Below, piece after piece: positions 1 through 64,000 of a DNA stretch of 64,000 nucleotides. Positions within the stretch are counted from its first letter, which is position 1; each line of letters begins with the position of its first letter. This DNA comes from Natronoarchaeum rubrum. Its GTDB lineage: Archaea; Halobacteriota; Halobacteria; Halobacteriales; Natronoarchaeaceae. Under the pieces are notes generated by a model. It was given only the letters and a program-made list of their open reading frames with translations, was not told the origin of the DNA and ran no database searches. The translations under genes were made by a program, and so were the position numbers. Location: contig NZ_JANHDP010000008.1 of assembly GCF_024494695.1 (NCBI RefSeq), positions 1-64,000 on the forward strand, in the 5' to 3' direction.

Positions 1-133
1 AGCCCGCGGTGTTGATCAGTACGCTCGCTGCGATCGCGGCGACCAGGATCATCGCGATGAAGATGATCAGGGTCTCGATCCCGACCTGCCCGCGGTCGGT
101 ATCTCTCGAAAAGTCTGGAAGTGTAACATCCAT
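1..133 (-). CDS. Archaellin (archaeal flagellin), N-terminal part only
   Basis: Structural subunit of the archaellum filament, cut by the window start. The visible 44 residues begin [20 protein letters not shown] and carry the class III signal peptide: basic residues, then RGQVGIET, where the prepilin peptidase would cut after Gly, followed by a long hydrophobic helix ([20 protein letters not shown]) that forms the filament core. 83 bases (6-88) are identical to bases 1208-1290 of the next archaellin gene, so the two are recent tandem paralogs or have undergone gene conversion. The start codon at 133 is preceded by the same leader (ending GATACACAGC) and the same AT-rich box 66 bases upstream as the paralog. 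Confidence 0.93.
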
Positions 134-198
134 GCTGTGTATCCTCGTGATTGTTGTCCGACCACCGTTCCGGCGGTCGTTGCATCTTCGTTACAACG

Positions 199-210
199 TA
201 TATGAAAAAA
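199..210 (-). promoter_or_regulatory. Promoter box of the first archaellin gene
   Basis: On the plus strand the box reads TATATGAAAAAA, so the minus strand reads TTTTTTCATATA. It lies 66 bases before the archaellin start codon, exactly as the copy at 1401-1412 does before the second archaellin. A TATA box here predicts transcription starting near 178 and a leader of about 45 bases. The shared spacing and leader sequence suggest both archaellins are controlled alike. Confidence 0.6.
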
Positions 211-378
211 GGATAGCACCTACCAGTACAGGGCAGATAGTCCGATAGCCCCTCTATGATTAGGCAACAACTGATGGTGGCTAGAATCTGGGGCATAGAC
301 AGCTATTCGACGCCAAACGCGTGCTATTGCTGAGTCAGGTGCAAAAGAAAGGTCGCATTGTGCGCGTCGCCGCGTCGC

Positions 379-1335
379 TTACAGTTCGACCGCGTCCTCG
401 TCGTTGTAGGAACTCAACGACTGCGGGACGTTGACGACGGTGACGGCCTGGCTGCCGGACTGGGTGACAATCCGGACTGTTGCTTCTTCTCCTTCCTCCA
501 GATCTCGGAGGTCATTGTCGCTTTCGTCAGCGAGGTCAACCGTGATGGTGAAGCGGTCCTGCCGGTCGGTCAGAACAGGCACGGTGTTGTCGGGGTCGGT
601 CGTACCTTCGACTGCGAACGAGCCCACCTCGATGGACTCAGAGTAGCCGAGCGTGGCCTCGCCGTCGGGGCCGATGTACTCGACGGACGCGCCTTCGAGG
701 TCGATCTCGTTGGCGCCCGGCGACTGCATCACCGTCATGTTGATCCTGCCGATCTGGTTGCGGAGCGGTTCCTTAACAACCAAATTAGTAGCCAGATCGA
801 CGGACGTGCCATCAGACATGGTACTACTCACTGCAGTATCATTGTCGGGATTCCATTCGACACTGACAGTGTCTGCACCACTCGTGTCGATAGCATCATT
901 GAGATCAATCGTATCGCCCGGTTCAATGGTGTCCTGTTCGTCAGTCCAGACAGTGACGTAATCAGTCGACTCTGAGTCGTCAGTTTCCGTGATAGTTATG
1001 GTGCCGTTCCCGGACCAGAATGTTTGGCTATTAGTGTCATCATACGTAAGAACGTTTGCAGAGTTATCGTAGGTAAACGACGGGGTCCCTGTGCTCTCTT
1101 CAGTTTCCGTCGAAATCTCGCCGATGGAACTGATGACGAGCACTTGGTTCGACACCTGTGCCTCGGAGTCTTCGCTCGTCGCAGACGCCTGGTTTTGGAG
1201 GTAGCCGGCGGTGTTGATCAGTACGCTCGCTGCGATCGCGGCGACCAGGATCATCGCGATGAAGATGATCAGGGTCTCGATCCCGACCTGACCGCGGTCG
1301 GCATCTCTCGAAAGGTCTGGAATTGTGATGTCCAT
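379..1335 (-). CDS. Archaellin, archaellum filament subunit
   Basis: 318-residue filament protein. Residues 1-20 hold the class III signal peptide ending [11 protein letters not shown], cleaved by the archaellar prepilin peptidase; residues 20-45 are the hydrophobic assembly helix, followed by the polar stretch that starts the globular surface domain. The rest is acidic, rich in Asp, Glu, Ser and Thr, with N-glycosylation sequons such as NGT and NMT, as expected for a filament exposed to high salt. It follows the paralog cut at the window start and lies on the opposite strand to the small ArlD/E-like gene at 1620. The start is fixed by alignment with the paralog and by the shared leader. T-rich sequence on the minus strand at 345-356 is a plausible terminator. 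Confidence 0.95.
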
Positions 1336-1400
1336 GCTGTGTATCCTCGCGTTGATTATCCGGCTGCTCTCTTGGCAGCCGTTGGAGTCCAGTTACTAGG

Positions 1401-1412
1401 TATATGAAAAAA
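1401..1412 (-). promoter_or_regulatory. Promoter box of the second archaellin gene
   Basis: The same TATATGAAAAAA (plus-strand reading) as at 199-210, again 66 bases before the start codon at 1335. A 6-base inverted repeat, GCCCTA and TAGGGC around six bases, lies further upstream at about 1451-1468. Confidence 0.6.
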
Positions 1413-1619
1413 GCGTGCAGCCTACGAACGTAGGACCGCTACTGCAGTCGGCCCTATCTAATTAGGGCGAGTGCCAAGAAAGCCGACAGAGGTCCTCTTC
1501 TGTACGTTCTTCCCCGCGAGTGAGCAAGTACCAGTATCGACGTTATCCCGCGATCGTTACGAATAGTTGTCAAAAAGTAATAAACCAGTTCGGATAATGT
1601 GTGCGCCCAAGAACGTCGA

Positions 1620-2171
1620 ATGAGCAAGCACCATCCTAGCTCCGGCGCCCGGGCCGACGGCCCGCATCTGGAGAGTCTCGACGGCACGGCCGCGGAACAG
1701 GTCACCGCGATGGCGTGGGCGCGCTATCTCGGAAGCGCCTTCGGATCAAGCGGCGCGATCCGCGCGCTGCGGTACTACCGCGACGTGAGCTGGATCAGTC
1801 AGGACGTGTACCACACGATGGTCGACTACGTACGCGGGCTCTCGGTCGACGAACTCACCGAGGAGGAAGACGCTATCGACCGCGAGACCAGCGTGGAGTC
1901 GCTCCGAGACACGCCGTACGAGCGCCACGCGCGTTCGCTGGAGTTCGTCGCAGCGATCGCCGGCGACAGCATCGAGCGCGATCTCACGACGCTGCGCCTC
2001 GGCGACGAAGCGATGGGTGCCGCGACGGGCATCGGCGGCGGGAGCGCCGACAACGGCGGCGTCCCGAAGGAGAACCAGTGCGCTGCGACGACCGAGGGCG
2101 GCGAGCCGTGCACGCGACCCGCGCTCGGCGACAGCGAGTACTGTCACGAACACCACGACGCCGACGAGTGA
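1620..2171 (+). CDS. Small ArlD/E-domain protein with C-terminal zinc-binding motif
   Basis: 183 residues, divergent from the archaellins. The central part, from MAWARYLGSAFGSSGAIRAL through YYRDVSWISQDVYHTMVDYV, matches the FlaD/FlaE (ArlD/E) fold: a WxxYL-like start, a YY(R/D) segment, then 'WIS..V...+..Y+RGL'. ArlD/E proteins form the cytoplasmic ring around the archaellum motor. Unlike classical ArlD/E, this one ends in a metal-site pattern, C-AATTEGGEP-C then Y-C-HEHH. The ATG at 1620 is chosen over GTG at 1599 because an AT-rich box (AAAAAGTAATAAA, about 1571-1583) would start transcription close to 1605. The fold assignment is by recognition of conserved residues. An accessory or adaptor role in the motor is inferred. 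Confidence 0.7.
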   Translation: MSKHHPSSGARADGPHLESLDGTAAEQVTAMAWARYLGSAFGSSGAIRALRYYRDVSWISQDVYHTMVDYVRGLSVDELTEEEDAIDRETSVESLRDTPYERHARSLEFVAAIAGDSIERDLTTLRLGDEAMGAATGIGGGSADNGGVPKENQCAATTEGGEPCTRPALGDSEYCHEHHDADE

Positions 2172-2251
2172 TCGCGCTTCTCTCCATTTCCTACCGCTGG
2201 TAGCGACTGCAGCGGTCGGTACATCGAACTGGTCGTCCGGGGGCGACCCGG

Positions 2252-3997
2252 TCAGATCGAGATGATCGAGTTCATCAGGAACGTCGTGACCCACGCGATG
2301 ATGCCGCTCATCCAGACCATCGCGACGAAATGCGTCAGCGCGTTGAGCGAGTGGCCCCGGTCGACGATCCGGATCATCATCGACGAGAGGAACGCGTTGA
2401 GCAACACCGCGACGAAGAGGTAAAATCGGATCTCCGGAACGTCGTACACTTCAGGGTGGAGCAGCGCTCCCATCCCGGTCTGGGCGAGATCCATCTCGGC
2501 GGTGATGTCCGTGAGCAGTTCGACGATCTCCAGGCCGACGAAAAAGGAGAACGTGCTGGTCGCGGTGATGCCGTAGATGACGCCGATGATCGTGCCGGTC
2601 TCCTGGGTTCGCATCTGCCGGAGGTTCAGCACCTCCGTGAAGTTCTTCTCGATGAGGTTGCCCAGTTGGCGGGGCTCACCGCCCATCCGGCGGCCGACGA
2701 CGTACATGTCGCTGAACTTCTGGATCAGGTAGGAGCCGGTCTCGGCGGCGAAGTAGCGCCAGGCCAGCGTCGAGTTGATCTGCATCGCGAGGCGCTTGTA
2801 CAGGTCGTCGACGTTGTCGGTCAGGGCGCCGAAGTCCTTCCGGCGGAGACTCGACAGCACCGACGACGAGGAACTCTGCTTGACGCTCTCGACCGCGCCG
2901 AGCGCACGAATGAAGGAGGGGAACTCGGAGTCACGGCCCTTGACGCGGGCCTCCTCGCGCCGGATGACGAGGCCGGGAATCAACAGCGGCGTAAAGGGGA
3001 CCGCCATCCAGATGGCGTCGGGCAGGCCGGCGCGGGGGATAATCCCGTCCAGCGCGAGGTACGTGACCGCGGCGAGCAGCAGGCACAGGCCGGTCCCGAC
3101 GATCAGCGCGATTCGCAGGCGGACGTTGCGCTCCAATGCGATCCCCTCCGCGTGGCTCCAGATGGGGTCCTGGGGAGCGATGTTGTTCATCACGTACAGG
3201 AACGCCAGTTGGACGAAGAAATACAGCGTGATCACGCCCGACAGCGCGATCATCGGATCGACGCCGATCAGGAACGGCAGGAGGATCGCGAACACGAGCC
3301 CGAACGTCGTCGAGTTGATCACCGAGAGGTAGACGTCCTTCATGACGCTCAGGCGGTCGAGCTGGTTCTCGTAGCGCGTTTTGAAGTTCCGGAGGATGTT
3401 GTCCTGCTCGGACAGCAGGAACTCCGACATCGGCTGGCCCGCGCCGACCGTGTACGCCAGCCGTTCGAGGAAGTCCTCCATGAGCGGGCTGGCGACGCGC
3501 CTGGCGCGGAACCGACAGGCGTCGTCGAGGCTCTGATTCCAGGTGTCGATCAGCGCGACGATGTGGCCCATCTCCGTCGCGATCGCCTCGTACTCGTCTT
3601 CCTTCGAGAGCGTTCGGAACACTTCCACGCGGTCGATGTTCGTCGTCGACAGCACCGTGATGTGGGTGATGAAGAGGTGGAATCGCTCGCGGACCTGCTG
3701 TTGCTTGCGGTCCTGCATCAGCTTGGGGTAGACGACCGCCACGAACGGCAACAGCAGCGCGAGCATCACGACCGGTCCCGTCGCGACGCCGGGGATCGGC
3801 AGGAAGAAGGGCAGCAACATCACGCCGAACGCGCCCAGTATCGACGGGAACAGCACCGCAAGGAGGTACCGCCGGATCGACATGTCCATCTGCTCGTAGG
3901 CGAGCAGCAGCGACCTGATCGCCTCCTTGACGTCGACTGACTCACCCTCGTCTCTTCGGGCCGAGTCGGTCGTCGCCGCGTCGGAGCTGGTCGCCAT
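2252..3997 (-). CDS. arlJ: Archaellum assembly platform protein ArlJ (FlaJ)
   Basis: 581-residue polytopic membrane protein of the type II/IV secretion GspF family that anchors the ArlI ATPase and passes archaellins into the filament. Two similar halves are visible, each with a cytoplasmic helical domain (residues about 95-215 and 355-480) followed by paired membrane helices; further helices occur near 45-90 and 285-345 and the C-terminus is hydrophobic. Length fits haloarchaeal ArlJ. It is the last gene of the motor set on this strand. The 114-base gap to arlI upstream is the only sizeable gap in the run and contains an AACGTTAACC stretch, so a secondary promoter is possible. Confidence 0.95.
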   Translation of the reverse strand: MATSSDAATTDSARRDEGESVDVKEAIRSLLLAYEQMDMSIRRYLLAVLFPSILGAFGVMLLPFFLPIPGVATGPVVMLALLLPFVAVVYPKLMQDRKQQQVRERFHLFITHITVLSTTNIDRVEVFRTLSKEDEYEAIATEMGHIVALIDTWNQSLDDACRFRARRVASPLMEDFLERLAYTVGAGQPMSEFLLSEQDNILRNFKTRYENQLDRLSVMKDVYLSVINSTTFGLVFAILLPFLIGVDPMIALSGVITLYFFVQLAFLYVMNNIAPQDPIWSHAEGIALERNVRLRIALIVGTGLCLLLAAVTYLALDGIIPRAGLPDAIWMAVPFTPLLIPGLVIRREEARVKGRDSEFPSFIRALGAVESVKQSSSSSVLSSLRRKDFGALTDNVDDLYKRLAMQINSTLAWRYFAAETGSYLIQKFSDMYVVGRRMGGEPRQLGNLIEKNFTEVLNLRQMRTQETGTIIGVIYGITATSTFSFFVGLEIVELLTDITAEMDLAQTGMGALLHPEVYDVPEIRFYLFVAVLLNAFLSSMMIRIVDRGHSLNALTHFVAMVWMSGIIAWVTTFLMNSIISI

Positions 3998-4111
3998 GTG
4001 TGGAGTCAGTCGTTCGCTCTGGTGGTTGCGCTGGAGGTACGAAACGTTAACCCCCAGCCGTCGGGCGGTGTCGGGGAAAAGCCGCGGTCTGGGAGGCGGA
4101 CGGACATCACG

Positions 4112-5800
4112 TCAGACCGTCGGCTGGGGCGACGAGGGCAGCCCCGTGATGTCGATCGGCAGCGACTCGACGCCGTCGCGCTGGAACACCTGAATGGCGT
4201 CGTTGACCTCGTCGTACCCCAGCACGTCGGCCTCGATGAGTCGCTCGATGATCTGGGCGCGCCGTTCGAGCTCGTCGTAGATGTCGCGGGTGTTCTCGTA
4301 GCCCAGCAGTTCCGCGATCTGGTTTTCCAGCACGTGGGAGTTGTTCATCCCCGTGAACACGATGTCGTCGTCCTGGGGATCCCACTTGAACGCCTGCTGA
4401 GTGATGACGCCGTCGTCGACCTTCGAGTAGCCCTCGATCTCCTGGACGCTCGTCACGCGCCGCAGGACGCGATCGCCCTGCTTGACGCGGTTCTGGAACA
4501 GCGCCACGTCGCAGTTGTCCATGAACGTCTCGGGGACGTTGATCGGCTCCCCGGTAAAGCGCTGGATCATCGAGACGATGTCGGAGGCGTGGAACGTCAG
4601 CATGACGGGGTGGCCCGTCTGGGCGGCCTGGAACGCCATCTGTCCCTCGGCCCCGCGGACCTCGCCGACGATGATGTAGTCGGGACGCGAACGGAGCGCG
4701 GCGGCGACGAGGTCGAACAGGTCGATGTCGGAACTCTCGTCGTCGCCCTGTCCCTCGCGGGTCAGGAGTTGCTGCCAGGTGTCGTGCGGCGGCAGCACCT
4801 CCGCGGTGTCCTCAGCGGTGTAGATCTTCGAGTCCCGGGGGATGAACGAGGTGATGGCGTTCAGCGTCGTGGTCTTGCCCGACGCCGTCTCGCCGACGAC
4901 GAACACGGTCTGTTCGTTCTCCAGACAGAGCCAGAGGTACGCCGCGAGCTTCGGCGACAGGGTTCCCCACTTGGTGATCTGGAACACCGAGAGCGGCACC
5001 TCGTCGCCCTGACGGATCGTCAGCGAGGGACCCTGGACGGAGACGTCGTCGGAGTAGATGATGTTGATACGCGACCCGTCGGGCAGCGTCGAGTCGATGA
5101 TCGGGTTCGAGTCGCTGACCGGCGTGTCCATCCGCTCGCCCATGTTGCGGATCCAGTTCTCGAACTCGGCGGGCGTGCCGAAGTCCACGGTGGTAGGCAG
5201 CATGCCGTACGTGCCGTGGTCGACGTAGCACTGGTGGGGGCCGATGACGTGGATGTCCTCGTTCTGCGGGTCCTGCATCACCGGGTTCAGTGGGCCGAGC
5301 CCGACGATGTCGCGCTGGAGGCGATAGCGGATCCGGTGGTAGGTCTGGCGCGACAGCGAGATCCGGGTGCCCAGCACCTGCTGGAGCACGCCCGACGCCG
5401 TCCCGCCGACGTGGGTGACGCCGCCGAGCAGCTCGTCGATGTGGTCGACGAACTCCTGATCGTCGCTCGGTGCGGGCTTGTTGACGCTCTTTTCGAGGAT
5501 TCGCTGTCGCACGTCCTTGAACGTCGCCTTCTCCTCGGCGTCGAGCGTCGGTTCGACGACGTAGTAGGTCGTCGAGGACCCGACGTCGCCGTGAACGTGA
5601 CAGAACACGGGGTGTTCGTCTCGGGTCGGGTAGACGACGTTCGGGCGCGCCACCTCGTGACGGTCCTCCAGCTCGTCGGTGTACGCGGGATACTCGCCGT
5701 GCTCCTCGCGCTTCGCTTCGAGGTGCGTTCGCAGGTGGTCGTGCTGGTTCGCCAGCTCGGCGAGTTCGCCGGTCAGTTGCGGGGTGCCCAGTTCCGTCAT
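4112..5800 (-). CDS. arlI: Archaellum motor and assembly ATPase ArlI (FlaI)
   Basis: 562-residue hexameric ATPase that powers both archaellum assembly and rotation, docking on ArlJ from the cytoplasm. The secretion-ATPase core shows Walker A (GETASGKTTT, about residue 300), a Walker B region with YIIVGEVRGAE (about residue 375) and a His box (TFHASD). The N-terminal 150 residues form the family's specific domain. It follows arlH after three bases, so the two are almost certainly co-translated. Nothing is truncated and all nucleotide-binding motifs are intact. Confidence 0.96.
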   Translation of the reverse strand: MTELGTPQLTGELAELANQHDHLRTHLEAKREEHGEYPAYTDELEDRHEVARPNVVYPTRDEHPVFCHVHGDVGSSTTYYVVEPTLDAEEKATFKDVRQRILEKSVNKPAPSDDQEFVDHIDELLGGVTHVGGTASGVLQQVLGTRISLSRQTYHRIRYRLQRDIVGLGPLNPVMQDPQNEDIHVIGPHQCYVDHGTYGMLPTTVDFGTPAEFENWIRNMGERMDTPVSDSNPIIDSTLPDGSRINIIYSDDVSVQGPSLTIRQGDEVPLSVFQITKWGTLSPKLAAYLWLCLENEQTVFVVGETASGKTTTLNAITSFIPRDSKIYTAEDTAEVLPPHDTWQQLLTREGQGDDESSDIDLFDLVAAALRSRPDYIIVGEVRGAEGQMAFQAAQTGHPVMLTFHASDIVSMIQRFTGEPINVPETFMDNCDVALFQNRVKQGDRVLRRVTSVQEIEGYSKVDDGVITQQAFKWDPQDDDIVFTGMNNSHVLENQIAELLGYENTRDIYDELERRAQIIERLIEADVLGYDEVNDAIQVFQRDGVESLPIDITGLPSSPQPTV

Positions 5801-5803
5801 CGG

Positions 5804-6556
5804 TCAGGCCACCGTCCTGGTCACGATCGTCAGCCCGCGGCCGGACTGGACGGCGAAGCCGATGTTGTCGTCGACCTGATTGCCCATCCCCGCGAACTTC
5901 TTGACGACCATCTTCCGGCGGACCTCGTTGCCGATCGCCTCCATCTCCAGCGAGAGATAGACGTCCGAGACGTCCCGAAGCGGGCGCAAGGCGTTCTTCG
6001 GCAGCGAGTCGGGGTTGACCGTCAGCACGACGGTCTTGTCCTGTCCGACGATCTGCCGGAAGAACGTGATGAGGTTCTGCATGATGTCGTCGGCGTCGTC
6101 GTGCTCGCTGATCGCTTCGTAGTGGGGATCGTGCAGGAGGATCGAGTCGAACCCGTCGAAGATGATCACGTCGCTGCGCCACATCACCTCCGCGCGCATG
6201 AGCTGCGTGAGTAGCTCCCGGCCCTCGGTCTCCTCGGGGTCGTCGCCGTTGATCGTGTCTTTGGTGTCGACGTCGGCGTGGAGAAAGAGGAGCTGCTCGC
6301 GCAGCAGGTGGTCGACGACGTCGTACTCCATCGATCCCATCTGCTTGATCAGTCCGCCGGCCGTGAGCTCGGCGGAGACGTAGGTCACGTTGGTGCCCGT
6401 CTCGCAGAGGCCGTAACAGAAACGCTGGGTGATGACGCTCTTGCCGGCGCCGTGTTGGCCCTCAAGCAGTACGATGCTCCCCTCGGGAAGCCCGCCGCCG
6501 AGCGACGGGTTCACCCGGTCGCGTTCCTCGAGTCCGAGATTGTAAAGATCGGGCAT
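5804..6556 (-). CDS. arlH: Archaellum regulatory ATP-binding protein ArlH (FlaH)
   Basis: 250 residues of RecA/KaiC-like fold. ArlH binds ATP and sits inside the ArlC/D/E ring, touching ArlI. Walker A is visible as GQHGAGKSVI (about residues 33-42) and Walker B as VIIFDGFDSI near residue 125. The gene starts seven bases after arlG ends and is followed three bases later by arlI, consistent with one transcript. Walker B ending in a non-catalytic arrangement is typical of the family, which binds ATP more than it turns it over. Confidence 0.95.
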   Translation of the reverse strand: MPDLYNLGLEERDRVNPSLGGGLPEGSIVLLEGQHGAGKSVITQRFCYGLCETGTNVTYVSAELTAGGLIKQMGSMEYDVVDHLLREQLLFLHADVDTKDTINGDDPEETEGRELLTQLMRAEVMWRSDVIIFDGFDSILLHDPHYEAISEHDDADDIMQNLITFFRQIVGQDKTVVLTVNPDSLPKNALRPLRDVSDVYLSLEMEAIGNEVRRKMVVKKFAGMGNQVDDNIGFAVQSGRGLTIVTRTVA

Positions 6557-6563
6557 AGTCAGG

Positions 6564-7025
6564 TCAGTTAACGCGGAATCGTATGGTATCTTCGGCCGAG
6601 TTGATGCGGACGGTCGCGCGGTGCTCGCCGTCGGTCAGGCGCTCGGAGACGACGATGCGGAGCACGTCGCCCTCGTCCCAGGTCGAGGACTCGTCGTCGC
6701 CGACGACCGTGACGGTCGGTGCGGGCTGGTATCGCCCGTCGAGCAGCACGTCGGGCGGATCGGTGCCGACCTCGATGGCCCTGTTGCCGGTGTTTTTCAC
6801 CAGCAGCGTCACGCTCTCGTTGTTCGCGTCGTAGATCGACGCCGGACTGCCCGGGTCGCTGATGATCGTCACGTCGGTCTCGATGTCCTTGGCGACGCTC
6901 TCGCCGCGCTCGTCCATCGAGACCGTCATGCTCTGGACGTTGACCGTCAGCGTCGTCGCGACGCCGACTGACACCGTCAGTGCCGCGATGAAGATGATCA
7001 GGTGCGACACGGAGACGCTCGCCAT
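6564..7025 (-). CDS. arlG: Archaellum stator protein ArlG (FlaG)
   Basis: 153 residues. One N-terminal membrane helix (LIIFIAALTVSVGVATTLTV) is followed by a beta-sandwich domain facing the outside. In characterised archaella ArlG forms a filament capped by ArlF that links the motor to the S-layer. The start codon directly abuts the arlF stop codon, which signals tight translational coupling. The outer domain has NESVTLLVKNTGNRAIEVG-like beta strands found in the family. Confidence 0.92.
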   Translation of the reverse strand: MASVSVSHLIIFIAALTVSVGVATTLTVNVQSMTVSMDERGESVAKDIETDVTIISDPGSPASIYDANNESVTLLVKNTGNRAIEVGTDPPDVLLDGRYQPAPTVTVVGDDESSTWDEGDVLRIVVSERLTDGEHRATVRINSAEDTIRFRVN

Positions 7026-7472
7026 CTAGCTCACCACCGTGATATCGGTCGTCGAGCGTTCGATCCCGGTGCCGGTCACGACGACGACACGCTCGGGCGT
7101 CGTCGTCACGTCGCGGCCCTCGATTCGCAGCTGTTCGCCGGCGACCCAGAGCTCGCGGTCGGCGACGTCGTCGACGTACGTCGACCGGTTCGTCGCGATG
7201 ACGCCGTCGACGAGCAGGTCGGTCGCCTCGACGTCCATCGTGACGGTTCCGGTGTTGTTGACGGTGACGTCGAGGACGTCGGTCGTCGAATTGTACGTCG
7301 CCTCGTGGAGGACGATCTCGCTGTTGCGCGTGTCGAGCATCCGGTCCTCGCGAGTATCGGTCGCCTCCGAGACGTCTTGGACGGACTGTTCGACCGCGGG
7401 ATACAGCAACCCCACGCTGATCAGGAATCCGATCGAGAGGACTGCGACGGCGGCGCTGGTGCTGAACCCCAT
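7026..7472 (-). CDS. arlF: Archaellum stator protein ArlF (FlaF)
   Basis: 148 residues: N-terminal membrane helix (AAVAVLSIGFLISVGLLYPA), then a beta-sandwich domain containing the DVTVNNTGTVTMDV strand pattern typical of ArlF, which binds the S-layer protein in studied archaea. Together with ArlG it should form the stator. The stop codon touches the arlG start, and arlCDE ends six bases upstream. Confidence 0.92.
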   Translation of the reverse strand: MGFSTSAAVAVLSIGFLISVGLLYPAVEQSVQDVSEATDTREDRMLDTRNSEIVLHEATYNSTTDVLDVTVNNTGTVTMDVEATDLLVDGVIATNRSTYVDDVADRELWVAGEQLRIEGRDVTTTPERVVVVTGTGIERSTTDITVVS

Positions 7473-7478
7473 CCGAGA

Positions 7479-8486
7479 TCACCTCGGCCCGTCGGTTCTG
7501 GCGAGCTGGGCCTGCTGGGAGAGTCGGGCGATGAACCGGAAGCTTCGATCGTGGACGTCGGTGTTGAGATCGTTGCGGGGCGCCGAGTCGGACTCGCTCC
7601 ACGCACCGCTCAGCACGACTTCCAGCTCCCGACGGATCGACTCGCTCACCCAGTCGATGCGGTCGTAGTGGTCGAGCGCCTTGAGCGCCCCCTCCTCGCC
7701 GGCCGCGTCGATCAGCATCGCGAGCCACTCCATGACGAGCACGTCCGTGGCGTACGTGTCCGCGAACTCGGTCAGGTAGGGGCCGTTTTCGGGAGGAGCC
7801 GTCCCCGAGGGCGGCGACTCGGGCACCGGCGTCGAACTCGGTTCCTCGCGAGCCGGCGGGTCGGGCTCGGCGGCCGCCGGCTGGTCGTCGCTCTCGGACG
7901 ATCCGTGATCGTCGGACTCGGTTCGGCGTGCAGCCGCGGAGTGTCCGCCGCCGTTGCGTTCGAGGTTCTCGTCCCGAGCACTGTCCGATCCGTCCTCGGG
8001 GATGACGCCGTACGTCGACTCGCCGGTGTCCCGTCGTTCCTCGGACCGCTCCCAGTCCCGGGCGAACGGGTTGACGCCCTCGGTGAGTTGATCGTAGACG
8101 CCAAGCAGCGTCGCGTTGTGCTCCTCGATCTGGTCCATCCGTTCGTTGATGTCGAGCTGTTCGCTCTCGACGCCCTCGATCGACGCCTGGTTCTGCTCGA
8201 CGTCGTTGCGGATCTCCGAGAGCTCGTACTCGAAGTCGTTGATCCGTTCGACCAGCTCGTCGTCTTCGTCGTCGTCGTTCGACCGACCGCCGAACAGCCC
8301 GCCACCGGAACTGCCACCGTCGTCGGAGGTGGATTCCTCGGTCTCTCCCTCCGCCTCGGACGACTCCTCTTCGTCGGACTCATCATCGTCCTGAAGCGGA
8401 CCGTCCGGTCCGGCGTCGGGGCGATCTGTGTCGCCCGGTGCGAGCGCGTCCAACCCGAGTTCGTCGAGGATCGTTCCAATGTTCAT
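7479..8486 (-). CDS. arlCDE: Fused cytoplasmic archaellum ring protein ArlC-ArlD/E
   Basis: 335 residues, a fusion of the cytoplasmic ring components that link the motor to the chemotaxis adaptor in haloarchaea. Order: acidic disordered head (30-90), ArlC-like coiled coil (VERINDFEYELSEIRNDVEQ, about 95-165, ending LLGVYDQLTEGVNPF), a Pro/Ser/Glu-rich linker (170-250), and a C-terminal ArlD/E domain (YATDVLVMEWLAMLIDAAGE, then YYDRIDW-like HYDRIDWVSESIRRELEVVL). The ATG at 8486 (MNIGTILDELGLD) is preferred over an upstream alternative because it begins the conserved N-terminal helix. It is the first gene of the arlCDE-F-G-H-I run. Confidence 0.9.
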   Translation of the reverse strand: MNIGTILDELGLDALAPGDTDRPDAGPDGPLQDDDESDEEESSEAEGETEESTSDDGGSSGGGLFGGRSNDDDEDDELVERINDFEYELSEIRNDVEQNQASIEGVESEQLDINERMDQIEEHNATLLGVYDQLTEGVNPFARDWERSEERRDTGESTYGVIPEDGSDSARDENLERNGGGHSAAARRTESDDHGSSESDDQPAAAEPDPPAREEPSSTPVPESPPSGTAPPENGPYLTEFADTYATDVLVMEWLAMLIDAAGEEGALKALDHYDRIDWVSESIRRELEVVLSGAWSESDSAPRNDLNTDVHDRSFRFIARLSQQAQLARTDGPR

Positions 8487-8740
8487 GAATCGCCCATCTA
8501 AAGCTGAACGCTGATACCGTATCACCGGGGATAAATCACGTACCTAACTAAAGAGGCAACCAAGAAGCACGTACCGAGGGCAGCCGAATCTTCGTGACAC
8601 ATGGTGACAAGTGACTCGGCGTGATCGCCCGAGAGCGTCGGTGAAGGCGTCCGAGGACGATGAAGTACCGAACGTTCGCATCGAACGGGAGACGAAACGG
8701 GACCCGAGGAAGCGTAGAGATTCGACCGGTTCGAGCGTCG

Positions 8741-9442
8741 CTACTCGCGGAGATCTGCCTCCGCCAGCAGCGCCGAGATCGTCGTCGCCGGCGAGGCGTC
8801 GGGATCGATCTGGCGGGCGTACCAGCGGAGGAACTCCTCGAAGACGGCGACCCGATCGTCCGCCACGAGTCGACGCTCCGCGATGCCGTCGCCGGTGTCG
8901 ACCACGGCGTCGATGCCGAACTCTCCGGCGGTGTGTTCGAGCGCGAGCGCCCTCGCCTCGACGTCGACGTTCGGGCCCGATCGAGCGTCGGCGTCGGACC
9001 GCGTCGTCGAATCGGGCGACGAGTTGTGCTCGTCGCCGTCTTCGGGCGCTGACGCGTCCGAAGGCTCGGAGGACGCGATGCGTCCTCCGGCGTCCTCGGG
9101 AGATATCGTCGAGCGAGGGCTCGAATCACTATGTGATTCGGTGTCCCGCCGAGACGTAGTCGAGGCAGGGCTTGGAGAGCGCTGCTCTCCAGCGTCCTGC
9201 CGAGGCGACGCCGAATCGGGGGTCGCGGCATCCCGTCCCGTAGGGTCAGCGAGCGGCCCCGAATCCGCCGCCTCCGGATCGACACCGTCGTCCGAGCCGT
9301 CCTCGTTCGGTCGGATCACGTATCGGTTCTCGCCGATCTTGCGGACGGCGTCCTCCTGCTCGTCGTCGAGGCGTAGCTCCTCGGGCGTGAGCACGGACGC
9401 GTCGTCGTCCGGGTCTTTCGGATCGTCGGAGTCCTCGGGCAT
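8741..9442 (-). CDS. Acidic archaellum-cluster protein with disordered linker full of DNA palindromes
   Basis: 233 residues, function unknown. The N-terminal segment (LTPEELRLDDEQEDAVRKIG, then ENRYVIRPNE) resembles a short domain seen in haloarchaeal DUF7500-type proteins near archaellum genes; that name is recalled, not checked. The middle, about 75-165, is Ser/Pro/Asp-rich and disordered. The C-terminal 65 residues (ARALALEHTAGEFGIDAVVD onwards) look folded. Three perfect DNA inverted repeats with three-base loops sit in the linker (9067-9089, 9122-9140, 9173-9191), suggesting insertion of hairpin sequences in frame. A TATA-like TATAAT stretch about 28 bases before the ATG (9471) predicts a leaderless transcript. 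Confidence 0.75.
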   Translation of the reverse strand: MPEDSDDPKDPDDDASVLTPEELRLDDEQEDAVRKIGENRYVIRPNEDGSDDGVDPEAADSGPLADPTGRDAATPDSASPRQDAGEQRSPSPASTTSRRDTESHSDSSPRSTISPEDAGGRIASSEPSDASAPEDGDEHNSSPDSTTRSDADARSGPNVDVEARALALEHTAGEFGIDAVVDTGDGIAERRLVADDRVAVFEEFLRWYARQIDPDASPATTISALLAEADLRE

Positions 9443-9559
9443 GAGTTGTCGGATACGAAGGGAGACGCATTATAGTTTGGCCGGCGCATCAACCCCCAGC
9501 ACGCAGGCGAACGCATATTACGCGGGCCTGCATACGACGTTCCAGCGAGGCAACGTATC

Positions 9560-11131
9560 GTGACGCCGACCACATCCCGACCGCCGCACCACTCCGGCCC
9601 GACCGCGAGCAGCGACGGGTCCCGGAACTACGATCCCCGCAAGGATCCGAAGGTGATCGGGATCGCCGTCATCGTGTTCGGGACGCTCGCGATCGCGATC
9701 GCGGGCGTTGGCTCGACGCCGATCGTCGGCGGCGACGGCGGCGGCGGAACGGTGTTCCCGTTCCAGGACGTCGAGGACGACGCGCTCGAGGAGGTCCGCA
9801 TCTCGATGGCGGCGAACCGGACGACGCTCCGTCCCGGCGAGTCGGTCCGGTTCACGGCGACCTACGAGAACGGGACGCCGGCGTCCGGCGCGTCGATCGC
9901 GGTGGACGGAACGAAACACTCGGTCGACGACCGGGGCCGAGCGACGGTGACGTTCGAGGCGGGGGGCAGCTACACCGCGACGGCGAGCAAATCCAACACT
10001 GAAGCGGTCCGGTACGTCGCCGACGGGACGATCATCTCCGTCGAGCGCTACGAGATCGCGCTCGCGGTGACGGCCAACAGGACGACGGTCACGGCGGGCG
10101 ACGACGTCGCGTTCACCGTCCGCCGGGCCGACACCGGCGACGCCGTGAGCGCCACGGTGTCCGTCGCGGACGAATCGTACGCGACCGACGATCGGGGGCG
10201 CGCGGTCGCCAGCATCCCGCGGGCGGACAGCTTCGACGTGACCGCGAGCCGCAAACAGACGGCCACGCAACGGTACGTCTCGGACACCGTGACCGTCAGG
10301 GCGTCACCCCGACGGGTGCGACTCGCCCTCTCCAGGAACAGGTCCGCCGTGCGGCCCGGGGAGACGGTAGCGTTGACGCTGTTCCGGACCGACACGGGCG
10401 AGACGGTCGAGGGGACCGTGACCGTCGACGACCGGACGACGCGCACGGTCGGCGGAACGGTGACGGTGAGCCGCGACCGCGCGGGCAGCTACGACCTCCG
10501 GGCGACGAGGACCGACACCAACAGCGAGACGTTCGTGGCGGTCGAGGAGACGCTGGAGGTCAGCCGGTACGCGGCGCCGGTGTCGCTGTCGGCCAACCGG
10601 ACGGACGTCGAACCGGGCGATGCCGTCCGTTTTAGCGCCGAACGGGCCGACACCGGCGCGCCGCTGACCGGACAGCTGACGGTCGGCAATCGGACGCTCT
10701 GGCTCGATCGACAGGGAGAGGCGACCGTTCGATTCACCGAGGCCGGCGAGGTGCCGGTCGTCGCGAGGCGCGCGAACACGTCCACGCACTGGTTCCCCGC
10801 CGACGAGTTGACCGTCTCGGTCAGGGACACGTCCTACCGGGTCCGGAACGTCGAGTCGCCGGACGCCGCCGACCGGAACGCGAACGCGACGATTCGGGCG
10901 GCCGTCAAGAACGTCGGCAGCGACATGGGGACCGCCCGAGTCACCTATCGGTTCGACGGGGCGGTCGTCGCAACGGACTCCGTCGCCCTCGGCCCCGGCC
11001 AGTCCGAGACGGTCAGGTTTGACGTCCCGACAGACGCGGAACCGGGCATCTATCGGCAGGTGATCGCGGTGCGCGACCACTCGGCCAGGAGCGATATCGA
11101 GATTCGGCCGGCGGGCGGGAACGACGAGTAG
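9560..11131 (+). CDS. Membrane-anchored surface protein with four Ig-like repeats and a CARDB domain
   Basis: 523 residues, GTG start. A short cytoplasmic head, one membrane helix (VIGIAVIVFGTLAIAIAGVG, about 34-53), then four tandem beta-sandwich repeats of about 90 residues, each opening with a variant of 'L(S/T)ANRT.V.PGD.V.F....ADTG', at about 80, 170, 255 and 345. The last 85 residues form a CARDB-like domain (IRAAVKNVGSDMGTARVTYR and VALGPGQSETVRFDV). Orientation is N-in with a long rigid outer rod. It is divergent from the archaellum cluster; a role as cell-wall or archaellum-linked adhesin or spacer is inferred from position only. Repeats are diverged in DNA, so they are old. Confidence 0.8.
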   Translation: MTPTTSRPPHHSGPTASSDGSRNYDPRKDPKVIGIAVIVFGTLAIAIAGVGSTPIVGGDGGGGTVFPFQDVEDDALEEVRISMAANRTTLRPGESVRFTATYENGTPASGASIAVDGTKHSVDDRGRATVTFEAGGSYTATASKSNTEAVRYVADGTIISVERYEIALAVTANRTTVTAGDDVAFTVRRADTGDAVSATVSVADESYATDDRGRAVASIPRADSFDVTASRKQTATQRYVSDTVTVRASPRRVRLALSRNRSAVRPGETVALTLFRTDTGETVEGTVTVDDRTTRTVGGTVTVSRDRAGSYDLRATRTDTNSETFVAVEETLEVSRYAAPVSLSANRTDVEPGDAVRFSAERADTGAPLTGQLTVGNRTLWLDRQGEATVRFTEAGEVPVVARRANTSTHWFPADELTVSVRDTSYRVRNVESPDAADRNANATIRAAVKNVGSDMGTARVTYRFDGAVVATDSVALGPGQSETVRFDVPTDAEPGIYRQVIAVRDHSARSDIEIRPAGGNDE

Positions 11132-11365
11132 CACGGGCGACCGCGACGCTCTGGGACCACCCATCGACTTAGACGGCACCAAACAGTCGGCACACAGCAC
11201 CGGCTGGCACCACCTCGCGGTCCGGATCTATTGCGGTTGCGTATCGCGTAGTTACCATCTCATACCGTATTTTAAAACTTTTACTTGCCTCTGAATCGCT
11301 CGTGAAACGTCGATAATGCGGTTTGTACCAGTGAAACCAGCCGAAATAAAAGAAACGCTGTCACC

Positions 11366-11384
11366 CCTATAAGGGGGTGGCACC
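11366..11384 (+). promoter_or_regulatory. Inverted repeat over a TATA-like box
   Basis: CACCCC and GGGGTG flank the six bases TATAAG, so the likely TATA box of the small membrane-protein gene at 11418 lies in the loop of a palindrome. This geometry is expected of an operator whose bound repressor blocks the TATA factor. An additional AT-rich stretch (TATTTTAAAACTTTTA) at about 11269-11284 belongs to the same 286-base intergenic region. Confidence 0.45.
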
Positions 11385-11417
11385 TGTCTGTGGGAGTAGG
11401 CGCCCCAGAGGAAATCC

Positions 11418-11693
11418 ATGTCCAGTCCCTCCACGTACAACGACCAAGGAACGATCGCCGCCGAAGCGACCGACAGACAATCGCTCAGCGAGCAGGTCTA
11501 CGACCGGCTCGCGGGAACGGTCATGACGCCGGTCCGGATGCTCGGATTCTGGACGGCCGTCGCCCTCCCGTTCCTCCACGTCCCGCTGCTCGCGACGGGA
11601 CTGAACGGCAGCGAAGAGACGATGACGTTCGTCGCGCTGCTGGCGCTGAATCTCGTCGCGCTGTACGTCGGCTACCCCCACCGACAGCACTGA
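11418..11693 (+). CDS. Small haloarchaeal membrane protein
   Basis: 91 residues, not recognised. A polar N-terminal third (SLSEQVYDRLAGTVMTPVRM) precedes two membrane helices (LGFWTAVALPFLHVPLLATG and MTFVALLALNLVALYVGYP). It stands alone on the plus strand with its own promoter region containing the palindrome at 11366. The reading frame has the acidic, GC-rich third-position pattern of the neighbours, so it is judged real. Confidence 0.7.
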   Translation: MSSPSTYNDQGTIAAEATDRQSLSEQVYDRLAGTVMTPVRMLGFWTAVALPFLHVPLLATGLNGSEETMTFVALLALNLVALYVGYPHRQH

Positions 11694-11778
11694 CCACGTC
11701 GGGACGCCGGTCTCCGCTCCCGCCCGCCCACACTCTCGCTGACGTTTTCATTGTACCGACCAACGAACGCCGTAGCTG

Positions 11779-12678
11779 CTACGACAGCTCCGCAGCGATC
11801 GCGCGGCGCTTGACGAGCGCGAATCCCGCGACGATCGCGACGAATCCGACGGCGGTACCCGCGTCGATCACTTCGTCCAGCAGCGCCCAGCCGACCACTG
11901 CGGCGAACGCCGGCGCGACGTACGACACCAGATTGATCTCGACGGCACCCAGACGGTCCAGCAGCTCGAAGTACGCGAGAAAGCCGAGCGCGCTGGCGAC
12001 GACCGACAGGTAGCCGAGCGCGAGCAGCGCCTCGACGGTCCAGGTCACGTCGGCGATCGATTCGCCGGGGAGCAGGAAGCTGACGGCGTGCATGATCGCC
12101 GCGCCGCCGAGCATCGACCACGCCTCCATCGTCTCGATCGGGAGCGACGCCGCGACGCGCTCGGAGAGTACGCTTCCCAGCGCGAACGACGCGGCCGCCG
12201 CGAACACCAGCCCGACGGCGATGACGTCGGTCGAAAGCACCGCGCCGGGCTCGGGGCGAGCGACGACGACCACGCCGATAAAGCCCAGCGCCAGTCCGAT
12301 CCCGCCGATCGCGGAGAGCGACTGGTCGGGCAACAGCAGCCGCGCGAACCCGGTCGTGAGAACGGGCGAGAGGCTGACGACGACCGCGGCGGTCGCGCTG
12401 GTGACGCGCTGCTCGCCGACGAACAGGAACGCGTGGTACGCCGCGATCAGCAGGACGGAGCCGATCAACACCTGGTGCCACTGGCCGGCCGTCCGCGGAC
12501 GCCACTGCTCGACCGAGACGGCGGCGTACGCGAGCATCAGGACGCCGGCGACGTCGTAGCGGAGCGCGGCGAACAGCACGGGCGGGATGTACGCCAGTCC
12601 GGCCTTGATCGCGACGAACGCGGACCCCCACACGGCCGCCAGCGCGACGAACAACACGGCGTTACGTCTGGCACTCAC
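11779..12678 (-). CDS. EamA/DMT-family transporter
   Basis: 299 residues with about ten membrane helices in two repeated EamA halves, the drug/metabolite transporter superfamily (RhaT/YdcZ type). The first half begins AVLFVALAAVWGSAFVAIKA, the usual EamA signature with a conserved Gly-Ser and Lys in helix 1; the second half includes PIETMEAWSMLGGAAIMHAV. Substrate cannot be predicted; such proteins export amino acids, nucleosides or other small metabolites. GTG at 12678 (VSARRNAV) is preferred to TTG/GTG codons 6-9 residues earlier because the usual haloarchaeal distance to an AT-richer stretch near 12710 fits. Confidence 0.85.
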   Translation of the reverse strand: MSARRNAVLFVALAAVWGSAFVAIKAGLAYIPPVLFAALRYDVAGVLMLAYAAVSVEQWRPRTAGQWHQVLIGSVLLIAAYHAFLFVGEQRVTSATAAVVVSLSPVLTTGFARLLLPDQSLSAIGGIGLALGFIGVVVVARPEPGAVLSTDVIAVGLVFAAAASFALGSVLSERVAASLPIETMEAWSMLGGAAIMHAVSFLLPGESIADVTWTVEALLALGYLSVVASALGFLAYFELLDRLGAVEINLVSYVAPAFAAVVGWALLDEVIDAGTAVGFVAIVAGFALVKRRAIAAELS

Positions 12679-12876
12679 GGCACCCTGTCGACGGGCGGCC
12701 ACCAACGTCCTTTCGAATCGGAACCAGCGGCTGCGTCGTCGATCGACGGCGTCGAACTGACGACCACGGCCGCTGTGGCGGGCTCAACCGGGGAGCCGAA
12801 CGATCGGGCCGCGAACGTCGGAAAATCGACCGATGGCGGCCGCAGATTTAAGTTCACCTGTCCTCTACTCGCTCAC

Positions 12877-13503
12877 ATGGCCGCTCACGGCCGGTCCGGC
12901 TTGCGGGACCTGTTCGACGAGTCGCCCACGCCGCACATCGCTCATCCTCCCGAAACGCACCATCGGGACTACTACGTCGCGACGGACGGCTCCTTCCGAT
13001 CCGACGACGCCGGCGGGCTCGGTGCCGTCATCGAAACGCGGGACGGACGGCGCGTCGCGCGCCTCTCCGTTCCCGCCATCGTCTCCGACAACAACGTCGC
13101 GGAGTATCTGGCGCTGCATCTCGGCCTCGACGTGTTGGCAGCTCGGGCGCCAGCTGACGCGCGCGTCGGCGTCCTCGTCGATCACGATGACCTCGCGGAG
13201 AACGTCAACGCCGCCGTGCTCGCGGGGCGTCACCCCGACGGCAAGCCGCCACACCCGCTCCGGACGCCGCCGGGCGTCGCCAACCATTGGCGCGGCGTCC
13301 GCGCCCGGCTCTCGGGGTTCGAGGCGGTGCGGGCCGCTCGCATTCGCAGCGAACAGAATCCGGCCCATCCGCTGGCGAACGCTCCGGACCAGTACGCCCA
13401 CGTCAACCGCGAGCCGGAGCGGTGCGTGCTGCCCGGCACGAACGAAAGCAGCGCGCAGCAGTACCCGCCGCCGTCGCGCGCGGATCGACACGCGAGCGAC
13501 TAG
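12877..13503 (+). CDS. rnhA: RNase HI-family protein
   Basis: 208 residues. The RNase H fold starts with YYVATDGSFR (catalytic Asp near residue 33), continues GGLGAVIETRDGRRVARL, contains DNNVAEYLALHLGLDVL (catalytic Glu near 67) and VGVLVDHDDLAENV (third acidic residue). This is the haloarchaeal branch that removes RNA from RNA-DNA hybrids; the C-terminal 80 residues are family-specific with a His/Pro-rich loop (DGKPPHPLRTPPGVANHW). A TATA-like TTTAAG 28-31 bases before the ATG predicts a leaderless message. Convergent with the malic enzyme gene. Confidence 0.85.
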   Translation: MAAHGRSGLRDLFDESPTPHIAHPPETHHRDYYVATDGSFRSDDAGGLGAVIETRDGRRVARLSVPAIVSDNNVAEYLALHLGLDVLAARAPADARVGVLVDHDDLAENVNAAVLAGRHPDGKPPHPLRTPPGVANHWRGVRARLSGFEAVRAARIRSEQNPAHPLANAPDQYAHVNREPERCVLPGTNESSAQQYPPPSRADRHASD

Positions 13504-13597
13504 ACGCGACCTTTTTCTCCCTCGGGTTCGCTCGCTCCGCTCGTCTACCAACGTCCTCGTTCGGTGCACTCGCGAGGACTCCGTTCGATCCGAGTGA

Positions 13598-13616
13598 ACG
13601 GCGGCTTCACCGCCGT
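13598..13616. terminator. Hairpin between convergent genes
   Basis: ACGGCGG and CCGCCGT pair around a five-base loop between the ends of the RNase HI gene and the malic enzyme gene. There is no adjacent T-run, so terminator function is only suggested by position. The surrounding 13504-13633 stretch also contains CGCTCGCTCCGCTCG-type repeats like those at 62.3-62.9 kb. Confidence 0.35.
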
Positions 13617-13633
13617 ACGCTTTGACCGATTGA

Positions 13634-15886
<2,253 letters not shown>

Positions 15887-15980
15887 GAGAGAGAACGTCA
15901 CGTCGGATGGATAAAAACACCACCGACCGCACCATTCGACGACCGTCGAACTCTCGCCCCCGCGATGCCCCGCCGGCGAG

Positions 15981-17060
15981 CTACTCGGACTGCAGGATCG
16001 CCGGCCGCTCGATCTCGACGTCGTAGTCCGGCGCCGTCGCCGACTGAGTGGGCCAGTCGTCGGTGGTCGTCAACGCCTCGAAGCCGTCCTCGGTGACCAG
16101 TACCGTGTCCTCGCTTTTGGCGCCCTGTACGGTCGGATTCCAGGCGTAGGCCATCGGCAGGTGGACGGACGCGTCGTTGTCCGGCGTCGCGATCCACTCG
16201 CGTCCGTCGAACCCGGCCGCGCCGCCCTGATGGTGGTGCTGCCACTCGCCCTCGTGGCCGACTGCCGCGTAGGCGTCCTGAACGGCCGCGAACACGTCGC
16301 CCGCGGTACCGCCGCTCTCGCCGACAGCCTGCGTCGCCGCCAGCGCCTGCACTTCGACGGCCGTCGCGGCGTCGTGGCGCTCCTCGAGCCACTCGGGCGC
16401 GTCGAACGCGACGGTGCGGGTCACGGAGGCGTGCAGGCCGGCCTTCTCGGCGGTGACCGACAGCAGCGCGTAGTCGCCCAGTTCCACAGGTTGAGGCGTG
16501 TAGTGGCGGTACTGCTGGGCGCGCTCGGAACCGCCGACCAGCGCGACCGGCGATTCGATGCCGCGGGCCGACAGCGCGACCCGGAGCGCGGCGGCGGTCT
16601 CCCGCTCGGTGTCGCCGGGGCGGAGTTCGCGCGCGACCGACTCGACGGCGGCAGCGGTCTCGCGCCCGAGCGTCCGGTAGGCCTCGATGTCGGACTCGGT
16701 AAGTGGTTGGCGAAGCTCCTGCCCGTCGACGGCGTCGAAGCCGGGCACGTCGAAGTCCGCGGCGGCGGGTTCGGCGGCCCGCTCGGCGACGGCGGCGGCC
16801 AGCCCGTCGGCGTGCCAGTCGAACGTCTCGACGGCGACGCCGTCAGCCAATTCCTCGTCGCGCAGACGGGGCGCTTCGATGTTGTCGGTGACGACGGTCA
16901 GTTCCGTGCCGTCGTAGCCCGCCGCGGCGACGCCGACGTCGCCCGCGCGGTCGACGACGTTGTTGCCGCCGGTGAGCCACGCGAACCCGTTCGGGCGCGC
17001 GAACCACACCGACTCCAGATCGTGCTCGTCGAGGTACGCGTCGAGACGTGCTTCTCGCAT
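15981..17060 (-). CDS. M24 (pita-bread fold) protein lacking most metal ligands
   Basis: 359 residues with the two-domain plan of Xaa-Pro dipeptidases: an N-terminal creatinase-type domain (MREARLDAYLDEHDLESVWF) and a C-terminal pita-bread domain. Typical M24 enzymes hold two metals with Asp, Asp, His, Glu, Glu. Here the first Asp region reads ALLSVTAEKAG, the second reads LHASVTRT (TRT kept, Asp lost), the first Glu region reads AWNPTVQG, and only the last Glu (KSEDTVLVTEDG) and a His cluster (EWQHHHQGG) remain. Metal-dependent peptidase activity is therefore doubtful; a creatinase-like metal-free hydrolase or a binding protein is possible. ATG 17060 starts the conserved N-terminal helix. 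Confidence 0.8.
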   Translation of the reverse strand: MREARLDAYLDEHDLESVWFARPNGFAWLTGGNNVVDRAGDVGVAAAGYDGTELTVVTDNIEAPRLRDEELADGVAVETFDWHADGLAAAVAERAAEPAAADFDVPGFDAVDGQELRQPLTESDIEAYRTLGRETAAAVESVARELRPGDTERETAAALRVALSARGIESPVALVGGSERAQQYRHYTPQPVELGDYALLSVTAEKAGLHASVTRTVAFDAPEWLEERHDAATAVEVQALAATQAVGESGGTAGDVFAAVQDAYAAVGHEGEWQHHHQGGAAGFDGREWIATPDNDASVHLPMAYAWNPTVQGAKSEDTVLVTEDGFEALTTTDDWPTQSATAPDYDVEIERPAILQSE

Positions 17061-17227
17061 ACTCCTTGCCACCCCGACGAGCGTCTTCAACGCACCGGAC
17101 CTCGACGGAACGAGTCGACCGACCGACACTCGTCGAGAGCGGAGCCACCTCGCCGCCGATCCCCCGTTCGACGGTTCGGTGCGGTTTGGTCAGAGCTAAG
17201 TGATCGAGGCCCCGAGAATCGTCTAGT

Positions 17228-18079
17228 ATGGCGTCCGCTGCATCCGACTCCGGCGACGGTTGGGGGGTGTCGTTCCACCAGTTCGCGGCGGCGACGACCG
17301 CCCTGACGTTCGGGCTCTTACTGCTGGGCATCTACACCGCGGTCGCGGGCGCGGGGCTGACCTGCGCCGGCCGGTGGCCCTTCTGCGACGGCTACCTGGG
17401 GCTGTTCCCGGCCAACTGGCCGAGCTTCATCGAGTGGTTCCACCGGTTCGTGGCGATGATCGTCGGCTTCCTCGTGCTCGGACAGACCGTCGCGGCGTGG
17501 CGCCAGGAGCACCCGAAAGCGGTTCGCTGGGCGACGACGGGAGCGCTGGCTCTGCTTCCGACCCAGATCATCCTCGGCGGGCTGACGGTGCTCGAGTATC
17601 AGGTCGTGATCCTCACCGCGCACTTCCTGTTCGGCGTCGCCATCTTCGCGCTGCTGGTCGTCGCGACCGCCATCTCGCTCCGGCCTCACCTTTCGACCCC
17701 GCGGCGATCCGCCGCGCTGGCGTCGCTCGCGCTCGTCCCGATCGTCGTCGTCGCGACGCCGTTCGTCCTGCTCTCCGGGTCGCTCCCGGTCCACATCGGC
17801 TACTACGCGGTCGGACTGGCGGCCTTTGCCGTGCTGCTCGCGCTGGGGATCTGGACCGATCGCGCCGGCGACTCGCGGCGCGTCTCGATGACGGCGTTCG
17901 GCGCCGCGGCGCTGCTCGCCGCCCTGTTGCTTCAGGGTCGGCTCGTGCTCGACGCCTCGGACCAGCCCCGACTCGCGCTCGCTGGCGGGCTGATCGGCGG
18001 CCTCGCGCTGGCGGCCGCCTGGTGGACGCTGCAGGACGCCGCCGACGGGCTGGTGCCCGCGCTCTCCCGGTCGACCTGA
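17228..18079 (+). CDS. ctaA: Heme A synthase-like membrane protein (COX15/CtaA family)
   Basis: 283 residues with about eight membrane helices. The family oxidises heme O to heme A for cytochrome oxidase. Visible hallmarks are the paired Cys in the first outer loop (GLTCAGRWPFCDGYLG, about 40-55), WFHRFVAMIVG with a heme-ligand His near 70, and a second His in ILTAHFLFGV near 128. The gene starts ATG at 17228 with a CTAAGTG box about 29 bases upstream, implying a leaderless message. No cytochrome oxidase genes are in the window. Confidence 0.85.
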   Translation: MASAASDSGDGWGVSFHQFAAATTALTFGLLLLGIYTAVAGAGLTCAGRWPFCDGYLGLFPANWPSFIEWFHRFVAMIVGFLVLGQTVAAWRQEHPKAVRWATTGALALLPTQIILGGLTVLEYQVVILTAHFLFGVAIFALLVVATAISLRPHLSTPRRSAALASLALVPIVVVATPFVLLSGSLPVHIGYYAVGLAAFAVLLALGIWTDRAGDSRRVSMTAFGAAALLAALLLQGRLVLDASDQPRLALAGGLIGGLALAAAWWTLQDAADGLVPALSRST

Positions 18080-18162
18080 TCGGGACCGGCCGGACCGACT
18101 AGAGCGCGGACGCCGATTTCTCGCCAAGCTAAGTGACACCGGTGCAAAACGGCCGGTATCGG

Positions 18163-18819
18163 ATGTACGACTCGGTGCTTTTCGACAACGACGGCGTGTT
18201 GACGTATCTGACGGAGCTCGCAGTGCTCGAACGGGCCATCGAGACGACGTTCGCCGAGTTCGGCGTCGCCGACCCACCGAGGGAGGACGTCGAGGCGCTC
18301 CACCACCTCACGATCGACGACCTCGAAACGGTCTGTGACGCCTACGGCGTCGACCCGGCGGCGTTCTGGCGGCGGCGCGAACGCAACGCCGCCACGCTCC
18401 AGCAGGCCGAGATCCGGGCTGGCCGCAAGCCGACGTTCGAGGATGTCGACGCCCTCGACGCGCTCGACGTCCCGGTGGGCGTCGTCAGCAACAACCAGGC
18501 CGTGACCGTCGCGTACGTCGTCGACTACTACGACCTCGACGCCGAGGTCTGCATCGGTCGGCCGCCAACCCTCGACGGGCTCCGCCGCAAGAAGCCCGAA
18601 CCGGACATGATCGAAACTGCTCGCGATCGCATGAGCGTCGAGAACCCGCTGTACGTCGGCGACAGCCCGACCGACGTGGTCGCCGCCGAGCGCGCTGGCA
18701 TCGATTCGGCGTTCGTCCGGCGCTCGCACTGCCGGGACGCCGAGCTGTCGACGCCGGCAACTCACGAAATCGAGGATCTGTGGGCGCTGCCGGAACTGGT
18801 CGAAAAGCGGGCGGAGTGA
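18163..18819 (+). CDS. HAD-superfamily hydrolase
   Basis: 218 residues. Phosphatase motifs are complete: motif I VLFDNDGVLT (nucleophile Asp and general acid Asp), motif II VVSNN, motif III Lys in RRKKPEPDM, motif IV GDSPTDVVAAERAG. The helical cap domain lies between motifs I and II (residues 17-95), as in phosphoglycolate phosphatase-like C1-cap enzymes. Substrate unknown. ATG at 18163 (MYDSVLFDNDG) is preferred to GTG 18133, because residues before it are not family-like and a CTAAGTG promoter-like box sits at 18129-18135. Confidence 0.88.
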   Translation: MYDSVLFDNDGVLTYLTELAVLERAIETTFAEFGVADPPREDVEALHHLTIDDLETVCDAYGVDPAAFWRRRERNAATLQQAEIRAGRKPTFEDVDALDALDVPVGVVSNNQAVTVAYVVDYYDLDAEVCIGRPPTLDGLRRKKPEPDMIETARDRMSVENPLYVGDSPTDVVAAERAGIDSAFVRRSHCRDAELSTPATHEIEDLWALPELVEKRAE

Positions 18820-18840
18820 GGATCGGCTCGAAAGAAGCGG

Positions 18841-19197
18841 TCAGAACAGCCAGGTGTAGATGCCGATGAAGACGGTCACGGCGATCGAGACGAATAAAAA
18901 TAGCACGACGAAGAGCGGGTTCGTCAGCGCGTCCAGCGGGTTGTCGCCGTCCTTCTCCGCGCTGATCACCATCGCGCGCATGACGGCGAACACGGCGCCG
19001 ATCATGATCACGAGCAACAGCGCCGTGATCGCGATGGCCGCCTGGAAGCGACTGACGTTCAGTTGCAGTCCGATCATGCTGAAGATGCCGCCGGTCAGCA
19101 GCGCGCCGAAGATCGATACCGCGGCGAGCTGCTCGGGCGTCATGTCTGAGATTTGAACCGAGAAGTCTCCCGTCTCGTCCTCTGATGCTTGTGCCAT
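18841..19197 (-). CDS. Small three-helix membrane protein
   Basis: 118 residues, function unknown. Acidic N-terminus (QASEDETGDFSVQISDMTPE) then three membrane helices (about 32-50, 55-75 and 95-117), with a short charged loop containing SAEKDGDNPLDALTNP. ATG at 19197 is favoured: a TATTATAATATT stretch at 19226-19239 gives a promoter at the right distance. It is the third gene of a small membrane-protein group reading leftward from 20216. Confidence 0.72.
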   Translation of the reverse strand: MAQASEDETGDFSVQISDMTPEQLAAVSIFGALLTGGIFSMIGLQLNVSRFQAAIAITALLLVIMIGAVFAVMRAMVISAEKDGDNPLDALTNPLFVVLFLFVSIAVTVFIGIYTWLF

Positions 19198-19271
19198 CGG
19201 TCGGTTGTCGGACACAGGCGGTAGAATATTATAATATTACCGATCGGACCGGTCTCGGAGGCGAGAGGTCC

Positions 19272-20048
19272 TCAGACGCCGAACACGCGGCGAAACGCCG
19301 CCTCGAACTGGCGGCGAACGGTGTAGACGAACGCCAGCGCCGTCGGGGCGCAGAGCCCGGCGTACGCGACCTCCCAGGCGTCGATCGTGAGGTACTCGCC
19401 CCAGATCAGCGTCGTCGCGTTGCGGATCGCCGGCGGCACCGGCGGGTACAGTGCGGTCCGCTCGGTCAGGAACAGCCACGCGAGCACGATCCACGGCAGC
19501 GACGCGACGTAGAACCACGCCGCCGGCATCACGCGAAAGCTCCGCCGGTAGCGATCCGCGGCGATCAGTTCGGTCAGCTGGTACAACAAGAGCAGGAAGC
19601 CGATCGGCGTCGCCACGATGGCGATGCCCGCTGCGAGGTAGAAAAACGAGCCCGACACCTCGTAGAAGACCGGCATCGCGATGCCGGTCGCGATCAGGCC
19701 GACGATCGTGTACGACGCGACGGTGACGACCGACGCCAGCGAGACGTCCGAACTCAGCGTCTTCGTCCCAACCGCCATCGCCCGGTCGCGCTTTCGCTGG
19801 CAGTGGACGAACGCCACCGCGCGACCGCTCAGGAACGCCGCGAGGATGCCCGTCGGCGTCGTGACGACCGCGGCGACCGTCGGGACGAAGGCGGCGTCCC
19901 ACTGGACCCAGCCGACGACGCCGACCAGCACCGCGACGACGCCGGTGAGCACCACCGACCACACCCACACTCGGGCGGACAGCGTCCACGAGGCTAACTC
20001 CAGTGATACGCTCGGTGGGTCCCCGGTCCTCGTCTGTGCGGTTGTCAT
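19272..20048 (-). CDS. Multi-pass membrane protein of unknown function
   Basis: 258 residues with six or so membrane helices, for example VWVWSVVLTGVVAVLVGVVG and GSFFYLAAGIAIVATPIGFL. Between helices there is a basic cytoplasmic loop CQRKRDRAMAVGTK. No catalytic motif was recognised. The 46-residue gene ending at 20076 lies 27 bases upstream on the same strand, so the two may be co-transcribed. Confidence 0.72.
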   Translation of the reverse strand: MTTAQTRTGDPPSVSLELASWTLSARVWVWSVVLTGVVAVLVGVVGWVQWDAAFVPTVAAVVTTPTGILAAFLSGRAVAFVHCQRKRDRAMAVGTKTLSSDVSLASVVTVASYTIVGLIATGIAMPVFYEVSGSFFYLAAGIAIVATPIGFLLLLYQLTELIAADRYRRSFRVMPAAWFYVASLPWIVLAWLFLTERTALYPPVPPAIRNATTLIWGEYLTIDAWEVAYAGLCAPTALAFVYTVRRQFEAAFRRVFGV

Positions 20049-20075
20049 AGTATCGTCATTTGGTCGACTGTAGTC

Positions 20076-20216
20076 TCACGTGGTCGTCACGAACAGGATG
20101 ACGAGCACCAGGATGCTCAACCCGAGCATGAGCATCGGCGCGACGCGAAGCGGAATCGACGCCGCGTCGTCGAGCCACAGCGAATCGGTCGGAGCGTGCT
20201 GATCCTGTCCCGTCAC
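20076..20216 (-). CDS. 46-residue single-helix membrane microprotein
   Basis: GTG start. A polar head MTGQDQHAPTDSLWLDDAAS precedes one long hydrophobic helix (about residues 26-44) ending in three Thr. An ATTTATC box on the minus strand near 20257-20263 fits a promoter with a leader of about 15 bases. The spacing to the next gene (27 bases) and the clean polar-head/helix plan support it as real. It could be a small subunit or stabiliser of a membrane complex; no homolog is recognised. Confidence 0.6.
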   Translation of the reverse strand: MTGQDQHAPTDSLWLDDAASIPLRVAPMLMLGLSILVLVILFVTTT

Positions 20217-20357
20217 AGTCGTTTACCTAGTCGAATCTCACACATTGGAACCTGATAAATCGATTCGTTTGTGAGACGCTGTATCCGGCTTATTTTACGC
20301 CCTACCTGAAAAACACCGTACTCGTTTCTCGCGGTTTGTATGTTCGATATCATGAAA

Positions 20358-20534
20358 TCAGAGCACGCTAATCACGACGAGGCCGCCGCCGATGGTGAGA
20401 AATGCGATCGCGAACCCGTACTCCAGCACCTGCAGGTACAGCTCCTCTGTGTCGTTGCTCGACCCGAGTCGCGTAAACACCGCCCCCAAGACGAGCATCG
20501 CCGCCCCCGCGAGGACGTAGGAGGCCGTGACCAT
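20358..20534 (-). CDS. 58-residue two-helix membrane microprotein
   Basis: Reads MVTASYVLAGAAMLVLGAVF for the first helix, a polar loop (TRLGSSNDTEELYLQVLEYG) and a second helix ending GGGLVVISVL. The frame is open upstream without another ATG or GTG, so the ATG at 20534 is used, although the preceding codons (DEYVVG) also look protein-like and a non-canonical start is possible. It lies between the Cdc48 gene and the microprotein at 20076 on the same strand. Function unknown. Confidence 0.55.
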   Translation of the reverse strand: MVTASYVLAGAAMLVLGAVFTRLGSSNDTEELYLQVLEYGFAIAFLTIGGGLVVISVL

Positions 20535-20671
20535 GCCGACGACGTACTCGTCGACCCGACATAACTTCCCCGGCCGAACGGCTCGGGGACACGAGGGGAT
20601 CCTGCCGGCGACTTCGAACGCCGAACCACGTCAAAAAAACCGATGCCGGACGGTCGCCTGCAAAGACGACG

Positions 20672-22897
20672 CTACTGGAAGCCGATCCGACCGCCGCCCT
20701 TGCGGCCGGCCTCGCCGCTCCCGCCGCCCTTGAACTCCTCTTCCATCTGCTCGTAGTAGTCGAGGATCTCCTCGGTGATCGTCGGCCGGACGTCTTCTAG
20801 CGCCTGCCGGAAGTGGCGCATGTCGACGTCTTCGGCGTCGTCGTCCTCGCGGAGCGCCTCGATGGCGGCCTCCCGCGAGATCGATTCGAGGTCGCTGCCG
20901 ACGTAGCCGTCGGTGATCTCGGCGAGCTCGCGCAGGCTCACGTCGGGCGACAGCGGCGTATCGCCCGTGTGGATCTTGAGGATCTGCTCGCGGCCCTCGA
21001 CGTCGGGCTGGCCGACCATCACGAGGCGGTCGAACCGCCCCGAGCGGATCAGCGCCGGGTCGATCATGTCCGGCCGGTTCGTCGCGCCGATCACCATGAC
21101 GTCCTCCATCTCTTCGAGTCCGTCGAGCTCGGTCAGCAGCTGGTTGACCACGCGCTCGGAGACGTTCGAGCCCATCTCCTGGCTCCGCGAGGGCGCCAGC
21201 GAGTCGAGCTCGTCGAAGAAGATCACCGTCGGGGCGACCTGCCTCGCTTTGCGGAACGTCTGGCGGATCGCCTTTTCGGACTCGCCGACCCACTTGCTGA
21301 GCAGTTGCGGGCCGCGCACGCTGATGAAGTTGGCGTTGGTCTCGTTGGCGACGGCCTTGGCCATCAGGGTCTTGCCCGTCCCGGGCGGGCCGTACAGCAG
21401 GACGCCTTTCGGCGGGTTGACGCCCATCCGCTCGAACTTCTCGGGGCTGGACATCGGCCACTCGACGCTCTCCTGGATCTGCTGTTGGGCCTCCTCGAGC
21501 CCGCCGACGTCGTCCCAGCTGATCTTCGGCAGCTCGACGAGCACCTCCCGCATCGCGGAGGGCTCGACCTCGTTGAGCGCGCCGCGGAAGTCCTCGCGCT
21601 TGACGATCATCCGGTCGATCAGGCTCGGCGGGATGTCCTCCTCGTCGAGGTCGATCTCGGGGAGGTACCGGCGCAACGCCTTCATCGCGGCCTCCTTCGT
21701 GAGGCTCTCGATGTCGGCGCCGACGAACCCGTGGGTCTCGTCGGCCAGGTGGCCGAGGTTCACATCGTCGGACAGCGGCATCCCGCGGGTGTGGATCTGG
21801 AGGATCTCCTCGCGGCCCGTCTCGTCGGGGACGCCGATCTCGATCTCGCGGTCGAACCGGCCGGGGCGGCGCAGCGCCGGATCGACCGAATCGACGCGGT
21901 TGGTCGCCGCGATGACGATGACCTGGCCCCGCGATTCGAGGCCGTCCATCATCGTCAGCAGCTGGGCGACGACGCGGCGCTCGACCTCGCCGGTGACGTC
22001 CTCGCGCTTGGGCGCGATCGAGTCGAGCTCGTCGATGAAGATGATCGAGGGCGACTCCTCGGTGGCGTCCTCGAAGATCTCACGTAACTGTTGTTCGGAC
22101 TCACCGTAGTACTTCGATATGATCTCCGGGCCCGCGATCGAGAAGAAGCTCGCGGAGGTCTCGTTGGCAACGGCTTTCGCGAGCAGCGTCTTCCCGGTTC
22201 CGGGCGGGCCGTGCAGCAGCACGCCCTGTGGCGGCTCGATCCCCAGCTTCTTGAAGATCTGGGGATGTTTCATCGGCAGTTCGACCATCTCGCGGACGCG
22301 CTGGATCTCGCTCTGGAGGCCGCCGATGTCCTCGTAGGTGATGCCGCCGCCGGTCTTCTCGAACCCGGAGATCGGCTCCTCGCGGAGTTCGACGTCGGTG
22401 TCCTCGGTGACGAGCACGACGCCCTCCGGCTCGGTCTCGACGGCGATCAGCGGGATCGCCTGCCCGGGCGAGCGCATGAACGGGTGGTTCGTGCTACTCA
22501 TCACGGGCACGATGTCGCGCTCGACGACCGGCCGCTTGAGGATCTGGCGCTTTACCATGCCGGCGGCGTCGGAGCCGAACTGGACGCTCGCCTCCTCGGG
22601 CGGCGCCAGCACCAGGGAATCGGCCTTCTTCGCCTCGGCTTTCCGGATCGACACCCGCTCGCCGATCCCCACGTCGGCGTTCTGGCGGGTGAACCCGTCG
22701 ATGCGGACGGTGTCGGTGTTCCAGTCCTGTCGGTCGGCGCGCCACACCTTGGCGGCGGTGGTGTCGGCGCCCTCGATCTCGATGATATCGCCCGGACTCA
22801 GCTTGAGGTGCAACAGCGTGTCCGGGTCGAGGCGAGCGATGCCGCGGCCCGAGTCGTTGGGGTAGGCTTTCGCGACTTCGAGTTGAACTTCATTCAT
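20672..22897 (-). CDS. cdc48: Cdc48/VAT-type AAA+ unfoldase
   Basis: 741 residues. Order: double-psi barrel N-domain (1-95, [19 protein letters not shown]), second N-subdomain (105-185), D1 AAA domain with Walker [13 protein letters not shown] near 230 and Walker [16 protein letters not shown]2 AAA domain with Walker [13 protein letters not shown] near 505 and [12 protein letters not shown], each with arginine fingers ([13 protein letters not shown]). It unfolds proteins with ATP and can feed the proteasome. The tail after residue 715 is Gly/Lys-rich and ends IGFQ, not the HbYX motif that opens proteasome gates. A GACATATC box near 22945 suggests a short leader. Confidence 0.96.
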
Positions 22898-23148
22898 GAT
22901 TAACTGTCTGCGGGGATGTTCGACTGTCCGGGACCGGTTCCGATATGTCTTTTGTTAGTCGGAGGTCGTCGGCTATCGGCGTCCCGTTTAGTGTCACACG
23001 TTAGCACGCGAAACTCCGTGACCCGGACACATATGGCTAACGGACGAGGCACCACGAACCTCGTTCGCAACCCCGAGTTCTCGGGTCGGGCGCACCCGCT
23101 TGGAACTGATCCCGATGGTTTTTCGGCTTCGCGCGCCGGAGTAGCGGT

Positions 23149-24522
23149 ATGCGACTTCTCGCTTTCGACGGCCGAACCGGCGCCAGCGGCGACATGCTGC
23201 TGGCCGCGCTGCTCGCGGCCGGCGCCGACCGCGACGCGCTCGACCCCGTCGAGGCGGCACTCGACGTCGAGTACGTCGTCTCCGAGCGGACGCGGGCTGG
23301 CATCGCCGCGACGGCGGTCGACGTCGTGCTCGCCGACGAATCCGGCGAGGACGACGACGAGAGCCACTCGAACGACCACTCTCACACTCACGGCCACGAC
23401 GTCGACGGCCACTCGCACGACGACGACCATTCACACAAACACTCGCACGATCACGACCATACCCACGAACACGGCCACGACGCCGACGGCCACTCGCACA
23501 ACCACAGCCACGCCGAGGGCGCCGGGCCGAACCGGACGTTTCCCGAAGTGATCGAAATCGTCGAGGGGATGGAGCTCCCCGAGACAGTCGCGGACGACGC
23601 GAAGGCCATCTTCCGACTGCTCGGGGAAGCCGAAGCGTCGGTCCACGGGACGAATCTCTCGGAGACGCACTTCCACGAAGTCGGCGCCGACGACGCGATC
23701 GCGGATATCGTGGGAGCGGCGCTGTTGCTCGACGATCTCGACGTCGATCGGGTAGTGACGACGCCGATCTCGGCGGGCGGCGGCACCGTCGAGATGAGTC
23801 ACGGCGAGTACCCGGTCCCGACGCCGGCCGTCGTCGAGATCGCCGAGCGAGCCGACTGGACGCTGCGCGGCGGACCGGTCGACGCCGAGTTGCTGACGCC
23901 GACCGGCGCCGCGATCCTCGCGCACGTCGCCGAAGGGCGGGAACAGCTTCCCCCGCTCGACGTCGCGGCATCGGGCTACGGCGCCGGCGACCTGAAGCTC
24001 GACGGGCGGCCGAACGTGCTCCGGGCGCTGGTCGGCGAGCCCGAGTGCGAACTGCGCCGGGACGACATCGCGGTGCTGGAGACGAACGTCGACGATGTCG
24101 CGCCCGAGGTGCTCGGCGGGCTTCAGGAGACGCTCGCGAAGGCCGGCGCGCGCGACGTGACGATCGTCCCGACGACGATGAAGAAGTCCCGACCGGGCCA
24201 CCTCGTGAAGGTGATCGCGAAGCCCGAAGACGCCGAGCGCGTCGCCCGGCGCCTGGCCGAGGAGACCGGAACGCTCGGCGTCCGGGAGGGCGGCGCAAGC
24301 CACCGCTGGATCGCCGATCGCTCGTTCGAGACCGCGCGGATCGAGATCGACGGCGAGGAGTACGAGATCGACGTGAAGATCGCCAGCGACGCCGACGGGG
24401 CGGTGTATGACGTCAGCGCGGAGTACGACGACGCCGCGGCGGTCGCCGCCGAAACCGGGCGACCGATTCGGGAACTCCTCCGCCGGGCCGAGGCGGCAGT
24501 CGACGCCGCCGTCGACGAGTAG
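23149..24522 (+). CDS. larC: Nickel-pincer cofactor biosynthesis protein LarC (DUF111) with His-rich linker
   Basis: 457 residues. LarC is a CTP-dependent nickel insertase finishing the pincer cofactor of lactate racemase-type enzymes. The N-terminal domain starts RLLAFDGRTGASGDMLLAAL; family motifs include SETHFHEVGADDAIADIVGA and GHLVKVIAKPEDAERVARRL. Residues 66-120 are an extreme His/Asp linker (repeated HSH, HDHDH, HGHD) expected to bind nickel or zinc. In some bacteria larC is split and joined by programmed frameshifting; here it is one continuous frame. No larB or larE is in the window, so either those genes are elsewhere or the protein serves another nickel enzyme. Confidence 0.9.
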   Translation: MRLLAFDGRTGASGDMLLAALLAAGADRDALDPVEAALDVEYVVSERTRAGIAATAVDVVLADESGEDDDESHSNDHSHTHGHDVDGHSHDDDHSHKHSHDHDHTHEHGHDADGHSHNHSHAEGAGPNRTFPEVIEIVEGMELPETVADDAKAIFRLLGEAEASVHGTNLSETHFHEVGADDAIADIVGAALLLDDLDVDRVVTTPISAGGGTVEMSHGEYPVPTPAVVEIAERADWTLRGGPVDAELLTPTGAAILAHVAEGREQLPPLDVAASGYGAGDLKLDGRPNVLRALVGEPECELRRDDIAVLETNVDDVAPEVLGGLQETLAKAGARDVTIVPTTMKKSRPGHLVKVIAKPEDAERVARRLAEETGTLGVREGGASHRWIADRSFETARIEIDGEEYEIDVKIASDADGAVYDVSAEYDDAAAVAAETGRPIRELLRRAEAAVDAAVDE

Positions 24523-24703
24523 TCCCGGTCCCCCCGAGCCGCCGGATAGTGGGGTCTCCGCGTCCGACCTGACAGCACCGGAAAGCTTACTCGCCGTAAC
24601 CGATCGTTGTCGATCACGAACGTCTCGAAACGGTGACGGCCGTTTATCACCGCGTCCGTGGGACCATCCAGTGCGCGGCGGAGTTCCCGCCGACGTCGCA
24701 ACT

Positions 24704-25483
24704 ATGACTCACCAACAGCCACCAGCAGGCCGATCGCGAGGCACAGGCCGACAGACGAGACAGCAGGGCGAGCGGATGCAAGGCGGGCAATCCCAGCGAA
24801 GCGGGGGACAGATGCAAGGCGGACGGACGCAAGGCCAGGGTGGGCAGACTCAGAGGCAAGGCGGTCAGATGCAGGGCGGCCAGGGTCAGCAGTTCCACGA
24901 GAGTCCCCAGCAGCTCGTCCCCCAGACCGGCCAGGAGCTCGACGAGGACCTGACCAGCGAGCTCCGGGTGGCGCTCCACGACTTCGAGGAGGTCTCGCGG
25001 ACGACGCGCTGGTGCGTCGACAAGATGGTCGACGAGGGACCGCAGATGGCTGACTGTACCCGCGTGTGTCAGGACTTCGGGGAGCTCGCGGATCTCAACG
25101 TGGGAATGATCACCCGCGACTCGATCTACGGTCTCGAAGCCGCGCTGCTGTTCGCGGCGGTCGCCGAGGACGGACTGCCAGTGATCGAACAACACCGAAT
25201 GTCCCACTGCCAGGAGACGGCCGACGCCGTCCGCCGCGCGCTCGACTCGACGTGGCAACTGATCGATTCGTTCGGGGAACCCCAGCTGATGCACCAGCTC
25301 CAGGAGCAGCTCCACCAGTCCGCCGAGCAGCGCCAGTCACCGCAGGAGGTTCCCCCGGGAGTCGAGCAGTCTCGGGGGATGCCGGCAGAACGGAGCGGCC
25401 AGACTCGCGGCGGGATGCAGGGCGGTCAGCAGACGGGCGAGCAGATGCAAGGTACACAGCCCCGAGGACGCCAGCAGTACTAA
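24704..25483 (+). CDS. Gln/Gly-rich protein with a DUF326-like four-helix core
   Basis: 259 residues. Residues 1-70 are low complexity built on a GGQMQGGQ-type repeat, and the tail (about 200-259) repeats the same composition. The middle (80-185) is helical: RTTRWCVDKMVDEG, MADCTRVCQDFGELADLNVG, DSIYGLEAALLFAAVAEDGL, HRMSHCQETADAVRRAL. The Cys/His spacing and four-helix layout recall DUF326 copper-binding bundles, but most of their Cys are replaced here, leaving four, so copper storage is doubtful. This Gln-rich composition is unusual for a halophile and could act as a flexible matrix. ATG at 24704 chosen as the first of the low-complexity head. Confidence 0.7.
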   Translation: MTHQQPPAGRSRGTGRQTRQQGERMQGGQSQRSGGQMQGGRTQGQGGQTQRQGGQMQGGQGQQFHESPQQLVPQTGQELDEDLTSELRVALHDFEEVSRTTRWCVDKMVDEGPQMADCTRVCQDFGELADLNVGMITRDSIYGLEAALLFAAVAEDGLPVIEQHRMSHCQETADAVRRALDSTWQLIDSFGEPQLMHQLQEQLHQSAEQRQSPQEVPPGVEQSRGMPAERSGQTRGGMQGGQQTGEQMQGTQPRGRQQY

Positions 25484-25589
25484 GTCGTATCGTCGGCCGG
25501 CCGGCTTTCTTCGACACCGACGACCTGCAGAAATGATCAGTCGATGATCGCCATCCGGTTCAGCTAGCACGTCGACCTCCGAATCGGCG

Positions 25590-25715
25590 TTACGTCGGGT
25601 CGTTCGTACGCTGGAGCAGGTACACCATCTCCCACATCGCGTCTTCCATCTCTCCCCCGTCGGCAGCGTCCTCGAGCTGGCTGTACAGCGAGTCTGACAC
25701 TGTGATCTCGGGCAT
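25590..25715 (-). CDS. 41-residue ribbon-helix-helix-like microprotein
   Basis: Reads MPEITVSDSLYSQLEDAADG, then GEMEDAMWEMVYLLQRTNDP and a final Thr. The start resembles haloarchaeal short antitoxin-like proteins (beta strand 'PEITV' plus helix 'SLYSQLE'). A TATTAATGTA box at 25741-25750 lies about 30 bases before this ATG, which supports it over the ATG at 25736 that overlaps the promoter spacing. No toxin gene is next to it. A DNA-binding role is plausible but unproven. Confidence 0.6.
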   Translation of the reverse strand: MPEITVSDSLYSQLEDAADGGEMEDAMWEMVYLLQRTNDPT

Positions 25716-25961
25716 CACGTGGAGTTGCGACGGCATCGCTTATTAATGTACGGTAATTCGTAATAGAGTTAATCCAGTCAGCGACACCCTCGCCTCGACG
25801 TACTACTCGGTCGGCCGAAGCGCTACGACGAACTCCTGGAGGGCCCGTCTCGCCCCTGGAGAAGAACCACCATCGCTCGGCCGACTTCTCGTCTCGCCGC
25901 GGGGCCCGATCGACTCGGAACGTGTGTGAGACTTAAGGGCCGTCTAGAGCTAGCTACACAC

Positions 25962-26123
25962 ATGGCCGGAACGCAACAGTCAGCGTCGCGATCGCACTGC
26001 TGGACCTGCGGCTTCGAGGCACCGGCGGGAAGCGACCGGTGGGAGACGATCGATGTCGTCTCGCTGGGGACGATGACGCGCTGTCCGGAGTGTGGCAGCA
26101 CGAACGTCTCGTCCGGTCGGTGA
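25962..26123 (+). CDS. 53-residue zinc-finger microprotein
   Basis: Two CxxC knuckles, HCWTCGFEAP and RCPECGSTNV, make a single zinc ribbon of the small CPxCG class common in haloarchaea. The ATG at 25962 lies 24-31 bases after an ACTTAAGG box, so the message is probably leaderless. Such proteins have been tied to stress and biofilm phenotypes in Haloferax, but nothing here says which. Base composition is like its neighbours. Confidence 0.8.
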   Translation: MAGTQQSASRSHCWTCGFEAPAGSDRWETIDVVSLGTMTRCPECGSTNVSSGR

Positions 26124-26178
26124 GTCGCGGGCCGGAACCGTCGATAACTATTTTTTCTCGTGCGTGGTGGGCGCGCAC

Positions 26179-26448
26179 ATGGGAGAGTCACCGAACGTCG
26201 AGTCCGTCGAGACCGACGACGACTACGTACACGTTCGCTTCCGCGACCCCGACCAGTTCGACGAGATCCGGACGCCGGACTGGGCCGACGAGCCCGCCGG
26301 CTCGGTCGCGAACGGTAGCGAGGTCAGGACCGGCAAGGAGAAAGGCGACGACGACTGGCTCGTGCAGTCGGTGCTGATTCCCGCGGACCACGACGAGGAC
26401 GACGCGCGCGACGAGGCGAAACAGATCGTCGAGAAGATCGAGTCCTAA
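26179..26448 (+). CDS. Small acidic haloarchaeal protein
   Basis: 89 residues, unrecognised function. Starts MGESPNVESVETDDDYVHVR; includes FRDPDQFDEIRTPDWADEPA and a C-terminal helix DEDDARDEAKQIVEKIES. A CTATTTTTT box about 27 bases before the ATG predicts a leaderless transcript. The very high acidic content indicates a soluble cytoplasmic protein. It ends 24 bases before the convergent metalloprotease gene. Confidence 0.75.
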   Translation: MGESPNVESVETDDDYVHVRFRDPDQFDEIRTPDWADEPAGSVANGSEVRTGKEKGDDDWLVQSVLIPADHDEDDARDEAKQIVEKIES

Positions 26449-26472
26449 AGCGGTCAGGCGAACCGTCCCGGC

Positions 26473-27360
26473 TCAGTCCGCCAATCCAGACAGGGAGTCC
26501 TCGCGGAGGCAGGGCCTGAACAGGATGTCGTAGCCGGTGGCGTCCTGAACGTTGTCGAGTCGCTGCCGGAGCAGATCCCACTCGCGGTCGGTCAGGTCGA
26601 TCCGCTCGCCCGACCCCATCACGCCGTCGTTGTCCGGATCGTCGGCGTGGCAGAGCCCGAGATGTGCGATCTCGTGGAAGACGAGCCGCCGCTCCTCGCG
26701 GGGATCGTCCCGGTCGGCGACCACCGCACGGTTGCCCACGCTGAATCCGTTGACGTTGCCGTCCTCGCCGCCGCCGAGCGCGTCGGTCACGGGGCTGTAC
26801 ACGAGCCCCGAGTACTCGGGATGCGCGCGGCCGGGCACCACGAGCAACTGGAGCGCGGCGTTCCGGAACCGGCGCTCGATCTCGGTGCGGTAGAAGCTCC
26901 CGCCGCCCCAGAGCAGCGACCGCGCGTCCGACCCGTAGCGCCGCTCGAAGGCGTCCCGATCGTACCGCTCCGGGTGGTCGAGCCACTGGGCGTAGATCCC
27001 TTCCCGACGGAACAGCCGCTCGATCGTCGCTTTCGTCCCCGATGAAATCCCGGTTCCCTCGACGTAGCGGACGTCGATGAGCAGGTCCCGCCGTGACGGG
27101 TCGAGCCCCTCGAACTGGTCGCCGAACGTATCTGCGAACGCCCGCTCGACCGGCCCGCCGCGCTCGTCCACGTCGGAAATCCCATCGTCGTCGGCGTCCG
27201 TGTCCGGGGTCGCGTGCGCGTACGCGAGTGACCCAAATGAGAACGGGAGTGCCGTGGCGCCGCCCACCGCGCCCAGCAGCGCGCGACGGGATGCCGTCGG
27301 CCGAGGGGCGTCGTCAGAGTCGCTTTCGGTCTCTCGATCTGAGCCGCCACGGTGTGACAT
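26473..27360 (-). CDS. Tat-exported putative zinc metalloprotease with calcium-site repeat
   Basis: 295 residues. A twin-arginine signal (ASRRALLGAVGGATALPF, about 24-45) directs export folded. Next comes a calcium-binding thrombospondin-3-like loop, DTDADDDGISDVDE (about 54-67). Near residue 230 is the zinc motif HEIAHLGLCH, followed by DNDGVMGSGERI, where Met could be the metzincin Met-turn. Metzincins use HExxHxxGxxH; here the third His is one residue nearer, so the fit is imperfect and the site may use a different ligand such as the following Asp. Convergent with the 89-residue protein gene; no inhibitor or propeptide gene is adjacent. Confidence 0.72.
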   Translation of the reverse strand: MSHRGGSDRETESDSDDAPRPTASRRALLGAVGGATALPFSFGSLAYAHATPDTDADDDGISDVDERGGPVERAFADTFGDQFEGLDPSRRDLLIDVRYVEGTGISSGTKATIERLFRREGIYAQWLDHPERYDRDAFERRYGSDARSLLWGGGSFYRTEIERRFRNAALQLLVVPGRAHPEYSGLVYSPVTDALGGGEDGNVNGFSVGNRAVVADRDDPREERRLVFHEIAHLGLCHADDPDNDGVMGSGERIDLTDREWDLLRQRLDNVQDATGYDILFRPCLREDSLSGLAD

Positions 27361-27660
27361 CGAACAGTCGAGAGTTACGTTGACGTTATTTGACCGTAAC
27401 GGCCTCTTACTGACAGGTCAGCGTATCGATCTGTGGTCACGAGAAGATGCCGAACTGCAATCCGATGCTACGGATATCCTCCGATTGCGTCGTTCGAGCG
27501 GGTAAGCTACACTTTCCGGCGTTTGGTGGAGCTGACGGGGCCGTTCGATTCAAGTACGATTCGCAGTGCGATCTGAGCTACCGACTACTCCTACCCGTCG
27601 GAAAGGGAGCCTGAACCGACCCATGATAACCGATAACAACTTCCTAACTCCACCACAAAG

Positions 27661-27670
27661 CATTTATAAC
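27661..27670 (+). promoter_or_regulatory. Likely TATA box of the S-layer gene
   Basis: CATTTATAAC, the best TATA match in the 444-base region 27361-27804. It predicts transcription from about 27690 and hence a leader of about 115 bases, similar in size to the approximately 110-base leader described for the Haloferax volcanii S-layer gene. The region upstream has no gene. Confidence 0.6.
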
Positions 27671-27702
27671 GATAGCGTAACCTTCGTATTGTACCCCTAC
27701 CC

Positions 27703-27774
27703 ATGGTGGCAGCAACGAGTATCACCGTCCGGAACGACTTCCGGTCGCGTGCGAAAGATGGTGTCGCCGTCTGA
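27703..27774 (+). other. Possible 23-codon upstream frame and hairpin in the S-layer leader
   Basis: Within the predicted leader, ATG at 27703 opens a 23-codon frame (MVAATSITVRNDFRSRAKDG and three more) closing at TGA 27772, 31 bases before the S-layer start. A hairpin, CCGGAA and TTCCGG around CGAC (27729-27744), lies inside it. Whether it is translated is unknown; it could tune S-layer translation or be chance. Confidence 0.35.
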
Positions 27775-27804
27775 TCGGCAGACAAACAAGAGATACAACA
27801 ACAC

Positions 27805-30273
27805 ATGACAGACAACAAATCATATCGTGAAAAGGGACGCGCAGTGTTCCTTGCCGCGATGATGGTTCTTTCCGTGGTTGCTGGCTCCGCAGCGCTTGTG
27901 GGGACGGCGGCCGCGAACCATGGCGATGACGTATCGACAATTAATTCTGGTGTTGGTGTGTACCAAGGTCAGGTATTCACAACCAACAGTGACATGACTG
28001 AGAAGGGAGAGGGCAGCGGCACTGTCGACCTGTACGAAGGTTCCCCCGGTGCCGATTCGGACTCTACCTGGGTCGAGGAAGTTGATCTCGACGATGTCAA
28101 CACCGACGGCATCGACACGAGCAACCTCGAACAGGGAGACTACTACCTTGATGGTGGTAGCGGTGAATTCGAGTTCACCGTTCGTGAGCACACGCTCACG
28201 ACCAAATTCAACGAGGACACCGTTCGACAGAGCGGTACGGTCGATCTCAACATCGACTCGAACCGCGGTACCTTCGACTCTGAAGTGAGTGCAGAGGGTC
28301 TCAGCCAGGACGAGCTTCTGAGCCTCTTCGGTGAGGCCGCATCGACTCCTGAGGGAGACCACTCTGACGCTGACTATGTCATCGTCGAGAACCGCGGCGA
28401 CTTCTCCCTCGACTTCAGCCAGACTACGGAGGATGTCGGGACTGGAAACTACACGTTCACCGTTGAGTCCGTCGACACGACGGCGTCCGACAACGCGACG
28501 ATCGAGGTTCAGGACGATCCGGACACCTCGATCTCCTTCACGCAGGACGACTTCACGGGCCAGATCGGCAACGAGGTTTCGTTTAACCTCTCCGTTGAGG
28601 GCACCGATGCACCGATCTACGTGAACGTGGGCGACAAGAGCGAGGTTAACTTCGAGCAGAACCTCAGCATCACCGGTCTCGATGATGTCGAGAGCGGCGA
28701 AGAGGTCCAGGTCACGTACAACACGTTCCACGCCCCGTCCGCACCGAACGCGTGGAGCAGCCCCAACGACGGTGTGACCGTCAACGTTGAGGACACGGGC
28801 ATGGCGATTGACCAGCCCCTCGGTCCCTACGGCTACGAACTGGGCGTCTCCACGGGCTACGACGCTGATGCTGACGAGTACAACACCGATCAGGAGCAGG
28901 ACCTCGCCTTCCTGCAGCTCAGCGAGCGTACCTCGTTCAACGAATCGAGCCTCCAGACGGTGACCGCGCCGAAGGGCGCAGTCAGCGGCGCGGACAGTCT
29001 CGAAGAGGCCACCCTCACCGAGACTGGTACGATCGCGAACGGTGACCAGCTCCTGACGACCGTCAGCGCCGAGAGCGTTTACGCGTTCGTCAACGACAGC
29101 ACGGGCTACGTCCACGGCGCTGACGCCGGTGGCGACGCCGGCGTGCAGGGCATGCAGGTCAAGGTCGTTCAGGACATCTCCGGCCCCAACACCGATGACT
29201 CCACCAAGGAGTGGATCACCGGTGTCGGAGGCGGCCTCTCCGCACAGATCGTGAGCGTCGACGAGGAGAACGAGACGTTCACCGTTCTTCTCACGACCAC
29301 TGGCGATAAGGGCGAGCTCCCGACCGGTGAAGAGCTCGACCTGACCTTCGAGATCACGGACCAGAGTCCCTACATCGACGACGCTGGTGCGACTGAATCG
29401 AGCACGACCACGTTCTCCATCGAGGAGCGCAACCTCGAATGGAACGACGGTGCTGATGAAGTTGCAGCCATCGACGGCTCCGAAGTGACCGGCACGACTA
29501 ACGTCGCACCCGGTACCACGATCAACACGCGAGCTCGCACGGGCGGCTCGTCCGGGTTCGTCGAGCGCGACACGCCGACTGTTCAGGTTGGCGAGAACGG
29601 TAACATGTTCACCGCCTCCTTCGACCTCGGCGGCGAGGAGGCCGGCACCGAGTTCGACCTCAGCGCAGAGGACAACAAGGACTCGAAGAACACCGCCAGC
29701 ATCACCTCGACGCTCGTCGAGGGCGACACGTCCGAGCCCGCCGAGACGATGGTCGAATTCGGTAGCTCGACCTACGACGTGACGAAGAACGACACCGCCG
29801 AGGTCACGATCGACGTGACCGCCGGCGCAGACGGTCTCGACGACGTCAGCGTTCCCCTGATGGTCAACGGTGAGGAGGTTGCCTCGCAGTCCACCGGCAG
29901 CCTCGGCGCCGAGAACACCACGACGCTGACCTTCGAGGTCAACACGTCCAGCGATGCCTACCCGGTTGGCGAGCACGAGCTGTCGACCGAGGTCGACAAC
30001 ACGTCCGCCTCCGCGACGTTCAACATCGCTGAGGAGGACCCCGGCTCGGACGACTCCGACACTGGCGACAGTGACACGGGCGACTCCGACACTGGCGACA
30101 GTGACACTGGCGACAGTGACACGGGCGACTCCGACACTGGCGACTCCGACAGCTCGGACGACTCCGGCGGCTCGGACGACTCCGGTAGCGACGGTCAGCC
30201 CGGCTTCGGTATCTCCGTGGCGATCGTCTCGCTGCTCGGTGCCGCGCTGCTCGCACTCCGCAAGGACGAATAA
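27805..30273 (+). CDS. S-layer glycoprotein with PGF-CTERM anchor
   Basis: 822 residues. A haloarchaeal surface-glycoprotein signal (REKGRAVFLAAMMVLSVVAG, cleaved about residue 35 after TAAA) starts the protein. The ectodomain is very acidic, with several beta-sandwich domains and many N-glycosylation sequons (NGT, NYT, NES, NDS). A spacer of (GDSDT) repeats, about 750-790, replaces the Thr-rich O-glycosylated region of other S-layer proteins. The end, DGQPGFGISVAIVSLLGAAL plus LALRKDE, is a PGF-CTERM signal for archaeosortase ArtA, which swaps the helix for a lipid. AT-richer codons and T-ending choices differ from neighbours, as in very highly expressed genes. It lies alone with its own leader and terminator. 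Confidence 0.95.
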   Translation: MTDNKSYREKGRAVFLAAMMVLSVVAGSAALVGTAAANHGDDVSTINSGVGVYQGQVFTTNSDMTEKGEGSGTVDLYEGSPGADSDSTWVEEVDLDDVNTDGIDTSNLEQGDYYLDGGSGEFEFTVREHTLTTKFNEDTVRQSGTVDLNIDSNRGTFDSEVSAEGLSQDELLSLFGEAASTPEGDHSDADYVIVENRGDFSLDFSQTTEDVGTGNYTFTVESVDTTASDNATIEVQDDPDTSISFTQDDFTGQIGNEVSFNLSVEGTDAPIYVNVGDKSEVNFEQNLSITGLDDVESGEEVQVTYNTFHAPSAPNAWSSPNDGVTVNVEDTGMAIDQPLGPYGYELGVSTGYDADADEYNTDQEQDLAFLQLSERTSFNESSLQTVTAPKGAVSGADSLEEATLTETGTIANGDQLLTTVSAESVYAFVNDSTGYVHGADAGGDAGVQGMQVKVVQDISGPNTDDSTKEWITGVGGGLSAQIVSVDEENETFTVLLTTTGDKGELPTGEELDLTFEITDQSPYIDDAGATESSTTTFSIEERNLEWNDGADEVAAIDGSEVTGTTNVAPGTTINTRARTGGSSGFVERDTPTVQVGENGNMFTASFDLGGEEAGTEFDLSAEDNKDSKNTASITSTLVEGDTSEPAETMVEFGSSTYDVTKNDTAEVTIDVTAGADGLDDVSVPLMVNGEEVASQSTGSLGAENTTTLTFEVNTSSDAYPVGEHELSTEVDNTSASATFNIAEEDPGSDDSDTGDSDTGDSDTGDSDTGDSDTGDSDTGDSDSSDDSGGSDDSGSDGQPGFGISVAIVSLLGAALLALRKDE
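30052..30141 (+). repeat. Six 15-base tandem repeats in the S-layer spacer
   Basis: Units alternate between GACTCCGACACTGGC and GACAGTGACAC(T/G)GGC, each encoding DS-DTG. Two DNA versions of the same peptide alternate, which suggests expansion by slippage followed by unit exchange. Copy number sets the length of the wall-spanning stalk. Confidence 0.9.
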
Positions 30274-30278
30274 ACTAC

Positions 30279-30328
30279 TCAGCCACCGCGGCTGACCCCT
30301 TTTCCCGTTTCGACGGGACTCATTTTTT
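30279..30328 (+). terminator. S-layer gene terminator
   Basis: Two hairpins follow the stop codon: TCAGCC/GGCTGA, then CCCGT-TTCG-ACGGG with a TTCG tetraloop, and a run of six T at 30323-30328. This is the clearest terminator in the window and suits the most strongly expressed gene. Confidence 0.75.
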
Positions 30329-31140
30329 GATGCCTCGCTCCCGTAGCCGACGGCACGGTGAGTAGCCGTCAGCTCGTTCATACAGTCGGCAGCGTTCACA
30401 CTGCACTCTCAATCTCACGCCGCACCCATCCCGCAGAAACGGAGTTTCTCCCCGAGAACGGGGTGTCGATAGAATACCCCGTTCAGAGAGTATCGAGCCA
30501 TTTTCGCGACTGCGGGGCGCGCTTGATGTCGGCGCGGTGCGTCACGAGATCACCGCCTCGTCGAGCGCTCGCCAGCATTCCGTGCGCAGGAAGTACGCAG
30601 CCGTCCATCTCGCGTAGACGGTGTCCCGTGTGCTGTCGTGATCTGCAGGACGTCTGGGCGAGCGTCCGAACGCACGTTCGTAGACAGACTCCGACGGGCC
30701 CGAGGATGAAGGCAGCGAGGTACCATTACTCGGCGATGACGAGTAGCTCTCTCGACTCAAAGCGGACGCTCAATCCATTGTGCACGGAGTACTGCACACG
30801 GACAGACTCGATATCGAAGCGTCGGGGAGACATCGGCCACAACTGTAGTCGAAGGACTCGTGTAACAGCTGGTCGTCAGATCGACGCCATCTGTAGCAAA
30901 GCCGTAGATGACATTCGCTCCGGTGAACGCTCCTCCGTAGCCTCGAAGGTCGGGAATCGTCGCCGAACGACTCGGCTACAGCGTCGTACGTGATTCCGAT
31001 ACCGCGGCCGTCTGGCCGCTGTCAAGTCACCGGTGCGACTCACTACAGCAGTGGCTGCACTGTCTCCGTAAACCAGGTCGACGAACGCTGACTGTGCGCC
31101 GAAAATCGGGACCCGTCGCAGTCGTTTCCGGGCAGATCGC
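30329..31140. other. Gene-free stretch, possible decayed coding sequence
   Basis: About 810 bases between the S-layer terminator and the HTTM gene. No convincing gene: the longest plus frame is rich in Ser, Arg and Cys with few acidic residues, unlike halophile proteins. On the minus strand a 72-codon frame (30760-30542) contains a more protein-like end, YARWTAAYFLRTECWRALDE, and its stop overlaps a 20-codon frame starting GTG at 30545. This may be the remnant of a decayed gene. GC content is lower than in neighbours. Confidence 0.4.
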
Positions 31141-32703
31141 TCAGTGGTGCTGCACGAACTTCCCGGAACAGTCGTAGTCGATCAACTGTATTCTACCGTA
31201 CGCCTCTCGCTCTCCGGAGTACGGATCGACTCGTTCGAACACGTGGTAAACGGTAACGTTGGTAATGCCGGTTTCGTGCTGTCGGTTCCAGCGATCACAG
31301 AGGTGGTTCGCGAGGTACGATCGGTGATTTTCGTTGCTGGCCGACTGCACGTTCGAGAGGTACTTTCGCCACCGTGCCGACCGATACGTGGACTCGACGT
31401 TTTCCGGCCTCTCTAAATCGACCCGCGACTTGTGGAGCACGTCGATTTCTGAGCCGTTTTCCAGGGTGCCCGCAGCCGCGAACCACCGCGTCGTTCGCGC
31501 CGGACTCGGCGCGAACATGCGCCAACTCTGGTCTGCCTGGGTGGTTTCCAGAACCTGTTCACCGGGATCGGGGACCTCACCGTAGTCGACCGCCTGTGCG
31601 TTGGACATGACGACGAGCGCGAGCATGAGATACGGGATCAGAGTGAAAAATACCGTGCGCCCACCGCCGACCACGGCCGACCAGTTTGGCACGTCGGGTG
31701 CGTCGATTCCAGTAGCCGGAGCCGGTGGATTCGGAAGACGGGCACTGAACCGCTCCTTGCTGGACCGAAGCGCGTCCGTGATGCCGGCTCGAGAGACCAG
31801 GTCGCTCACCGCGTCCCAGACGACCGAGGGGTAAAACGGAAGCAGCGCCGCGACGACGACCAGCGGGAAGAGGCCGATGCGCATCGTGACGAGCATTCCA
31901 AGATGCATGCCGACGAAGAGAGTCGGGAGAATCGTCCGCGCACGGCCCGTAAGCACGAACAGCAGCGGCGACGCCAGAATGAGCGCGATCCACAAATAGT
32001 TGATCAGTTCCAGCAGCGAGTGGTACTCGGCGAGAGTGTTGCCGAGTAGCACGGTGAACTGATCGGCGCTCATGATGTGGACGAGCGCCTCGCCGTCCAT
32101 CCAGAGTTCGCCCCTGAACTTGTGAACCGTGTTCGTCACGTACATGAAAACGACCTGGAGCAGCAGCGCCATGGTCGCGATCGACGCCACGGTAGTGCTG
32201 TCTCTCTCGGAGTGCTCGGCCGAAACCGACCACGTCTCGTCCAGCGGGAGGAAAATCCCCCAGAACAGGAGCATGCGCAGCAGGACGTCGCCGCTGTTGA
32301 GGATCATCGGATTTCGGATGTGAAGCGAGACGAGCAACAGCCACGAGACGATCGTCGCGATCCGCGTTCGGTAGCCGACGACGAGGGCGAGCGCGAAGGC
32401 TCCCGCAATGCAAAACAGCACCGTCTGTGCCCACGCCGCTCCGGAGATGGCGTGCAGCGAATACACGTTCGTGTAGTCCGAGAACAGCGCCTCCCTCGGG
32501 AGAACCCCCGAGTCGGTGTAGAAGGCGCCCAGACTTCGGGAGCGAGCCACGAGGTCGACGATCAGGAGCAAGCCGAGCGAGATCCGAAACGCGGCGAGCG
32601 CCCGGAGGTCGATCTCGAACCAGCGGCCGACTAAGCGAGCAAACCAGTCGAAGGCGTCTTGGAGAGCGGTCCCAACGTTCGTTGAGGGAAATCGTTGCGT
32701 CAT
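31141..32703 (-). CDS. HTTM-domain membrane protein (vitamin K gamma-carboxylase-like)
   Basis: 520 residues. The HTTM domain (about 25-310) has several membrane helices and family features ALAAFRISLGLLLIVDLVAR, DSGVLPRE, HIRNPMILNSGDVLLRMLLF and WMDGEAL. These proteins share the fold of vitamin K-dependent carboxylase, but bacterial and archaeal members have unknown substrates. Residues 390-520 form a soluble domain with QSWRMFAPSP, a motif common to the group. Divergent 155 bases from a DCC-family thiol oxidoreductase, the classic partner, which strongly suggests a joint function at the membrane. The Lys needed for carboxylation cannot be judged by eye. Confidence 0.88.
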   Translation of the reverse strand: MTQRFPSTNVGTALQDAFDWFARLVGRWFEIDLRALAAFRISLGLLLIVDLVARSRSLGAFYTDSGVLPREALFSDYTNVYSLHAISGAAWAQTVLFCIAGAFALALVVGYRTRIATIVSWLLLVSLHIRNPMILNSGDVLLRMLLFWGIFLPLDETWSVSAEHSERDSTTVASIATMALLLQVVFMYVTNTVHKFRGELWMDGEALVHIMSADQFTVLLGNTLAEYHSLLELINYLWIALILASPLLFVLTGRARTILPTLFVGMHLGMLVTMRIGLFPLVVVAALLPFYPSVVWDAVSDLVSRAGITDALRSSKERFSARLPNPPAPATGIDAPDVPNWSAVVGGGRTVFFTLIPYLMLALVVMSNAQAVDYGEVPDPGEQVLETTQADQSWRMFAPSPARTTRWFAAAGTLENGSEIDVLHKSRVDLERPENVESTYRSARWRKYLSNVQSASNENHRSYLANHLCDRWNRQHETGITNVTVYHVFERVDPYSGEREAYGRIQLIDYDCSGKFVQHH

Positions 32704-32829
32704 GAATAGTACGAATCCGGAAGCTGGTCAGGTGTCGACAACATGACGGCATAAACCTTCTGAAGACCCAAACGAGTGTTTTAGCGTTGCGGCGAGACGA
32801 GTTCGACCGCAGGGACCCGGAACGCTGAA

Positions 32830-32845
32830 TTGGTAGGGATACCAA
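32830..32845 (+). promoter_or_regulatory. Inverted repeat before the DCC gene
   Basis: TTGGTA and TACCAA flank GGGA, ending 13 bases before the ATG at 32859. The position fits an operator or a factor-binding site in the divergent HTTM/DCC promoter region. Confidence 0.4.
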
Positions 32846-32858
32846 CTCCGAGTAGTCG

Positions 32859-33275
32859 ATGAGCACGGAACTTCCGGAGGACGAGCCGATCATCCTCTTC
32901 GACGGCGTCTGCAATCTCTGTAGCGGGTTCGTGCAGTTCGTGGTCCCGCGAGACCCCGAAGGCCGGTTCCGCTTCGCGTCGCTCCAGTCCGACGTCGGCA
33001 AGGAACTGCTGGCCGAGCACGGCCTCCCGACGGACGAACTGGAATCGATCGTGCTGATCGAAGGCGACGAAAGCTACGTGAAATCGGCCGCAGTCATCCG
33101 CATCGCGACGCTGCTCGGCGGCGTCTACGCGCTGCTCCGGCCGTTTCAGTTTCTTCCGCGGTTCGTCCGCGATCGGGTGTACGACTTCGTCGCGGATCAC
33201 CGGTACGAGTGGTTCGGGAAGAAGGATCGGTGTATGGTCCCGGACGGGGACGTTCAGGCGCGATTCATCGAGTAA
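32859..33275 (+). CDS. DCC-family thiol-disulfide oxidoreductase-like protein
   Basis: 138 residues. The name-giving motif is ILFDGVCNLCSGFVQFVV (about 11-28), with Asp and the CxxC pair on a thioredoxin-like fold; then FRFASLQSDVGKELLAEHGL and a C-terminal YALLRPFQFLPRFVRDRVYD with DRYEWFGK-like DHRYEWFGKKDRC. Full family length. It faces the HTTM gene across a shared promoter region with a palindrome. It probably exchanges thiols with a membrane partner; the exact reaction is not known for the family. Confidence 0.92.
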   Translation: MSTELPEDEPIILFDGVCNLCSGFVQFVVPRDPEGRFRFASLQSDVGKELLAEHGLPTDELESIVLIEGDESYVKSAAVIRIATLLGGVYALLRPFQFLPRFVRDRVYDFVADHRYEWFGKKDRCMVPDGDVQARFIE

Positions 33276-33287
33276 CCGCGCGGAGCA

Positions 33288-34619
33288 TCACGCTGCCGCC
33301 CGGATCGACTCGACCAGCAGGTCGACGCCGAGGCGAAGCTCGCGTTCGGTGACGTCCAGGGGCGGCAGCACGCGCAGCGTCGAGTGACCGCAACCGAGCG
33401 TGAGCAGCCCGCGACGGAGCGCCTGCCGGAGAACGGCTTCGCGCCGATCCGCCGTGTCGAACTCGACGGCGAGCATCAGTCCGCGCCCCCGCACGTCGAC
33501 GACGCCGGGCAGCCGCTCGTCGGCCAGCAGTTCGTGGAACTGCGCGCCACGACGAACGGCGTTTTGCTGGAGGTCGTGCTCGCGGATCGCGTCGATCGTC
33601 AGGACGCCCTGGAGCGCCGCGAGCACGTCGCCGGCGCCCCACGTCGAGGAGAGCCGGCCGGTCTCCTCGGGGAACAGATCGGACCGACCCATCGTGGCAC
33701 CGACGCGCAGTCCCTTCGCGCTGGCGATCACGTCCGGCGTCAGATCGGTGTGATCGATCGCCCAGAACTCCCCGGTGCGACCGATCCCCGACTGGATCTC
33801 GTCGGCGACGATCGCCACGTCGTACTCCTCGCGGATCGCAGCCAGATCGGCGAGGAATTCGTCGTTCGGGATGCGGTAGCCCCCCTCGCCCTGAATCGGT
33901 TCGATGATGACGAAGGCGAGTTCCTCGGGATCGATGACGCCGCGCTGGGGGTGGAGCCGGTCGGCCAGCGCGTTGCCGCCGGGGCCGTCCGTCCGCCAGC
34001 CGCAGGTGCACTCGCCGTCGCAGGTGCAGTACGGCAGGCTGACGACGCCCGGAATTTCGGGGAACCCCTTGCGGTGCTTGGCTTTCGATCGGTTCAGCGA
34101 GAGCGCGCCGAGCGTCCGGCCGTGGAACGCGCCGTCGAACGTGATCGCGCGGTGGCCGCCCGCTGCGTAGCAGATCTTGATCGCGTTCTCGACGGCCTCG
34201 GCGCCGGTGTTCGAGAGAAACACGCGATCGAGATCGTACGCCTCGCAGGCGTCGGCGAGTCGGTCCATGAGCTGGGTAGGGCCGGGGAACTCGGGGTCCT
34301 CGGGCGGCCAGCCGCCGCTGACGTAGAAGTCCTGCCCGGCGATTTTCGTCGGATCCGGCAGGTCGAACGCCTCGATCCGGTCGGCGATCTTCGGGTTGTT
34401 GTAGCCCAGCGGCGACGCCGCGACGTGGCTGGTGAAGTCCAGCAGGACGTTGCCGTCGACGTCCGTACAGAAGGGGCCGACCGCCTCCTCGGTGACGTCC
34501 CAGACGAACTCGTAGACGTACGTGCTGGGCGCCGCGTGCTCGTGGTGGTGTTTCACCCACCGCTCGGCGCGCTCGCCGGGAATGGAATCGACTTCGGGGA
34601 CCGCCGTCGCTCTGTCCAT
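33288..34619 (-). CDS. Class III PLP aminotransferase or racemase
   Basis: 443 residues, fold type I PLP enzyme of the ornithine/4-aminobutyrate aminotransferase group. Visible: SNTGAEAVENAIKIC (phosphate loop), FDGAFHGRTLGALSLN, IIEPIQGEGG, ADEIQSGIGRTGEFWA (Asp contacting pyridine N), and the PLP lysine in SAKGLRVGAT (about residue 305). A Cys-rich insertion, YCTCDGECTCGW (about 197-208), is typical of a haloarchaeal and thermococcal subgroup that includes broad amino-acid racemases, so transaminase versus racemase activity is open. Leaderless promoter: a TATTTTATC box 25 bases before the ATG. Convergent with the DCC gene, 12 bases apart. Confidence 0.9.
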   Translation of the reverse strand: MDRATAVPEVDSIPGERAERWVKHHHEHAAPSTYVYEFVWDVTEEAVGPFCTDVDGNVLLDFTSHVAASPLGYNNPKIADRIEAFDLPDPTKIAGQDFYVSGGWPPEDPEFPGPTQLMDRLADACEAYDLDRVFLSNTGAEAVENAIKICYAAGGHRAITFDGAFHGRTLGALSLNRSKAKHRKGFPEIPGVVSLPYCTCDGECTCGWRTDGPGGNALADRLHPQRGVIDPEELAFVIIEPIQGEGGYRIPNDEFLADLAAIREEYDVAIVADEIQSGIGRTGEFWAIDHTDLTPDVIASAKGLRVGATMGRSDLFPEETGRLSSTWGAGDVLAALQGVLTIDAIREHDLQQNAVRRGAQFHELLADERLPGVVDVRGRGLMLAVEFDTADRREAVLRQALRRGLLTLGCGHSTLRVLPPLDVTERELRLGVDLLVESIRAAA

Positions 34620-34725
34620 GTTCGAAGTGAAGGGCCGGATCGATAAAATACCCGAGTGCTTCGATCATCGTGCGCGGCGAACGACCGTCCGGCGCGCCGG
34701 AGGCGGTCAGTGGCGACACCGACGA

Positions 34726-36099
34726 TCAGACCGTGGCGACCGCAGTGGCCGCACCGGCGCCGAGCAACAGGACGCCGCTCCAGCCGGCGACCCGGTAGGC
34801 GAAGTTCCGGTCGGGGCCGAGCCCCGCGAGCGCGACTTTCACCAGCACGCTGGAAGCGGTCGCCAGCAGGATGGCGACGACCGCGGTGCCGGCGTCGAGA
34901 TCGCCCACGCGGTACAGCATCACCGCCGACGCCGTCGCGCCGGCGCTGGAGACCAGCCCGGTCGCCGCGGCGGTCGCGTAAAATCCGAGTCGGCCGAGGT
35001 GAATCTCCGCGAGCGATCCCACCACGAGGACGGCCAGAAACACGACGCCGAAGCCGAGCGCGTTGCGGAGCGAGAACGGATCGACCAGATCGATCTCGAC
35101 CTGTTCGGACCAGTCGGCGGCGTAGGCCGCGATCGCCACCGAGCCGAGAACGATCGCACCGAGCGGCACGAGCGCGCCGTAGAGGACGCGCCCGCCGCCC
35201 AGCGTGAACACCAGCGCGATGCCGAGGTTGCGCAGCGCCATCGCGGCGTTGGCGAGCAAGATTGCGGCGACGGCGTAGGCGCCGGCTTCCGGGCGCTGGC
35301 GGACGTGATCGATCATGGTGCCGACGACTGCCGCCGAGGAGGCCAGCCCGCCGAAAAAGCCGGTGACGGCGATGCCGCGGCCGCCGTAGTTCATCACGAC
35401 GGCGTAGTTGACGATGCCGATCCCGGCGACCATCACGACCATCAGCCAGGCGACGCGGGCCTCGATCGGAACGGGCGTTCCCAGCACGTCGATCTGCACG
35501 GGTTCGACCGGCAACAGCGGGTAGATCACGAACGCGAGGATGGCGAACTCGCTCGCGGAGCGAAGCTCCTCGCGGGAGAGCCCCCACGCGATGTCGTGGA
35601 GCTCCCGCTTCAACACGAGGAGCAGCGAGGACAGCACCGCGACGGTGACGCCCTCGATGACGAACTCGGCGGCGACGAGCGCGCCGACGCCGTAGGCGAC
35701 CAGCATCGACGTCGAGGTCGTGAGGCTCAGTCCTTCGTCCTCCTCTCGGTCGGCGAGCAGCCCCTGGACGGCGAGCAGGACGCCCTGCACGACGACCAGC
35801 AGGCCGCCGACGACCAGCAGCGCCTCGCGATCGATCACGACGAACACCGCGCCCAGCAGGCTGATCAGCGAGAACGTTCTGATCCCCGCCGTCTTCTGGG
35901 ACCACTCCCGTTCGAGGCCGAGAAACATGCCCAGCGCCGCCGCGAGCGCGATCCGGGCGACCGTGCTCTCCAGCGCATCGCCGCCCATCGGTGCGGTTTG
36001 TAGCAACTGCGGCAGCGACGACGCGAGGTCGACGAGAGCGAGCGACGACTCGGCGACGACGAATACGGACACCGGTAGGGCTACGCGAATATCGATCAT
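34726..36099 (-). CDS. MgtC/SapB and DUF4010 membrane protein
   Basis: 457 residues, about 12 membrane helices. The N-terminal MgtC-type part has RIALAAALGMFLGLEREWSQ and AGIRTFSLISLLGA; the C-terminal part is DUF4010 (ASEFAILAFVIYPLLPVEPV, FFGGLASSAAVVGTM). MgtC-like proteins relate to magnesium limitation and membrane potential in bacteria, but function for this fused type is unsettled. Stands alone on the minus strand, upstream of the PadR gene's stop; no ion-binding motif is evident. Confidence 0.85.
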   Translation of the reverse strand: MIDIRVALPVSVFVVAESSLALVDLASSLPQLLQTAPMGGDALESTVARIALAAALGMFLGLEREWSQKTAGIRTFSLISLLGAVFVVIDREALLVVGGLLVVVQGVLLAVQGLLADREEDEGLSLTTSTSMLVAYGVGALVAAEFVIEGVTVAVLSSLLLVLKRELHDIAWGLSREELRSASEFAILAFVIYPLLPVEPVQIDVLGTPVPIEARVAWLMVVMVAGIGIVNYAVVMNYGGRGIAVTGFFGGLASSAAVVGTMIDHVRQRPEAGAYAVAAILLANAAMALRNLGIALVFTLGGGRVLYGALVPLGAIVLGSVAIAAYAADWSEQVEIDLVDPFSLRNALGFGVVFLAVLVVGSLAEIHLGRLGFYATAAATGLVSSAGATASAVMLYRVGDLDAGTAVVAILLATASSVLVKVALAGLGPDRNFAYRVAGWSGVLLLGAGAATAVATV

Positions 36100-36218
36100 A
36101 AAGCCGTTGCAGAAGATGGAGCGACGGCCCGACTACCGGTCGGCGGGCCGTCCAATGCAGACCGACAGGCGGGTCGTCGGTGCGGTCGATCAGTCGCTGG
36201 TCGGCGCGCGACGCCCGA

Positions 36219-36494
36219 TCACGTCGACGCGTAGCCGGCTTCCCAGTCGAGGCGGGCTTCGAGTTCCCTGCGGCCGCGCCGCGTCAACGTGTACTCGTTG
36301 GTGCGCCGGTCGCGCTCGCCTTTCTCGACGAGCCCCTTCTCGACGAGCGTATCGAGATTCGGATACAGGCGGCCGTGATGGATCTCCTTCTCGTAGTACT
36401 CTTCGAGTTCTTCCTTGATCGCGAGCCCGTGTGGATCGTCGAGCCCGGCCACGACGTACAGCAGGTCTCGCTGGAAGCCTGTCAGGTCGTACAT
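36219..36494 (-). CDS. PadR-family transcriptional regulator
   Basis: 91-residue winged helix: LTGFQRDLLYVVAGLDDPHG, GLAIKEELEEYYEKEIHHGR (recognition helix) and LYPNLDTLVEKGLVEKGERD (wing), then TNEYTLTRRGRRELEARLDW. This is the short haloarchaeal PadR type that lacks the C-terminal dimerisation bundle. An ATATTTATT box lies about 33 bases before the ATG. Its target is unknown; the neighbouring MgtC-like gene is a candidate. Confidence 0.93.
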   Translation of the reverse strand: MYDLTGFQRDLLYVVAGLDDPHGLAIKEELEEYYEKEIHHGRLYPNLDTLVEKGLVEKGERDRRTNEYTLTRRGRRELEARLDWEAGYAST

Positions 36495-36670
36495 TGATAA
36501 CTACCAGTGTGATCGGAACGTCGGAAAATAAATATGTCGTCTTACGCGGAATCGGCCAGTATTCCCCGGCGAGAAACCGAATCGGACGGGTCCGGGTGGT
36601 GTTTCGCGCCGGTGCAGGCCGCGCAACGGCGTCCCGCCGTCTTATTGTCGTCCGGCCCGTAGGTGGTGGT

Positions 36671-36943
36671 ATGCCCGAAGAAGTGCTGTTCGAATCCGAG
36701 CGAACCCAGTCCCGTGCGGAGATCGCCGAGACGCTGCGCGCAGTGGCCGACAAGCTCGACGCCGGGGGGTCGATCACCCTCTCGGCCGGCGAGCAGTCGA
36801 TCGAACTCGACCCCGCCGAGCGTTCGGAGTTCGAGATCAAGGCCGAGCGCGAGACCGGCGGCGGCGAGGAGGAACTCAGCGTCGAGTTCGAGATCGAGTG
36901 GTCGCCCGGCGCATCCGACGACGGACCGGTCAGCGTCGAGTAG
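36671..36943 (+). CDS. Amphi-Trp domain protein
   Basis: 90 residues with the amphi-Trp domain plan: SERTQSRAEIAETLRAVADK, LDAGGSITLSAGEQSIELDP, and the closing ELSVEFEIEW with the conserved Trp. Such small proteins are widespread in haloarchaea and of unknown function. A CTTATT box 28 bases upstream gives a leaderless start at 36671. The stop is separated by one base from the next start, so it forms an operon with the DUF123 gene. Confidence 0.85.
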   Translation: MPEEVLFESERTQSRAEIAETLRAVADKLDAGGSITLSAGEQSIELDPAERSEFEIKAERETGGGEEELSVEFEIEWSPGASDDGPVSVE

Positions 36944-36944
36944 G

Positions 36945-37352
36945 ATGGCCGGCGGGACGTACACGCTCCTGATCGAACTTCCCGAAGCGATCGCGCCGTC
37001 GATCGGCGCGTTGGGATCGCAGCCGCTCGATCCGGGCTGGTACGCCTACACCGGGTCCGCGCTGGGAACCGGGGGCTTCTCCCGGGTCGATCGCCACCGT
37101 CGCGTCGCGGCGGGCGAGCACGACGTGCGACACTGGCACGTCGATTATCTCCTCGGCCACGACGCCACAGCGCTCCGGGACGTCGTCCGCGCGCCGGGCG
37201 CCGACGTGGAGTGTGCCGTCGCGAGCGAACTGCCCGCCAGTCCGGTCGCGGGCTTCGGGGCCTCCGACTGCGACTGTGAGGCCCACCTCGCGTACGCGGC
37301 CGACGAAGCCGAGCTTCGGCGCCAGGTCGAGGCGGCGTACGCCGACCGCTGA
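36945..37352 (+). CDS. DUF123 (GIY-YIG-like) nuclease-family protein
   Basis: 135 residues. The domain is recognised by LDPGWYAYTGSALG (a GIY-YIG-like beginning), VDRHRRVAAGEHDVRHWHVD and the end FGASDCDCEAHLAY. In other archaea it is found alone or fused to endonuclease III, suggesting DNA repair. The catalytic Arg and Glu of GIY-YIG enzymes are not clearly conserved in this branch. It follows the amphi-Trp gene after a single base. Confidence 0.87.
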   Translation: MAGGTYTLLIELPEAIAPSIGALGSQPLDPGWYAYTGSALGTGGFSRVDRHRRVAAGEHDVRHWHVDYLLGHDATALRDVVRAPGADVECAVASELPASPVAGFGASDCDCEAHLAYAADEAELRRQVEAAYADR

Positions 37353-37416
37353 CGGCGCCCCGTACTCCGACAAACCGATGGCTTAAACGTGGGTGAGTTC
37401 GTTCGTCCGGGTGCGT

Positions 37417-37500
37417 GCGAGGGTAGCCAAGCCCGGAAACGGCGGCGGACTCAAGATCCGCTCCTGTAGAGGTCCAAGGGTTCAAATCCCTTCCCTCGCA
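37417..37500 (+). tRNA. tRNA-Leu (anticodon CAA)
   Basis: 84-base class II tRNA. The acceptor GCGAGGG pairs with CCCTCGC plus discriminator A; anticodon stem GCGGA/TCCGC with loop CTCAAGA gives CAA; a long variable arm (about TCCTGTAGAGGT) and T-arm AAGGG/CCCTT with TTCAAAT are present. There is no intron. A TTAAAC box at 37383-37388 is the likely promoter. Its last 21 bases are repeated exactly 102 bases downstream. Confidence 0.95.
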
Positions 37501-37602
37501 TCGCCGCGAGGCGCACGAACGCGCCGAGCGAGATGCACAGAGGGAGGGATTGAACGAGAGGGCGGCTTCGCCGACCGCGTAGTTCAAATCCCTTCCCTCG
37601 CA
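37501..37602 (+). repeat. tRNA-Leu trailer element with duplicated tRNA 3' end
   Basis: The last 21 bases of the tRNA (37480-37500) reappear at 37582-37602. Between them: a GCCGCGAG box, a CGAGCGA box, an inverted near-copy of the T-arm/acceptor (about 37538-37555, AGGGAGGGATTGAAC), then a small hairpin CGGC-TTC-GCCG. The inverted and direct T-arm copies can pair into a long stem. The tRNA-Thr trailer at 55066-55169 has the same order. Confidence 0.75.
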
Positions 37603-37615
37603 CTGGCAACAGTGC

Positions 37616-37636
37616 GGCAAGACGGAGCGTCTTGCC
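37616..37636 (+). repeat. Perfect hairpin with three-base loop
   Basis: GGCAAGACG and CGTCTTGCC pair fully around GAG, just after the tRNA-derived repeat. A smaller CACTG/CAGTG hairpin precedes it at about 37601-37614. Either could end the tRNA-Leu transcript. Confidence 0.6.
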
Positions 37637-37724
37637 CTCGCAAACTTCTCACACTTCTACTTCCGTAGCGACGGCGGCGTCGACCCGCGGGACCGCTAAG
37701 TGGTCTCAGCCCCAACCGCAGTCG

Positions 37725-38144
37725 ATGACGGAGTCCGACGACCCGACGGCGATCCGGTCGATCGCCGTCCGCGGCGACGACCTGGCCGCGGCGCTCGAAG
37801 CCGAGATGCGAAGCGGCGGCGACGCCGTGCTCCGGATCACGCCGCCCTTTAGCGGGCGGATGCGAGCCCGGCTCCACGTCCCGGGAGAGGACACCTACGA
37901 CGCGCCGGCGCCGATCCACGTCGGTCCACGAGAACTGGTCGACGAGCCGCCCGCGTATCCCGAACCGGCGGAGACGGAGGACGCCCTGCGCGCCGATCCC
38001 GACGCCGAATACACCCGCGAGCGCCACCGCGAACGCCATCGGGATGCCGTGGCGGCGTGGCGCGAGGCGGTCCGCGAGTGCGTCGTCGACGAGGTGACGC
38101 TGGCGACCGACGACGAGCACCGGGTCGCGGTTTCGGTTCTGTGA
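37725..38144 (+). CDS. Haloarchaeal hypothetical protein
   Basis: 139 residues, soluble, acidic. Reads AIRSIAVRGDDLAAALEAEM, then AVLRITPPFSGRMRARLHVP, and a charged helix ERHRERHRDAVAAWREAVRE before a final beta strand. The arrangement suggests a small alpha/beta domain that may bind nucleic acid or a cofactor, but no family is confidently named. ATG at 37725 has a CTAAGTG box 28-34 bases upstream, like several other genes here. Confidence 0.72.
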   Translation: MTESDDPTAIRSIAVRGDDLAAALEAEMRSGGDAVLRITPPFSGRMRARLHVPGEDTYDAPAPIHVGPRELVDEPPAYPEPAETEDALRADPDAEYTRERHRERHRDAVAAWREAVRECVVDEVTLATDDEHRVAVSVL

Positions 38145-38513
38145 GCGCGGCCGTACGTCGGGCGCGGATGGGGCCGGCACGACCCGCCGAGACTGCATGA
38201 TCCTGCGCGTGGCGCCGTGACAGCTGTAGTAGCTGTTCCCCGGCGGACGTGTCGTCGCGACCACGAGTCATCGCGCGTGGATACCGAGTCGACCGAGGCA
38301 TCCTGGCTTTCGACAGGATCTGATTCGTCGAAGCGAGGGCGACCGGCGCGAGCTCGTCCAGTCCGCCGACTTACGGTCAGATCGCGTACCGGTAACCCTG
38401 GAACACTGTCGCCGGTCGCCTCGCTACCGGCGAGTGTCACGACAAACGATACACGTTGATTATCTAATCGCTCTTCGAATACGATTTTGAACGGGAGTGT
38501 GGGATGTCAACTC
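38145..38513. other. Intergenic stretch without recognisable gene
   Basis: 369 bases. No frame with halophile-like composition was found. It holds an ACAGCT/AGCTGT hairpin near 38219-38235 and, just before the next gene, an ATTTTGAA stretch about 29 bases before GTG 38514 that could be its promoter. Confidence 0.5.
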
Positions 38514-39569
38514 GTGACAGACGAAGATCAGACGCTCGACTTCACGCGCAGGAACGCGATGAAAGTCGGCGGCGGCGTCGTCGCCGGCGGGTTGGCGATC
38601 GACCCCGAAGGGTGGTTCACCGACGACTTCGACGTCGATCAGATGCAGGAGGTAGAGCTCGAACCCGAGGGGCTACAGTACCTCTCGATCGAACAGGCCG
38701 AGCTGGTCCACGCGATGACGGCGCGCATCTATCCCTCGGACGAGAACGGACCGGGCGCGCCCGAGGCGGGCGTGGTGTACTTCATCGACCGCCAGCTCAA
38801 CGACGCCTGGGGGCGAGGAGAGCGATGGTACATGGAAGGTCCGTTCGCGGGCGTCGATCCGACGGCGCCGTTCGTCGGCGACGCCGAACCCGCCGAGCCG
38901 GACGTCGAGGTTTCGTTCGCGAATCAGGAACCCAGCGCCACGCAGGGCTGGCAGTTCCCGATGTCGCCCGCGGAGACCTACGAGTTCTCGCTGGACTACG
39001 TCGAACAGTACTGCCAGAACGAGTACGGGTCGAGCTTCGTCGACCTCGATCCCGGCCAGCAGGACGCCGTGCTCGAAGCGCTCGAGAGCGGCAACGTCGA
39101 CACGTTCCGCGGGATCACGCCGGACGCGTTCTTCTCGATGCTGCGCCAGAACACGCTCGAAGGGATGTTCGCCGACCCGATGTACGGCGGCAACCGCGAG
39201 ATGGTCGGCTGGCGGCTGAAGAACTTCCCCGGAACGCCGGGCGCGCTCGGGAGCTACCGGGACATCATCGACCAGGAGGCGTACGTCGCTCCCGACGAGT
39301 TCCGCTCGATCGCCGACGACGTCGACCAGGTGGCCGACCTCGGCCCGACCGGCGGCGTCGATCCGGCGGGCGGCAACGTGTCCGGCGGCGGCAACGCATC
39401 GGGCGGTAACGTCTCGGGCGGCGACGACACGACCGGCGGTGACGCGAACGCGTCCGAGGGCACCGACGCGTCGGAGGGGGGTAACGCATCGAGCGGCAAC
39501 AGTACCGGAGACGGCGGCGGGAGCGACGGCAACGTCGCGGGCGAGCGCGGCGCGGGCCACTCGCACTGA
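38514..39569 (+). CDS. Gluconate 2-dehydrogenase subunit 3-type protein, Tat-exported
   Basis: 351 residues from GTG 38514. A twin-arginine signal (FTRRNAMKVGGGVVAGGLAI) starts the protein; the body matches subunit 3 of membrane flavoprotein dehydrogenases (LSIEQAELVHAMTARIYPSD, GAPEAGVVYFIDRQL, FFSMLRQNTLEGMFADPMYG, GNREMVGW). The last 75 residues are Gly/Asn/Ser/Thr-rich with six or more N-glycosylation sequons (NVS, NAS, NST), a glycosylated tail. It precedes the flavoprotein gene by 88 bases; in this family the subunit 3 Tat signal carries the folded flavin subunit across the membrane. Confidence 0.87.
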   Translation: MTDEDQTLDFTRRNAMKVGGGVVAGGLAIDPEGWFTDDFDVDQMQEVELEPEGLQYLSIEQAELVHAMTARIYPSDENGPGAPEAGVVYFIDRQLNDAWGRGERWYMEGPFAGVDPTAPFVGDAEPAEPDVEVSFANQEPSATQGWQFPMSPAETYEFSLDYVEQYCQNEYGSSFVDLDPGQQDAVLEALESGNVDTFRGITPDAFFSMLRQNTLEGMFADPMYGGNREMVGWRLKNFPGTPGALGSYRDIIDQEAYVAPDEFRSIADDVDQVADLGPTGGVDPAGGNVSGGGNASGGNVSGGDDTTGGDANASEGTDASEGGNASSGNSTGDGGGSDGNVAGERGAGHSH

Positions 39570-39657
39570 TCGACGCCGACGGCGCCGGTGCGAGGGGGAT
39601 CGAGCGATCGAACGCCGCGCTGCCGGACTGCAGCGCACCACGGATCGAACAACACAG

Positions 39658-41421
39658 ATGGTACAACAACTCGATCCGGTCGACGTCGTGACGGTCGGCG
39701 TCGGCTGGACCGGCGGCATCGTGGGGAAAGAACTCTCGGAGGCGGGCTATCAGGTCGTCGGCCTGGAGCGGGGCGGCGAGGTGACGACCGAAGACTTCCT
39801 GACGGTCCACGACGAGCTGGGGTACGCGCTCCGGTACAAGCTGATGCAGGACCTCTCGAAGGAGACGATCACCTTCCGGAACAACGTCGACCAGACGGCG
39901 CTGCCGATGCGGCGGTACGGCGCCTTCCTGCCCGGGACGGGCGTCGGGGGCGCGGGCGTCCACTGGAACGGCCAGACCTGGCGCTTCCTGCCCTACGACT
40001 TCCAGATCCGCTCGCTGACGCTCGACCGCTACGGGCAGGATGCGATTCCCGACAACATGCTCCTTCAGGACTGGGGGATCACCTACGAGGAGCTGGAACC
40101 GTACTACGACGAGTTCGAGTACATGGCCGGCATCTCGGGCGCGGCCGGGAACCTGCAGGGCGAGACCCAGGAGGCGGGTAACCCCTACGAGGGCGCCCGA
40201 GCCCGGGACTACCCGCTCCCGCCGATGGAGACGCCGCCGTCGCTCGAACGGTTCATCGACGCGACGAACAACCTCGGGTACGAGCCGTTCATGGCGCCCT
40301 CGGCGAACCTCTCGGAGGAGTACACCAACTCCGACGGCGTCGAGTTGGGGGCCTGCCAGTACTGCGGCTTCTGCGAGCGCTTCGGTTGCGAGTGGGGCGC
40401 CAAGTCCTCGCCGATCATCACCGTCCTGCCGGTCGCCCAGCAGACCGGCAACTACGAACTCCGGACGCACTCGAACGTCGTCGAACTGATGTACGACGAG
40501 AACGCGGGCCGAGTGACCGGCGTCAGGTACGTCGACGAGCAGACCGGCGACGTGTACGAACAGCCGGCCCGATCGGTCGCGCTGACCGCGTACGTGCTCA
40601 ACAACGTTCGGCTGCTCTTGCTGTCGGGGATCGGCGAACCGTACGACCCCGAGACCGGCGAGGGCGTCGTCGGGAAGAACTACTGCTACCAGAACTTCCA
40701 GGCCAGCGCGACCGGCTTCTTCGACGAGCAGTTCAACCTCTACATGGGCGCCGGAGCGCTCGGCGCCGCCATCGACGACTACAACGGCGACAACTTCGAC
40801 CACTCCGACCTGGACTTCCTCCACGGCGGCAACGTCGCGATCTCCCAGACGGGCGACCGACCGATCGTCAACAATCCCGTCCCGGAGGGCACCCCGTCGT
40901 GGGGGTCGGAGTTCAAAGCGCAGAGTCTGGAGAACAACCACAGCACGCTCTCGATCGCCGCGCAGGGCGCGGTGATGCCGTTCCGGCGCAACTACCTCGA
41001 TCTGGATCCCACCTACACCGACCAGTACGGTAACCCGCTCTTGCGGATGACGTTCGACTGGCGACCGCAGGACCGGAATCTCGTCGAGCACATCGGCCCC
41101 CAGCTGGAGGAGATCATGCAGGAGATGGGCGCCGAAACCGTCGAGGCCAACACGTCGCTGGAGGGCAGTTTCGACATCGTCCCTTACCAGTCGACCCACA
41201 ACACCGGCGGGGCGATCATGGGCTCGGACCCCTCCCAGTCGGTCGTCAACACGTATCTCCAGTGCTGGGACGCGGAGAACCTGTTCATCCCGGGCGCCTC
41301 GGCGTTCCCGCACAACAGCGGCTACAACCCGACCGGCACCGTCGGCGCGCTGGCCTACCGGGCCGCCGAGGGGATGCAGCAGTATCTGGAGAACCAGCAG
41401 ATGCTGCGCGCCCCGGTGTAG
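39658..41421 (+). CDS. GMC-family flavoprotein dehydrogenase (sugar or gluconate type)
   Basis: 587 residues. The FAD fold opens VVTVGVGWTGGIVGKELSEA (about 10-30) and continues to LERGGE. Typical GMC elements include GTGVGGAGVHWNGQTWRF (FAD contact) and, at the C-terminus, YQSTHNTGGAIMGSDPSQSV and HNSGYNPTGTVGALAYRAAE with the active-site His and Asn. A Cys-rich segment, ACQYCGFCERFGCEWGAKSS (about 235-255), is characteristic of membrane-bound gluconate/sorbitol dehydrogenases. It lacks its own signal and is expected to ride out with the Tat-carrying subunit 3. No cytochrome c subunit gene follows, so electrons must pass to another acceptor such as halocyanin or quinone. Confidence 0.9.
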   Translation: MVQQLDPVDVVTVGVGWTGGIVGKELSEAGYQVVGLERGGEVTTEDFLTVHDELGYALRYKLMQDLSKETITFRNNVDQTALPMRRYGAFLPGTGVGGAGVHWNGQTWRFLPYDFQIRSLTLDRYGQDAIPDNMLLQDWGITYEELEPYYDEFEYMAGISGAAGNLQGETQEAGNPYEGARARDYPLPPMETPPSLERFIDATNNLGYEPFMAPSANLSEEYTNSDGVELGACQYCGFCERFGCEWGAKSSPIITVLPVAQQTGNYELRTHSNVVELMYDENAGRVTGVRYVDEQTGDVYEQPARSVALTAYVLNNVRLLLLSGIGEPYDPETGEGVVGKNYCYQNFQASATGFFDEQFNLYMGAGALGAAIDDYNGDNFDHSDLDFLHGGNVAISQTGDRPIVNNPVPEGTPSWGSEFKAQSLENNHSTLSIAAQGAVMPFRRNYLDLDPTYTDQYGNPLLRMTFDWRPQDRNLVEHIGPQLEEIMQEMGAETVEANTSLEGSFDIVPYQSTHNTGGAIMGSDPSQSVVNTYLQCWDAENLFIPGASAFPHNSGYNPTGTVGALAYRAAEGMQQYLENQQMLRAPV

Positions 41422-41455
41422 ATCCCCGAACTCGCGAGTCGGTTCGAGGGCGGCG

Positions 41456-41560
41456 GCGTCGCGGTGCGGTCGGCGTCGTGTCGACCGGTCAGCGGCGTCG
41501 CGGTGCGATCGGCGTCGTGCCGACCGGTCAGCGGCGTCGCGGTGCGATCGGCGTCGTGAC
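41456..41560. repeat. 39-base tandem repeat, 2.7 copies
   Basis: Units begin at 41456, 41495 and 41534 (third partial), differing by one or two bases. The unit starts GCGTCGCGGTGCGATCGGCG. 39 is a multiple of three, so frames stay open through it on both strands, but no gene is supported. It lies between the flavoprotein and the DUF7282-like gene. Confidence 0.9.
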
Positions 41561-41687
41561 GACTCGTCGACAGTTGGCCATCCATCGGCGTCCCCGGTTC
41601 GGGAGAGAATCCAGAGCGGGCGCTCGTCGACGCGAATCGGCAGCGAAAAAGAGCGTCGAAAGCGCGGAGAGGGCCGAAAACGCCGGG

Positions 41688-43781
41688 TTACCGGCGGGAC
41701 CGCAGGGCGATCAGGCTCGCGCCCAGCAGCGAGAGCGCGGCGACCGCGACGCCGAAGCCGGGGCTGCCGTCCGAGTCGGCGTTCTCGTCGTCCGAGCTGT
41801 CAGTATCGTCCATCCCGCTGGAGTCGTCCATGTCGTCAGACTCGTTCATCCCGTCCGATTCGTCCATTCCGTCGGAGTCGTCCATCCCGTCCGACTCGTT
41901 CATGTCGTCGTCCATGCCACCGGACGCCATCACCGACGCGTCGGCGACGATGGCACCGCCGTTGGCGGTGTAGGGACCGTCGGCGCTACCTTCGTCCTCG
42001 ACGAAGTCGTACATCTCGTCACCGTCGGTGTCCATGTGGGGCATCGCGACCGCGACGCCGTCTTCCTCGTAGGGGCTGTCGAGACTGATCTCGACGTCCT
42101 CGTGGGTGCCGGGCGCGAGGTACTCGCTGGTGCCGCGGACGCTGTCGAACACGGCGCCGTCGAGAACCGTCGCGTCGTGGATCGTGACGAAGCCGCCGTC
42201 CGAGAGCGTGACGGAGTCGACGACGATCGTGCCGTCGCTCTCCTGATCGCTGATCGAGACTGCGGCCGGAACGCTCACCGTTCCGGCGTCGACGACCGCG
42301 CCGCCGTCGGCGGTGAAGGGACCGTCGGCGCCGCCCTCGCTCTCGACGAAGTCGTACATCTCGTTGTCGTTCGAGTCCGTGTGAGGCATCGCGACGAGCG
42401 ACCGCGTCTCGGTGATCGGCTCGTCGAGCGTGACGGTCACGTTCGCGTGGTGGCCCGCTTCGAGGTACTCGCTCGTGCCGATCACGCTGCCGAACGTTTC
42501 GCCGGCGAACAGGCTGGAGTCGTGGATCGTCACGAACCCGCCCTCGGAGAGATCGACGTCCTCGACGACCACGGCGGTGCCGTCGGACGTCTGGTCGGCG
42601 AGCGAGACCGAGGCCGAGACGGTGACCATCCCGGCGTCGACGACCGCGCCGCCGTCAGCGGTGTAGGGGCCGTCGGCGCCGCCCTCCTCGGCGACGAAGT
42701 CGTACATCTCGTTGCCGTTCGAGTCCATGTGAGGCATCGCGACGAGCGTGCCGTCCTCGGTCAGCGGGTCGTCGAGGGCGACCGTCACGTCGTGGTGCAG
42801 CCCGGGCGCGAGGTACTCGCTGGTGCCGCGAACGCTGTCGAACACCGCGCCGTCGTTGATCGAGGAGTCGTGCATCGTGACGAAGCCGCCCTCGGGCACG
42901 AACACCTGCTCGACGGTGACGTGGTTGCCGCCCGAGGCCTGGGCGTCGAAGGTCGCACTCGCCTCGGTCTGGAGCGTTGCGCTCGCGGTGTCGACGATCG
43001 CGCCGTCGCCGTCGACGTAGGGACCATCGGCGCCGCCTTCGTCCTCGACGAAGTCGTACATCTCGTTGTCGTTCGAGTCCGTGTGAGGCATCGGGATCAC
43101 GGTCGCGTTCTCCGACAGTTCGTCGTCGAGGTGAACGCGCACGTTCTCGTGGTGGCCCGCTTCGAGGTACTCGCTGGTACCCCGGACGCTCGCGAACGTC
43201 TCGCCGTCGAGCAGGCTCGCGTCGTGGATCGTCACGAAGCCGCCCTCGGAGAGTTCGACCGAATCGACGACGATCGAGCCGCCGTCGGTTGGCTGGTCGG
43301 AGATCGACACCGTGGCCGAGACCGTCACGTTCGCGCTCGCCACGACGGCGCCGCCGTCGGCGGTGTAGGGGCCGTCGGCCTGGCCGTTGCTGGAGACGAA
43401 CGTGTACGCGCGGTCGCCGTCGGTGTCGCGGTGGGCCATCGCGGTGAGCCGCTCGTCCTCGTTCAGCGAGTCCGCGAGCGTGACCGTCACGTTCTCGTGG
43501 GTGCCCGCTTCGAGGTACGCGCTCGTGCCGGCGACGCTACCGAACGTCTCGCCGTCGGCGAGGCTGCTATCGTGGATCGTCACGAAGCCGCCGTCGGGGA
43601 GCGTCACCTCGTCGACGGTGACCGTCGTACCGCCGGAGGTCTGGTTGGCGAACGTCACCGACGCCGCGTGATCCGAGGTTGCCGTTGCTGTATCTCCCGC
43701 CGCTGCGGGCGCCGCGCCGACCAGCCCGATGCTGGTCGTCACGACGACGATCATCAGTGCCGCGGTGATGCGTTGCCGCAT
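41688..43781 (-). CDS. Exported five-repeat DUF7282-like surface protein with PGF-CTERM
   Basis: 697 residues. Sec signal (RITAALMIVVVTTSIGLVGA, cleaved about residue 27), then five repeats of about 112 residues. Each contains a variant of GGFVTIHDSSL, SVRGTSEYLEAG.H, MPHTDSNDNEMYDFVE and GGADGPYTADGGAVVD. These match the haloarchaeal DUF7282 domain, recalled rather than checked. An acidic Met/Asp/Ser linker (MDDSDGMDESDGMNESDDMD, about 620-670) leads to SPGFGVAVAALSLLGASL, an archaeosortase signal. The Asp-rich loops suggest calcium binding. A CTTTAAATAC box about 25 bases upstream predicts a leaderless message. Function is unknown; surface coat or adhesin is inferred. Confidence 0.88.
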   Translation of the reverse strand: MRQRITAALMIVVVTTSIGLVGAAPAAAGDTATATSDHAASVTFANQTSGGTTVTVDEVTLPDGGFVTIHDSSLADGETFGSVAGTSAYLEAGTHENVTVTLADSLNEDERLTAMAHRDTDGDRAYTFVSSNGQADGPYTADGGAVVASANVTVSATVSISDQPTDGGSIVVDSVELSEGGFVTIHDASLLDGETFASVRGTSEYLEAGHHENVRVHLDDELSENATVIPMPHTDSNDNEMYDFVEDEGGADGPYVDGDGAIVDTASATLQTEASATFDAQASGGNHVTVEQVFVPEGGFVTMHDSSINDGAVFDSVRGTSEYLAPGLHHDVTVALDDPLTEDGTLVAMPHMDSNGNEMYDFVAEEGGADGPYTADGGAVVDAGMVTVSASVSLADQTSDGTAVVVEDVDLSEGGFVTIHDSSLFAGETFGSVIGTSEYLEAGHHANVTVTLDEPITETRSLVAMPHTDSNDNEMYDFVESEGGADGPFTADGGAVVDAGTVSVPAAVSISDQESDGTIVVDSVTLSDGGFVTIHDATVLDGAVFDSVRGTSEYLAPGTHEDVEISLDSPYEEDGVAVAMPHMDTDGDEMYDFVEDEGSADGPYTANGGAIVADASVMASGGMDDDMNESDGMDDSDGMDESDGMNESDDMDDSSGMDDTDSSDDENADSDGSPGFGVAVAALSLLGASLIALRSRR

Positions 43782-43954
43782 ACTCCGACAGTCGAAGAGG
43801 TATTTAAAGTCGATTTCCCGAACTGTCACCCAATTTCGTTCGTATTCCGTTCCAAAACGCGTGCAGTGGCCATCTATGCGGCGATATCGATATCGGGGTG
43901 ACGAGCGAACGGAGTATAAAAAGCGACCGCGAACGACCGGTGGACCGGCGAGAC

Positions 43955-44263
43955 TCAGTCCCAGGTGACCCACGCCAGGATCGCCAGGCCGATCGTCTGG
44001 CTCACGTGCAACAGCATCTGGGCGCGCCAGACGATCGGCGGGACGGCGGAGCTGTGCCACCAGGGCGAGAGGTCCGGATGGACGAGGTAGAAGTACAGGT
44101 TCAGCAGGTTCTGGGTGAGCAGGAACGCGGCGAACAGCAGCAGTCCGAGCGTGTGCTTCGAGCGGAACTGCAGGTAGTTGCGGCCCCAGACGTAGCCCAG
44201 CGCCAGCAGCAGCGCTACGTTCGCGAAGACCGCAACGCGCACCACGTCGACCCAGAGCGTCAT
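43955..44263 (-). CDS. Small three-helix membrane protein
   Basis: 102 residues. Helices: VVRVAVFANVALLLALGYVW, HTLGLLLFAAFLLTQNLLNL and AQMLLHVSQTIGLAILAWVT. The loop between the second and third carries HPDLSPWWHSSAVPP. Function unknown, but a winged-helix regulator gene ends 55 bases upstream on the same strand, an arrangement frequent in haloarchaea for small membrane protein/regulator pairs linked to halocyanin-type electron transfer or sensing. ATG 44263 chosen as the first residue of the conserved first helix. Confidence 0.72.
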   Translation of the reverse strand: MTLWVDVVRVAVFANVALLLALGYVWGRNYLQFRSKHTLGLLLFAAFLLTQNLLNLYFYLVHPDLSPWWHSSAVPPIVWRAQMLLHVSQTIGLAILAWVTWD

Positions 44264-44318
44264 CTGTCCACCTCTATCCATCCAGCCCGGTTATACTCTT
44301 TCCCAAATTCGTCCATAG

Positions 44319-44594
44319 TTAGTTCACCTGTTCGAGGATCTGTTCGACGGTGTCCCAGTGGTGGCGCGCTCGGTCGGTCGGCAGATAGATCGCGCCGTAG
44401 TCCTCGCCGCTCTTCTCGACGATCTCGTTGTCCCGCAGGACATCGAGGTGGTGGCGGACCGTCTTGTAGTCCAGTTCGAGGTCCTCGGCGAGCTGGTTGG
44501 CGTTACGGGGCCGGTCGTCGATCGCCCGGAGAATCCGCGCGCGATTCGCTCCGCCCCGAGTACCCGTAAACACGTACCACAGGACGGCCTCCAT
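44319..44594 (-). CDS. ArsR-like winged-helix transcriptional regulator
   Basis: 91 residues. Winged helix: GTRGGANRARILRAIDDRPR, NANQLAEDLELDYKTVRHHL (helix-turn-helix) and DVLRDNEIVEKSGEDYGAIY (wing). The ATG at 44594 (MEAVLWYVF) is supported by a CTATTACAA box about 27 bases upstream, giving a leaderless transcript; the longer frame from 44636 overlaps that promoter. Probably autoregulates and controls the membrane protein that follows. Confidence 0.9.
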   Translation of the reverse strand: MEAVLWYVFTGTRGGANRARILRAIDDRPRNANQLAEDLELDYKTVRHHLDVLRDNEIVEKSGEDYGAIYLPTDRARHHWDTVEQILEQVN

Positions 44595-44734
44595 TGGTAG
44601 TCTGGTGGATTGCGACCCTTGTAATAGCATCGACACAGGCAGTCGTTCGACAGGTAACGGAGTCGAGACATCCGGGGCGGTGGCCGGATGCCGCCATCGA
44701 CGCCCCTAACTGCCGCCGCGGCGGTACTCGACGC

Positions 44735-45523
44735 ATGGATATCGACGATCCCGCCAGCGTCGCCGAGCGCGCCGCCCGCGCGGGCGGCGAGACGGCCGCC
44801 GAGACGTTCCGCGGTCGGCTCGACGTCGAGACGAAATCGAACGAGGCCGACCTCGTCACGCAGGCCGACCGCGCAGCACAGCGGGCTGTGCTCACCGAAC
44901 TGCGCGATGCCACCCCGGACGTGCCGATCGTCGCCGAAGAAGCGGACGCTCGAAAGGAGGTGCCCGCGGAGGGACCGGCGTGGATCGTCGATCCGATCGA
45001 CGGCACCGCCAACTACGTGCGAGGCGTCCAGTTCTGGGCGACCAGCGTCGCCGCCGTCGAGGACGGCGAGCCAGTCGCCGCGGCGAACGTGCTCCCCGCA
45101 CTCGGCGACGCGTACGTCACGGACGGCTCGACCGCACGAATGAACGGCGAGCCCGTCTCGGTCAGCGAGCGCTCGAACCCGGCGGCGTTCGCCGTCGCGC
45201 TGACGATGTGGTGGGGCTTCACCGAGGAGGGTAGCTACGGCGACACGATCGCCCGTCTCGGCGAGCGCTTCGGCGACCTGCGGCGCATCGGCGCGGCCCA
45301 GCCGACACTCTCGCTGGTCGCGTCGGGCGCGCTCGACGCCGCGGCGACGCCGATCCCGCCGAATCCGTGGGACGCCGTCGCCGGGGTCGGGCTCGTGCGG
45401 GCGGCCGGCGGCGTCGTCACCGACGTCCACGGCGACCGCTGGACGGTCGATAGCGAGGGACTGGTGGCGTCGAACGGCCGCGCCCACGATCGGCTGGTCG
45501 ACGCCGTCGGCGGCGAGAACTGA
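44735..45523 (+). CDS. Inositol monophosphatase-family phosphatase
   Basis: 262 residues. Metal-site motifs are complete: EE near residue 70 (VAEEADARKE), WIVDPIDGTANYV (DPIDGT, about 84-95) and WDAVAGVGLVRAAGGVVTDV (WD, about 213). The family dephosphorylates inositol phosphate, fructose 1,6-bisphosphate or NADP; in archaea dual IMPase/FBPase activity is common, so a role in gluconeogenesis is possible. The ATG at 44735 has a CCCTAACT stretch about 30 bases upstream. Confidence 0.92.
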   Translation: MDIDDPASVAERAARAGGETAAETFRGRLDVETKSNEADLVTQADRAAQRAVLTELRDATPDVPIVAEEADARKEVPAEGPAWIVDPIDGTANYVRGVQFWATSVAAVEDGEPVAAANVLPALGDAYVTDGSTARMNGEPVSVSERSNPAAFAVALTMWWGFTEEGSYGDTIARLGERFGDLRRIGAAQPTLSLVASGALDAAATPIPPNPWDAVAGVGLVRAAGGVVTDVHGDRWTVDSEGLVASNGRAHDRLVDAVGGEN

Positions 45524-45617
45524 GCGGGTCGGCCTCTCGATCCGGACGCCGTCGGCTCGTGCGCGTCGCGTACCCGAGACCGGAACGCTGAAACCCCGCG
45601 CATACGGGCACTCCTGT

Positions 45618-46751
45618 ATGGACGAGCTGTCAGATCGGATCGATCCCGCCCGGGCGTGGGTCGCGGTCGCCGGGGCGATCACCACCCTCCTCGTGCTCGG
45701 CTCCGCCCTCTTTCCGAGCCGCGTCTACGCCGGCTTCCTCTGGCGGTACTACTGGGGCCCCGTGGTCGCGGACGGCACCCGCGGCGCGGAGTGTGCGGTC
45801 CGCCACAACGGCGAGACGACGTTTTACGGCTCGGTGGCGCAGTGTCAGGAAGCCGCCGGCTACGCGGCGACGCCGGGGTACACGACCGTCTCGACGGTCA
45901 CGTACGCGCTGGTGCTCGTGTTCATGCTCGTCGGCGTCTACCTGCTGATCAAGCGGCTGGACTTCGACTACTCCCCGGCGACGTTCTACGCGCTCGTCCC
46001 GTTCGTGTTCTTCGGCGGGGCGCTCCGGGTCGTCGAGGACGTCAGCGTCGCCGTCGGGCCCGACTCGCCGGTGGCGATCCCGTTCCCCTTCAGCGCGCTG
46101 TTCATCAGCCCCTTCATCTACTTTACCGTGTTCTTCGTGACGCTGTCGGGGGTGCTCGGCGGCATCGCACTCGCTCGGCGCGGCGTCGTCGAGCGCTTTC
46201 AGGTGCCCCTCGCGGCGGTCGGCGCCGTCGTCCTCACGATGACGCTGGCGTGGCTGGCGTACGCGGTCCAGGCTACCGACGTGGTCGGCTTCAACGCCAT
46301 CGTCCCGCTGGTCACGCTCGGCGGCGCGACGCTGTTGGCCGGCGCGACCTGGGTGGTGATCGAGCAGTTCGCGCCCCACATCAATCGCGGCACCGGCTAC
46401 ATGGGGCTGGTGATCATCTGGGGCCACCTCGTCGACGGCATCGCCAACGTGCTGAGTCTCGATTTCGGGCCGGAACTGGGACTGCCCGCCTACGGCCCGA
46501 AACACGTCGTCAACGGGTTCATCCACAACTTCACGCCGAAGGTTCAGCCGGCGTGGCTGACCGAAACGATCGGCGGAACCTGGCCGTTCATCGTCGTCAA
46601 GCTGGCGGCCGCGGTGTTCGTCGTCTGGGTGTTCGACGAACGGATCTTCGACGAGAGTCCGGGCTACGCGCTGCTGTTGCTGGTGACCGTGCTGGCAGTC
46701 GGTCTCGGACCGGGATCGCGCGACTTCCTGCGCGCGACGCTCGGCATCTGA
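45618..46751 (+). CDS. DUF63-family membrane protein
   Basis: 377 residues with eight to ten membrane helices. DUF63 hallmarks include FYALVPFVFFGGALRVVEDV, SPFIYFTVFFVTLSGVLGG and WGHLVDGIANVLSLDFGPEL. The family is archaeal and uncharacterised. A Cys-containing outer loop near residues 55-80 (AECAVRHNGETTFYGSVAQC) is unusual for halophile proteins and could form a disulphide. It ends 28 bases before the convergent zinc microprotein gene. Confidence 0.88.
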   Translation: MDELSDRIDPARAWVAVAGAITTLLVLGSALFPSRVYAGFLWRYYWGPVVADGTRGAECAVRHNGETTFYGSVAQCQEAAGYAATPGYTTVSTVTYALVLVFMLVGVYLLIKRLDFDYSPATFYALVPFVFFGGALRVVEDVSVAVGPDSPVAIPFPFSALFISPFIYFTVFFVTLSGVLGGIALARRGVVERFQVPLAAVGAVVLTMTLAWLAYAVQATDVVGFNAIVPLVTLGGATLLAGATWVVIEQFAPHINRGTGYMGLVIIWGHLVDGIANVLSLDFGPELGLPAYGPKHVVNGFIHNFTPKVQPAWLTETIGGTWPFIVVKLAAAVFVVWVFDERIFDESPGYALLLLVTVLAVGLGPGSRDFLRATLGI

Positions 46752-46779
46752 ACGGCGACCGCTCGTTCGGACGCCGCCC

Positions 46780-46950
46780 TCAACTGACTCTGTTCAGCGT
46801 CTGCTCGGGGAAGTACCGCCCACCGCAGTCGACGCACTCGGCCACCGGGACGGTCTCGGCGACGTCGACGTCGAGCGCGGCGCCGGCGATCGTCCGCTGA
46901 GTCAGGTCGCCCCCGCAGGTCGCACAGGGGAGATCGAATTCGGTCGTCAC
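46780..46950 (-). CDS. 56-residue zinc-ribbon microprotein (MqsA/YgiT N-domain-like)
   Basis: GTG start. Two CxxC knuckles, LPCATCGGDL and AECVDCGGRY, enclose a 30-residue beta region, and the end reads FPEQTLNRVS. The arrangement (CxxC, T..., VPV, CxxCG, YFPE) resembles the zinc domain of YgiT/MqsA-type antitoxins. No HTH half and no toxin are adjacent, so this may instead be a free-standing small CPxCG-type protein. A promoter-like AATTATAC at about 46980-46987 allows a leader of about seven bases. The YcaO gene ends 113 bases upstream on the same strand. Confidence 0.75.
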   Translation of the reverse strand: MTTEFDLPCATCGGDLTQRTIAGAALDVDVAETVPVAECVDCGGRYFPEQTLNRVS

Positions 46951-47063
46951 GGTCGCCTCTCCCCCTCGATTATCCCATTCATGCGTATAATTGCCACACC
47001 ACGTAATCTAACGGCGGACGGGATCTTAAAACTACAGCGTTGCGGGGGTCCGAAGCCCGTCGA

Positions 47064-48782
47064 TCAGGGATACGGATGCAGCCGCCGATCGAGCCGCGGT
47101 TCGAACCCGAGATCGTCGGGCACCGAGCGAGCGCGCTCGCCGAAGAACGAGTCGCCGGTAAAGAGCGGCTGGGCCGACGGCGCGAGCACGCGGACGACCT
47201 CGAAGCCGACGGCGTCGAGATCACGGGGCGTCAGGCGGACGCCGTAGGGCGTCAGGCCGGCGTCGGTCGCGCGCTCAACGACGGCGTCGAGTTCGGCGGC
47301 GCCCGTCGGCGCCTCGTCCGGGCCGACCGAGTCGGCGGGAATCGGCCCGCCGGCGTCGAGGAACGACCGAGCTTCCTCGGGAAACTCGGCGTACGCGCCG
47401 ATCGCGCCGCTCTGCTCGGCCGCGTCGTCGGGCCCCATCGAGCGCAGCTCCATCCAGTTCTGGAGCGCCTCGGCGAGGGCGCCCCGCGCCGCCGCGACCG
47501 GATCGAGGTCGGCGTCCGAACCGACGGCGAAGCGGGGCCACTCGCCCTCGCGGTGGACGGCGACGGCGACGACGGGAACGTCGACGTCTTGCGTGACCAG
47601 CAGCGGCGTCACCGAGAGCCCCTCGCCGGCGGCGCGGCGCGCGAGCGCGTCGAACCCTTCGTCGTCGATCGCCAGTTCGAGCGGCTCGAACGTCGAGTAC
47701 CACGCCAGCATCGTCGCGTCGCGCTCGATCACCTCGTACAGTCCCGAGAGCACCGCGTCGGCGGTCGAAGCGCCGAGGCCGAGCCCGGTCGTGATCGACG
47801 GCCCGAACCGGCGTTCCGGCGGCGGGAAGACGGCCTTCTCGGCAGGCAACGTCGCCGAGTCGCCGCTCGCCAGTTCCTCGCCCTCGATCCAGGGGAGGGG
47901 CTCGGCGGGATCGGCGTCGACGCCGTCGGGCAGGACGAACGCCGCGGGCGGAACGGCGTCGTCGAGCTCTGCGGGCGGAGCGCGCTCGAACTCGTCGGTC
48001 CGGTAGACGGCCGCGCCGTACCGCTCCAGGGCTTCCCCCAGCGCCTTCATGAACGCCGGGTTCCAGTCGTCGTCGACGCCGGCGGCCTGGGAGGGCGCGC
48101 TCGCGTCGCTGAACCCGTCGGTCGCGGCGAGCTGTGCGAGGTAGTACGGCGCCGGGAACGACTCGATCTCGCCGACCGAGCGGACGATCCCGACGCGCTC
48201 GTCGAGCGCGCGCTCGGCCCGCGTGAGGGCGTCCTCGACGGAGAGCGACTCGTCGTCGCGTCCGAGCGAGCGGTCCGGGCCGTCCTGCTGGCACTCGCAG
48301 TTCGGGACCGGCAGAAACTCGCGGCGGTGGTGTGGAAGTTCGACGACGCCCCCCAGAACGGTCGACTCCTCGCCCGACAGCAGGGCGACCAGTTCGCGGC
48401 CCGCGAGGGCGCCGGCCATGCGCACCGCGGCGCGATCCGCGCTCGGTTCGACCGGATCGTCCTCGGCGTTCGCCGCGACGCGGGTCCGCAGGCAGTCGTG
48501 ACAGCCCGTCGAAGGGGCATAGCCCGCGACGGCAGCGTCAAGTTCGGCGACGCCGCGGCCGCCGACGCCGCCGACCTCGATCGAGAGCCACGGCGTGTTC
48601 CCGGCGAGGGCGGCGGTGTTCGCTCGCTCGAACGTCTCGGCGCCCGCGAGGTCGCAGACGACCGCGACGTCGGCCGCCTCAATCTCGCCGGCCGAGGCCG
48701 ACCGGGCCTGTACGTCCACGTCGTCGAGCGCGGCCTCCACGGCACCGACGGCGGGGCCGGATCCGACGATAACAACGTCCAT
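47064..48782 (-). CDS. YcaO-domain protein with N-terminal docking domain
   Basis: 572 residues. Residues 1-165 form a Rossmann-like docking domain (MDVVIVGSGPAVGAVEAALD; GCHDCLRTRV with paired Cys; PNCECQQDG), as in YcaO proteins that modify peptides. Residues 175-560 are the ATP-binding YcaO core: LGEALERYGAAVYR, STADAVLSGLYEVIERDATM (E/R nucleotide ligands) and AARGALAEALQNWMELRSMG. The protein ends RRLHPYP; a proline-rich C-terminus marks azoline-forming YcaOs, though the full PxPxP is not present. Members make thiazoles, thioamides or, with TfuA, thioglycine in McrA. No precursor peptide, dehydrogenase or TfuA gene is nearby. Confidence 0.88.
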   Translation of the reverse strand: MDVVIVGSGPAVGAVEAALDDVDVQARSASAGEIEAADVAVVCDLAGAETFERANTAALAGNTPWLSIEVGGVGGRGVAELDAAVAGYAPSTGCHDCLRTRVAANAEDDPVEPSADRAAVRMAGALAGRELVALLSGEESTVLGGVVELPHHRREFLPVPNCECQQDGPDRSLGRDDESLSVEDALTRAERALDERVGIVRSVGEIESFPAPYYLAQLAATDGFSDASAPSQAAGVDDDWNPAFMKALGEALERYGAAVYRTDEFERAPPAELDDAVPPAAFVLPDGVDADPAEPLPWIEGEELASGDSATLPAEKAVFPPPERRFGPSITTGLGLGASTADAVLSGLYEVIERDATMLAWYSTFEPLELAIDDEGFDALARRAAGEGLSVTPLLVTQDVDVPVVAVAVHREGEWPRFAVGSDADLDPVAAARGALAEALQNWMELRSMGPDDAAEQSGAIGAYAEFPEEARSFLDAGGPIPADSVGPDEAPTGAAELDAVVERATDAGLTPYGVRLTPRDLDAVGFEVVRVLAPSAQPLFTGDSFFGERARSVPDDLGFEPRLDRRLHPYP

Positions 48783-48918
48783 GCCAGTGTCTCCGTCGGT
48801 ACGCCGGTAAAAGGGTCGGAATCGTCGCGCGCGCGCCTGGCTCGTCGGCCGCCGGACGCGCTGCCCGAGCGCTATCGCTCGCGATCGGGAGAGTAGAAGA
48901 ATCGAGCCGCAGACCGCT

Positions 48919-49737
48919 TCAGTTGAGGATCGACTGGGCCGTCGTCGCGAGTTGGCCGTTGTCGGCGTCGGTCAGGCGGTCGTCGCCGAGCTTGAGGCGC
49001 AGACGCGGGCGGCCGACGTCGATCGGCACCTTCTCCGTGTCGATCAGGCCCATATCTTCGAGCTTGGTCTTCGTTCGGGAGAACGTCGCCTTGCTGGCGA
49101 TGCCGACGTCCTCGCCCCACTTGCTGATGTCGTACAGCAACGCCTCGTTCTTGGCGGCGACCAGCAGGCTGATCGTCACCTCGTCGAGGCCGTCGCCGTC
49201 ACCGCGGGCGGTTTCGAGCGAGTCGAGGATGTTCGTGAAGTCGTCCTCGGCTTCCGGGCTGATCTCCTCGGAGAGCGTCTCGCGAACGCGCGTGATCGGC
49301 GGCGTGCGGAGATTGTACTCGTCGGCGCTCTCCCAGCGGCTCTGGTAGGAATCGTGAGCCGACTCAACGAACCCGTCGTCGTCGGAGACGAGGCCGCCGA
49401 CCTGGTTGCCGGCGTCGACCAGCGCGACGACGGCGTCGGCCGTCAGCGCCAGCGAGTTCCCGGGCGGCGACTCCGTCGTTCGTAGTTCGAGCACGCCGGC
49501 GTCGACGAGGTCGGCCGTGTTGCTCGCGACGATGAAGTCGTCCATCACGTCCTTGAGCGTCCGCTCGTCGGCGAGCAGTCGGACCAGCGGCCGGTCGTCG
49601 TCGAACGCCGTCGCCACGTCGACGAACGACTCGATCGCTTCCCGCGACGGGTTCACGAGAAACAGCTCGTCGTCGGCGTCGGCCAGCAGTTCCCGGAGGA
49701 TATCGTCAAGTTGCCTGTCGAGTAAATTTGAATTCAT
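48919..49737 (-). CDS. tbsP: TbsP-like transcriptional regulator (DUF5821)
   Basis: 272 residues. N-terminal alpha/beta domain (DRQLDDILRELLADADDELF, SREAIESFVDVATAFDDDRP, PLVRLLADERTLKDVM) and C-terminal winged helix (ISLLVAAKNEALLYDISKWG, EDVGIASKATFSRTKTKLED, MGLIDTEKVPIDVGRPRLRL). In Haloferax, TbsP works with TrmB to control glyceraldehyde-3-phosphate metabolism genes. The identification is by recollection of domain plan, so moderately sure. ATG 49737 (MNSNLLDRQ) is chosen; an AAAATTAAG box lies about 32 bases upstream. Confidence 0.78.
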   Translation of the reverse strand: MNSNLLDRQLDDILRELLADADDELFLVNPSREAIESFVDVATAFDDDRPLVRLLADERTLKDVMDDFIVASNTADLVDAGVLELRTTESPPGNSLALTADAVVALVDAGNQVGGLVSDDDGFVESAHDSYQSRWESADEYNLRTPPITRVRETLSEEISPEAEDDFTNILDSLETARGDGDGLDEVTISLLVAAKNEALLYDISKWGEDVGIASKATFSRTKTKLEDMGLIDTEKVPIDVGRPRLRLKLGDDRLTDADNGQLATTAQSILN

Positions 49738-49924
49738 CTCTGGGTACAGCTGAGGACCGGTTAACACTTAATTTTATTGGCCGCAATCAAGGCAGATGTT
49801 TCATTCGTTTATATTATCCGAACAATGATTAAGCATCGGCGGAGGGGAGCCCGCCGGGAGTTTTCGTCTGCTAAACCGAGAGGAGGGAAAGAATGAAGTG
49901 ATATTACTTCCAAAAAATCTGATA

Positions 49925-50023
49925 ATGAGTCACACAGAGCGCGTCCGTCGACCGAGAGCGGAGGTCGACCAGCGGCGACCGGCGACCGGCGCGGCCGGCG
50001 GCAGCGCCTACACCGGACCCTGA
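49925..50023 (+). CDS. Candidate 32-residue leaderless peptide gene
   Basis: ATG 49925 to TGA 50021. Sequence starts MSHTERVRRPRAEVDQRRPA and continues TGAAGGSAYTGP. It follows a GATATTAC box by about 22 bases, compatible with a leaderless transcript. It is basic, unlike most halophile proteins, so it may be chance. It sits in the otherwise gene-free 49738-50098 stretch, whose AT-rich start (TTTATATTATCC near 49809) likely holds promoters. No modifiable Cys is present, so it is a poor YcaO substrate. Confidence 0.3.
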   Translation: MSHTERVRRPRAEVDQRRPATGAAGGSAYTGP

Positions 50024-50098
50024 TCGACGGTCTCGGGCGTAGTGACGAAACGGGAACGCGCGAGACTGCGACGGTGCGTCGAAAAGCAGGTCGACCGT

Positions 50099-50395
50099 TC
50101 AGACGACGACCTCGTCGGCGCCGTCGTCCTCTCGCGGACGGAGTCGCTCGATGATGTCGTTGATCAGCACCACGTCCCCCACGGAGCGAACCCAGCGGTA
50201 GGGAATCAACACGCCGCGGGAGTCGCCCACGTACCCCGAGAACAGTTCCGGGTTCAGTTCGTGGAGCGCGAGCCCGGTCACCTTCTGGTTGTCGAGGTTC
50301 AGGCGAACGTCCTCCACTTCTCCGACGAACACCCCGTTGTTCGAGTACACTTCCCTGCCGACGAGGGCGGTGATCTCCTCAGATGTCGTCTCCAT
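50099..50395 (-). CDS. PRC-barrel domain protein, possibly CdpB-like
   Basis: 98 residues. PRC-barrel signature: EITALVGREVYSNNGVFVGE, VEDVRLNLDNQKVTGLALHE, GVLIPYRWVRSVGDVVLIND. Small stand-alone PRC-barrel proteins of haloarchaea include the cell-division proteins CdpB1 and CdpB2, which link to SepF and CdpA; this protein's size and conserved IPYRWVRSVGDVVLI strand fit that group, but which paralog cannot be told. A GTTAAGTTT box about 32 bases upstream suggests a short leader. Confidence 0.85.
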   Translation of the reverse strand: METTSEEITALVGREVYSNNGVFVGEVEDVRLNLDNQKVTGLALHELNPELFSGYVGDSRGVLIPYRWVRSVGDVVLINDIIERLRPREDDGADEVVV

Positions 50396-50463
50396 GTACT
50401 GGCCAAGTGAAGGTGGAAACTTAACTCTTAGTCAGACGCGCAACGATCCGCGCCACGGGGCGA

Positions 50464-50667
50464 TCAGTTCCGGTCGGGCAACAGGTGGCTCACGTCGTGA
50501 TCGCCGAGCCGCAACTCGGCGTCGTCGTCGACGCCGTCGCGAAGGATCCCGCCGAGTTCGACGAGTCGGTCGCGCAGTTCGTCGGGTTCTCCGAGGGCCT
50601 CGTCGTGCTCGTCGAGCAGTCGAATCGCGGCGACGACGGTGTCGTAGTGGTACCGGTGTGCGTCCAT
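50464..50667 (-). CDS. Small helical haloarchaeal protein
   Basis: 67 residues, function unknown. Reads MDAHRYHYDTVVAAIRLLDE, then HDEALGEPDELRDRLVELGG and ends HDVSHLLPDRN. Mostly alpha-helical and acidic with typical halophile composition. It lies 68 bases upstream of the PRC-barrel gene on the same strand and could be co-transcribed. No clear promoter box was found. Confidence 0.65.
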   Translation of the reverse strand: MDAHRYHYDTVVAAIRLLDEHDEALGEPDELRDRLVELGGILRDGVDDDAELRLGDHDVSHLLPDRN

Positions 50668-50785
50668 CGAATCGAGGTTCGGCGACGCCGCTCTTGAGCG
50701 CGACGATCCGCGGAGCGTCGGGGCGACCCGACGGTGGGACTCGGACGGGGCCGGCGACTAAGTGCGGCGTCCCGGAACAGGACGT

Positions 50786-51313
50786 ATGGGCGACGCCGAG
50801 CGAGACTCGTCGCGATCGGGCGCCGGGCAGTCGAGTGCCGACCCGTCACGGTCGGGCGCGAGCGCCGAGTCCGGCGGTGACGACGGGGCCGGGAGCGCGG
50901 TCAGCGTGTCGCCGCCGACGCGCGACGACGCGAGCGGCTACGGGCTGGGGCTGACGATCGTCGGCGCCGTCCTTCTGGCGCTGGGCTACTACGGCGTCCT
51001 CGCGGTCCGCGAGAGCGGCGAGTTCGGACGGGCCGTCCCCGAACCGTTCTACTTCCTCGCGATCGCGGTGCTGTTCGTCCTCGAACTGCTCAACAGCCGC
51101 CGACTCGGCGCCGTCGCGCTGGCCAGGGCGCTGGCGTTCGCCGCGGTGTACGGTACGCTCGTCGTCTTCGCCGTGGAGGGCGGAGCCGCGCTCTGGGCCG
51201 CTCCCGAGATCGCGCTCGAGGGCTACGGGGGCGTGACGGTGTTGGCCGGCGCGCTGGTCGTCTCGGCGCTGGCGTACGTCGGGTACCTGACCGTCGTCGA
51301 CCGGGACGGGTAG
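50786..51313 (+). CDS. Four-helix membrane protein with disordered head
   Basis: 175 residues. The first 55 are Ser/Asp/Gly-rich and disordered. Four membrane helices follow: LGLTIVGAVLLALGYYGVLA, PFYFLAIAVLFVLELLNS, ALARALAFAAVYGTLVVFAV and VLAGALVVSALAYVGYLTVV. No functional motif recognised. A CTAAGTG promoter-like box is at 50758-50764, 28 bases before the ATG. Confidence 0.68.
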   Translation: MGDAERDSSRSGAGQSSADPSRSGASAESGGDDGAGSAVSVSPPTRDDASGYGLGLTIVGAVLLALGYYGVLAVRESGEFGRAVPEPFYFLAIAVLFVLELLNSRRLGAVALARALAFAAVYGTLVVFAVEGGAALWAAPEIALEGYGGVTVLAGALVVSALAYVGYLTVVDRDG

Positions 51314-51432
51314 GGCACCGACGGTAGCGCGCCGCGTCGTTCGAGTTGATCGGCAATCGAACGAGACTATCACGACAAAAATAGATTATAGACCGAATAA
51401 CAAACCCGTCCGGACGGGAATGGCTCTCTGCC

Positions 51433-54018
51433 ATGCCACACGACAATGACGGTCACGACGAGGCATCGAAAGCGGACGCGTCGCGGCGAACGTTCATGAA
51501 GGCGACGGGGGCGGCGACGGCGACGGCGGCGATCGGCGCCGGCGAGGCCGCCGCGGGCGGCGACGACCACGAAGACGACGTAGACGAACTGCTCGACTCG
51601 CTATCGCTCGAACAGAAGGCCGCCCAGATGACGCAGGTCGCGATCGGGACGTTCGACCCCGATTCGGACGCGATCCCGGATAGCTTCGGCGTCGACACGC
51701 TCGGCGAGTACTTCTCGAAGCTCGGCGTCGGGTCGATCCTCTCGGGAGGCGCCGAACCGCCGAGCTTCGACGCCCAGACGGTCGTCGAAGGGATCAACGA
51801 CCTTCAGGCGTACAACCTCGAACACGCCGACCACGGGATTCCGTTCCTCTACGGCGTCGACGCGACCCACGGCAACGTCCTACTGGAGGGCGCGACGTCG
51901 CTGCCCCAGCGACTGAACATGGGGTCGACGCGGGATCCGGAACTCGTCGCCGAAGCCGAGCGCCACACGAGCGACGCCACGGCGGCGATGGGCGCCCACT
52001 GGACGTTCGCGCCGACGACAGATCTCCAGCGCGACCCGCGCTGGGGCCGGTTCTTCGAGGGGATCAGCGAGGATCCGAAGTTAGAGGGCGACGTCTCGCG
52101 TGCGCGCGCTCGAGCGCTGGAGGACGACGACCGGATGGCCGCCTGCGTCAAGCACTTCGGCGCGTACTCGATCCCGAACAACGGCAACGATCGGGCGCCG
52201 GCGTCGACGTCGATGCGGGATCTCCGGACGAACCTATTCCCGCCGTATCAGGAGGCGCTGGAGACCGAACCCGGCACGGTGATGGTCAACAGCGGCGCGG
52301 TCAACGGCAAGCCCGCCCACGCCTCCCACTGGCTGCTAACCGAGGTGCTCCGCGAGCGCTACGGGTTCGAGGGGCTGATCCTCTCGGACTGGGACGACCT
52401 CTATCGGATGCTCTCGAACCACGACTACGCGCCCGACTTCCGGACCGCGACGAAGGAGGCGATCAACGCGGGCGTGGACATGTACATGATCGGCAACGGC
52501 GGCACCGCGCCGGGGCCGGTCCAGTTCATCGATACCGTCGTGAGCCTGGTCGAGGACGGCGAGATCCCGATGGAGCGCGTCGACGACGCGGTCCGGCGGA
52601 TCCTCGAGCTGAAGGTCGATCTGGGCCTGTTCGAGGAGCCCACCGTCGACGAGTCCCGCATCGGGGGCGCCCTCGGCGGCGCACAGGAGGCCTCCGAGCA
52701 GCTCGCCAAGGAGTCGATGGTCCTGCTGGAGAACGGCGACGAGACGCTCCCGCTGTCGGGCGACGAGGACGTGCTGCTGACCGGCCCCGGCGTCGACGGG
52801 AACGGCAACAACACCCGGGCGCTGATGCAACACGGCGGCTGGTCGCTGGGCTGGCAGGGCCCGAGCGCGGGCGGCCCCTACCCGCGCCAGAACCTGCTCG
52901 TCGACGAGCTGGAGAGCCGCGTCGACGACCTGACCCACGTCCCCACGACCTACGAGAACTCGACGTGGTGGGCCGGCCAGGGCGACGGCCAGAACCAGCA
53001 GAGCGACGAGAACGGGAACTTCGACTTCACCGACGAGCAGGAAGCCGACGTCCGGTCGGCCGCGCCGGACGCCGACGCCGTCGTCGTCGTGATCGGCGAG
53101 GGGTGTCACAACGAGGGGTTCGGCGACCGCGACGAGCTCGTCCTCGACGAGGCCCAGCAGGAACTCGTCGACGTCGTCGACGAGGAGACCGACAACGACA
53201 CGCCCGTCGTCGGCGTCATGCTCGCCGGCGCGCCCCGCGGCGAGTCCGAGACGTTCGATCAGCTCGACGCTCTCCTGTTCGCCGGTGAACCCGGCAGCGA
53301 CGGCGGCGTCGCCATCGCGGAGACGCTCGTCGGCGAGTACAACCCCTCGGGCAAGCTCGCCTTCAGCTGGCCCCGGAACCCCGGAACGCCAGTCGGAACG
53401 GTCCCGATGCCGTACAACCGCTACCCGCCGACGTCGACGGGCGCGACCGACAACACCCCGCTGTACGAGTTCGGCCATGGGCTGAGCTACACCGACTTCG
53501 AATACTCGAACCTCTCGGTGACCCCCAGTTCGGTCAAAGACCCCGCCAAGGCCGAGACGGTGACGGTCAGCGTCGACGTCGAGAACACCGGGGACGTGGC
53601 CGGCGAGCACGTCGTCGAGGTGTTCAACACCCAGTCCTACGGCTCGGTGCTCCAGCCGCTCCGCCGACTGCTGGGCTACGAGCGGATCCACCTCGACGCC
53701 GGAGAGACTCAAACCGTGAAGATGGAGGCCGACCTCTCGGCGCTGGAGGTCGTACCCGGCGACGTGCCTGCTATTCAAGCCAAGATCGTCGAGCCGGGCG
53801 ACTACGAGCTCTCGGTCGGCGATCTGACGTCGACGCTGACGATCAAGAGTGCCGGGTCGATCACCGGCAACGGCCCGCTGGTGAGCCTCTACGACACTGA
53901 CGACGACGGCCACATCACCGGGAAGGACATTCGAGAGCTTCTCGGGAACGTCTGGAAGGACGACGATCACGGGCGAGGCAAAAAGAAGGGCCACGACAAG
54001 GGACACGGACACGACTGA
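51433..54018 (+). CDS. Tat-exported glycoside hydrolase family 3 enzyme with EF-hand-like tail
   Basis: 861 residues. Twin-arginine signal (SRRTFMKATGAATATAAIGA, about 17-37). GH3 N-domain (50-420): GVDATHGNVLLEGAT, KHFGAY (substrate-binding Lys-His), and nucleophile Asp in LILSDWDD near 319. GH3 C-domain (440-660) has GEGCHNEGFGDRDEL, where a Glu could be the acid/base, and a fibronectin-III-like domain (TVSVDVENTGDVAGEHVVEV, 700-790). A single calcium-loop (DTDDDGHITGKD, about 822-833) resembles half a dockerin, before a His/Lys/Asp tail. It likely releases glucose or xylose from beta-glycosides outside the cell. Stands alone. Confidence 0.93.
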   Translation: MPHDNDGHDEASKADASRRTFMKATGAATATAAIGAGEAAAGGDDHEDDVDELLDSLSLEQKAAQMTQVAIGTFDPDSDAIPDSFGVDTLGEYFSKLGVGSILSGGAEPPSFDAQTVVEGINDLQAYNLEHADHGIPFLYGVDATHGNVLLEGATSLPQRLNMGSTRDPELVAEAERHTSDATAAMGAHWTFAPTTDLQRDPRWGRFFEGISEDPKLEGDVSRARARALEDDDRMAACVKHFGAYSIPNNGNDRAPASTSMRDLRTNLFPPYQEALETEPGTVMVNSGAVNGKPAHASHWLLTEVLRERYGFEGLILSDWDDLYRMLSNHDYAPDFRTATKEAINAGVDMYMIGNGGTAPGPVQFIDTVVSLVEDGEIPMERVDDAVRRILELKVDLGLFEEPTVDESRIGGALGGAQEASEQLAKESMVLLENGDETLPLSGDEDVLLTGPGVDGNGNNTRALMQHGGWSLGWQGPSAGGPYPRQNLLVDELESRVDDLTHVPTTYENSTWWAGQGDGQNQQSDENGNFDFTDEQEADVRSAAPDADAVVVVIGEGCHNEGFGDRDELVLDEAQQELVDVVDEETDNDTPVVGVMLAGAPRGESETFDQLDALLFAGEPGSDGGVAIAETLVGEYNPSGKLAFSWPRNPGTPVGTVPMPYNRYPPTSTGATDNTPLYEFGHGLSYTDFEYSNLSVTPSSVKDPAKAETVTVSVDVENTGDVAGEHVVEVFNTQSYGSVLQPLRRLLGYERIHLDAGETQTVKMEADLSALEVVPGDVPAIQAKIVEPGDYELSVGDLTSTLTIKSAGSITGNGPLVSLYDTDDDGHITGKDIRELLGNVWKDDDHGRGKKKGHDKGHGHD

Positions 54019-54211
54019 GCGATCGGTGGTAGCCTGCTCTCGACGCCGGTCCGGCGACGAAGAACGACGCCGTCGCCGGTTCGATTCGGACGCCGCTCTA
54101 CCGGTCGTCCCCGCGGGACGCCGTCGGACGGGCCGTGTAACTCCGATCCTCAAACAATTACTCGCAGTGAAATTGTGGGCTATTAATTAGGTAAGATACG
54201 CTACTGACCAC

Positions 54212-54448
54212 ATGGCGATTTCTCAACGCCAGAGCGAGGTCGTCGGTGATCAGCGCCTGCAGCGGGGACCCGAGGGGAACGATCCCGAATATCTCTGTTT
54301 GCGCTGCGGTGGCGCCCGAGTAGAGTTCGTCGGGACCGACCGGTCGCCGGCCTACGCCTGTCCGAACTGCCGGCGGACACACACGATCGACGGCGAGCGG
54401 TACGAACCGCCCGAAGTTCGGCAGTACTCGCACCGATATTCGGACTGA
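54212..54448 (+). CDS. 78-residue zinc-ribbon protein
   Basis: CxxC pairs YLCLRCGGAR and YACPNCRRTH form one zinc ribbon; between them lies FVGTDRSPA. The tail GERYEPPEVRQYSHRYSD is polar. A TATTAATTAGG box at 54181-54191 is about 28 bases before the ATG, so the message is leaderless. Similar proteins are common in haloarchaea; function unknown. Confidence 0.8.
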   Translation: MAISQRQSEVVGDQRLQRGPEGNDPEYLCLRCGGARVEFVGTDRSPAYACPNCRRTHTIDGERYEPPEVRQYSHRYSD

Positions 54449-54511
54449 GCCGACGCCGCGTCGCGACATCCTTTCGCCACTGACCCGGCCGCACGGCGGC
54501 TGGGCGGTCGG

Positions 54512-54979
54512 CTACTCCAGCGGTTGCGCGTAGTCGACCTGCTTCGGTCGGAACTCCGCGTCGCGGTAGAACCGGCGCGCGTCGTCGTTGTGCCAGTCAC
54601 AGGAGACTTTGAGGTGATCGCAGCCACGGTCGCGAGCGATCTCTTTCACGCGTTCGACGACCGTCGTACCGTGGCCCTCATTCCGATGAGCTTCGTCGAT
54701 CGCGAGATTCACGATGCGGAGGTATCGTGAATACTGTCGCGAGGGGTGCTGTCCCTCGCGGAGCGTGACGAAGCCGATCGTCTCGTCGTCATCGACGACG
54801 AGGTAGTCCGCGACATCCTCGTCGTCCAGATGCGCGCGGAAGCCGTCCTCGGGAACCTCGTCGATGTCCGCGTCGGCGAGCGCGTTCAGATCGTCGTACG
54901 CTTCCATCGCTTTCGCGAGGTCGTACCATCGGGTTACGAGCGCGTCGAGGTCCTCCGCAGTGGCTTCGACGAGGTCCAT
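54512..54979 (-). CDS. GNAT-family N-acetyltransferase
   Basis: 155 residues. Acetyl-CoA loop: HRNEGHGTTVVERVKEIARD (the R/Q-x-x-G-x-G/A motif reads RNEGHG, about 108-113). Before it, YLVVDDDETIGFVTLREGQH forms the central strands, and NDDARRFYRDAEFRPKQVDY is the C-terminal half with the family Tyr. Substrate unknown; amines, antibiotics or protein N-termini are all possible. ATG 54979 (MDLVEATAEDL) has a TTTAAAAATA box about 25 bases upstream. Confidence 0.88.
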   Translation of the reverse strand: MDLVEATAEDLDALVTRWYDLAKAMEAYDDLNALADADIDEVPEDGFRAHLDDEDVADYLVVDDDETIGFVTLREGQHPSRQYSRYLRIVNLAIDEAHRNEGHGTTVVERVKEIARDRGCDHLKVSCDWHNDDARRFYRDAEFRPKQVDYAQPLE

Positions 54980-55065
54980 ACGCCCTCGTTCGCAGCGCGT
55001 ATTTTTAAACTCCGGATTGCAGGCTACTCGCACTGCTCCCGAGTCCGTGAGTTCGCAGCGAGAAG

Positions 55066-55169
55066 AGCCGGTGGGGGGATTTGAACCACGGTCGCAGCAA
55101 AGCTGCTCTCTGATTCAAATACCCAACGAGACATATTTGTCGCTCGCGGGGTTGCTCGCGGCAAAAGTA
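55066..55169 (-). repeat. tRNA-Thr trailer element with duplicated tRNA 3' end
   Basis: 22 bases covering the tRNA-Thr acceptor and T-arm 3' half (55170-55191) reappear exactly at 55066-55087, 104 bases away. Read on the minus strand the spacer contains GCCGCGAG, CGCGAGCGA, an inverted T-arm-like GGGTATTTGAAT, then GCAGC-TTT-GCTGC hairpin and GACCG, in the same order as the tRNA-Leu trailer. Confidence 0.75.
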
Positions 55170-55244
55170 AGCCGGTGGGGGGATTTGAACCCCCGGCCTA
55201 TTCCTTACGAAGGAATCGCTCTAGCCAGTCTGAGCTACACCGGC
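55170..55244 (-). tRNA. tRNA-Thr (anticodon CGU)
   Basis: 75 bases. Acceptor GCCGGTG pairs with CACCGGC, discriminator T; D-arm GCTCAGACTGGCTAGAGC; anticodon stem ATTCC/GGAAT with loop TTCGTAA giving CGT; T-arm CGGGG/CCCCC-type stem with TTCAAAT. No intron. It follows the Trm5-like gene's stop by about 90 bases in the opposite orientation group and has an AT-rich TATTTTG stretch (55258-55266) as a candidate promoter. Confidence 0.95.
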
Positions 55245-55336
55245 GTGCTGTGTGCATCAAAATATACGCCCGATGGATTGCTTAAGGGTTGCGAAGTCGC
55301 ACGCCCGCTGCCCGATGTCACCGTTTCGCACTCGCT

Positions 55337-56323
55337 TCATTCCCTCGCCGTGAGCCGAACGTCCAGACAGACGTTCAGCTCGTGGGGCGCGTAGGATCGC
55401 ACTTCGTGGCGGTTCTCGACGATCACCTCGTACTCCGGTTCGGCGGCCGCGCGGATCGCCGCCTCGCCGGGGCCGAAGGGGTCGTCCTCGTGCTGGATGT
55501 CGTAGAAGTGGAGCGTGCAATCGTCGCCGGCGATCCTCACCGCGGCGTCGAGGAACTCGTCGGCGCTGTGGGGCAGGTTCATCACGATCCGGTCGGCCCA
55601 GCCCTCGTAGTCGGGCGCAATCTCGCGGACGTCGCCCGCGATCGCGGTTGCCTGGTCGGCGACGCCGTTGCGTTCCGCGTTCTCCCGGAAGTACTCGATC
55701 GCGCGCACGTTGACGTCCGCCCCGACGACCGTCGCGCCGCGCTCGGCGGCGGGGACGGCGAAGGGGCCGACGCCGGCGAACATGTCGAACACGCGCTCGT
55801 CGGGCTCGATCTGCTCGGTGACGCGGTGGCGCTCGGTCGCGAGTCTGGGCGAAAAGTACACTTCGGCAAGGTCGACCGCGAACTCGCAGCCGTACTCGCG
55901 GTGTACGGTTTCGGTCGAGTCGCCGGCCAGCAGGTCCCAGTCGCGGACGCGCTGCTCGCCCTTGATCTTCGAGGCGCGATTCAGCACCGTCTCGACGGGC
56001 AGTGCCGACGCGACGACGGCATCGGCGATCTCGCGGGCGCACTCGGGGTCGTCCTCGTCGAGGATGACGACGTCGCCGAGACGTTCGAGGCTCGGATCGT
56101 AGCCGAGGATGTCGGCGGGCATCTCCGGCGTCGAGCGCTCGGGGAGATCGCGGCTGACGACCTCGAACTCCTCGGGTACGGCGTCGGGATCGGTCACGGG
56201 GATGTAGAGGACGCCGTCGTCGGCGTCGATCTCGACGTCCTCGGCGACCAGGTCGGCGTCAGCGAGCGCGCGGCGCGTCTCCTCGCCGCGCTCGCGGGCG
56301 ACTCGCACGCAGGGCGCTTCCAT
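55337..56323 (-). CDS. trm5: Trm5-like tRNA (guanine37-N1) methyltransferase
   Basis: 328 residues. N-terminal recognition domain (1-105), then a Rossmann methyltransferase: VFDMFAGVGPFAVPAAERGA (SAM loop), ATVVGADVNVRAIEYFRENA, and the catalytic NLPHSADEFLDAAVR motif (MNLPH) near 250. This matches archaeal Trm5, which methylates G37 next to the anticodon and prevents frameshifting. A distinct Taw2/Taw3-type wybutosine enzyme with similar fold is less likely because the NLPH motif is kept. The neighbouring tRNA-Thr is not a specific partner. Confidence 0.82.
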   Translation of the reverse strand: MEAPCVRVARERGEETRRALADADLVAEDVEIDADDGVLYIPVTDPDAVPEEFEVVSRDLPERSTPEMPADILGYDPSLERLGDVVILDEDDPECAREIADAVVASALPVETVLNRASKIKGEQRVRDWDLLAGDSTETVHREYGCEFAVDLAEVYFSPRLATERHRVTEQIEPDERVFDMFAGVGPFAVPAAERGATVVGADVNVRAIEYFRENAERNGVADQATAIAGDVREIAPDYEGWADRIVMNLPHSADEFLDAAVRIAGDDCTLHFYDIQHEDDPFGPGEAAIRAAAEPEYEVIVENRHEVRSYAPHELNVCLDVRLTARE

Positions 56324-56520
56324 GTCGAGTACTGGTCGCCAGCCCGAAGTAACGCTTGCGAACCACCTTCTTTGCGTCGAGGTTACTCGTTACGCTCGGG
56401 AACCACTCCGAAACCGTGGGCGAAAACGGCCGGCGCCGAGCGACGCGAGATACCGGTGATTCGGCTCGCGCCACAGCTAAAGGCCGAAAACTGATACCGC
56501 TGTGACCCGACGGCGCACAC

Positions 56521-56979
56521 GTGCCCCCGTCACTGCCCTCTCGAACCGAAGCGGGGACGCTCGCCGCCCTGACGCTGACGGTCGTCGGCGCGTGGCTTCC
56601 CTGGGTGCGGAAAATCCCCGTTCGTACCGCCGACGGATCGCTCATGTCTACTAGCGAACTGGTGCAGGGACTTCGACCCGGGATACACGGACTCGACGGG
56701 TTCGTGATCGTCGGCGCCATCGTTGCGGCCCTGGGGACGCTACTCGCCCGCTGGTACGACGTCTCGCCGGCTCCGTTTCTCGTCGCGGCGTCCGTCCCGA
56801 TACTGTGGGCCGCGGGAACCATGCTCGCCGAATATCGATCCGTCGCGCGGTACGAGCCCGAACTCGGCGTCTACCTGACGCTTACCGGGGGACTCGCGCT
56901 TCTCGTGCTGGGCGCCGCTCGCGGCGTCGAGGTCGCAGTTCGACGCCGACGCGGCGAGCACGCGGGCCCTTCCACCTGA
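56521..56979 (+). CDS. Four-helix membrane protein
   Basis: 152 residues from GTG 56521. Helices: LAALTLTVVGAWLPWVRKIP, LDGFVIVGAIVAALGTLLAR, APFLVAASVPILWAAGTMLA and LTLTGGLALLVLGAARGVEV. A short basic cytoplasmic tail (RRRRGEHAG-like) follows. Function unknown. Its stop TGA at 56977 directly touches the reverse stop of nuoI, so the two convergent genes end back to back. Confidence 0.65.
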   Translation: MPPSLPSRTEAGTLAALTLTVVGAWLPWVRKIPVRTADGSLMSTSELVQGLRPGIHGLDGFVIVGAIVAALGTLLARWYDVSPAPFLVAASVPILWAAGTMLAEYRSVARYEPELGVYLTLTGGLALLVLGAARGVEVAVRRRRGEHAGPST

Positions 56980-57441
56980 TCACTGATAATCGACCGTCCC
57001 CTCCCCTTCGCCGATCCACGCGCCGCGATCCGGTTCCCGAGACTCCAGCGGATCGATGTCCTTGAACCACGGCACCGTCTTCAGCTGTTCCTTGTTGTAC
57101 ACCAGATCGTCCTTGGTGTCGCCGGTGAACTCGAAGTTCTGCGTGAGGAGGATCGCGTCCACCGGACAGACCTCCTCGCAGAGTCGGCAGTAGATGCACT
57201 GTCCGACGTGGAGGTTGTACTGTTCCGGATTGCGCTGCTCGTCGGTGACGATCTGGATGGTGTCGTTCGGACAGACGTTCTCGCACTGCCGACACCAGAT
57301 ACAGCGCTCTTGGCTAAACTTGTGGATCCCCCTGAATCGCGGCGACACTTCGGGCGCGTCCTCGGGGTACTCGACGGTGAACGTGTTGCCGTCGAGCGCG
57401 TGCTTCATCGTCGTCGCCATCGATTTGAGCAGTCCGATCAT
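56980..57441 (-). CDS. nuoI: NADH-quinone oxidoreductase (complex I) subunit NuoI
   Basis: 153 residues. Two ferredoxin-type clusters are visible: CIWCRQCENVCP (about 47-58) and CIYCRLCEEVCP (about 86-97), each CxxCxxCxxxCP, binding the 4Fe-4S centres N6a and N6b that carry electrons to NuoB. Full family length. It follows nuoCD after 25 bases; nuoH, which normally sits between them in haloarchaeal clusters, is missing. No nuoJ-N follows; the next gene is convergent. Confidence 0.95.
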   Translation of the reverse strand: MIGLLKSMATTMKHALDGNTFTVEYPEDAPEVSPRFRGIHKFSQERCIWCRQCENVCPNDTIQIVTDEQRNPEQYNLHVGQCIYCRLCEEVCPVDAILLTQNFEFTGDTKDDLVYNKEQLKTVPWFKDIDPLESREPDRGAWIGEGEGTVDYQ

Positions 57442-57466
57442 CGTCGCGAGTCCTCCGTTCGGTGGG

Positions 57467-59134
57467 TCATCGGTCCACGCTCCCGAGCACGATGTCGAGG
57501 CTCCCCAGCGAGGCGATCATGTCGGCGACGTACTCGCCTTCGGCCATCTCCGGCAGCGCGTGGAGGTTGTGGAAACACGGGCTGCGGATCTTGAACCGGG
57601 CGGGCTTGTTGGTGCCATCCGAGCGAATGTAGACGCCGAGTTCGCCTTTGGCGATCTCGACGGTCTCGTACACCTCCTTCCCGGCCTCGGGGCGGAGCGT
57701 CCGCGGGACGTTGCTCTGGATCTCGCGCTCGTCCTCGGGCCAGTCCTCCAGTAGATCGATGCACTGGTCGACGATCCGGGCCGACTCCTCGATCTCGCGG
57801 AGCCGGCACATGAACCGCGAGTAGTTGTCGCCCTCGGTCGCCGTCACGACGTCCCAGTCGAGCTCGTCGTAGTAGCCGTAGGGGTCGTCGCGGCGGACGT
57901 CGTAGTCGACGCCCGAGGCCCGACCGACCGGGCCGGTGCAGCCGTACTGCTTTGCGGTCTCCTCGGAGATGACGCCGGTGTCGATCGTCCGGTACTGGAA
58001 GATCTCGTTCTCGGTGAACAGGTTGTGGTACTCGTCGATCGTTCCGGGCAGGTCGTTCAGGAAGTCCCGCACCTTGTCGAACCACTCGTCGCGGGGCTCG
58101 GGCAGGTCCCAGGCGACCCCGCCCAGCCGGAAGTAGTAGAACATCATCCGCTGCCCGGTCAGATCTTCGAGGATATTTTGCACCTTCTCGCGGTCGCGCA
58201 TCGCGTACATGAAGATCGCCGTGAAGTCGCCGTACGTGTCCAGCGCGAACGTCCCGGCCGCCAGGAAGTGCCCGAGCATCCGGCCGAGCTCGGTCGCCAT
58301 CGTCCGGAGCACCTGCGCGTACTCCGGAACGTCGAGGTCCGCGAGGCTCTCGATCGCTCGCGCGACGCCCCACTCGTTGGGCATGTTGGCCGTGTAATCC
58401 CAGCGATCGGAGTAAGGAATGATCTGGTAGCGGTAGGTTCCCTGTTGGGCCATTTGCTCCTCGCAGCGGTGCAGGTAGCCGATGTCGGGTTCGAGGTCCG
58501 CGACCGTCTCACCGTCAAGCACGGTCTTGAGGTGCAGGACGCCGTGGGTCGCGGGGTGGTGGGGGCCGATGTTGACGAACATCGTGTTCGACCCCTCGGG
58601 GTTGTGGTGGTCCTGCAGCGGATTCTCGTGGGCTCGGTAGGCGACGATCTGGGGCTTGTCCTGATCGTAGTCCAGCGAGAGCGGGTGGCCAGTCCAGGTT
58701 TCGGGCAGGAGGATCCGCTTGAGGTCAGGATGGTCCTGGTACTCGATGCCCACGAGATCGTAGGCTTCGCGCTCGTGCCAGTCCGCCGTGCGGAAGACGG
58801 GCTCGGCGCTCTCGCTGACCGGGCCGGTCTTCGAGGCGGGGACGATCACGTTGACCTCCTGGGTCGGATCGTCGAACTTCCGCATGTGGTAGATCGACTC
58901 GTAGCGGTCCTCGTACTCCTGAGCGGTGAGACACGAGAGGTGATCGAAGCCGGCCTCGTCCTTGAGCGTCGAGAGCACGTCCTGAACGGCGTCGGGCCGG
59001 ATCACGACCCCGCCGGCGTTGACGTGATCCTCGCGTCCGATGACGTGCTCGCCCAGCAGCGCTTCGAGTTCGTCGTAGTCGATCTCGTCCTCGGCCGTGA
59101 CGCCGACGGGCGGCGTCTCCTCTTGTCTACTCAT
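57467..59134 (-). CDS. nuoCD: Complex I fused subunit NuoCD
   Basis: 555 residues. NuoC part (1-175): AQEYEDRYESIYHMRKFDDP and WHEREAYDLVGIEYQDHPDL. NuoD part (185-555): NIGPHHPATHGVLHLKTVLD, IGYLHRCEEQMAQQGTYRY and LTGQRMMFYYFRLGGVAWDL, with the end resembling the [NiFe] hydrogenase large subunit without its Cys ligands. It forms the quinone pocket with NuoB. The C-D fusion is usual in haloarchaea. It starts 21 bases after nuoB ends. Confidence 0.96.
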   Translation of the reverse strand: MSRQEETPPVGVTAEDEIDYDELEALLGEHVIGREDHVNAGGVVIRPDAVQDVLSTLKDEAGFDHLSCLTAQEYEDRYESIYHMRKFDDPTQEVNVIVPASKTGPVSESAEPVFRTADWHEREAYDLVGIEYQDHPDLKRILLPETWTGHPLSLDYDQDKPQIVAYRAHENPLQDHHNPEGSNTMFVNIGPHHPATHGVLHLKTVLDGETVADLEPDIGYLHRCEEQMAQQGTYRYQIIPYSDRWDYTANMPNEWGVARAIESLADLDVPEYAQVLRTMATELGRMLGHFLAAGTFALDTYGDFTAIFMYAMRDREKVQNILEDLTGQRMMFYYFRLGGVAWDLPEPRDEWFDKVRDFLNDLPGTIDEYHNLFTENEIFQYRTIDTGVISEETAKQYGCTGPVGRASGVDYDVRRDDPYGYYDELDWDVVTATEGDNYSRFMCRLREIEESARIVDQCIDLLEDWPEDEREIQSNVPRTLRPEAGKEVYETVEIAKGELGVYIRSDGTNKPARFKIRSPCFHNLHALPEMAEGEYVADMIASLGSLDIVLGSVDR

Positions 59135-59155
59135 GGTGACTCGTAGCGTGTCCGG

Positions 59156-59908
59156 TCATGGCGAATCGGCCCAGTTGTACCGCATCACGAGGTCGTCCTC
59201 GTCGATCTGGTCGGCCAGTTCGTCGACGACCTCGTCCTTCGGCAGGTCGCCGAACTGTTCGAGCTCGTAGGGCTTGACGACCACCGGCGAGGACTCGCCG
59301 TTGGCGATGCGCTCCTGCAGTTTGACGACGCCGTAGACCAGCGCCTCGGGCCGGGGCGGACAGCCCGGAATCTGGATGTCGACCGGAATCGCCTCCTCGG
59401 CGCCCTTGACGACGTTGTACCCCTGCTGGAACGGGCCGCCGCTGGCGGTGCAGTTGCCCATCCCGACGACGAACTTGGGCTCGGGCATCTGGTCGTAGAC
59501 GCGCTTCATCCGGGGCGTGAACTTCGAGACGATGGTGCCCGGGACGATGATCACGTCGGCCTGTCGCGGGCTGGCCCGCGGGACGCCCGAGCCGAAGCGG
59601 TCGAGGTCGTGCTTGACCGCGTACGTGTGCATCATCTCGATGCTGCAGCAAGCGATGCCGAACTGCAGCATGAACATCGAGGAGCCCCGCACCCAGTTCA
59701 TGAACGTGTCGAACTTGGTGAGAATGAACGGGACGGAGCCGAACGCCTCGCGGAGCCGCGAGTTGAAACGGTCGTCGACGCCCGGCCCGGTGCGGGCCTC
59801 GCGGCGCTCGGCCTCGGGATCGGTGCTCTCGTAGATCGCGTCGCGCGGCGCGCCGCCGCTCGTCCCCGGCGTCGAGTCGGGGGCGCCGTTGCGTGGTGAG
59901 TCGCTCAT
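59156..59908 (-). CDS. nuoB: Complex I subunit NuoB
   Basis: 250 residues. Ligands of cluster N2 are present: the adjacent Cys pair in GIACCSIEMMHTYAV (about 87-88), Cys in VGMGNCTASGGPFQ (about 152), and PGCPPRPEAL (about 183). A disordered acidic N-terminal 45 residues is a haloarchaeal addition. The start is seven bases after the 2-oxoacid oxidoreductase gene's stop, so the two are one transcript. NuoA, which should precede nuoB, is absent. Confidence 0.95.
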   Translation of the reverse strand: MSDSPRNGAPDSTPGTSGGAPRDAIYESTDPEAERREARTGPGVDDRFNSRLREAFGSVPFILTKFDTFMNWVRGSSMFMLQFGIACCSIEMMHTYAVKHDLDRFGSGVPRASPRQADVIIVPGTIVSKFTPRMKRVYDQMPEPKFVVGMGNCTASGGPFQQGYNVVKGAEEAIPVDIQIPGCPPRPEALVYGVVKLQERIANGESSPVVVKPYELEQFGDLPKDEVVDELADQIDEDDLVMRYNWADSP

Positions 59909-59915
59909 CTCGCGA

Positions 59916-60857
59916 TCAGGTGTGCCTGTCGAGCAGGTCGTAGGAGCGTTCGGCGTCCCAGTCGTACTCGTCGTCCATGTACCGCTCCGCGAGCGGTTCG
60001 TCGGGCATCTCGCCGATCGCCCGCTTTTCCTCCTGGTAGGACGGCCGATCCTCGTCGACGAAGTACCGGCCCGTCAGCACTGTGCCCTCGTTGAGCGCGT
60101 CCTCGGTCTCGTACATCATCTCCTGGGCCTCGCGGCGGTCGGTGACGTCGAAGTCGTAGTCGTCGGACTCCTGGACGTCGATGTAGGGGACGTACTGTCT
60201 CGCGTCCTTGTTCCAGGTCGGACACTGGGTCAGGAAGTCGATGTGGGCGAACCCGTCGTGTTCCATCGCCTCAACGAGAATCTCCTTGGCCTGGTTCGGG
60301 TTGACCGCGGCCGTCCGCGCGACGTACGAGGAGCCAGCGGTCAGCGACAGGCTCAGCGGCCGCAGCGGGTTCTTCGCGCTCCCGCCCGGCTGCGTCTTGG
60401 ACTTGTGACCCTTCGGGCTCGTCGGCGAGGTCTGGCCCTTGGTGAGCCCGAAGATTTCGTTGTTGAACACGATGTAGGTCATGTCGTGGTTCTCCCGGGC
60501 CGTGTGGATGAAGTGGTTCCCGCCGATGCCGTAGCCGTCGCCGTCCCCGCCCGCGGCGACGACCTCTAGCCCGTCGTTTGCGAGCTTGGCCGCGCGGGCG
60601 ATCGGCAGCGAGCGGCCGTGGATCGTGTGGAACCCGTAGCTGTCGAAGTAGCTGTTGAGCTTGCCCGAACAGCCGATGCCGGTGACGACGAGCGACTCCT
60701 CGGGCGAGCGGCCGATTTCGGCCATCGCCCCTTTTAGCGCCTTGAGGACGCCGAAGTCGCCACAGCCCGGACACCAGGTCGGCTGGGGCTCGATCCCGGG
60801 CGTGAACTCGTCGCGGTCTATCTCCCGGTCCTCTCCGATCGCGTTGAATGCGCTCAT
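59916..60857 (-). CDS. 2-oxoacid:ferredoxin oxidoreductase, beta subunit
   Basis: 313 residues. Thiamine diphosphate-binding subunit: CPGCGDFGVLKALKGAM (about 31-47), AGGDGDGYGIGGNHFIHTAR (TPP/Mg motif GDGD..N), GLTKGQTSPTSPKGHKSKTQ and NPLRPLSLSLTAGSSYVART. It decarboxylates pyruvate or 2-oxoglutarate and reduces ferredoxin; which acid cannot be decided. The alpha subunit gene, normally adjacent, is missing on both sides. It leads a run with nuoB-nuoCD-nuoI, which is unexpected and suggests functional or regulatory linkage of ferredoxin-producing and electron-accepting enzymes. ATG 60857 (MSAFNAIGED) chosen. Confidence 0.92.
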   Translation of the reverse strand: MSAFNAIGEDREIDRDEFTPGIEPQPTWCPGCGDFGVLKALKGAMAEIGRSPEESLVVTGIGCSGKLNSYFDSYGFHTIHGRSLPIARAAKLANDGLEVVAAGGDGDGYGIGGNHFIHTARENHDMTYIVFNNEIFGLTKGQTSPTSPKGHKSKTQPGGSAKNPLRPLSLSLTAGSSYVARTAAVNPNQAKEILVEAMEHDGFAHIDFLTQCPTWNKDARQYVPYIDVQESDDYDFDVTDRREAQEMMYETEDALNEGTVLTGRYFVDEDRPSYQEEKRAIGEMPDEPLAERYMDDEYDWDAERSYDLLDRHT

Positions 60858-60995
60858 GATTTCGTGAATCCCCCGTTCCGCAGTTCGGCCGTCGTTCGTC
60901 GTACGGTCCCGTACCTGAGTCGACGCGCTGAGTCCCGTTAACTGTTGGCCCGCTAACAAGTGACGCGCAAGCGTCGCGCAAGCGTCCGGGTGGTA

Positions 60996-62165
60996 TCACC
61001 CGCGCTCGCGGTCGTGGTAGTAGATCGTGATGGCCGCGACGTCGTCGATCTGTGTCGCGCGAATGCACGATCGGGACCGTCGCGACGGCACGATCGTCTC
61101 GCCGCCGAGGTGGACCGACCGGCCCGCGCTCGGTTTGCCACAGACCGGACAAACGTCGTCATCAGCCGTCTCGGTCTCGGCGTCGGCATCCGTTCCGGAT
61201 TGGGTGGCACCGGTTCCGGATTCGGCGTCAGCATCCGTTCCGGGCTGGGTGTCGGCGTCCGTTTCGGTCTTCGCATCGGCATCCGTCGCTCCTCCAACCC
61301 CCGGTTCGGCGTCTGCCCCGGCGTGACGCCACCGGCGCTCGCCGCGACGCTCGATCTCGGGCAGCGACTCGAACGCGGGGCGCAGACATCCCTCCCAGAG
61401 CGCCTCGGGCGTCTCGTAGTCCGCGTCGTAGTCGGCGTGGATGGCGGCCGCGAGTTCGTCCTCGGTCGCGGTACCGCGATCGCGTAGCAACGTCGCGGCT
61501 GCGAGGACGGCGTCCCGCTCGGCGTCCGCGGCGTCCAGCGTTTCGAGGGCGTGTTTCAGCCCCCCTCGCGGATCGGTCGGCGCGTCGAGATCGACATCCC
61601 GGCCGTTCGTGCGCGGCTGGTCGGCCGGCGCGGCGTCGTCTCGCGCGGCAGTTCCGCCGTCGCCCGCGGTCTCGTCGTAGCGCCACGTCTCGCCGTCGTC
61701 GGGCCGCTGGACGCCGGGCAGCTCGGCGAGGTACTCGCGGACGAACTGCTCCCACCACTCGTCGGGATCGGGGTAACCCGCGGGGTGTTCGTCGTACACG
61801 TCGGCGGCGATCTCGCCCGCGGTCGCCTCGTCCCAGTGCCGGAGATACGCGAACGCCGCGCGGATGGCGTCGGTCCTGTCGGGCCGGACCTGGAACGACT
61901 GGATGGCAGCCTCGACCTCCTCGGGCGTGTCGATCCGATCGTCGGCGCTCCCGTCGCCCGGCGCGCGCAGGAGATTGCGGCCGTCTCTCGTAAGGGACCA
62001 GCCTTCGCCCTTCGCGTGGACGAGCCCGTTGTCGTGGAGTTCTTGCAGGCGGTCGTCGAGGGCGTCGGGATCGCGGTCGAGCCCCTCCGCGATGGCGTCG
62101 ACGCTCCGGTTGGCGTCTTCGAGCGTTTCGAGGATCGCCCTGTCCTCGTCTGTGAGCGTGGTCAT
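60996..62165 (-). CDS. Winged-helix protein with repeat linker and zinc-ribbon end
   Basis: 389 residues. N-terminal winged helix (TTLTDEDRAILETLEDANRS and IAEGLDRDPDALDDRLQELH), a second helical domain with AFAYLRHWDEATAGEIAADV and a related copy (VLAAATLLRDRGTATEDELA) about 130 residues later, an acidic Thr/Asp-rich linker (TDADAKTETDADTQPGTDAD, about 305-345), and a CPVCGKPSAGRS zinc knuckle near 350, ending YYHDRERG. Two repeated domains ('YxxH....YPDPDEWWEQFV' and 'YETPEALWEGCL') suggest a DNA- or RNA-binding regulator. Family not named. Confidence 0.75.
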   Translation of the reverse strand: MTTLTDEDRAILETLEDANRSVDAIAEGLDRDPDALDDRLQELHDNGLVHAKGEGWSLTRDGRNLLRAPGDGSADDRIDTPEEVEAAIQSFQVRPDRTDAIRAAFAYLRHWDEATAGEIAADVYDEHPAGYPDPDEWWEQFVREYLAELPGVQRPDDGETWRYDETAGDGGTAARDDAAPADQPRTNGRDVDLDAPTDPRGGLKHALETLDAADAERDAVLAAATLLRDRGTATEDELAAAIHADYDADYETPEALWEGCLRPAFESLPEIERRGERRWRHAGADAEPGVGGATDADAKTETDADTQPGTDADAESGTGATQSGTDADAETETADDDVCPVCGKPSAGRSVHLGGETIVPSRRSRSCIRATQIDDVAAITIYYHDRERG

Positions 62166-62256
62166 ACGTGACCTACGACGACGGGGACTTTCAGCGTGGG
62201 TTGCGAGGTACTGGTGTGTTGGTTCGATCGAGGGAGGCCAGGAGCGTACAGGACTC

Positions 62257-63004
62257 TGAAAGCCCCCGCCGCACTCTCCTGGACAACCGCTACGACTACC
62301 AACTCGGTGAAAGCCCCCGCCGTTCACGGCGCTACGCGCCGTGAGCTCGCGAGAGCTTCGCTCTCGCCCAGCGCTCGACCGGTTGCGACTCGCTGCGCTC
62401 CTCGTTGCGTCAGCGCAGCTGACGGACCGCGGTGCTTGCGTCGTCTCACCGGGCCGAGCGCGGCGGCCCCTTTCATTCCCTCCCGATCGCATCCACGTCC
62501 TCCCCAACCGACTCGCTCACTACGTTCGCTCGTCCACCGAAAGACTCGCTCCGCTCGTCTTTCGAGCCTTCGTTCACTCCGTTCACGAAGACCTCGCGCG
62601 GCGCTGTCTCGCACCGAAAGAGCAAGCTCTTTCGAGCCGTTCGCTCGCTGCGCTCGCGAAGACCATGAAGGCTCGACAGCGCGCGCCACCGCAACCGCGC
62701 GGCCGGGCGCGACTCTTGTGTTCACGCGAGCGAAGCGAGCGTGAGCTCGGAAGACGCGCAGCGTCTTCCGGTGTCGCGCCGACGGGGGAGGGCCGGGCCG
62801 CGCGTGGTCGCCCCCGGGCGACCCGCGCAATGCTGTCCTGGAGGAATGAAAGGGCGAGGCTCGGTCGCGCCGCTGGGGAGTCGTTCCGGCGGCCCTACCC
62901 GAGCGTAGCGAGGGTATCCGCCGGAACGGCCGCGAGCGAGCCGAGGGCTTTCGTAGTGTTGTTCGCTGCAGTTGCAATTGCTAGAAGCGGGCCGAGGGCT
63001 TTCG
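62257..63004. repeat. Composite inverted-repeat tract
   Basis: Bounded on the left by two TGAAAGCCCCCGCCG boxes (62257, 62308) and on the right by two CCGAGGGCTTTCG boxes (62941, 62992), each pair 51 bases apart and in opposite orientation. Inside lie CCTTTCATTCCCTCC (62469) and its reverse, GGAGGAATGAAAGG (62840). Perfect hairpins: 62324-62344, 62349-62367, 62408-62424, 62615-62634, 62748-62770. Many open frames pass through, but they are Arg/Ser/Pro-rich and do not look like halophile proteins. I recall similar GAAAGCCC sequences in other haloarchaea but cannot verify it. Confidence 0.75.
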
Positions 63005-63119
63005 AAGCGATCCATCGTCTGATACAGCGGATGCTGGTAGAACAGGCTCGAAGACAACTGCTCCCAGCCATCCCACACCGATGTTAAGCGTTATCCGGCC
63101 TGACCCGCTACTAGGCAGC

Positions 63120-63689
63120 ATGTTCAAGCGGATCCTGGCGTTGCTGTTGCTCATCCCGCTGCTCGACGCCATCGTGCTGGTGTGGCTCGGGTTCCAGTTC
63201 AACCCGGTGCTGATCGTCGCGCTGGTCGTGCTGACCGCGCTGGTCGGGATGCTGTTCGTCCGCGCGGAGGGGCGCCGGACGATGCGCAAGATACAGCGGG
63301 CGCTGGGCGAGGGGCGCCCGCCGACCGACGAGCTGCTCGACGGCGGGCTCCTGATCGCGGCGGGCGCGTTCCTGCTCACGCCGGGGCTGGTCACCGACAC
63401 GCTCGGCTTCCTGCTGGTGCTCCCGCCGTCGCGGATCGTGGTGCGCAAGCTCGCCAAGAAGTTCGTCGTGACGCCGTACCTCGACAAGAAGACCGGCGGA
63501 TTCGCCTCCGGCAAGGTGTACACGTTCGGGTTCCCCGGCGACGACGGCGCCAACCAGGCCGGGAGCCAGTCCGGCGGCCAGCAGGGCGGGCAGGCGACCG
63601 ACGGCGCCGGCGACGTGTACGATCTGGGGAGCGACGCCTACGACGTGGAGTTCGACGACGAGCGCGACGGGCGCTCGACCGACCAGTAG
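63120..63689 (+). CDS. fxsA: FxsA-family membrane protein
   Basis: 189 residues. FxsA core: FKRILALLLLIPLLDAIVLV (helix 1), VLIVALVVLTALVGMLFVRA (helix 2), a cytoplasmic helix (RRTMRKIQRALGEGRPPTDE) and LLIAAGAFLLTPGLVTDTLG with the family Leu-Thr-Pro-Gly. A Gly/Gln-rich acidic tail of about 55 residues follows. In E. coli FxsA affects exclusion of phage T7 by F plasmid; in archaea its role is unknown. A GTTAAGCGTTAT box 29-35 bases upstream supports the ATG at 63120. Confidence 0.9.
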   Translation: MFKRILALLLLIPLLDAIVLVWLGFQFNPVLIVALVVLTALVGMLFVRAEGRRTMRKIQRALGEGRPPTDELLDGGLLIAAGAFLLTPGLVTDTLGFLLVLPPSRIVVRKLAKKFVVTPYLDKKTGGFASGKVYTFGFPGDDGANQAGSQSGGQQGGQATDGAGDVYDLGSDAYDVEFDDERDGRSTDQ

Positions 63690-63820
63690 CGAGTTTTTCG
63701 AGTCTCCTGCAATCGGAGCGCCGCGGTAATCGCCCGAGGGCGTCACCTGATGACAGGGTTCGTTCGGCTACGAGAAGGAAACGCTTAAAGGCAAGTGCCC
63801 ACTATCCGAAATTGCGTCGC

Positions 63821-63894
63821 GGGCCAATAGCTCAATTAGGTTGAGCGCTCGGCTGATAACCGGGAGGTTCGCGGTTCAAATCCGCGTTGGCCCA
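63821..63894 (+). tRNA. tRNA-Ile (anticodon GAU)
   Basis: 74 bases. Acceptor GGGCCAA pairs with TTGGCCC, discriminator A; anticodon stem CTCGG/CCGGG with loop CTGATAA gives GAT; T-arm GCGGTTCAAATCCGC. A CTTAAA box at 63784-63789 is the promoter. No intron. No copy of its 3' end is visible in the 106 bases left in the window, where no gene was recognised either. Confidence 0.95.
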
Positions 63895-64000
63895 CTTCCT
63901 TTCCACGATTTGCTCGGTAGAGGAGTAGCCGTCGAGCCGTATTCTGGCCATCGAGGAACTCGCCGGTCACGTTGCGATCGTCCAACTCGAGTAGCATTCC

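Follow-up and report, generated by a model that had tools for sequence, protein, structure and literature searches.

The trailers of the tRNA-Thr(CGU) and tRNA-Leu(CAA) genes in the window (the whole 64,000-nucleotide stretch of Natronoarchaeum rubrum DNA analysed here) are members of a previously unnoticed family of non-coding units of about 100 nt, here designated T-loop cassettes, which is present in most of the haloarchaea examined. Each unit follows the order tRNA nucleotides 54-73 (T), hairpin 1, an inverted copy of nucleotides 54-62 (T'), a core hairpin and a further copy of nucleotides 54-73, and units are often found in tandem, forming arrays. This anatomy, the tandem arrays, the presence, absence or replacement of whole units between related loci and the exchange of hairpin 1 or core at T' were all directly observed. 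We rate it only a little short of probable that the window trailers are copies of small mobile cassettes, non-coding, for which T-loop sequences in either orientation are the places of recombination. The units amount to a plentiful family of structured DNA next to the tRNA genes of an archaeal class that is itself well studied, and to a rare case of an element whose sequence visibly follows each adjoining host gene, and they would account for many of the short tRNA 3'-end fragments close to haloarchaeal tRNAs. The first-pass annotation had suspected an undescribed element, and in the literature searched, mostly papers outside subscription, no paper whose title or abstract describes such units was found.

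That annotation had noted an exact 22-nt repeat of the tRNA-Thr 3' end (55066-55087 and 55170-55191), which was confirmed on the minus strand at a distance of 104 nt, and a trailer of the same element order behind tRNA-Leu(CAA), also confirmed, with a period of 102 nt. The inverted T-arm piece, the hairpin and the direct copy that it named were all found; the order of elements stood, but the first part of the spacer proved to be a separate hairpin that had been overlooked. The features are as follows.

55170 to 55244, minus strand: tRNA-Thr(CGU) gene, with nucleotides 54-73 (T) at 55170-55189
55086 to 55169, minus strand: Thr cassette body of 84 nt (hairpin 1, T' and core), R1 score 76.9 bits (a copy within the model)
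55141 to 55162, minus strand: Thr cassette hairpin 1, GCCGCGAG...GCGAGCG, taken from the fold
55114 to 55122, minus strand: Thr cassette T', GTATTTGAA, complement of T-loop nucleotides 54-62 with 1 mismatch
55086 to 55113, minus strand: Thr cassette core hairpin of type A, TCAGAGAG-CAGCTTTGCTG-CGACCGTGG
55066 to 55085, minus strand: Thr T copy, an exact repeat of tRNA-Thr nucleotides 54-73
37417 to 37500, plus strand: tRNA-Leu(CAA) gene, with nucleotides 54-73 (T) at 37481-37500
37501 to 37582, plus strand: Leu cassette body of 82 nt, R1 score 57.8 bits (a copy within the model)
37546 to 37554, plus strand: Leu cassette T', GGGATTGAA, 1 base short of the exact complement
37583 to 37602, plus strand: Leu T copy, an exact repeat of tRNA-Leu nucleotides 54-73

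The global alignment of the Thr and Leu spacers (81 and 82 nt) gave a score of 13.0, against a mean of -3.4 (SD 3.5) for dinucleotide-shuffled sequences, and none of 2000 shuffles reached it; the homology claimed for the two trailers thus withstood the comparison with shuffled sequence. The third tRNA in the window (Ile, 63821-63895) carries no such trailer. Curated Rfam models at gathering score detected only the three tRNAs in the whole window, the units matching no known RNA family.

Haloarchaea were surveyed with a covariance model, R1, derived from 17 units: 2 from the window and 15 from other haloarchaea. Around the gene for a tRNA-methyltransferase-like protein neighbouring tRNA-Thr, 80 loci were kept of 125 found, and tRNA-Thr(CGU) was detected in 77 of them; the 80 relatives of this protein are all haloarchaeal, in keeping with a haloarchaeal origin of the window. 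In the search of the window and these 80 loci, R1 gave a sense-strand match directly behind tRNA-Thr in 38 loci at E<=0.011 (15 in the model, 23 outside it); since the units are near-palindromic, some of them are also covered by weaker matches on the antisense strand, and one match of E 0.097 lies elsewhere. When 59 genomes to which loci of this set belong were searched, R1 matched 12 of 12 haloarchaeal genomes at E<=0.01, with 3-32 matches per genome, and 46 of 47 further haloarchaeal genomes at E<=1e-4. The covariance-model search that had been proposed as a check therefore detects further copies in 58 of 59 haloarchaeal genomes, behind many kinds of tRNA. The exception is Halobacterium salinarum, where two decayed units (L284, L289) were recognized by eye among 11 tails inspected. 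Of 196 genomes sampled evenly across the phylum, 31 were matched; the 20 non-matching genomes listed are of 1.1-3.2 Mb and gave 128-714 first-look candidates, compared with roughly 1000-3000 for almost every matching genome, which fits, without proving, that the non-matching genomes are non-haloarchaea. Of the repeated tRNA-targeting element proposed earlier, the element is well supported, and an insertion chemistry of its own directed at tRNAs is putative.

The units vary between and within genomes. In one genome of 1.9 Mb (G192; its loci 53-58% GC) they are very short, with bodies down to 46 nt. Among 45 distinct tRNA loci of genome G253, 24 carry both T copy and T', 5 the T copy only and 16 neither by the test applied, some of these 16 (Trp, Lys-ttt) holding diverged units by eye. 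Some trailers have hairpin 1 without T' (L104), which speaks against the cassette reading.

The anatomy was scored on 91 tails behind many tRNA kinds, mostly picked by R1 match and with Ile, Asn and short tails excluded beforehand: T' was located in 81, and the T copy in 78 of those 81. Complementarity of T' to the local tRNA was 0.84-0.99 at nucleotides 54-62 in the 81 units, a set retaining at least three wrong T' assignments (L203, L212 Val, L214); it decayed at nucleotides 63-65 and was 0.23-0.35 at 66-73, near background beyond 65. Since nucleotides 54-61 were used in locating T', only nucleotide 62 onward is free of bias. The T copy spans nucleotides 54-73 and then ends, and the agreement of the terminal copy with the local tRNA, put forward as a check by the first-pass annotation, is 0.83-1.0 per position at nucleotides 58-73. 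The dip in identity at nucleotides 55-57 is due to a recurrent variant with an extra base after nucleotide 57 (TTCAC-AATCC), 11 of 92 right junctions reading GTTCAC behind A57 tRNAs. Bodies are 74-185 nt long with a median of 96 (118 units, bodies of 50-190 nt being kept). Core types are few: type A is CAGGGAG-stem-CGACCGTGG and others carry GAGGTTCTGCG... or GTCGCAGC...GACCGTC, the inner stem being free to vary and the bulged base conserved. Terminal inverted repeats, as in MITEs or SMR-A, were absent by inspection, as the unit begins with hairpin 1 and ends with the core, the main inverted pair being T'/T with T' internal. At L100:1483-1612 a unit was found whose upstream gene matches no tRNA or Rfam family; its shared repeat begins at AATCC, suggesting a junction at nucleotides 57/58.

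The sequence of T' was found to match the local T-loop. In 90 tails, T' had 180 mismatches to the local T-arm, compared with 285.5 +/- 8.5 after permutation (minimum 255 of 5000), and the local tRNA was the best or tied-best match in only 40 of the 90, because T-arms are alike. Base 57 was complemented by T' at 72 of 76 loci where T' was located with at most 2 of 9 mismatches, and at 23 of 24 loci of two genomes in a replicate with position 57 masked. Rare T-loops were likewise followed, T59 in 4 of 4 loci and C60 in 3 of 3, as was nucleotide 62 at Lys and Val of Natrialba. A weak extended complement at nucleotides 66-73 (2.32 versus 1.88 +/- 0.10) equals the maximum of 1000 permutations.

The main rival, unlikely in our estimate, is that the unit acts as RNA, namely as a structured pre-tRNA trailer co-transcribed with the tRNA, in which T' would be an anti-T-loop strand that the T copy further downstream keeps away from the tRNA, the hairpins would bind protein or steer 3' processing, and duplication or loss would proceed by ordinary recombination between repeats. 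The maturation of tRNA 3' ends in archaea would then have an additional layer. An RNA role is consistent with the maintenance of T'-T complementarity as T-loops vary and with the replacement of tandem G.A pairs by Watson-Crick pairs: hairpin 1 contains tandem G.A mismatches in many relatives, and these alternate with Watson-Crick pairs among units in both hairpin 1 and core. It also agrees with the folding energies, the sense strand being the stabler under RNA parameters in 85 of 110 units (mean -4.1 kcal/mol) and under DNA parameters in 81 of 110; these comparisons are not independent since the units are related. Because the variable stem was misaligned in an initial MAFFT alignment, RNAalifold returned no structure for it. 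With a structure set by hand on the trimmed alignment, so that the pair counts lean towards it, paired cells, both-side-changed cells and the covariation score were above all 500 shuffles; the number of further standard pair types was not above that of the shuffles (343/500), and both-side-changed pairs were unexceptional (56/500 shuffles as high). The mismatches between T' and T (19 GT, 17 AC and 30 other of 990 cells) failed to separate the strands. Against an RNA role, the T copies match the tRNA through nucleotides 66-73, where T' has almost no complement beyond the weak residue, and pairing alone is therefore inadequate for the length of the T copy; moreover, many tRNAs are without units in the same genome, as in the 16 of 45 loci of G253 with neither T copy nor T'.

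In order to compare related loci, the 30 best-scoring tRNA loci each of Natrialba sp. SSL1 (G049) and N. hulunbeirensis (G011) were set side by side wherever their upstream flanks matched. A whole unit, bounded exactly by T, is present in one Natrialba only at Arg-tct, where it measures 102 nt, and at Pro-tgg, where it measures 120 nt; at Val-tac one has two extra proximal units. At Thr-cgt the units have been replaced and are entirely different, with downstream identity of 87-93%, and such wholly different orthologous units again argue against action as RNA. Modules also differ separately, as judged by eye: at Arg-cct and Gly-gcc, and in part at Val-gac, hairpin 1 differs and most of the core is preserved, while at Arg-tcg the core differs and hairpin 1 is kept, the breakpoints of these swaps lying at T'. 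Within a single genome, the Gly-tcc and Gly-ccc arrays (L127, L128) have hairpin-1 and core modules in common, combined differently; T' is GGGATTTGA in the Gly-tcc array and GGGAATTGA in two of the three Gly-ccc units, fitting each tRNA, the third being the shortened GGATTGA. Because close same-tRNA counterparts exist in G253, the Arg-tct and Val-tac differences are more likely losses by T-T recombination, and some presence/absence of units is probably loss through recombination between repeats. An apparent clean insertion at L021/L044 versus L070 was withdrawn, as the two genomes are only 75.9% identical over 145 nt upstream and as the downstream segment that they share at 95% has an 84% match over 120 nt behind a different tRNA, Trp, and is therefore probably mobile too.

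The separate behaviour of the two modules was analysed in 141 units of six genomes, 132 of which had a same-tRNA comparator (on average 4.8 of about 139 comparators). The best match lay at the corresponding tRNA in a different genome for 66 of 132 hairpins 1 and for 30 of 132 cores: hairpin 1 tends to keep to its own tRNA and cores cross more freely. This asymmetry is a prediction of exchange at T' and T, since acceptor-stem sequence is contained only in the hairpin-1 module. The 30 same-tRNA best hits for cores nevertheless exceed chance from 4.8 of 139 comparators, which counts against free core exchange, and as core types are few, similarity of cores across tRNAs could partly reflect constraint. 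Copies at different tRNAs of one genome are 72-89% identical (21 pairs covering at least 70% of the unit) and none is near-identical, so that recent jumps from tRNA to tRNA are not demonstrated. In arrays, the last copy was worse than the first in 16, better in 5 and tied in 25 (Wilcoxon p 0.09), which is no more than a slight trend.

As for the mechanism of cassette recombination, the site would be the T-loop sequence TTCRAATCC, used directly (T) and inverted (T'). Exchange between T and T would lead to the gain or loss of units, and exchange at T' and T to the swapping of cores between tRNAs; the module of acceptor-stem end plus hairpin 1 would remain tied to its own tRNA, because elsewhere it would spoil that tRNA. 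If the crossover needs identical bases, the agreement of base 57 (A or G) among T, T' and the tRNA would follow. Tyrosine recombinases are known to place their crossovers within tRNA T-loops, and for this reason a tyrosine recombinase acting in trans is, by analogy, the most likely candidate enzyme. If recombination at T-loops does take place, the units make up a cassette-shuffling system built upon tRNA genes.

A 2.9-kb element encoding a tyrosine integrase (PF00589) and a DUF7342 protein was observed integrated at tRNA-Gly(TCC), adjoining a unit (L220:820-3900; L247); its att copy is about 42 nt. The L220 integrase was considered as the enzyme of the units and rejected, R1 matching at only 2 of 10 integrase loci, one of them the query's own, and no recombinase linked to the units emerged from this Gly-adjacent integrase and its nine relatives, one of which lies at a unit. 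This element, and the common use of tRNA 3' ends as att sites, would suit the view that units are attR scars of decayed tRNA-integrating viruses or islands. We regard this as very unlikely, given that T' and two specific hairpins are common to many tRNAs and genomes and given the same scarcity of R1 matches at integrase loci; in addition, the best R1 match had an E of 0.67 in 69 viral-contig loci chosen by two core patterns, and blastn of the window Thr unit against phages and of the L023 unit against plasmids gave no match, the queries being short and the sensitivity low. With integrative elements that target tRNAs by tyrosine integrases the units share the junction at the T-loop and 3' end, the restored tRNA and a duplicated tRNA 3' end flanking the insert; they differ in that the typical unit, about 96 nt plus the 20-nt copy, is non-coding, holds an inverted T-loop copy and, with a median body of 96 nt, encodes no integrase.

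At Asn-gtt, N. hulunbeirensis has no unit, whereas the cassette of Natrialba sp. SSL1 is 720 nt long and includes a PF11645 gene (153 aa). In G253 an extra non-coding unit precedes such a gene-bearing cassette, whose hairpin 1 is partly inverted, and a gene-bearing cassette at tRNA-Asn is thus found in two genomes. Examination of 26 genomes gave 25 PF11645 homologues (L410-L434), all adjoining a tRNA: 18 Asp, 4 Asn and 1 each of Pro, Met and Leu, with at least two tRNA-Asp copies at 12 of the 18 Asp loci. I-SspI, which is encoded by a group I intron in a tRNA gene, is a member of the same family, and the PF11645 genes look like a tRNA-linked homing-endonuclease family in their own right. It is conceivable, if doubtful, that an enzyme such as this tRNA-linked PD-(D/E)XK protein cuts unit-free tRNA ends and that break repair copies the cassette in. 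Besides the gene within the 720-nt Asn cassette, the linkage of all 25 homologues to tRNAs and the kinship with I-SspI, R1 matches (E<=0.05) at 13 of the 25 loci, two only below 20 bits, speak for such homing. However, 7 of the 26 genomes have units without a PF11645 homologue at E<=1e-8, 19 of the 25 loci have no T copy after the gene, and a gene with a unit plus T copy after it, behind the same tRNA, was observed at Asn of the two genomes.

The gene-bearing cassette also bears on a comparison with integrons, in which the attC site is composed of an inverted box, a variable terminal hairpin, a bulged base and a direct box, with the box consensus RYYYAAC...GTTRRRY. The units resemble this system in their tandem cassettes with a short repeated site between them, in the same succession of inverted box, variable terminal hairpin, bulged base and direct box, in GTT at the direct box and in an open reading frame inside the cassette at one locus. 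In contrast, their boxes read GGATTYGAA...TTCRAATCC (T-loop) instead of GTTRRRY, with one extra C after GTT; their arrays lie at many tRNAs instead of one attI; and the 118 bodies of 74-185 nt (50-190 nt kept) are too short for ordinary genes. Despite the attC-like anatomy, the units are not filed as an integron because box consensus and setting differ. A haloarchaeal integron-like system, in which tRNA genes would receive, a single-stranded T'-core-T hairpin would be the site, and most cassettes would be empty and some carry genes such as that of the PF11645 nuclease, appears unlikely to us. The L220 integrase, the sole one examined at a unit, matches PF00589 only. Growth by repeat-unit-repeat at a fixed site gives the units the same topology as CRISPR arrays and casposons, the latter also using tRNA 3' ends, yet the units are homologous structured hairpins and not foreign spacers.

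Among known small repeats, SMR-A of Haloquadratum, mobile repeats of about 110 bp that enter the palindromes of IS605-type elements, comes near in being haloarchaeal and non-coding, with a palindromic target (PMC3119063, which also covers partial tRNA copies at prophages). Transposition of the units as hairpin-seeking single strands in the manner of SMR-A would agree with the similar size, the lack of an open reading frame and the T-arm as palindromic target, and still seems to us very improbable: by its description, SMR-A has inverted terminal repeats, is reported without target duplication and targets IS605/PATE palindromes, whereas the units duplicate 20 nt of tRNA and lie at tRNA ends.

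Other trailers were observed in the course of the survey. The tRNA-Thr tails of L029, L030, L017, L067 and L076 carry a different one, with two GGTTCAAAGC-like motifs about 60-80 nt apart, which is perhaps another tRNA-linked element, and the tRNA-Thr tails of L005, L012, L033 and L078, together with L270, show another type, in which TTACAATCC or TTCACAATCC stands a short way past the gene; it occurs with both Thr and Cys tRNAs. The window itself also encodes, at 51433-54018 on the plus strand, a predicted secreted glycosidase-like protein, the C-terminus of which is by eye dockerin-like (DTDDDGHITGKDIRELL), unusual in an archaeon.
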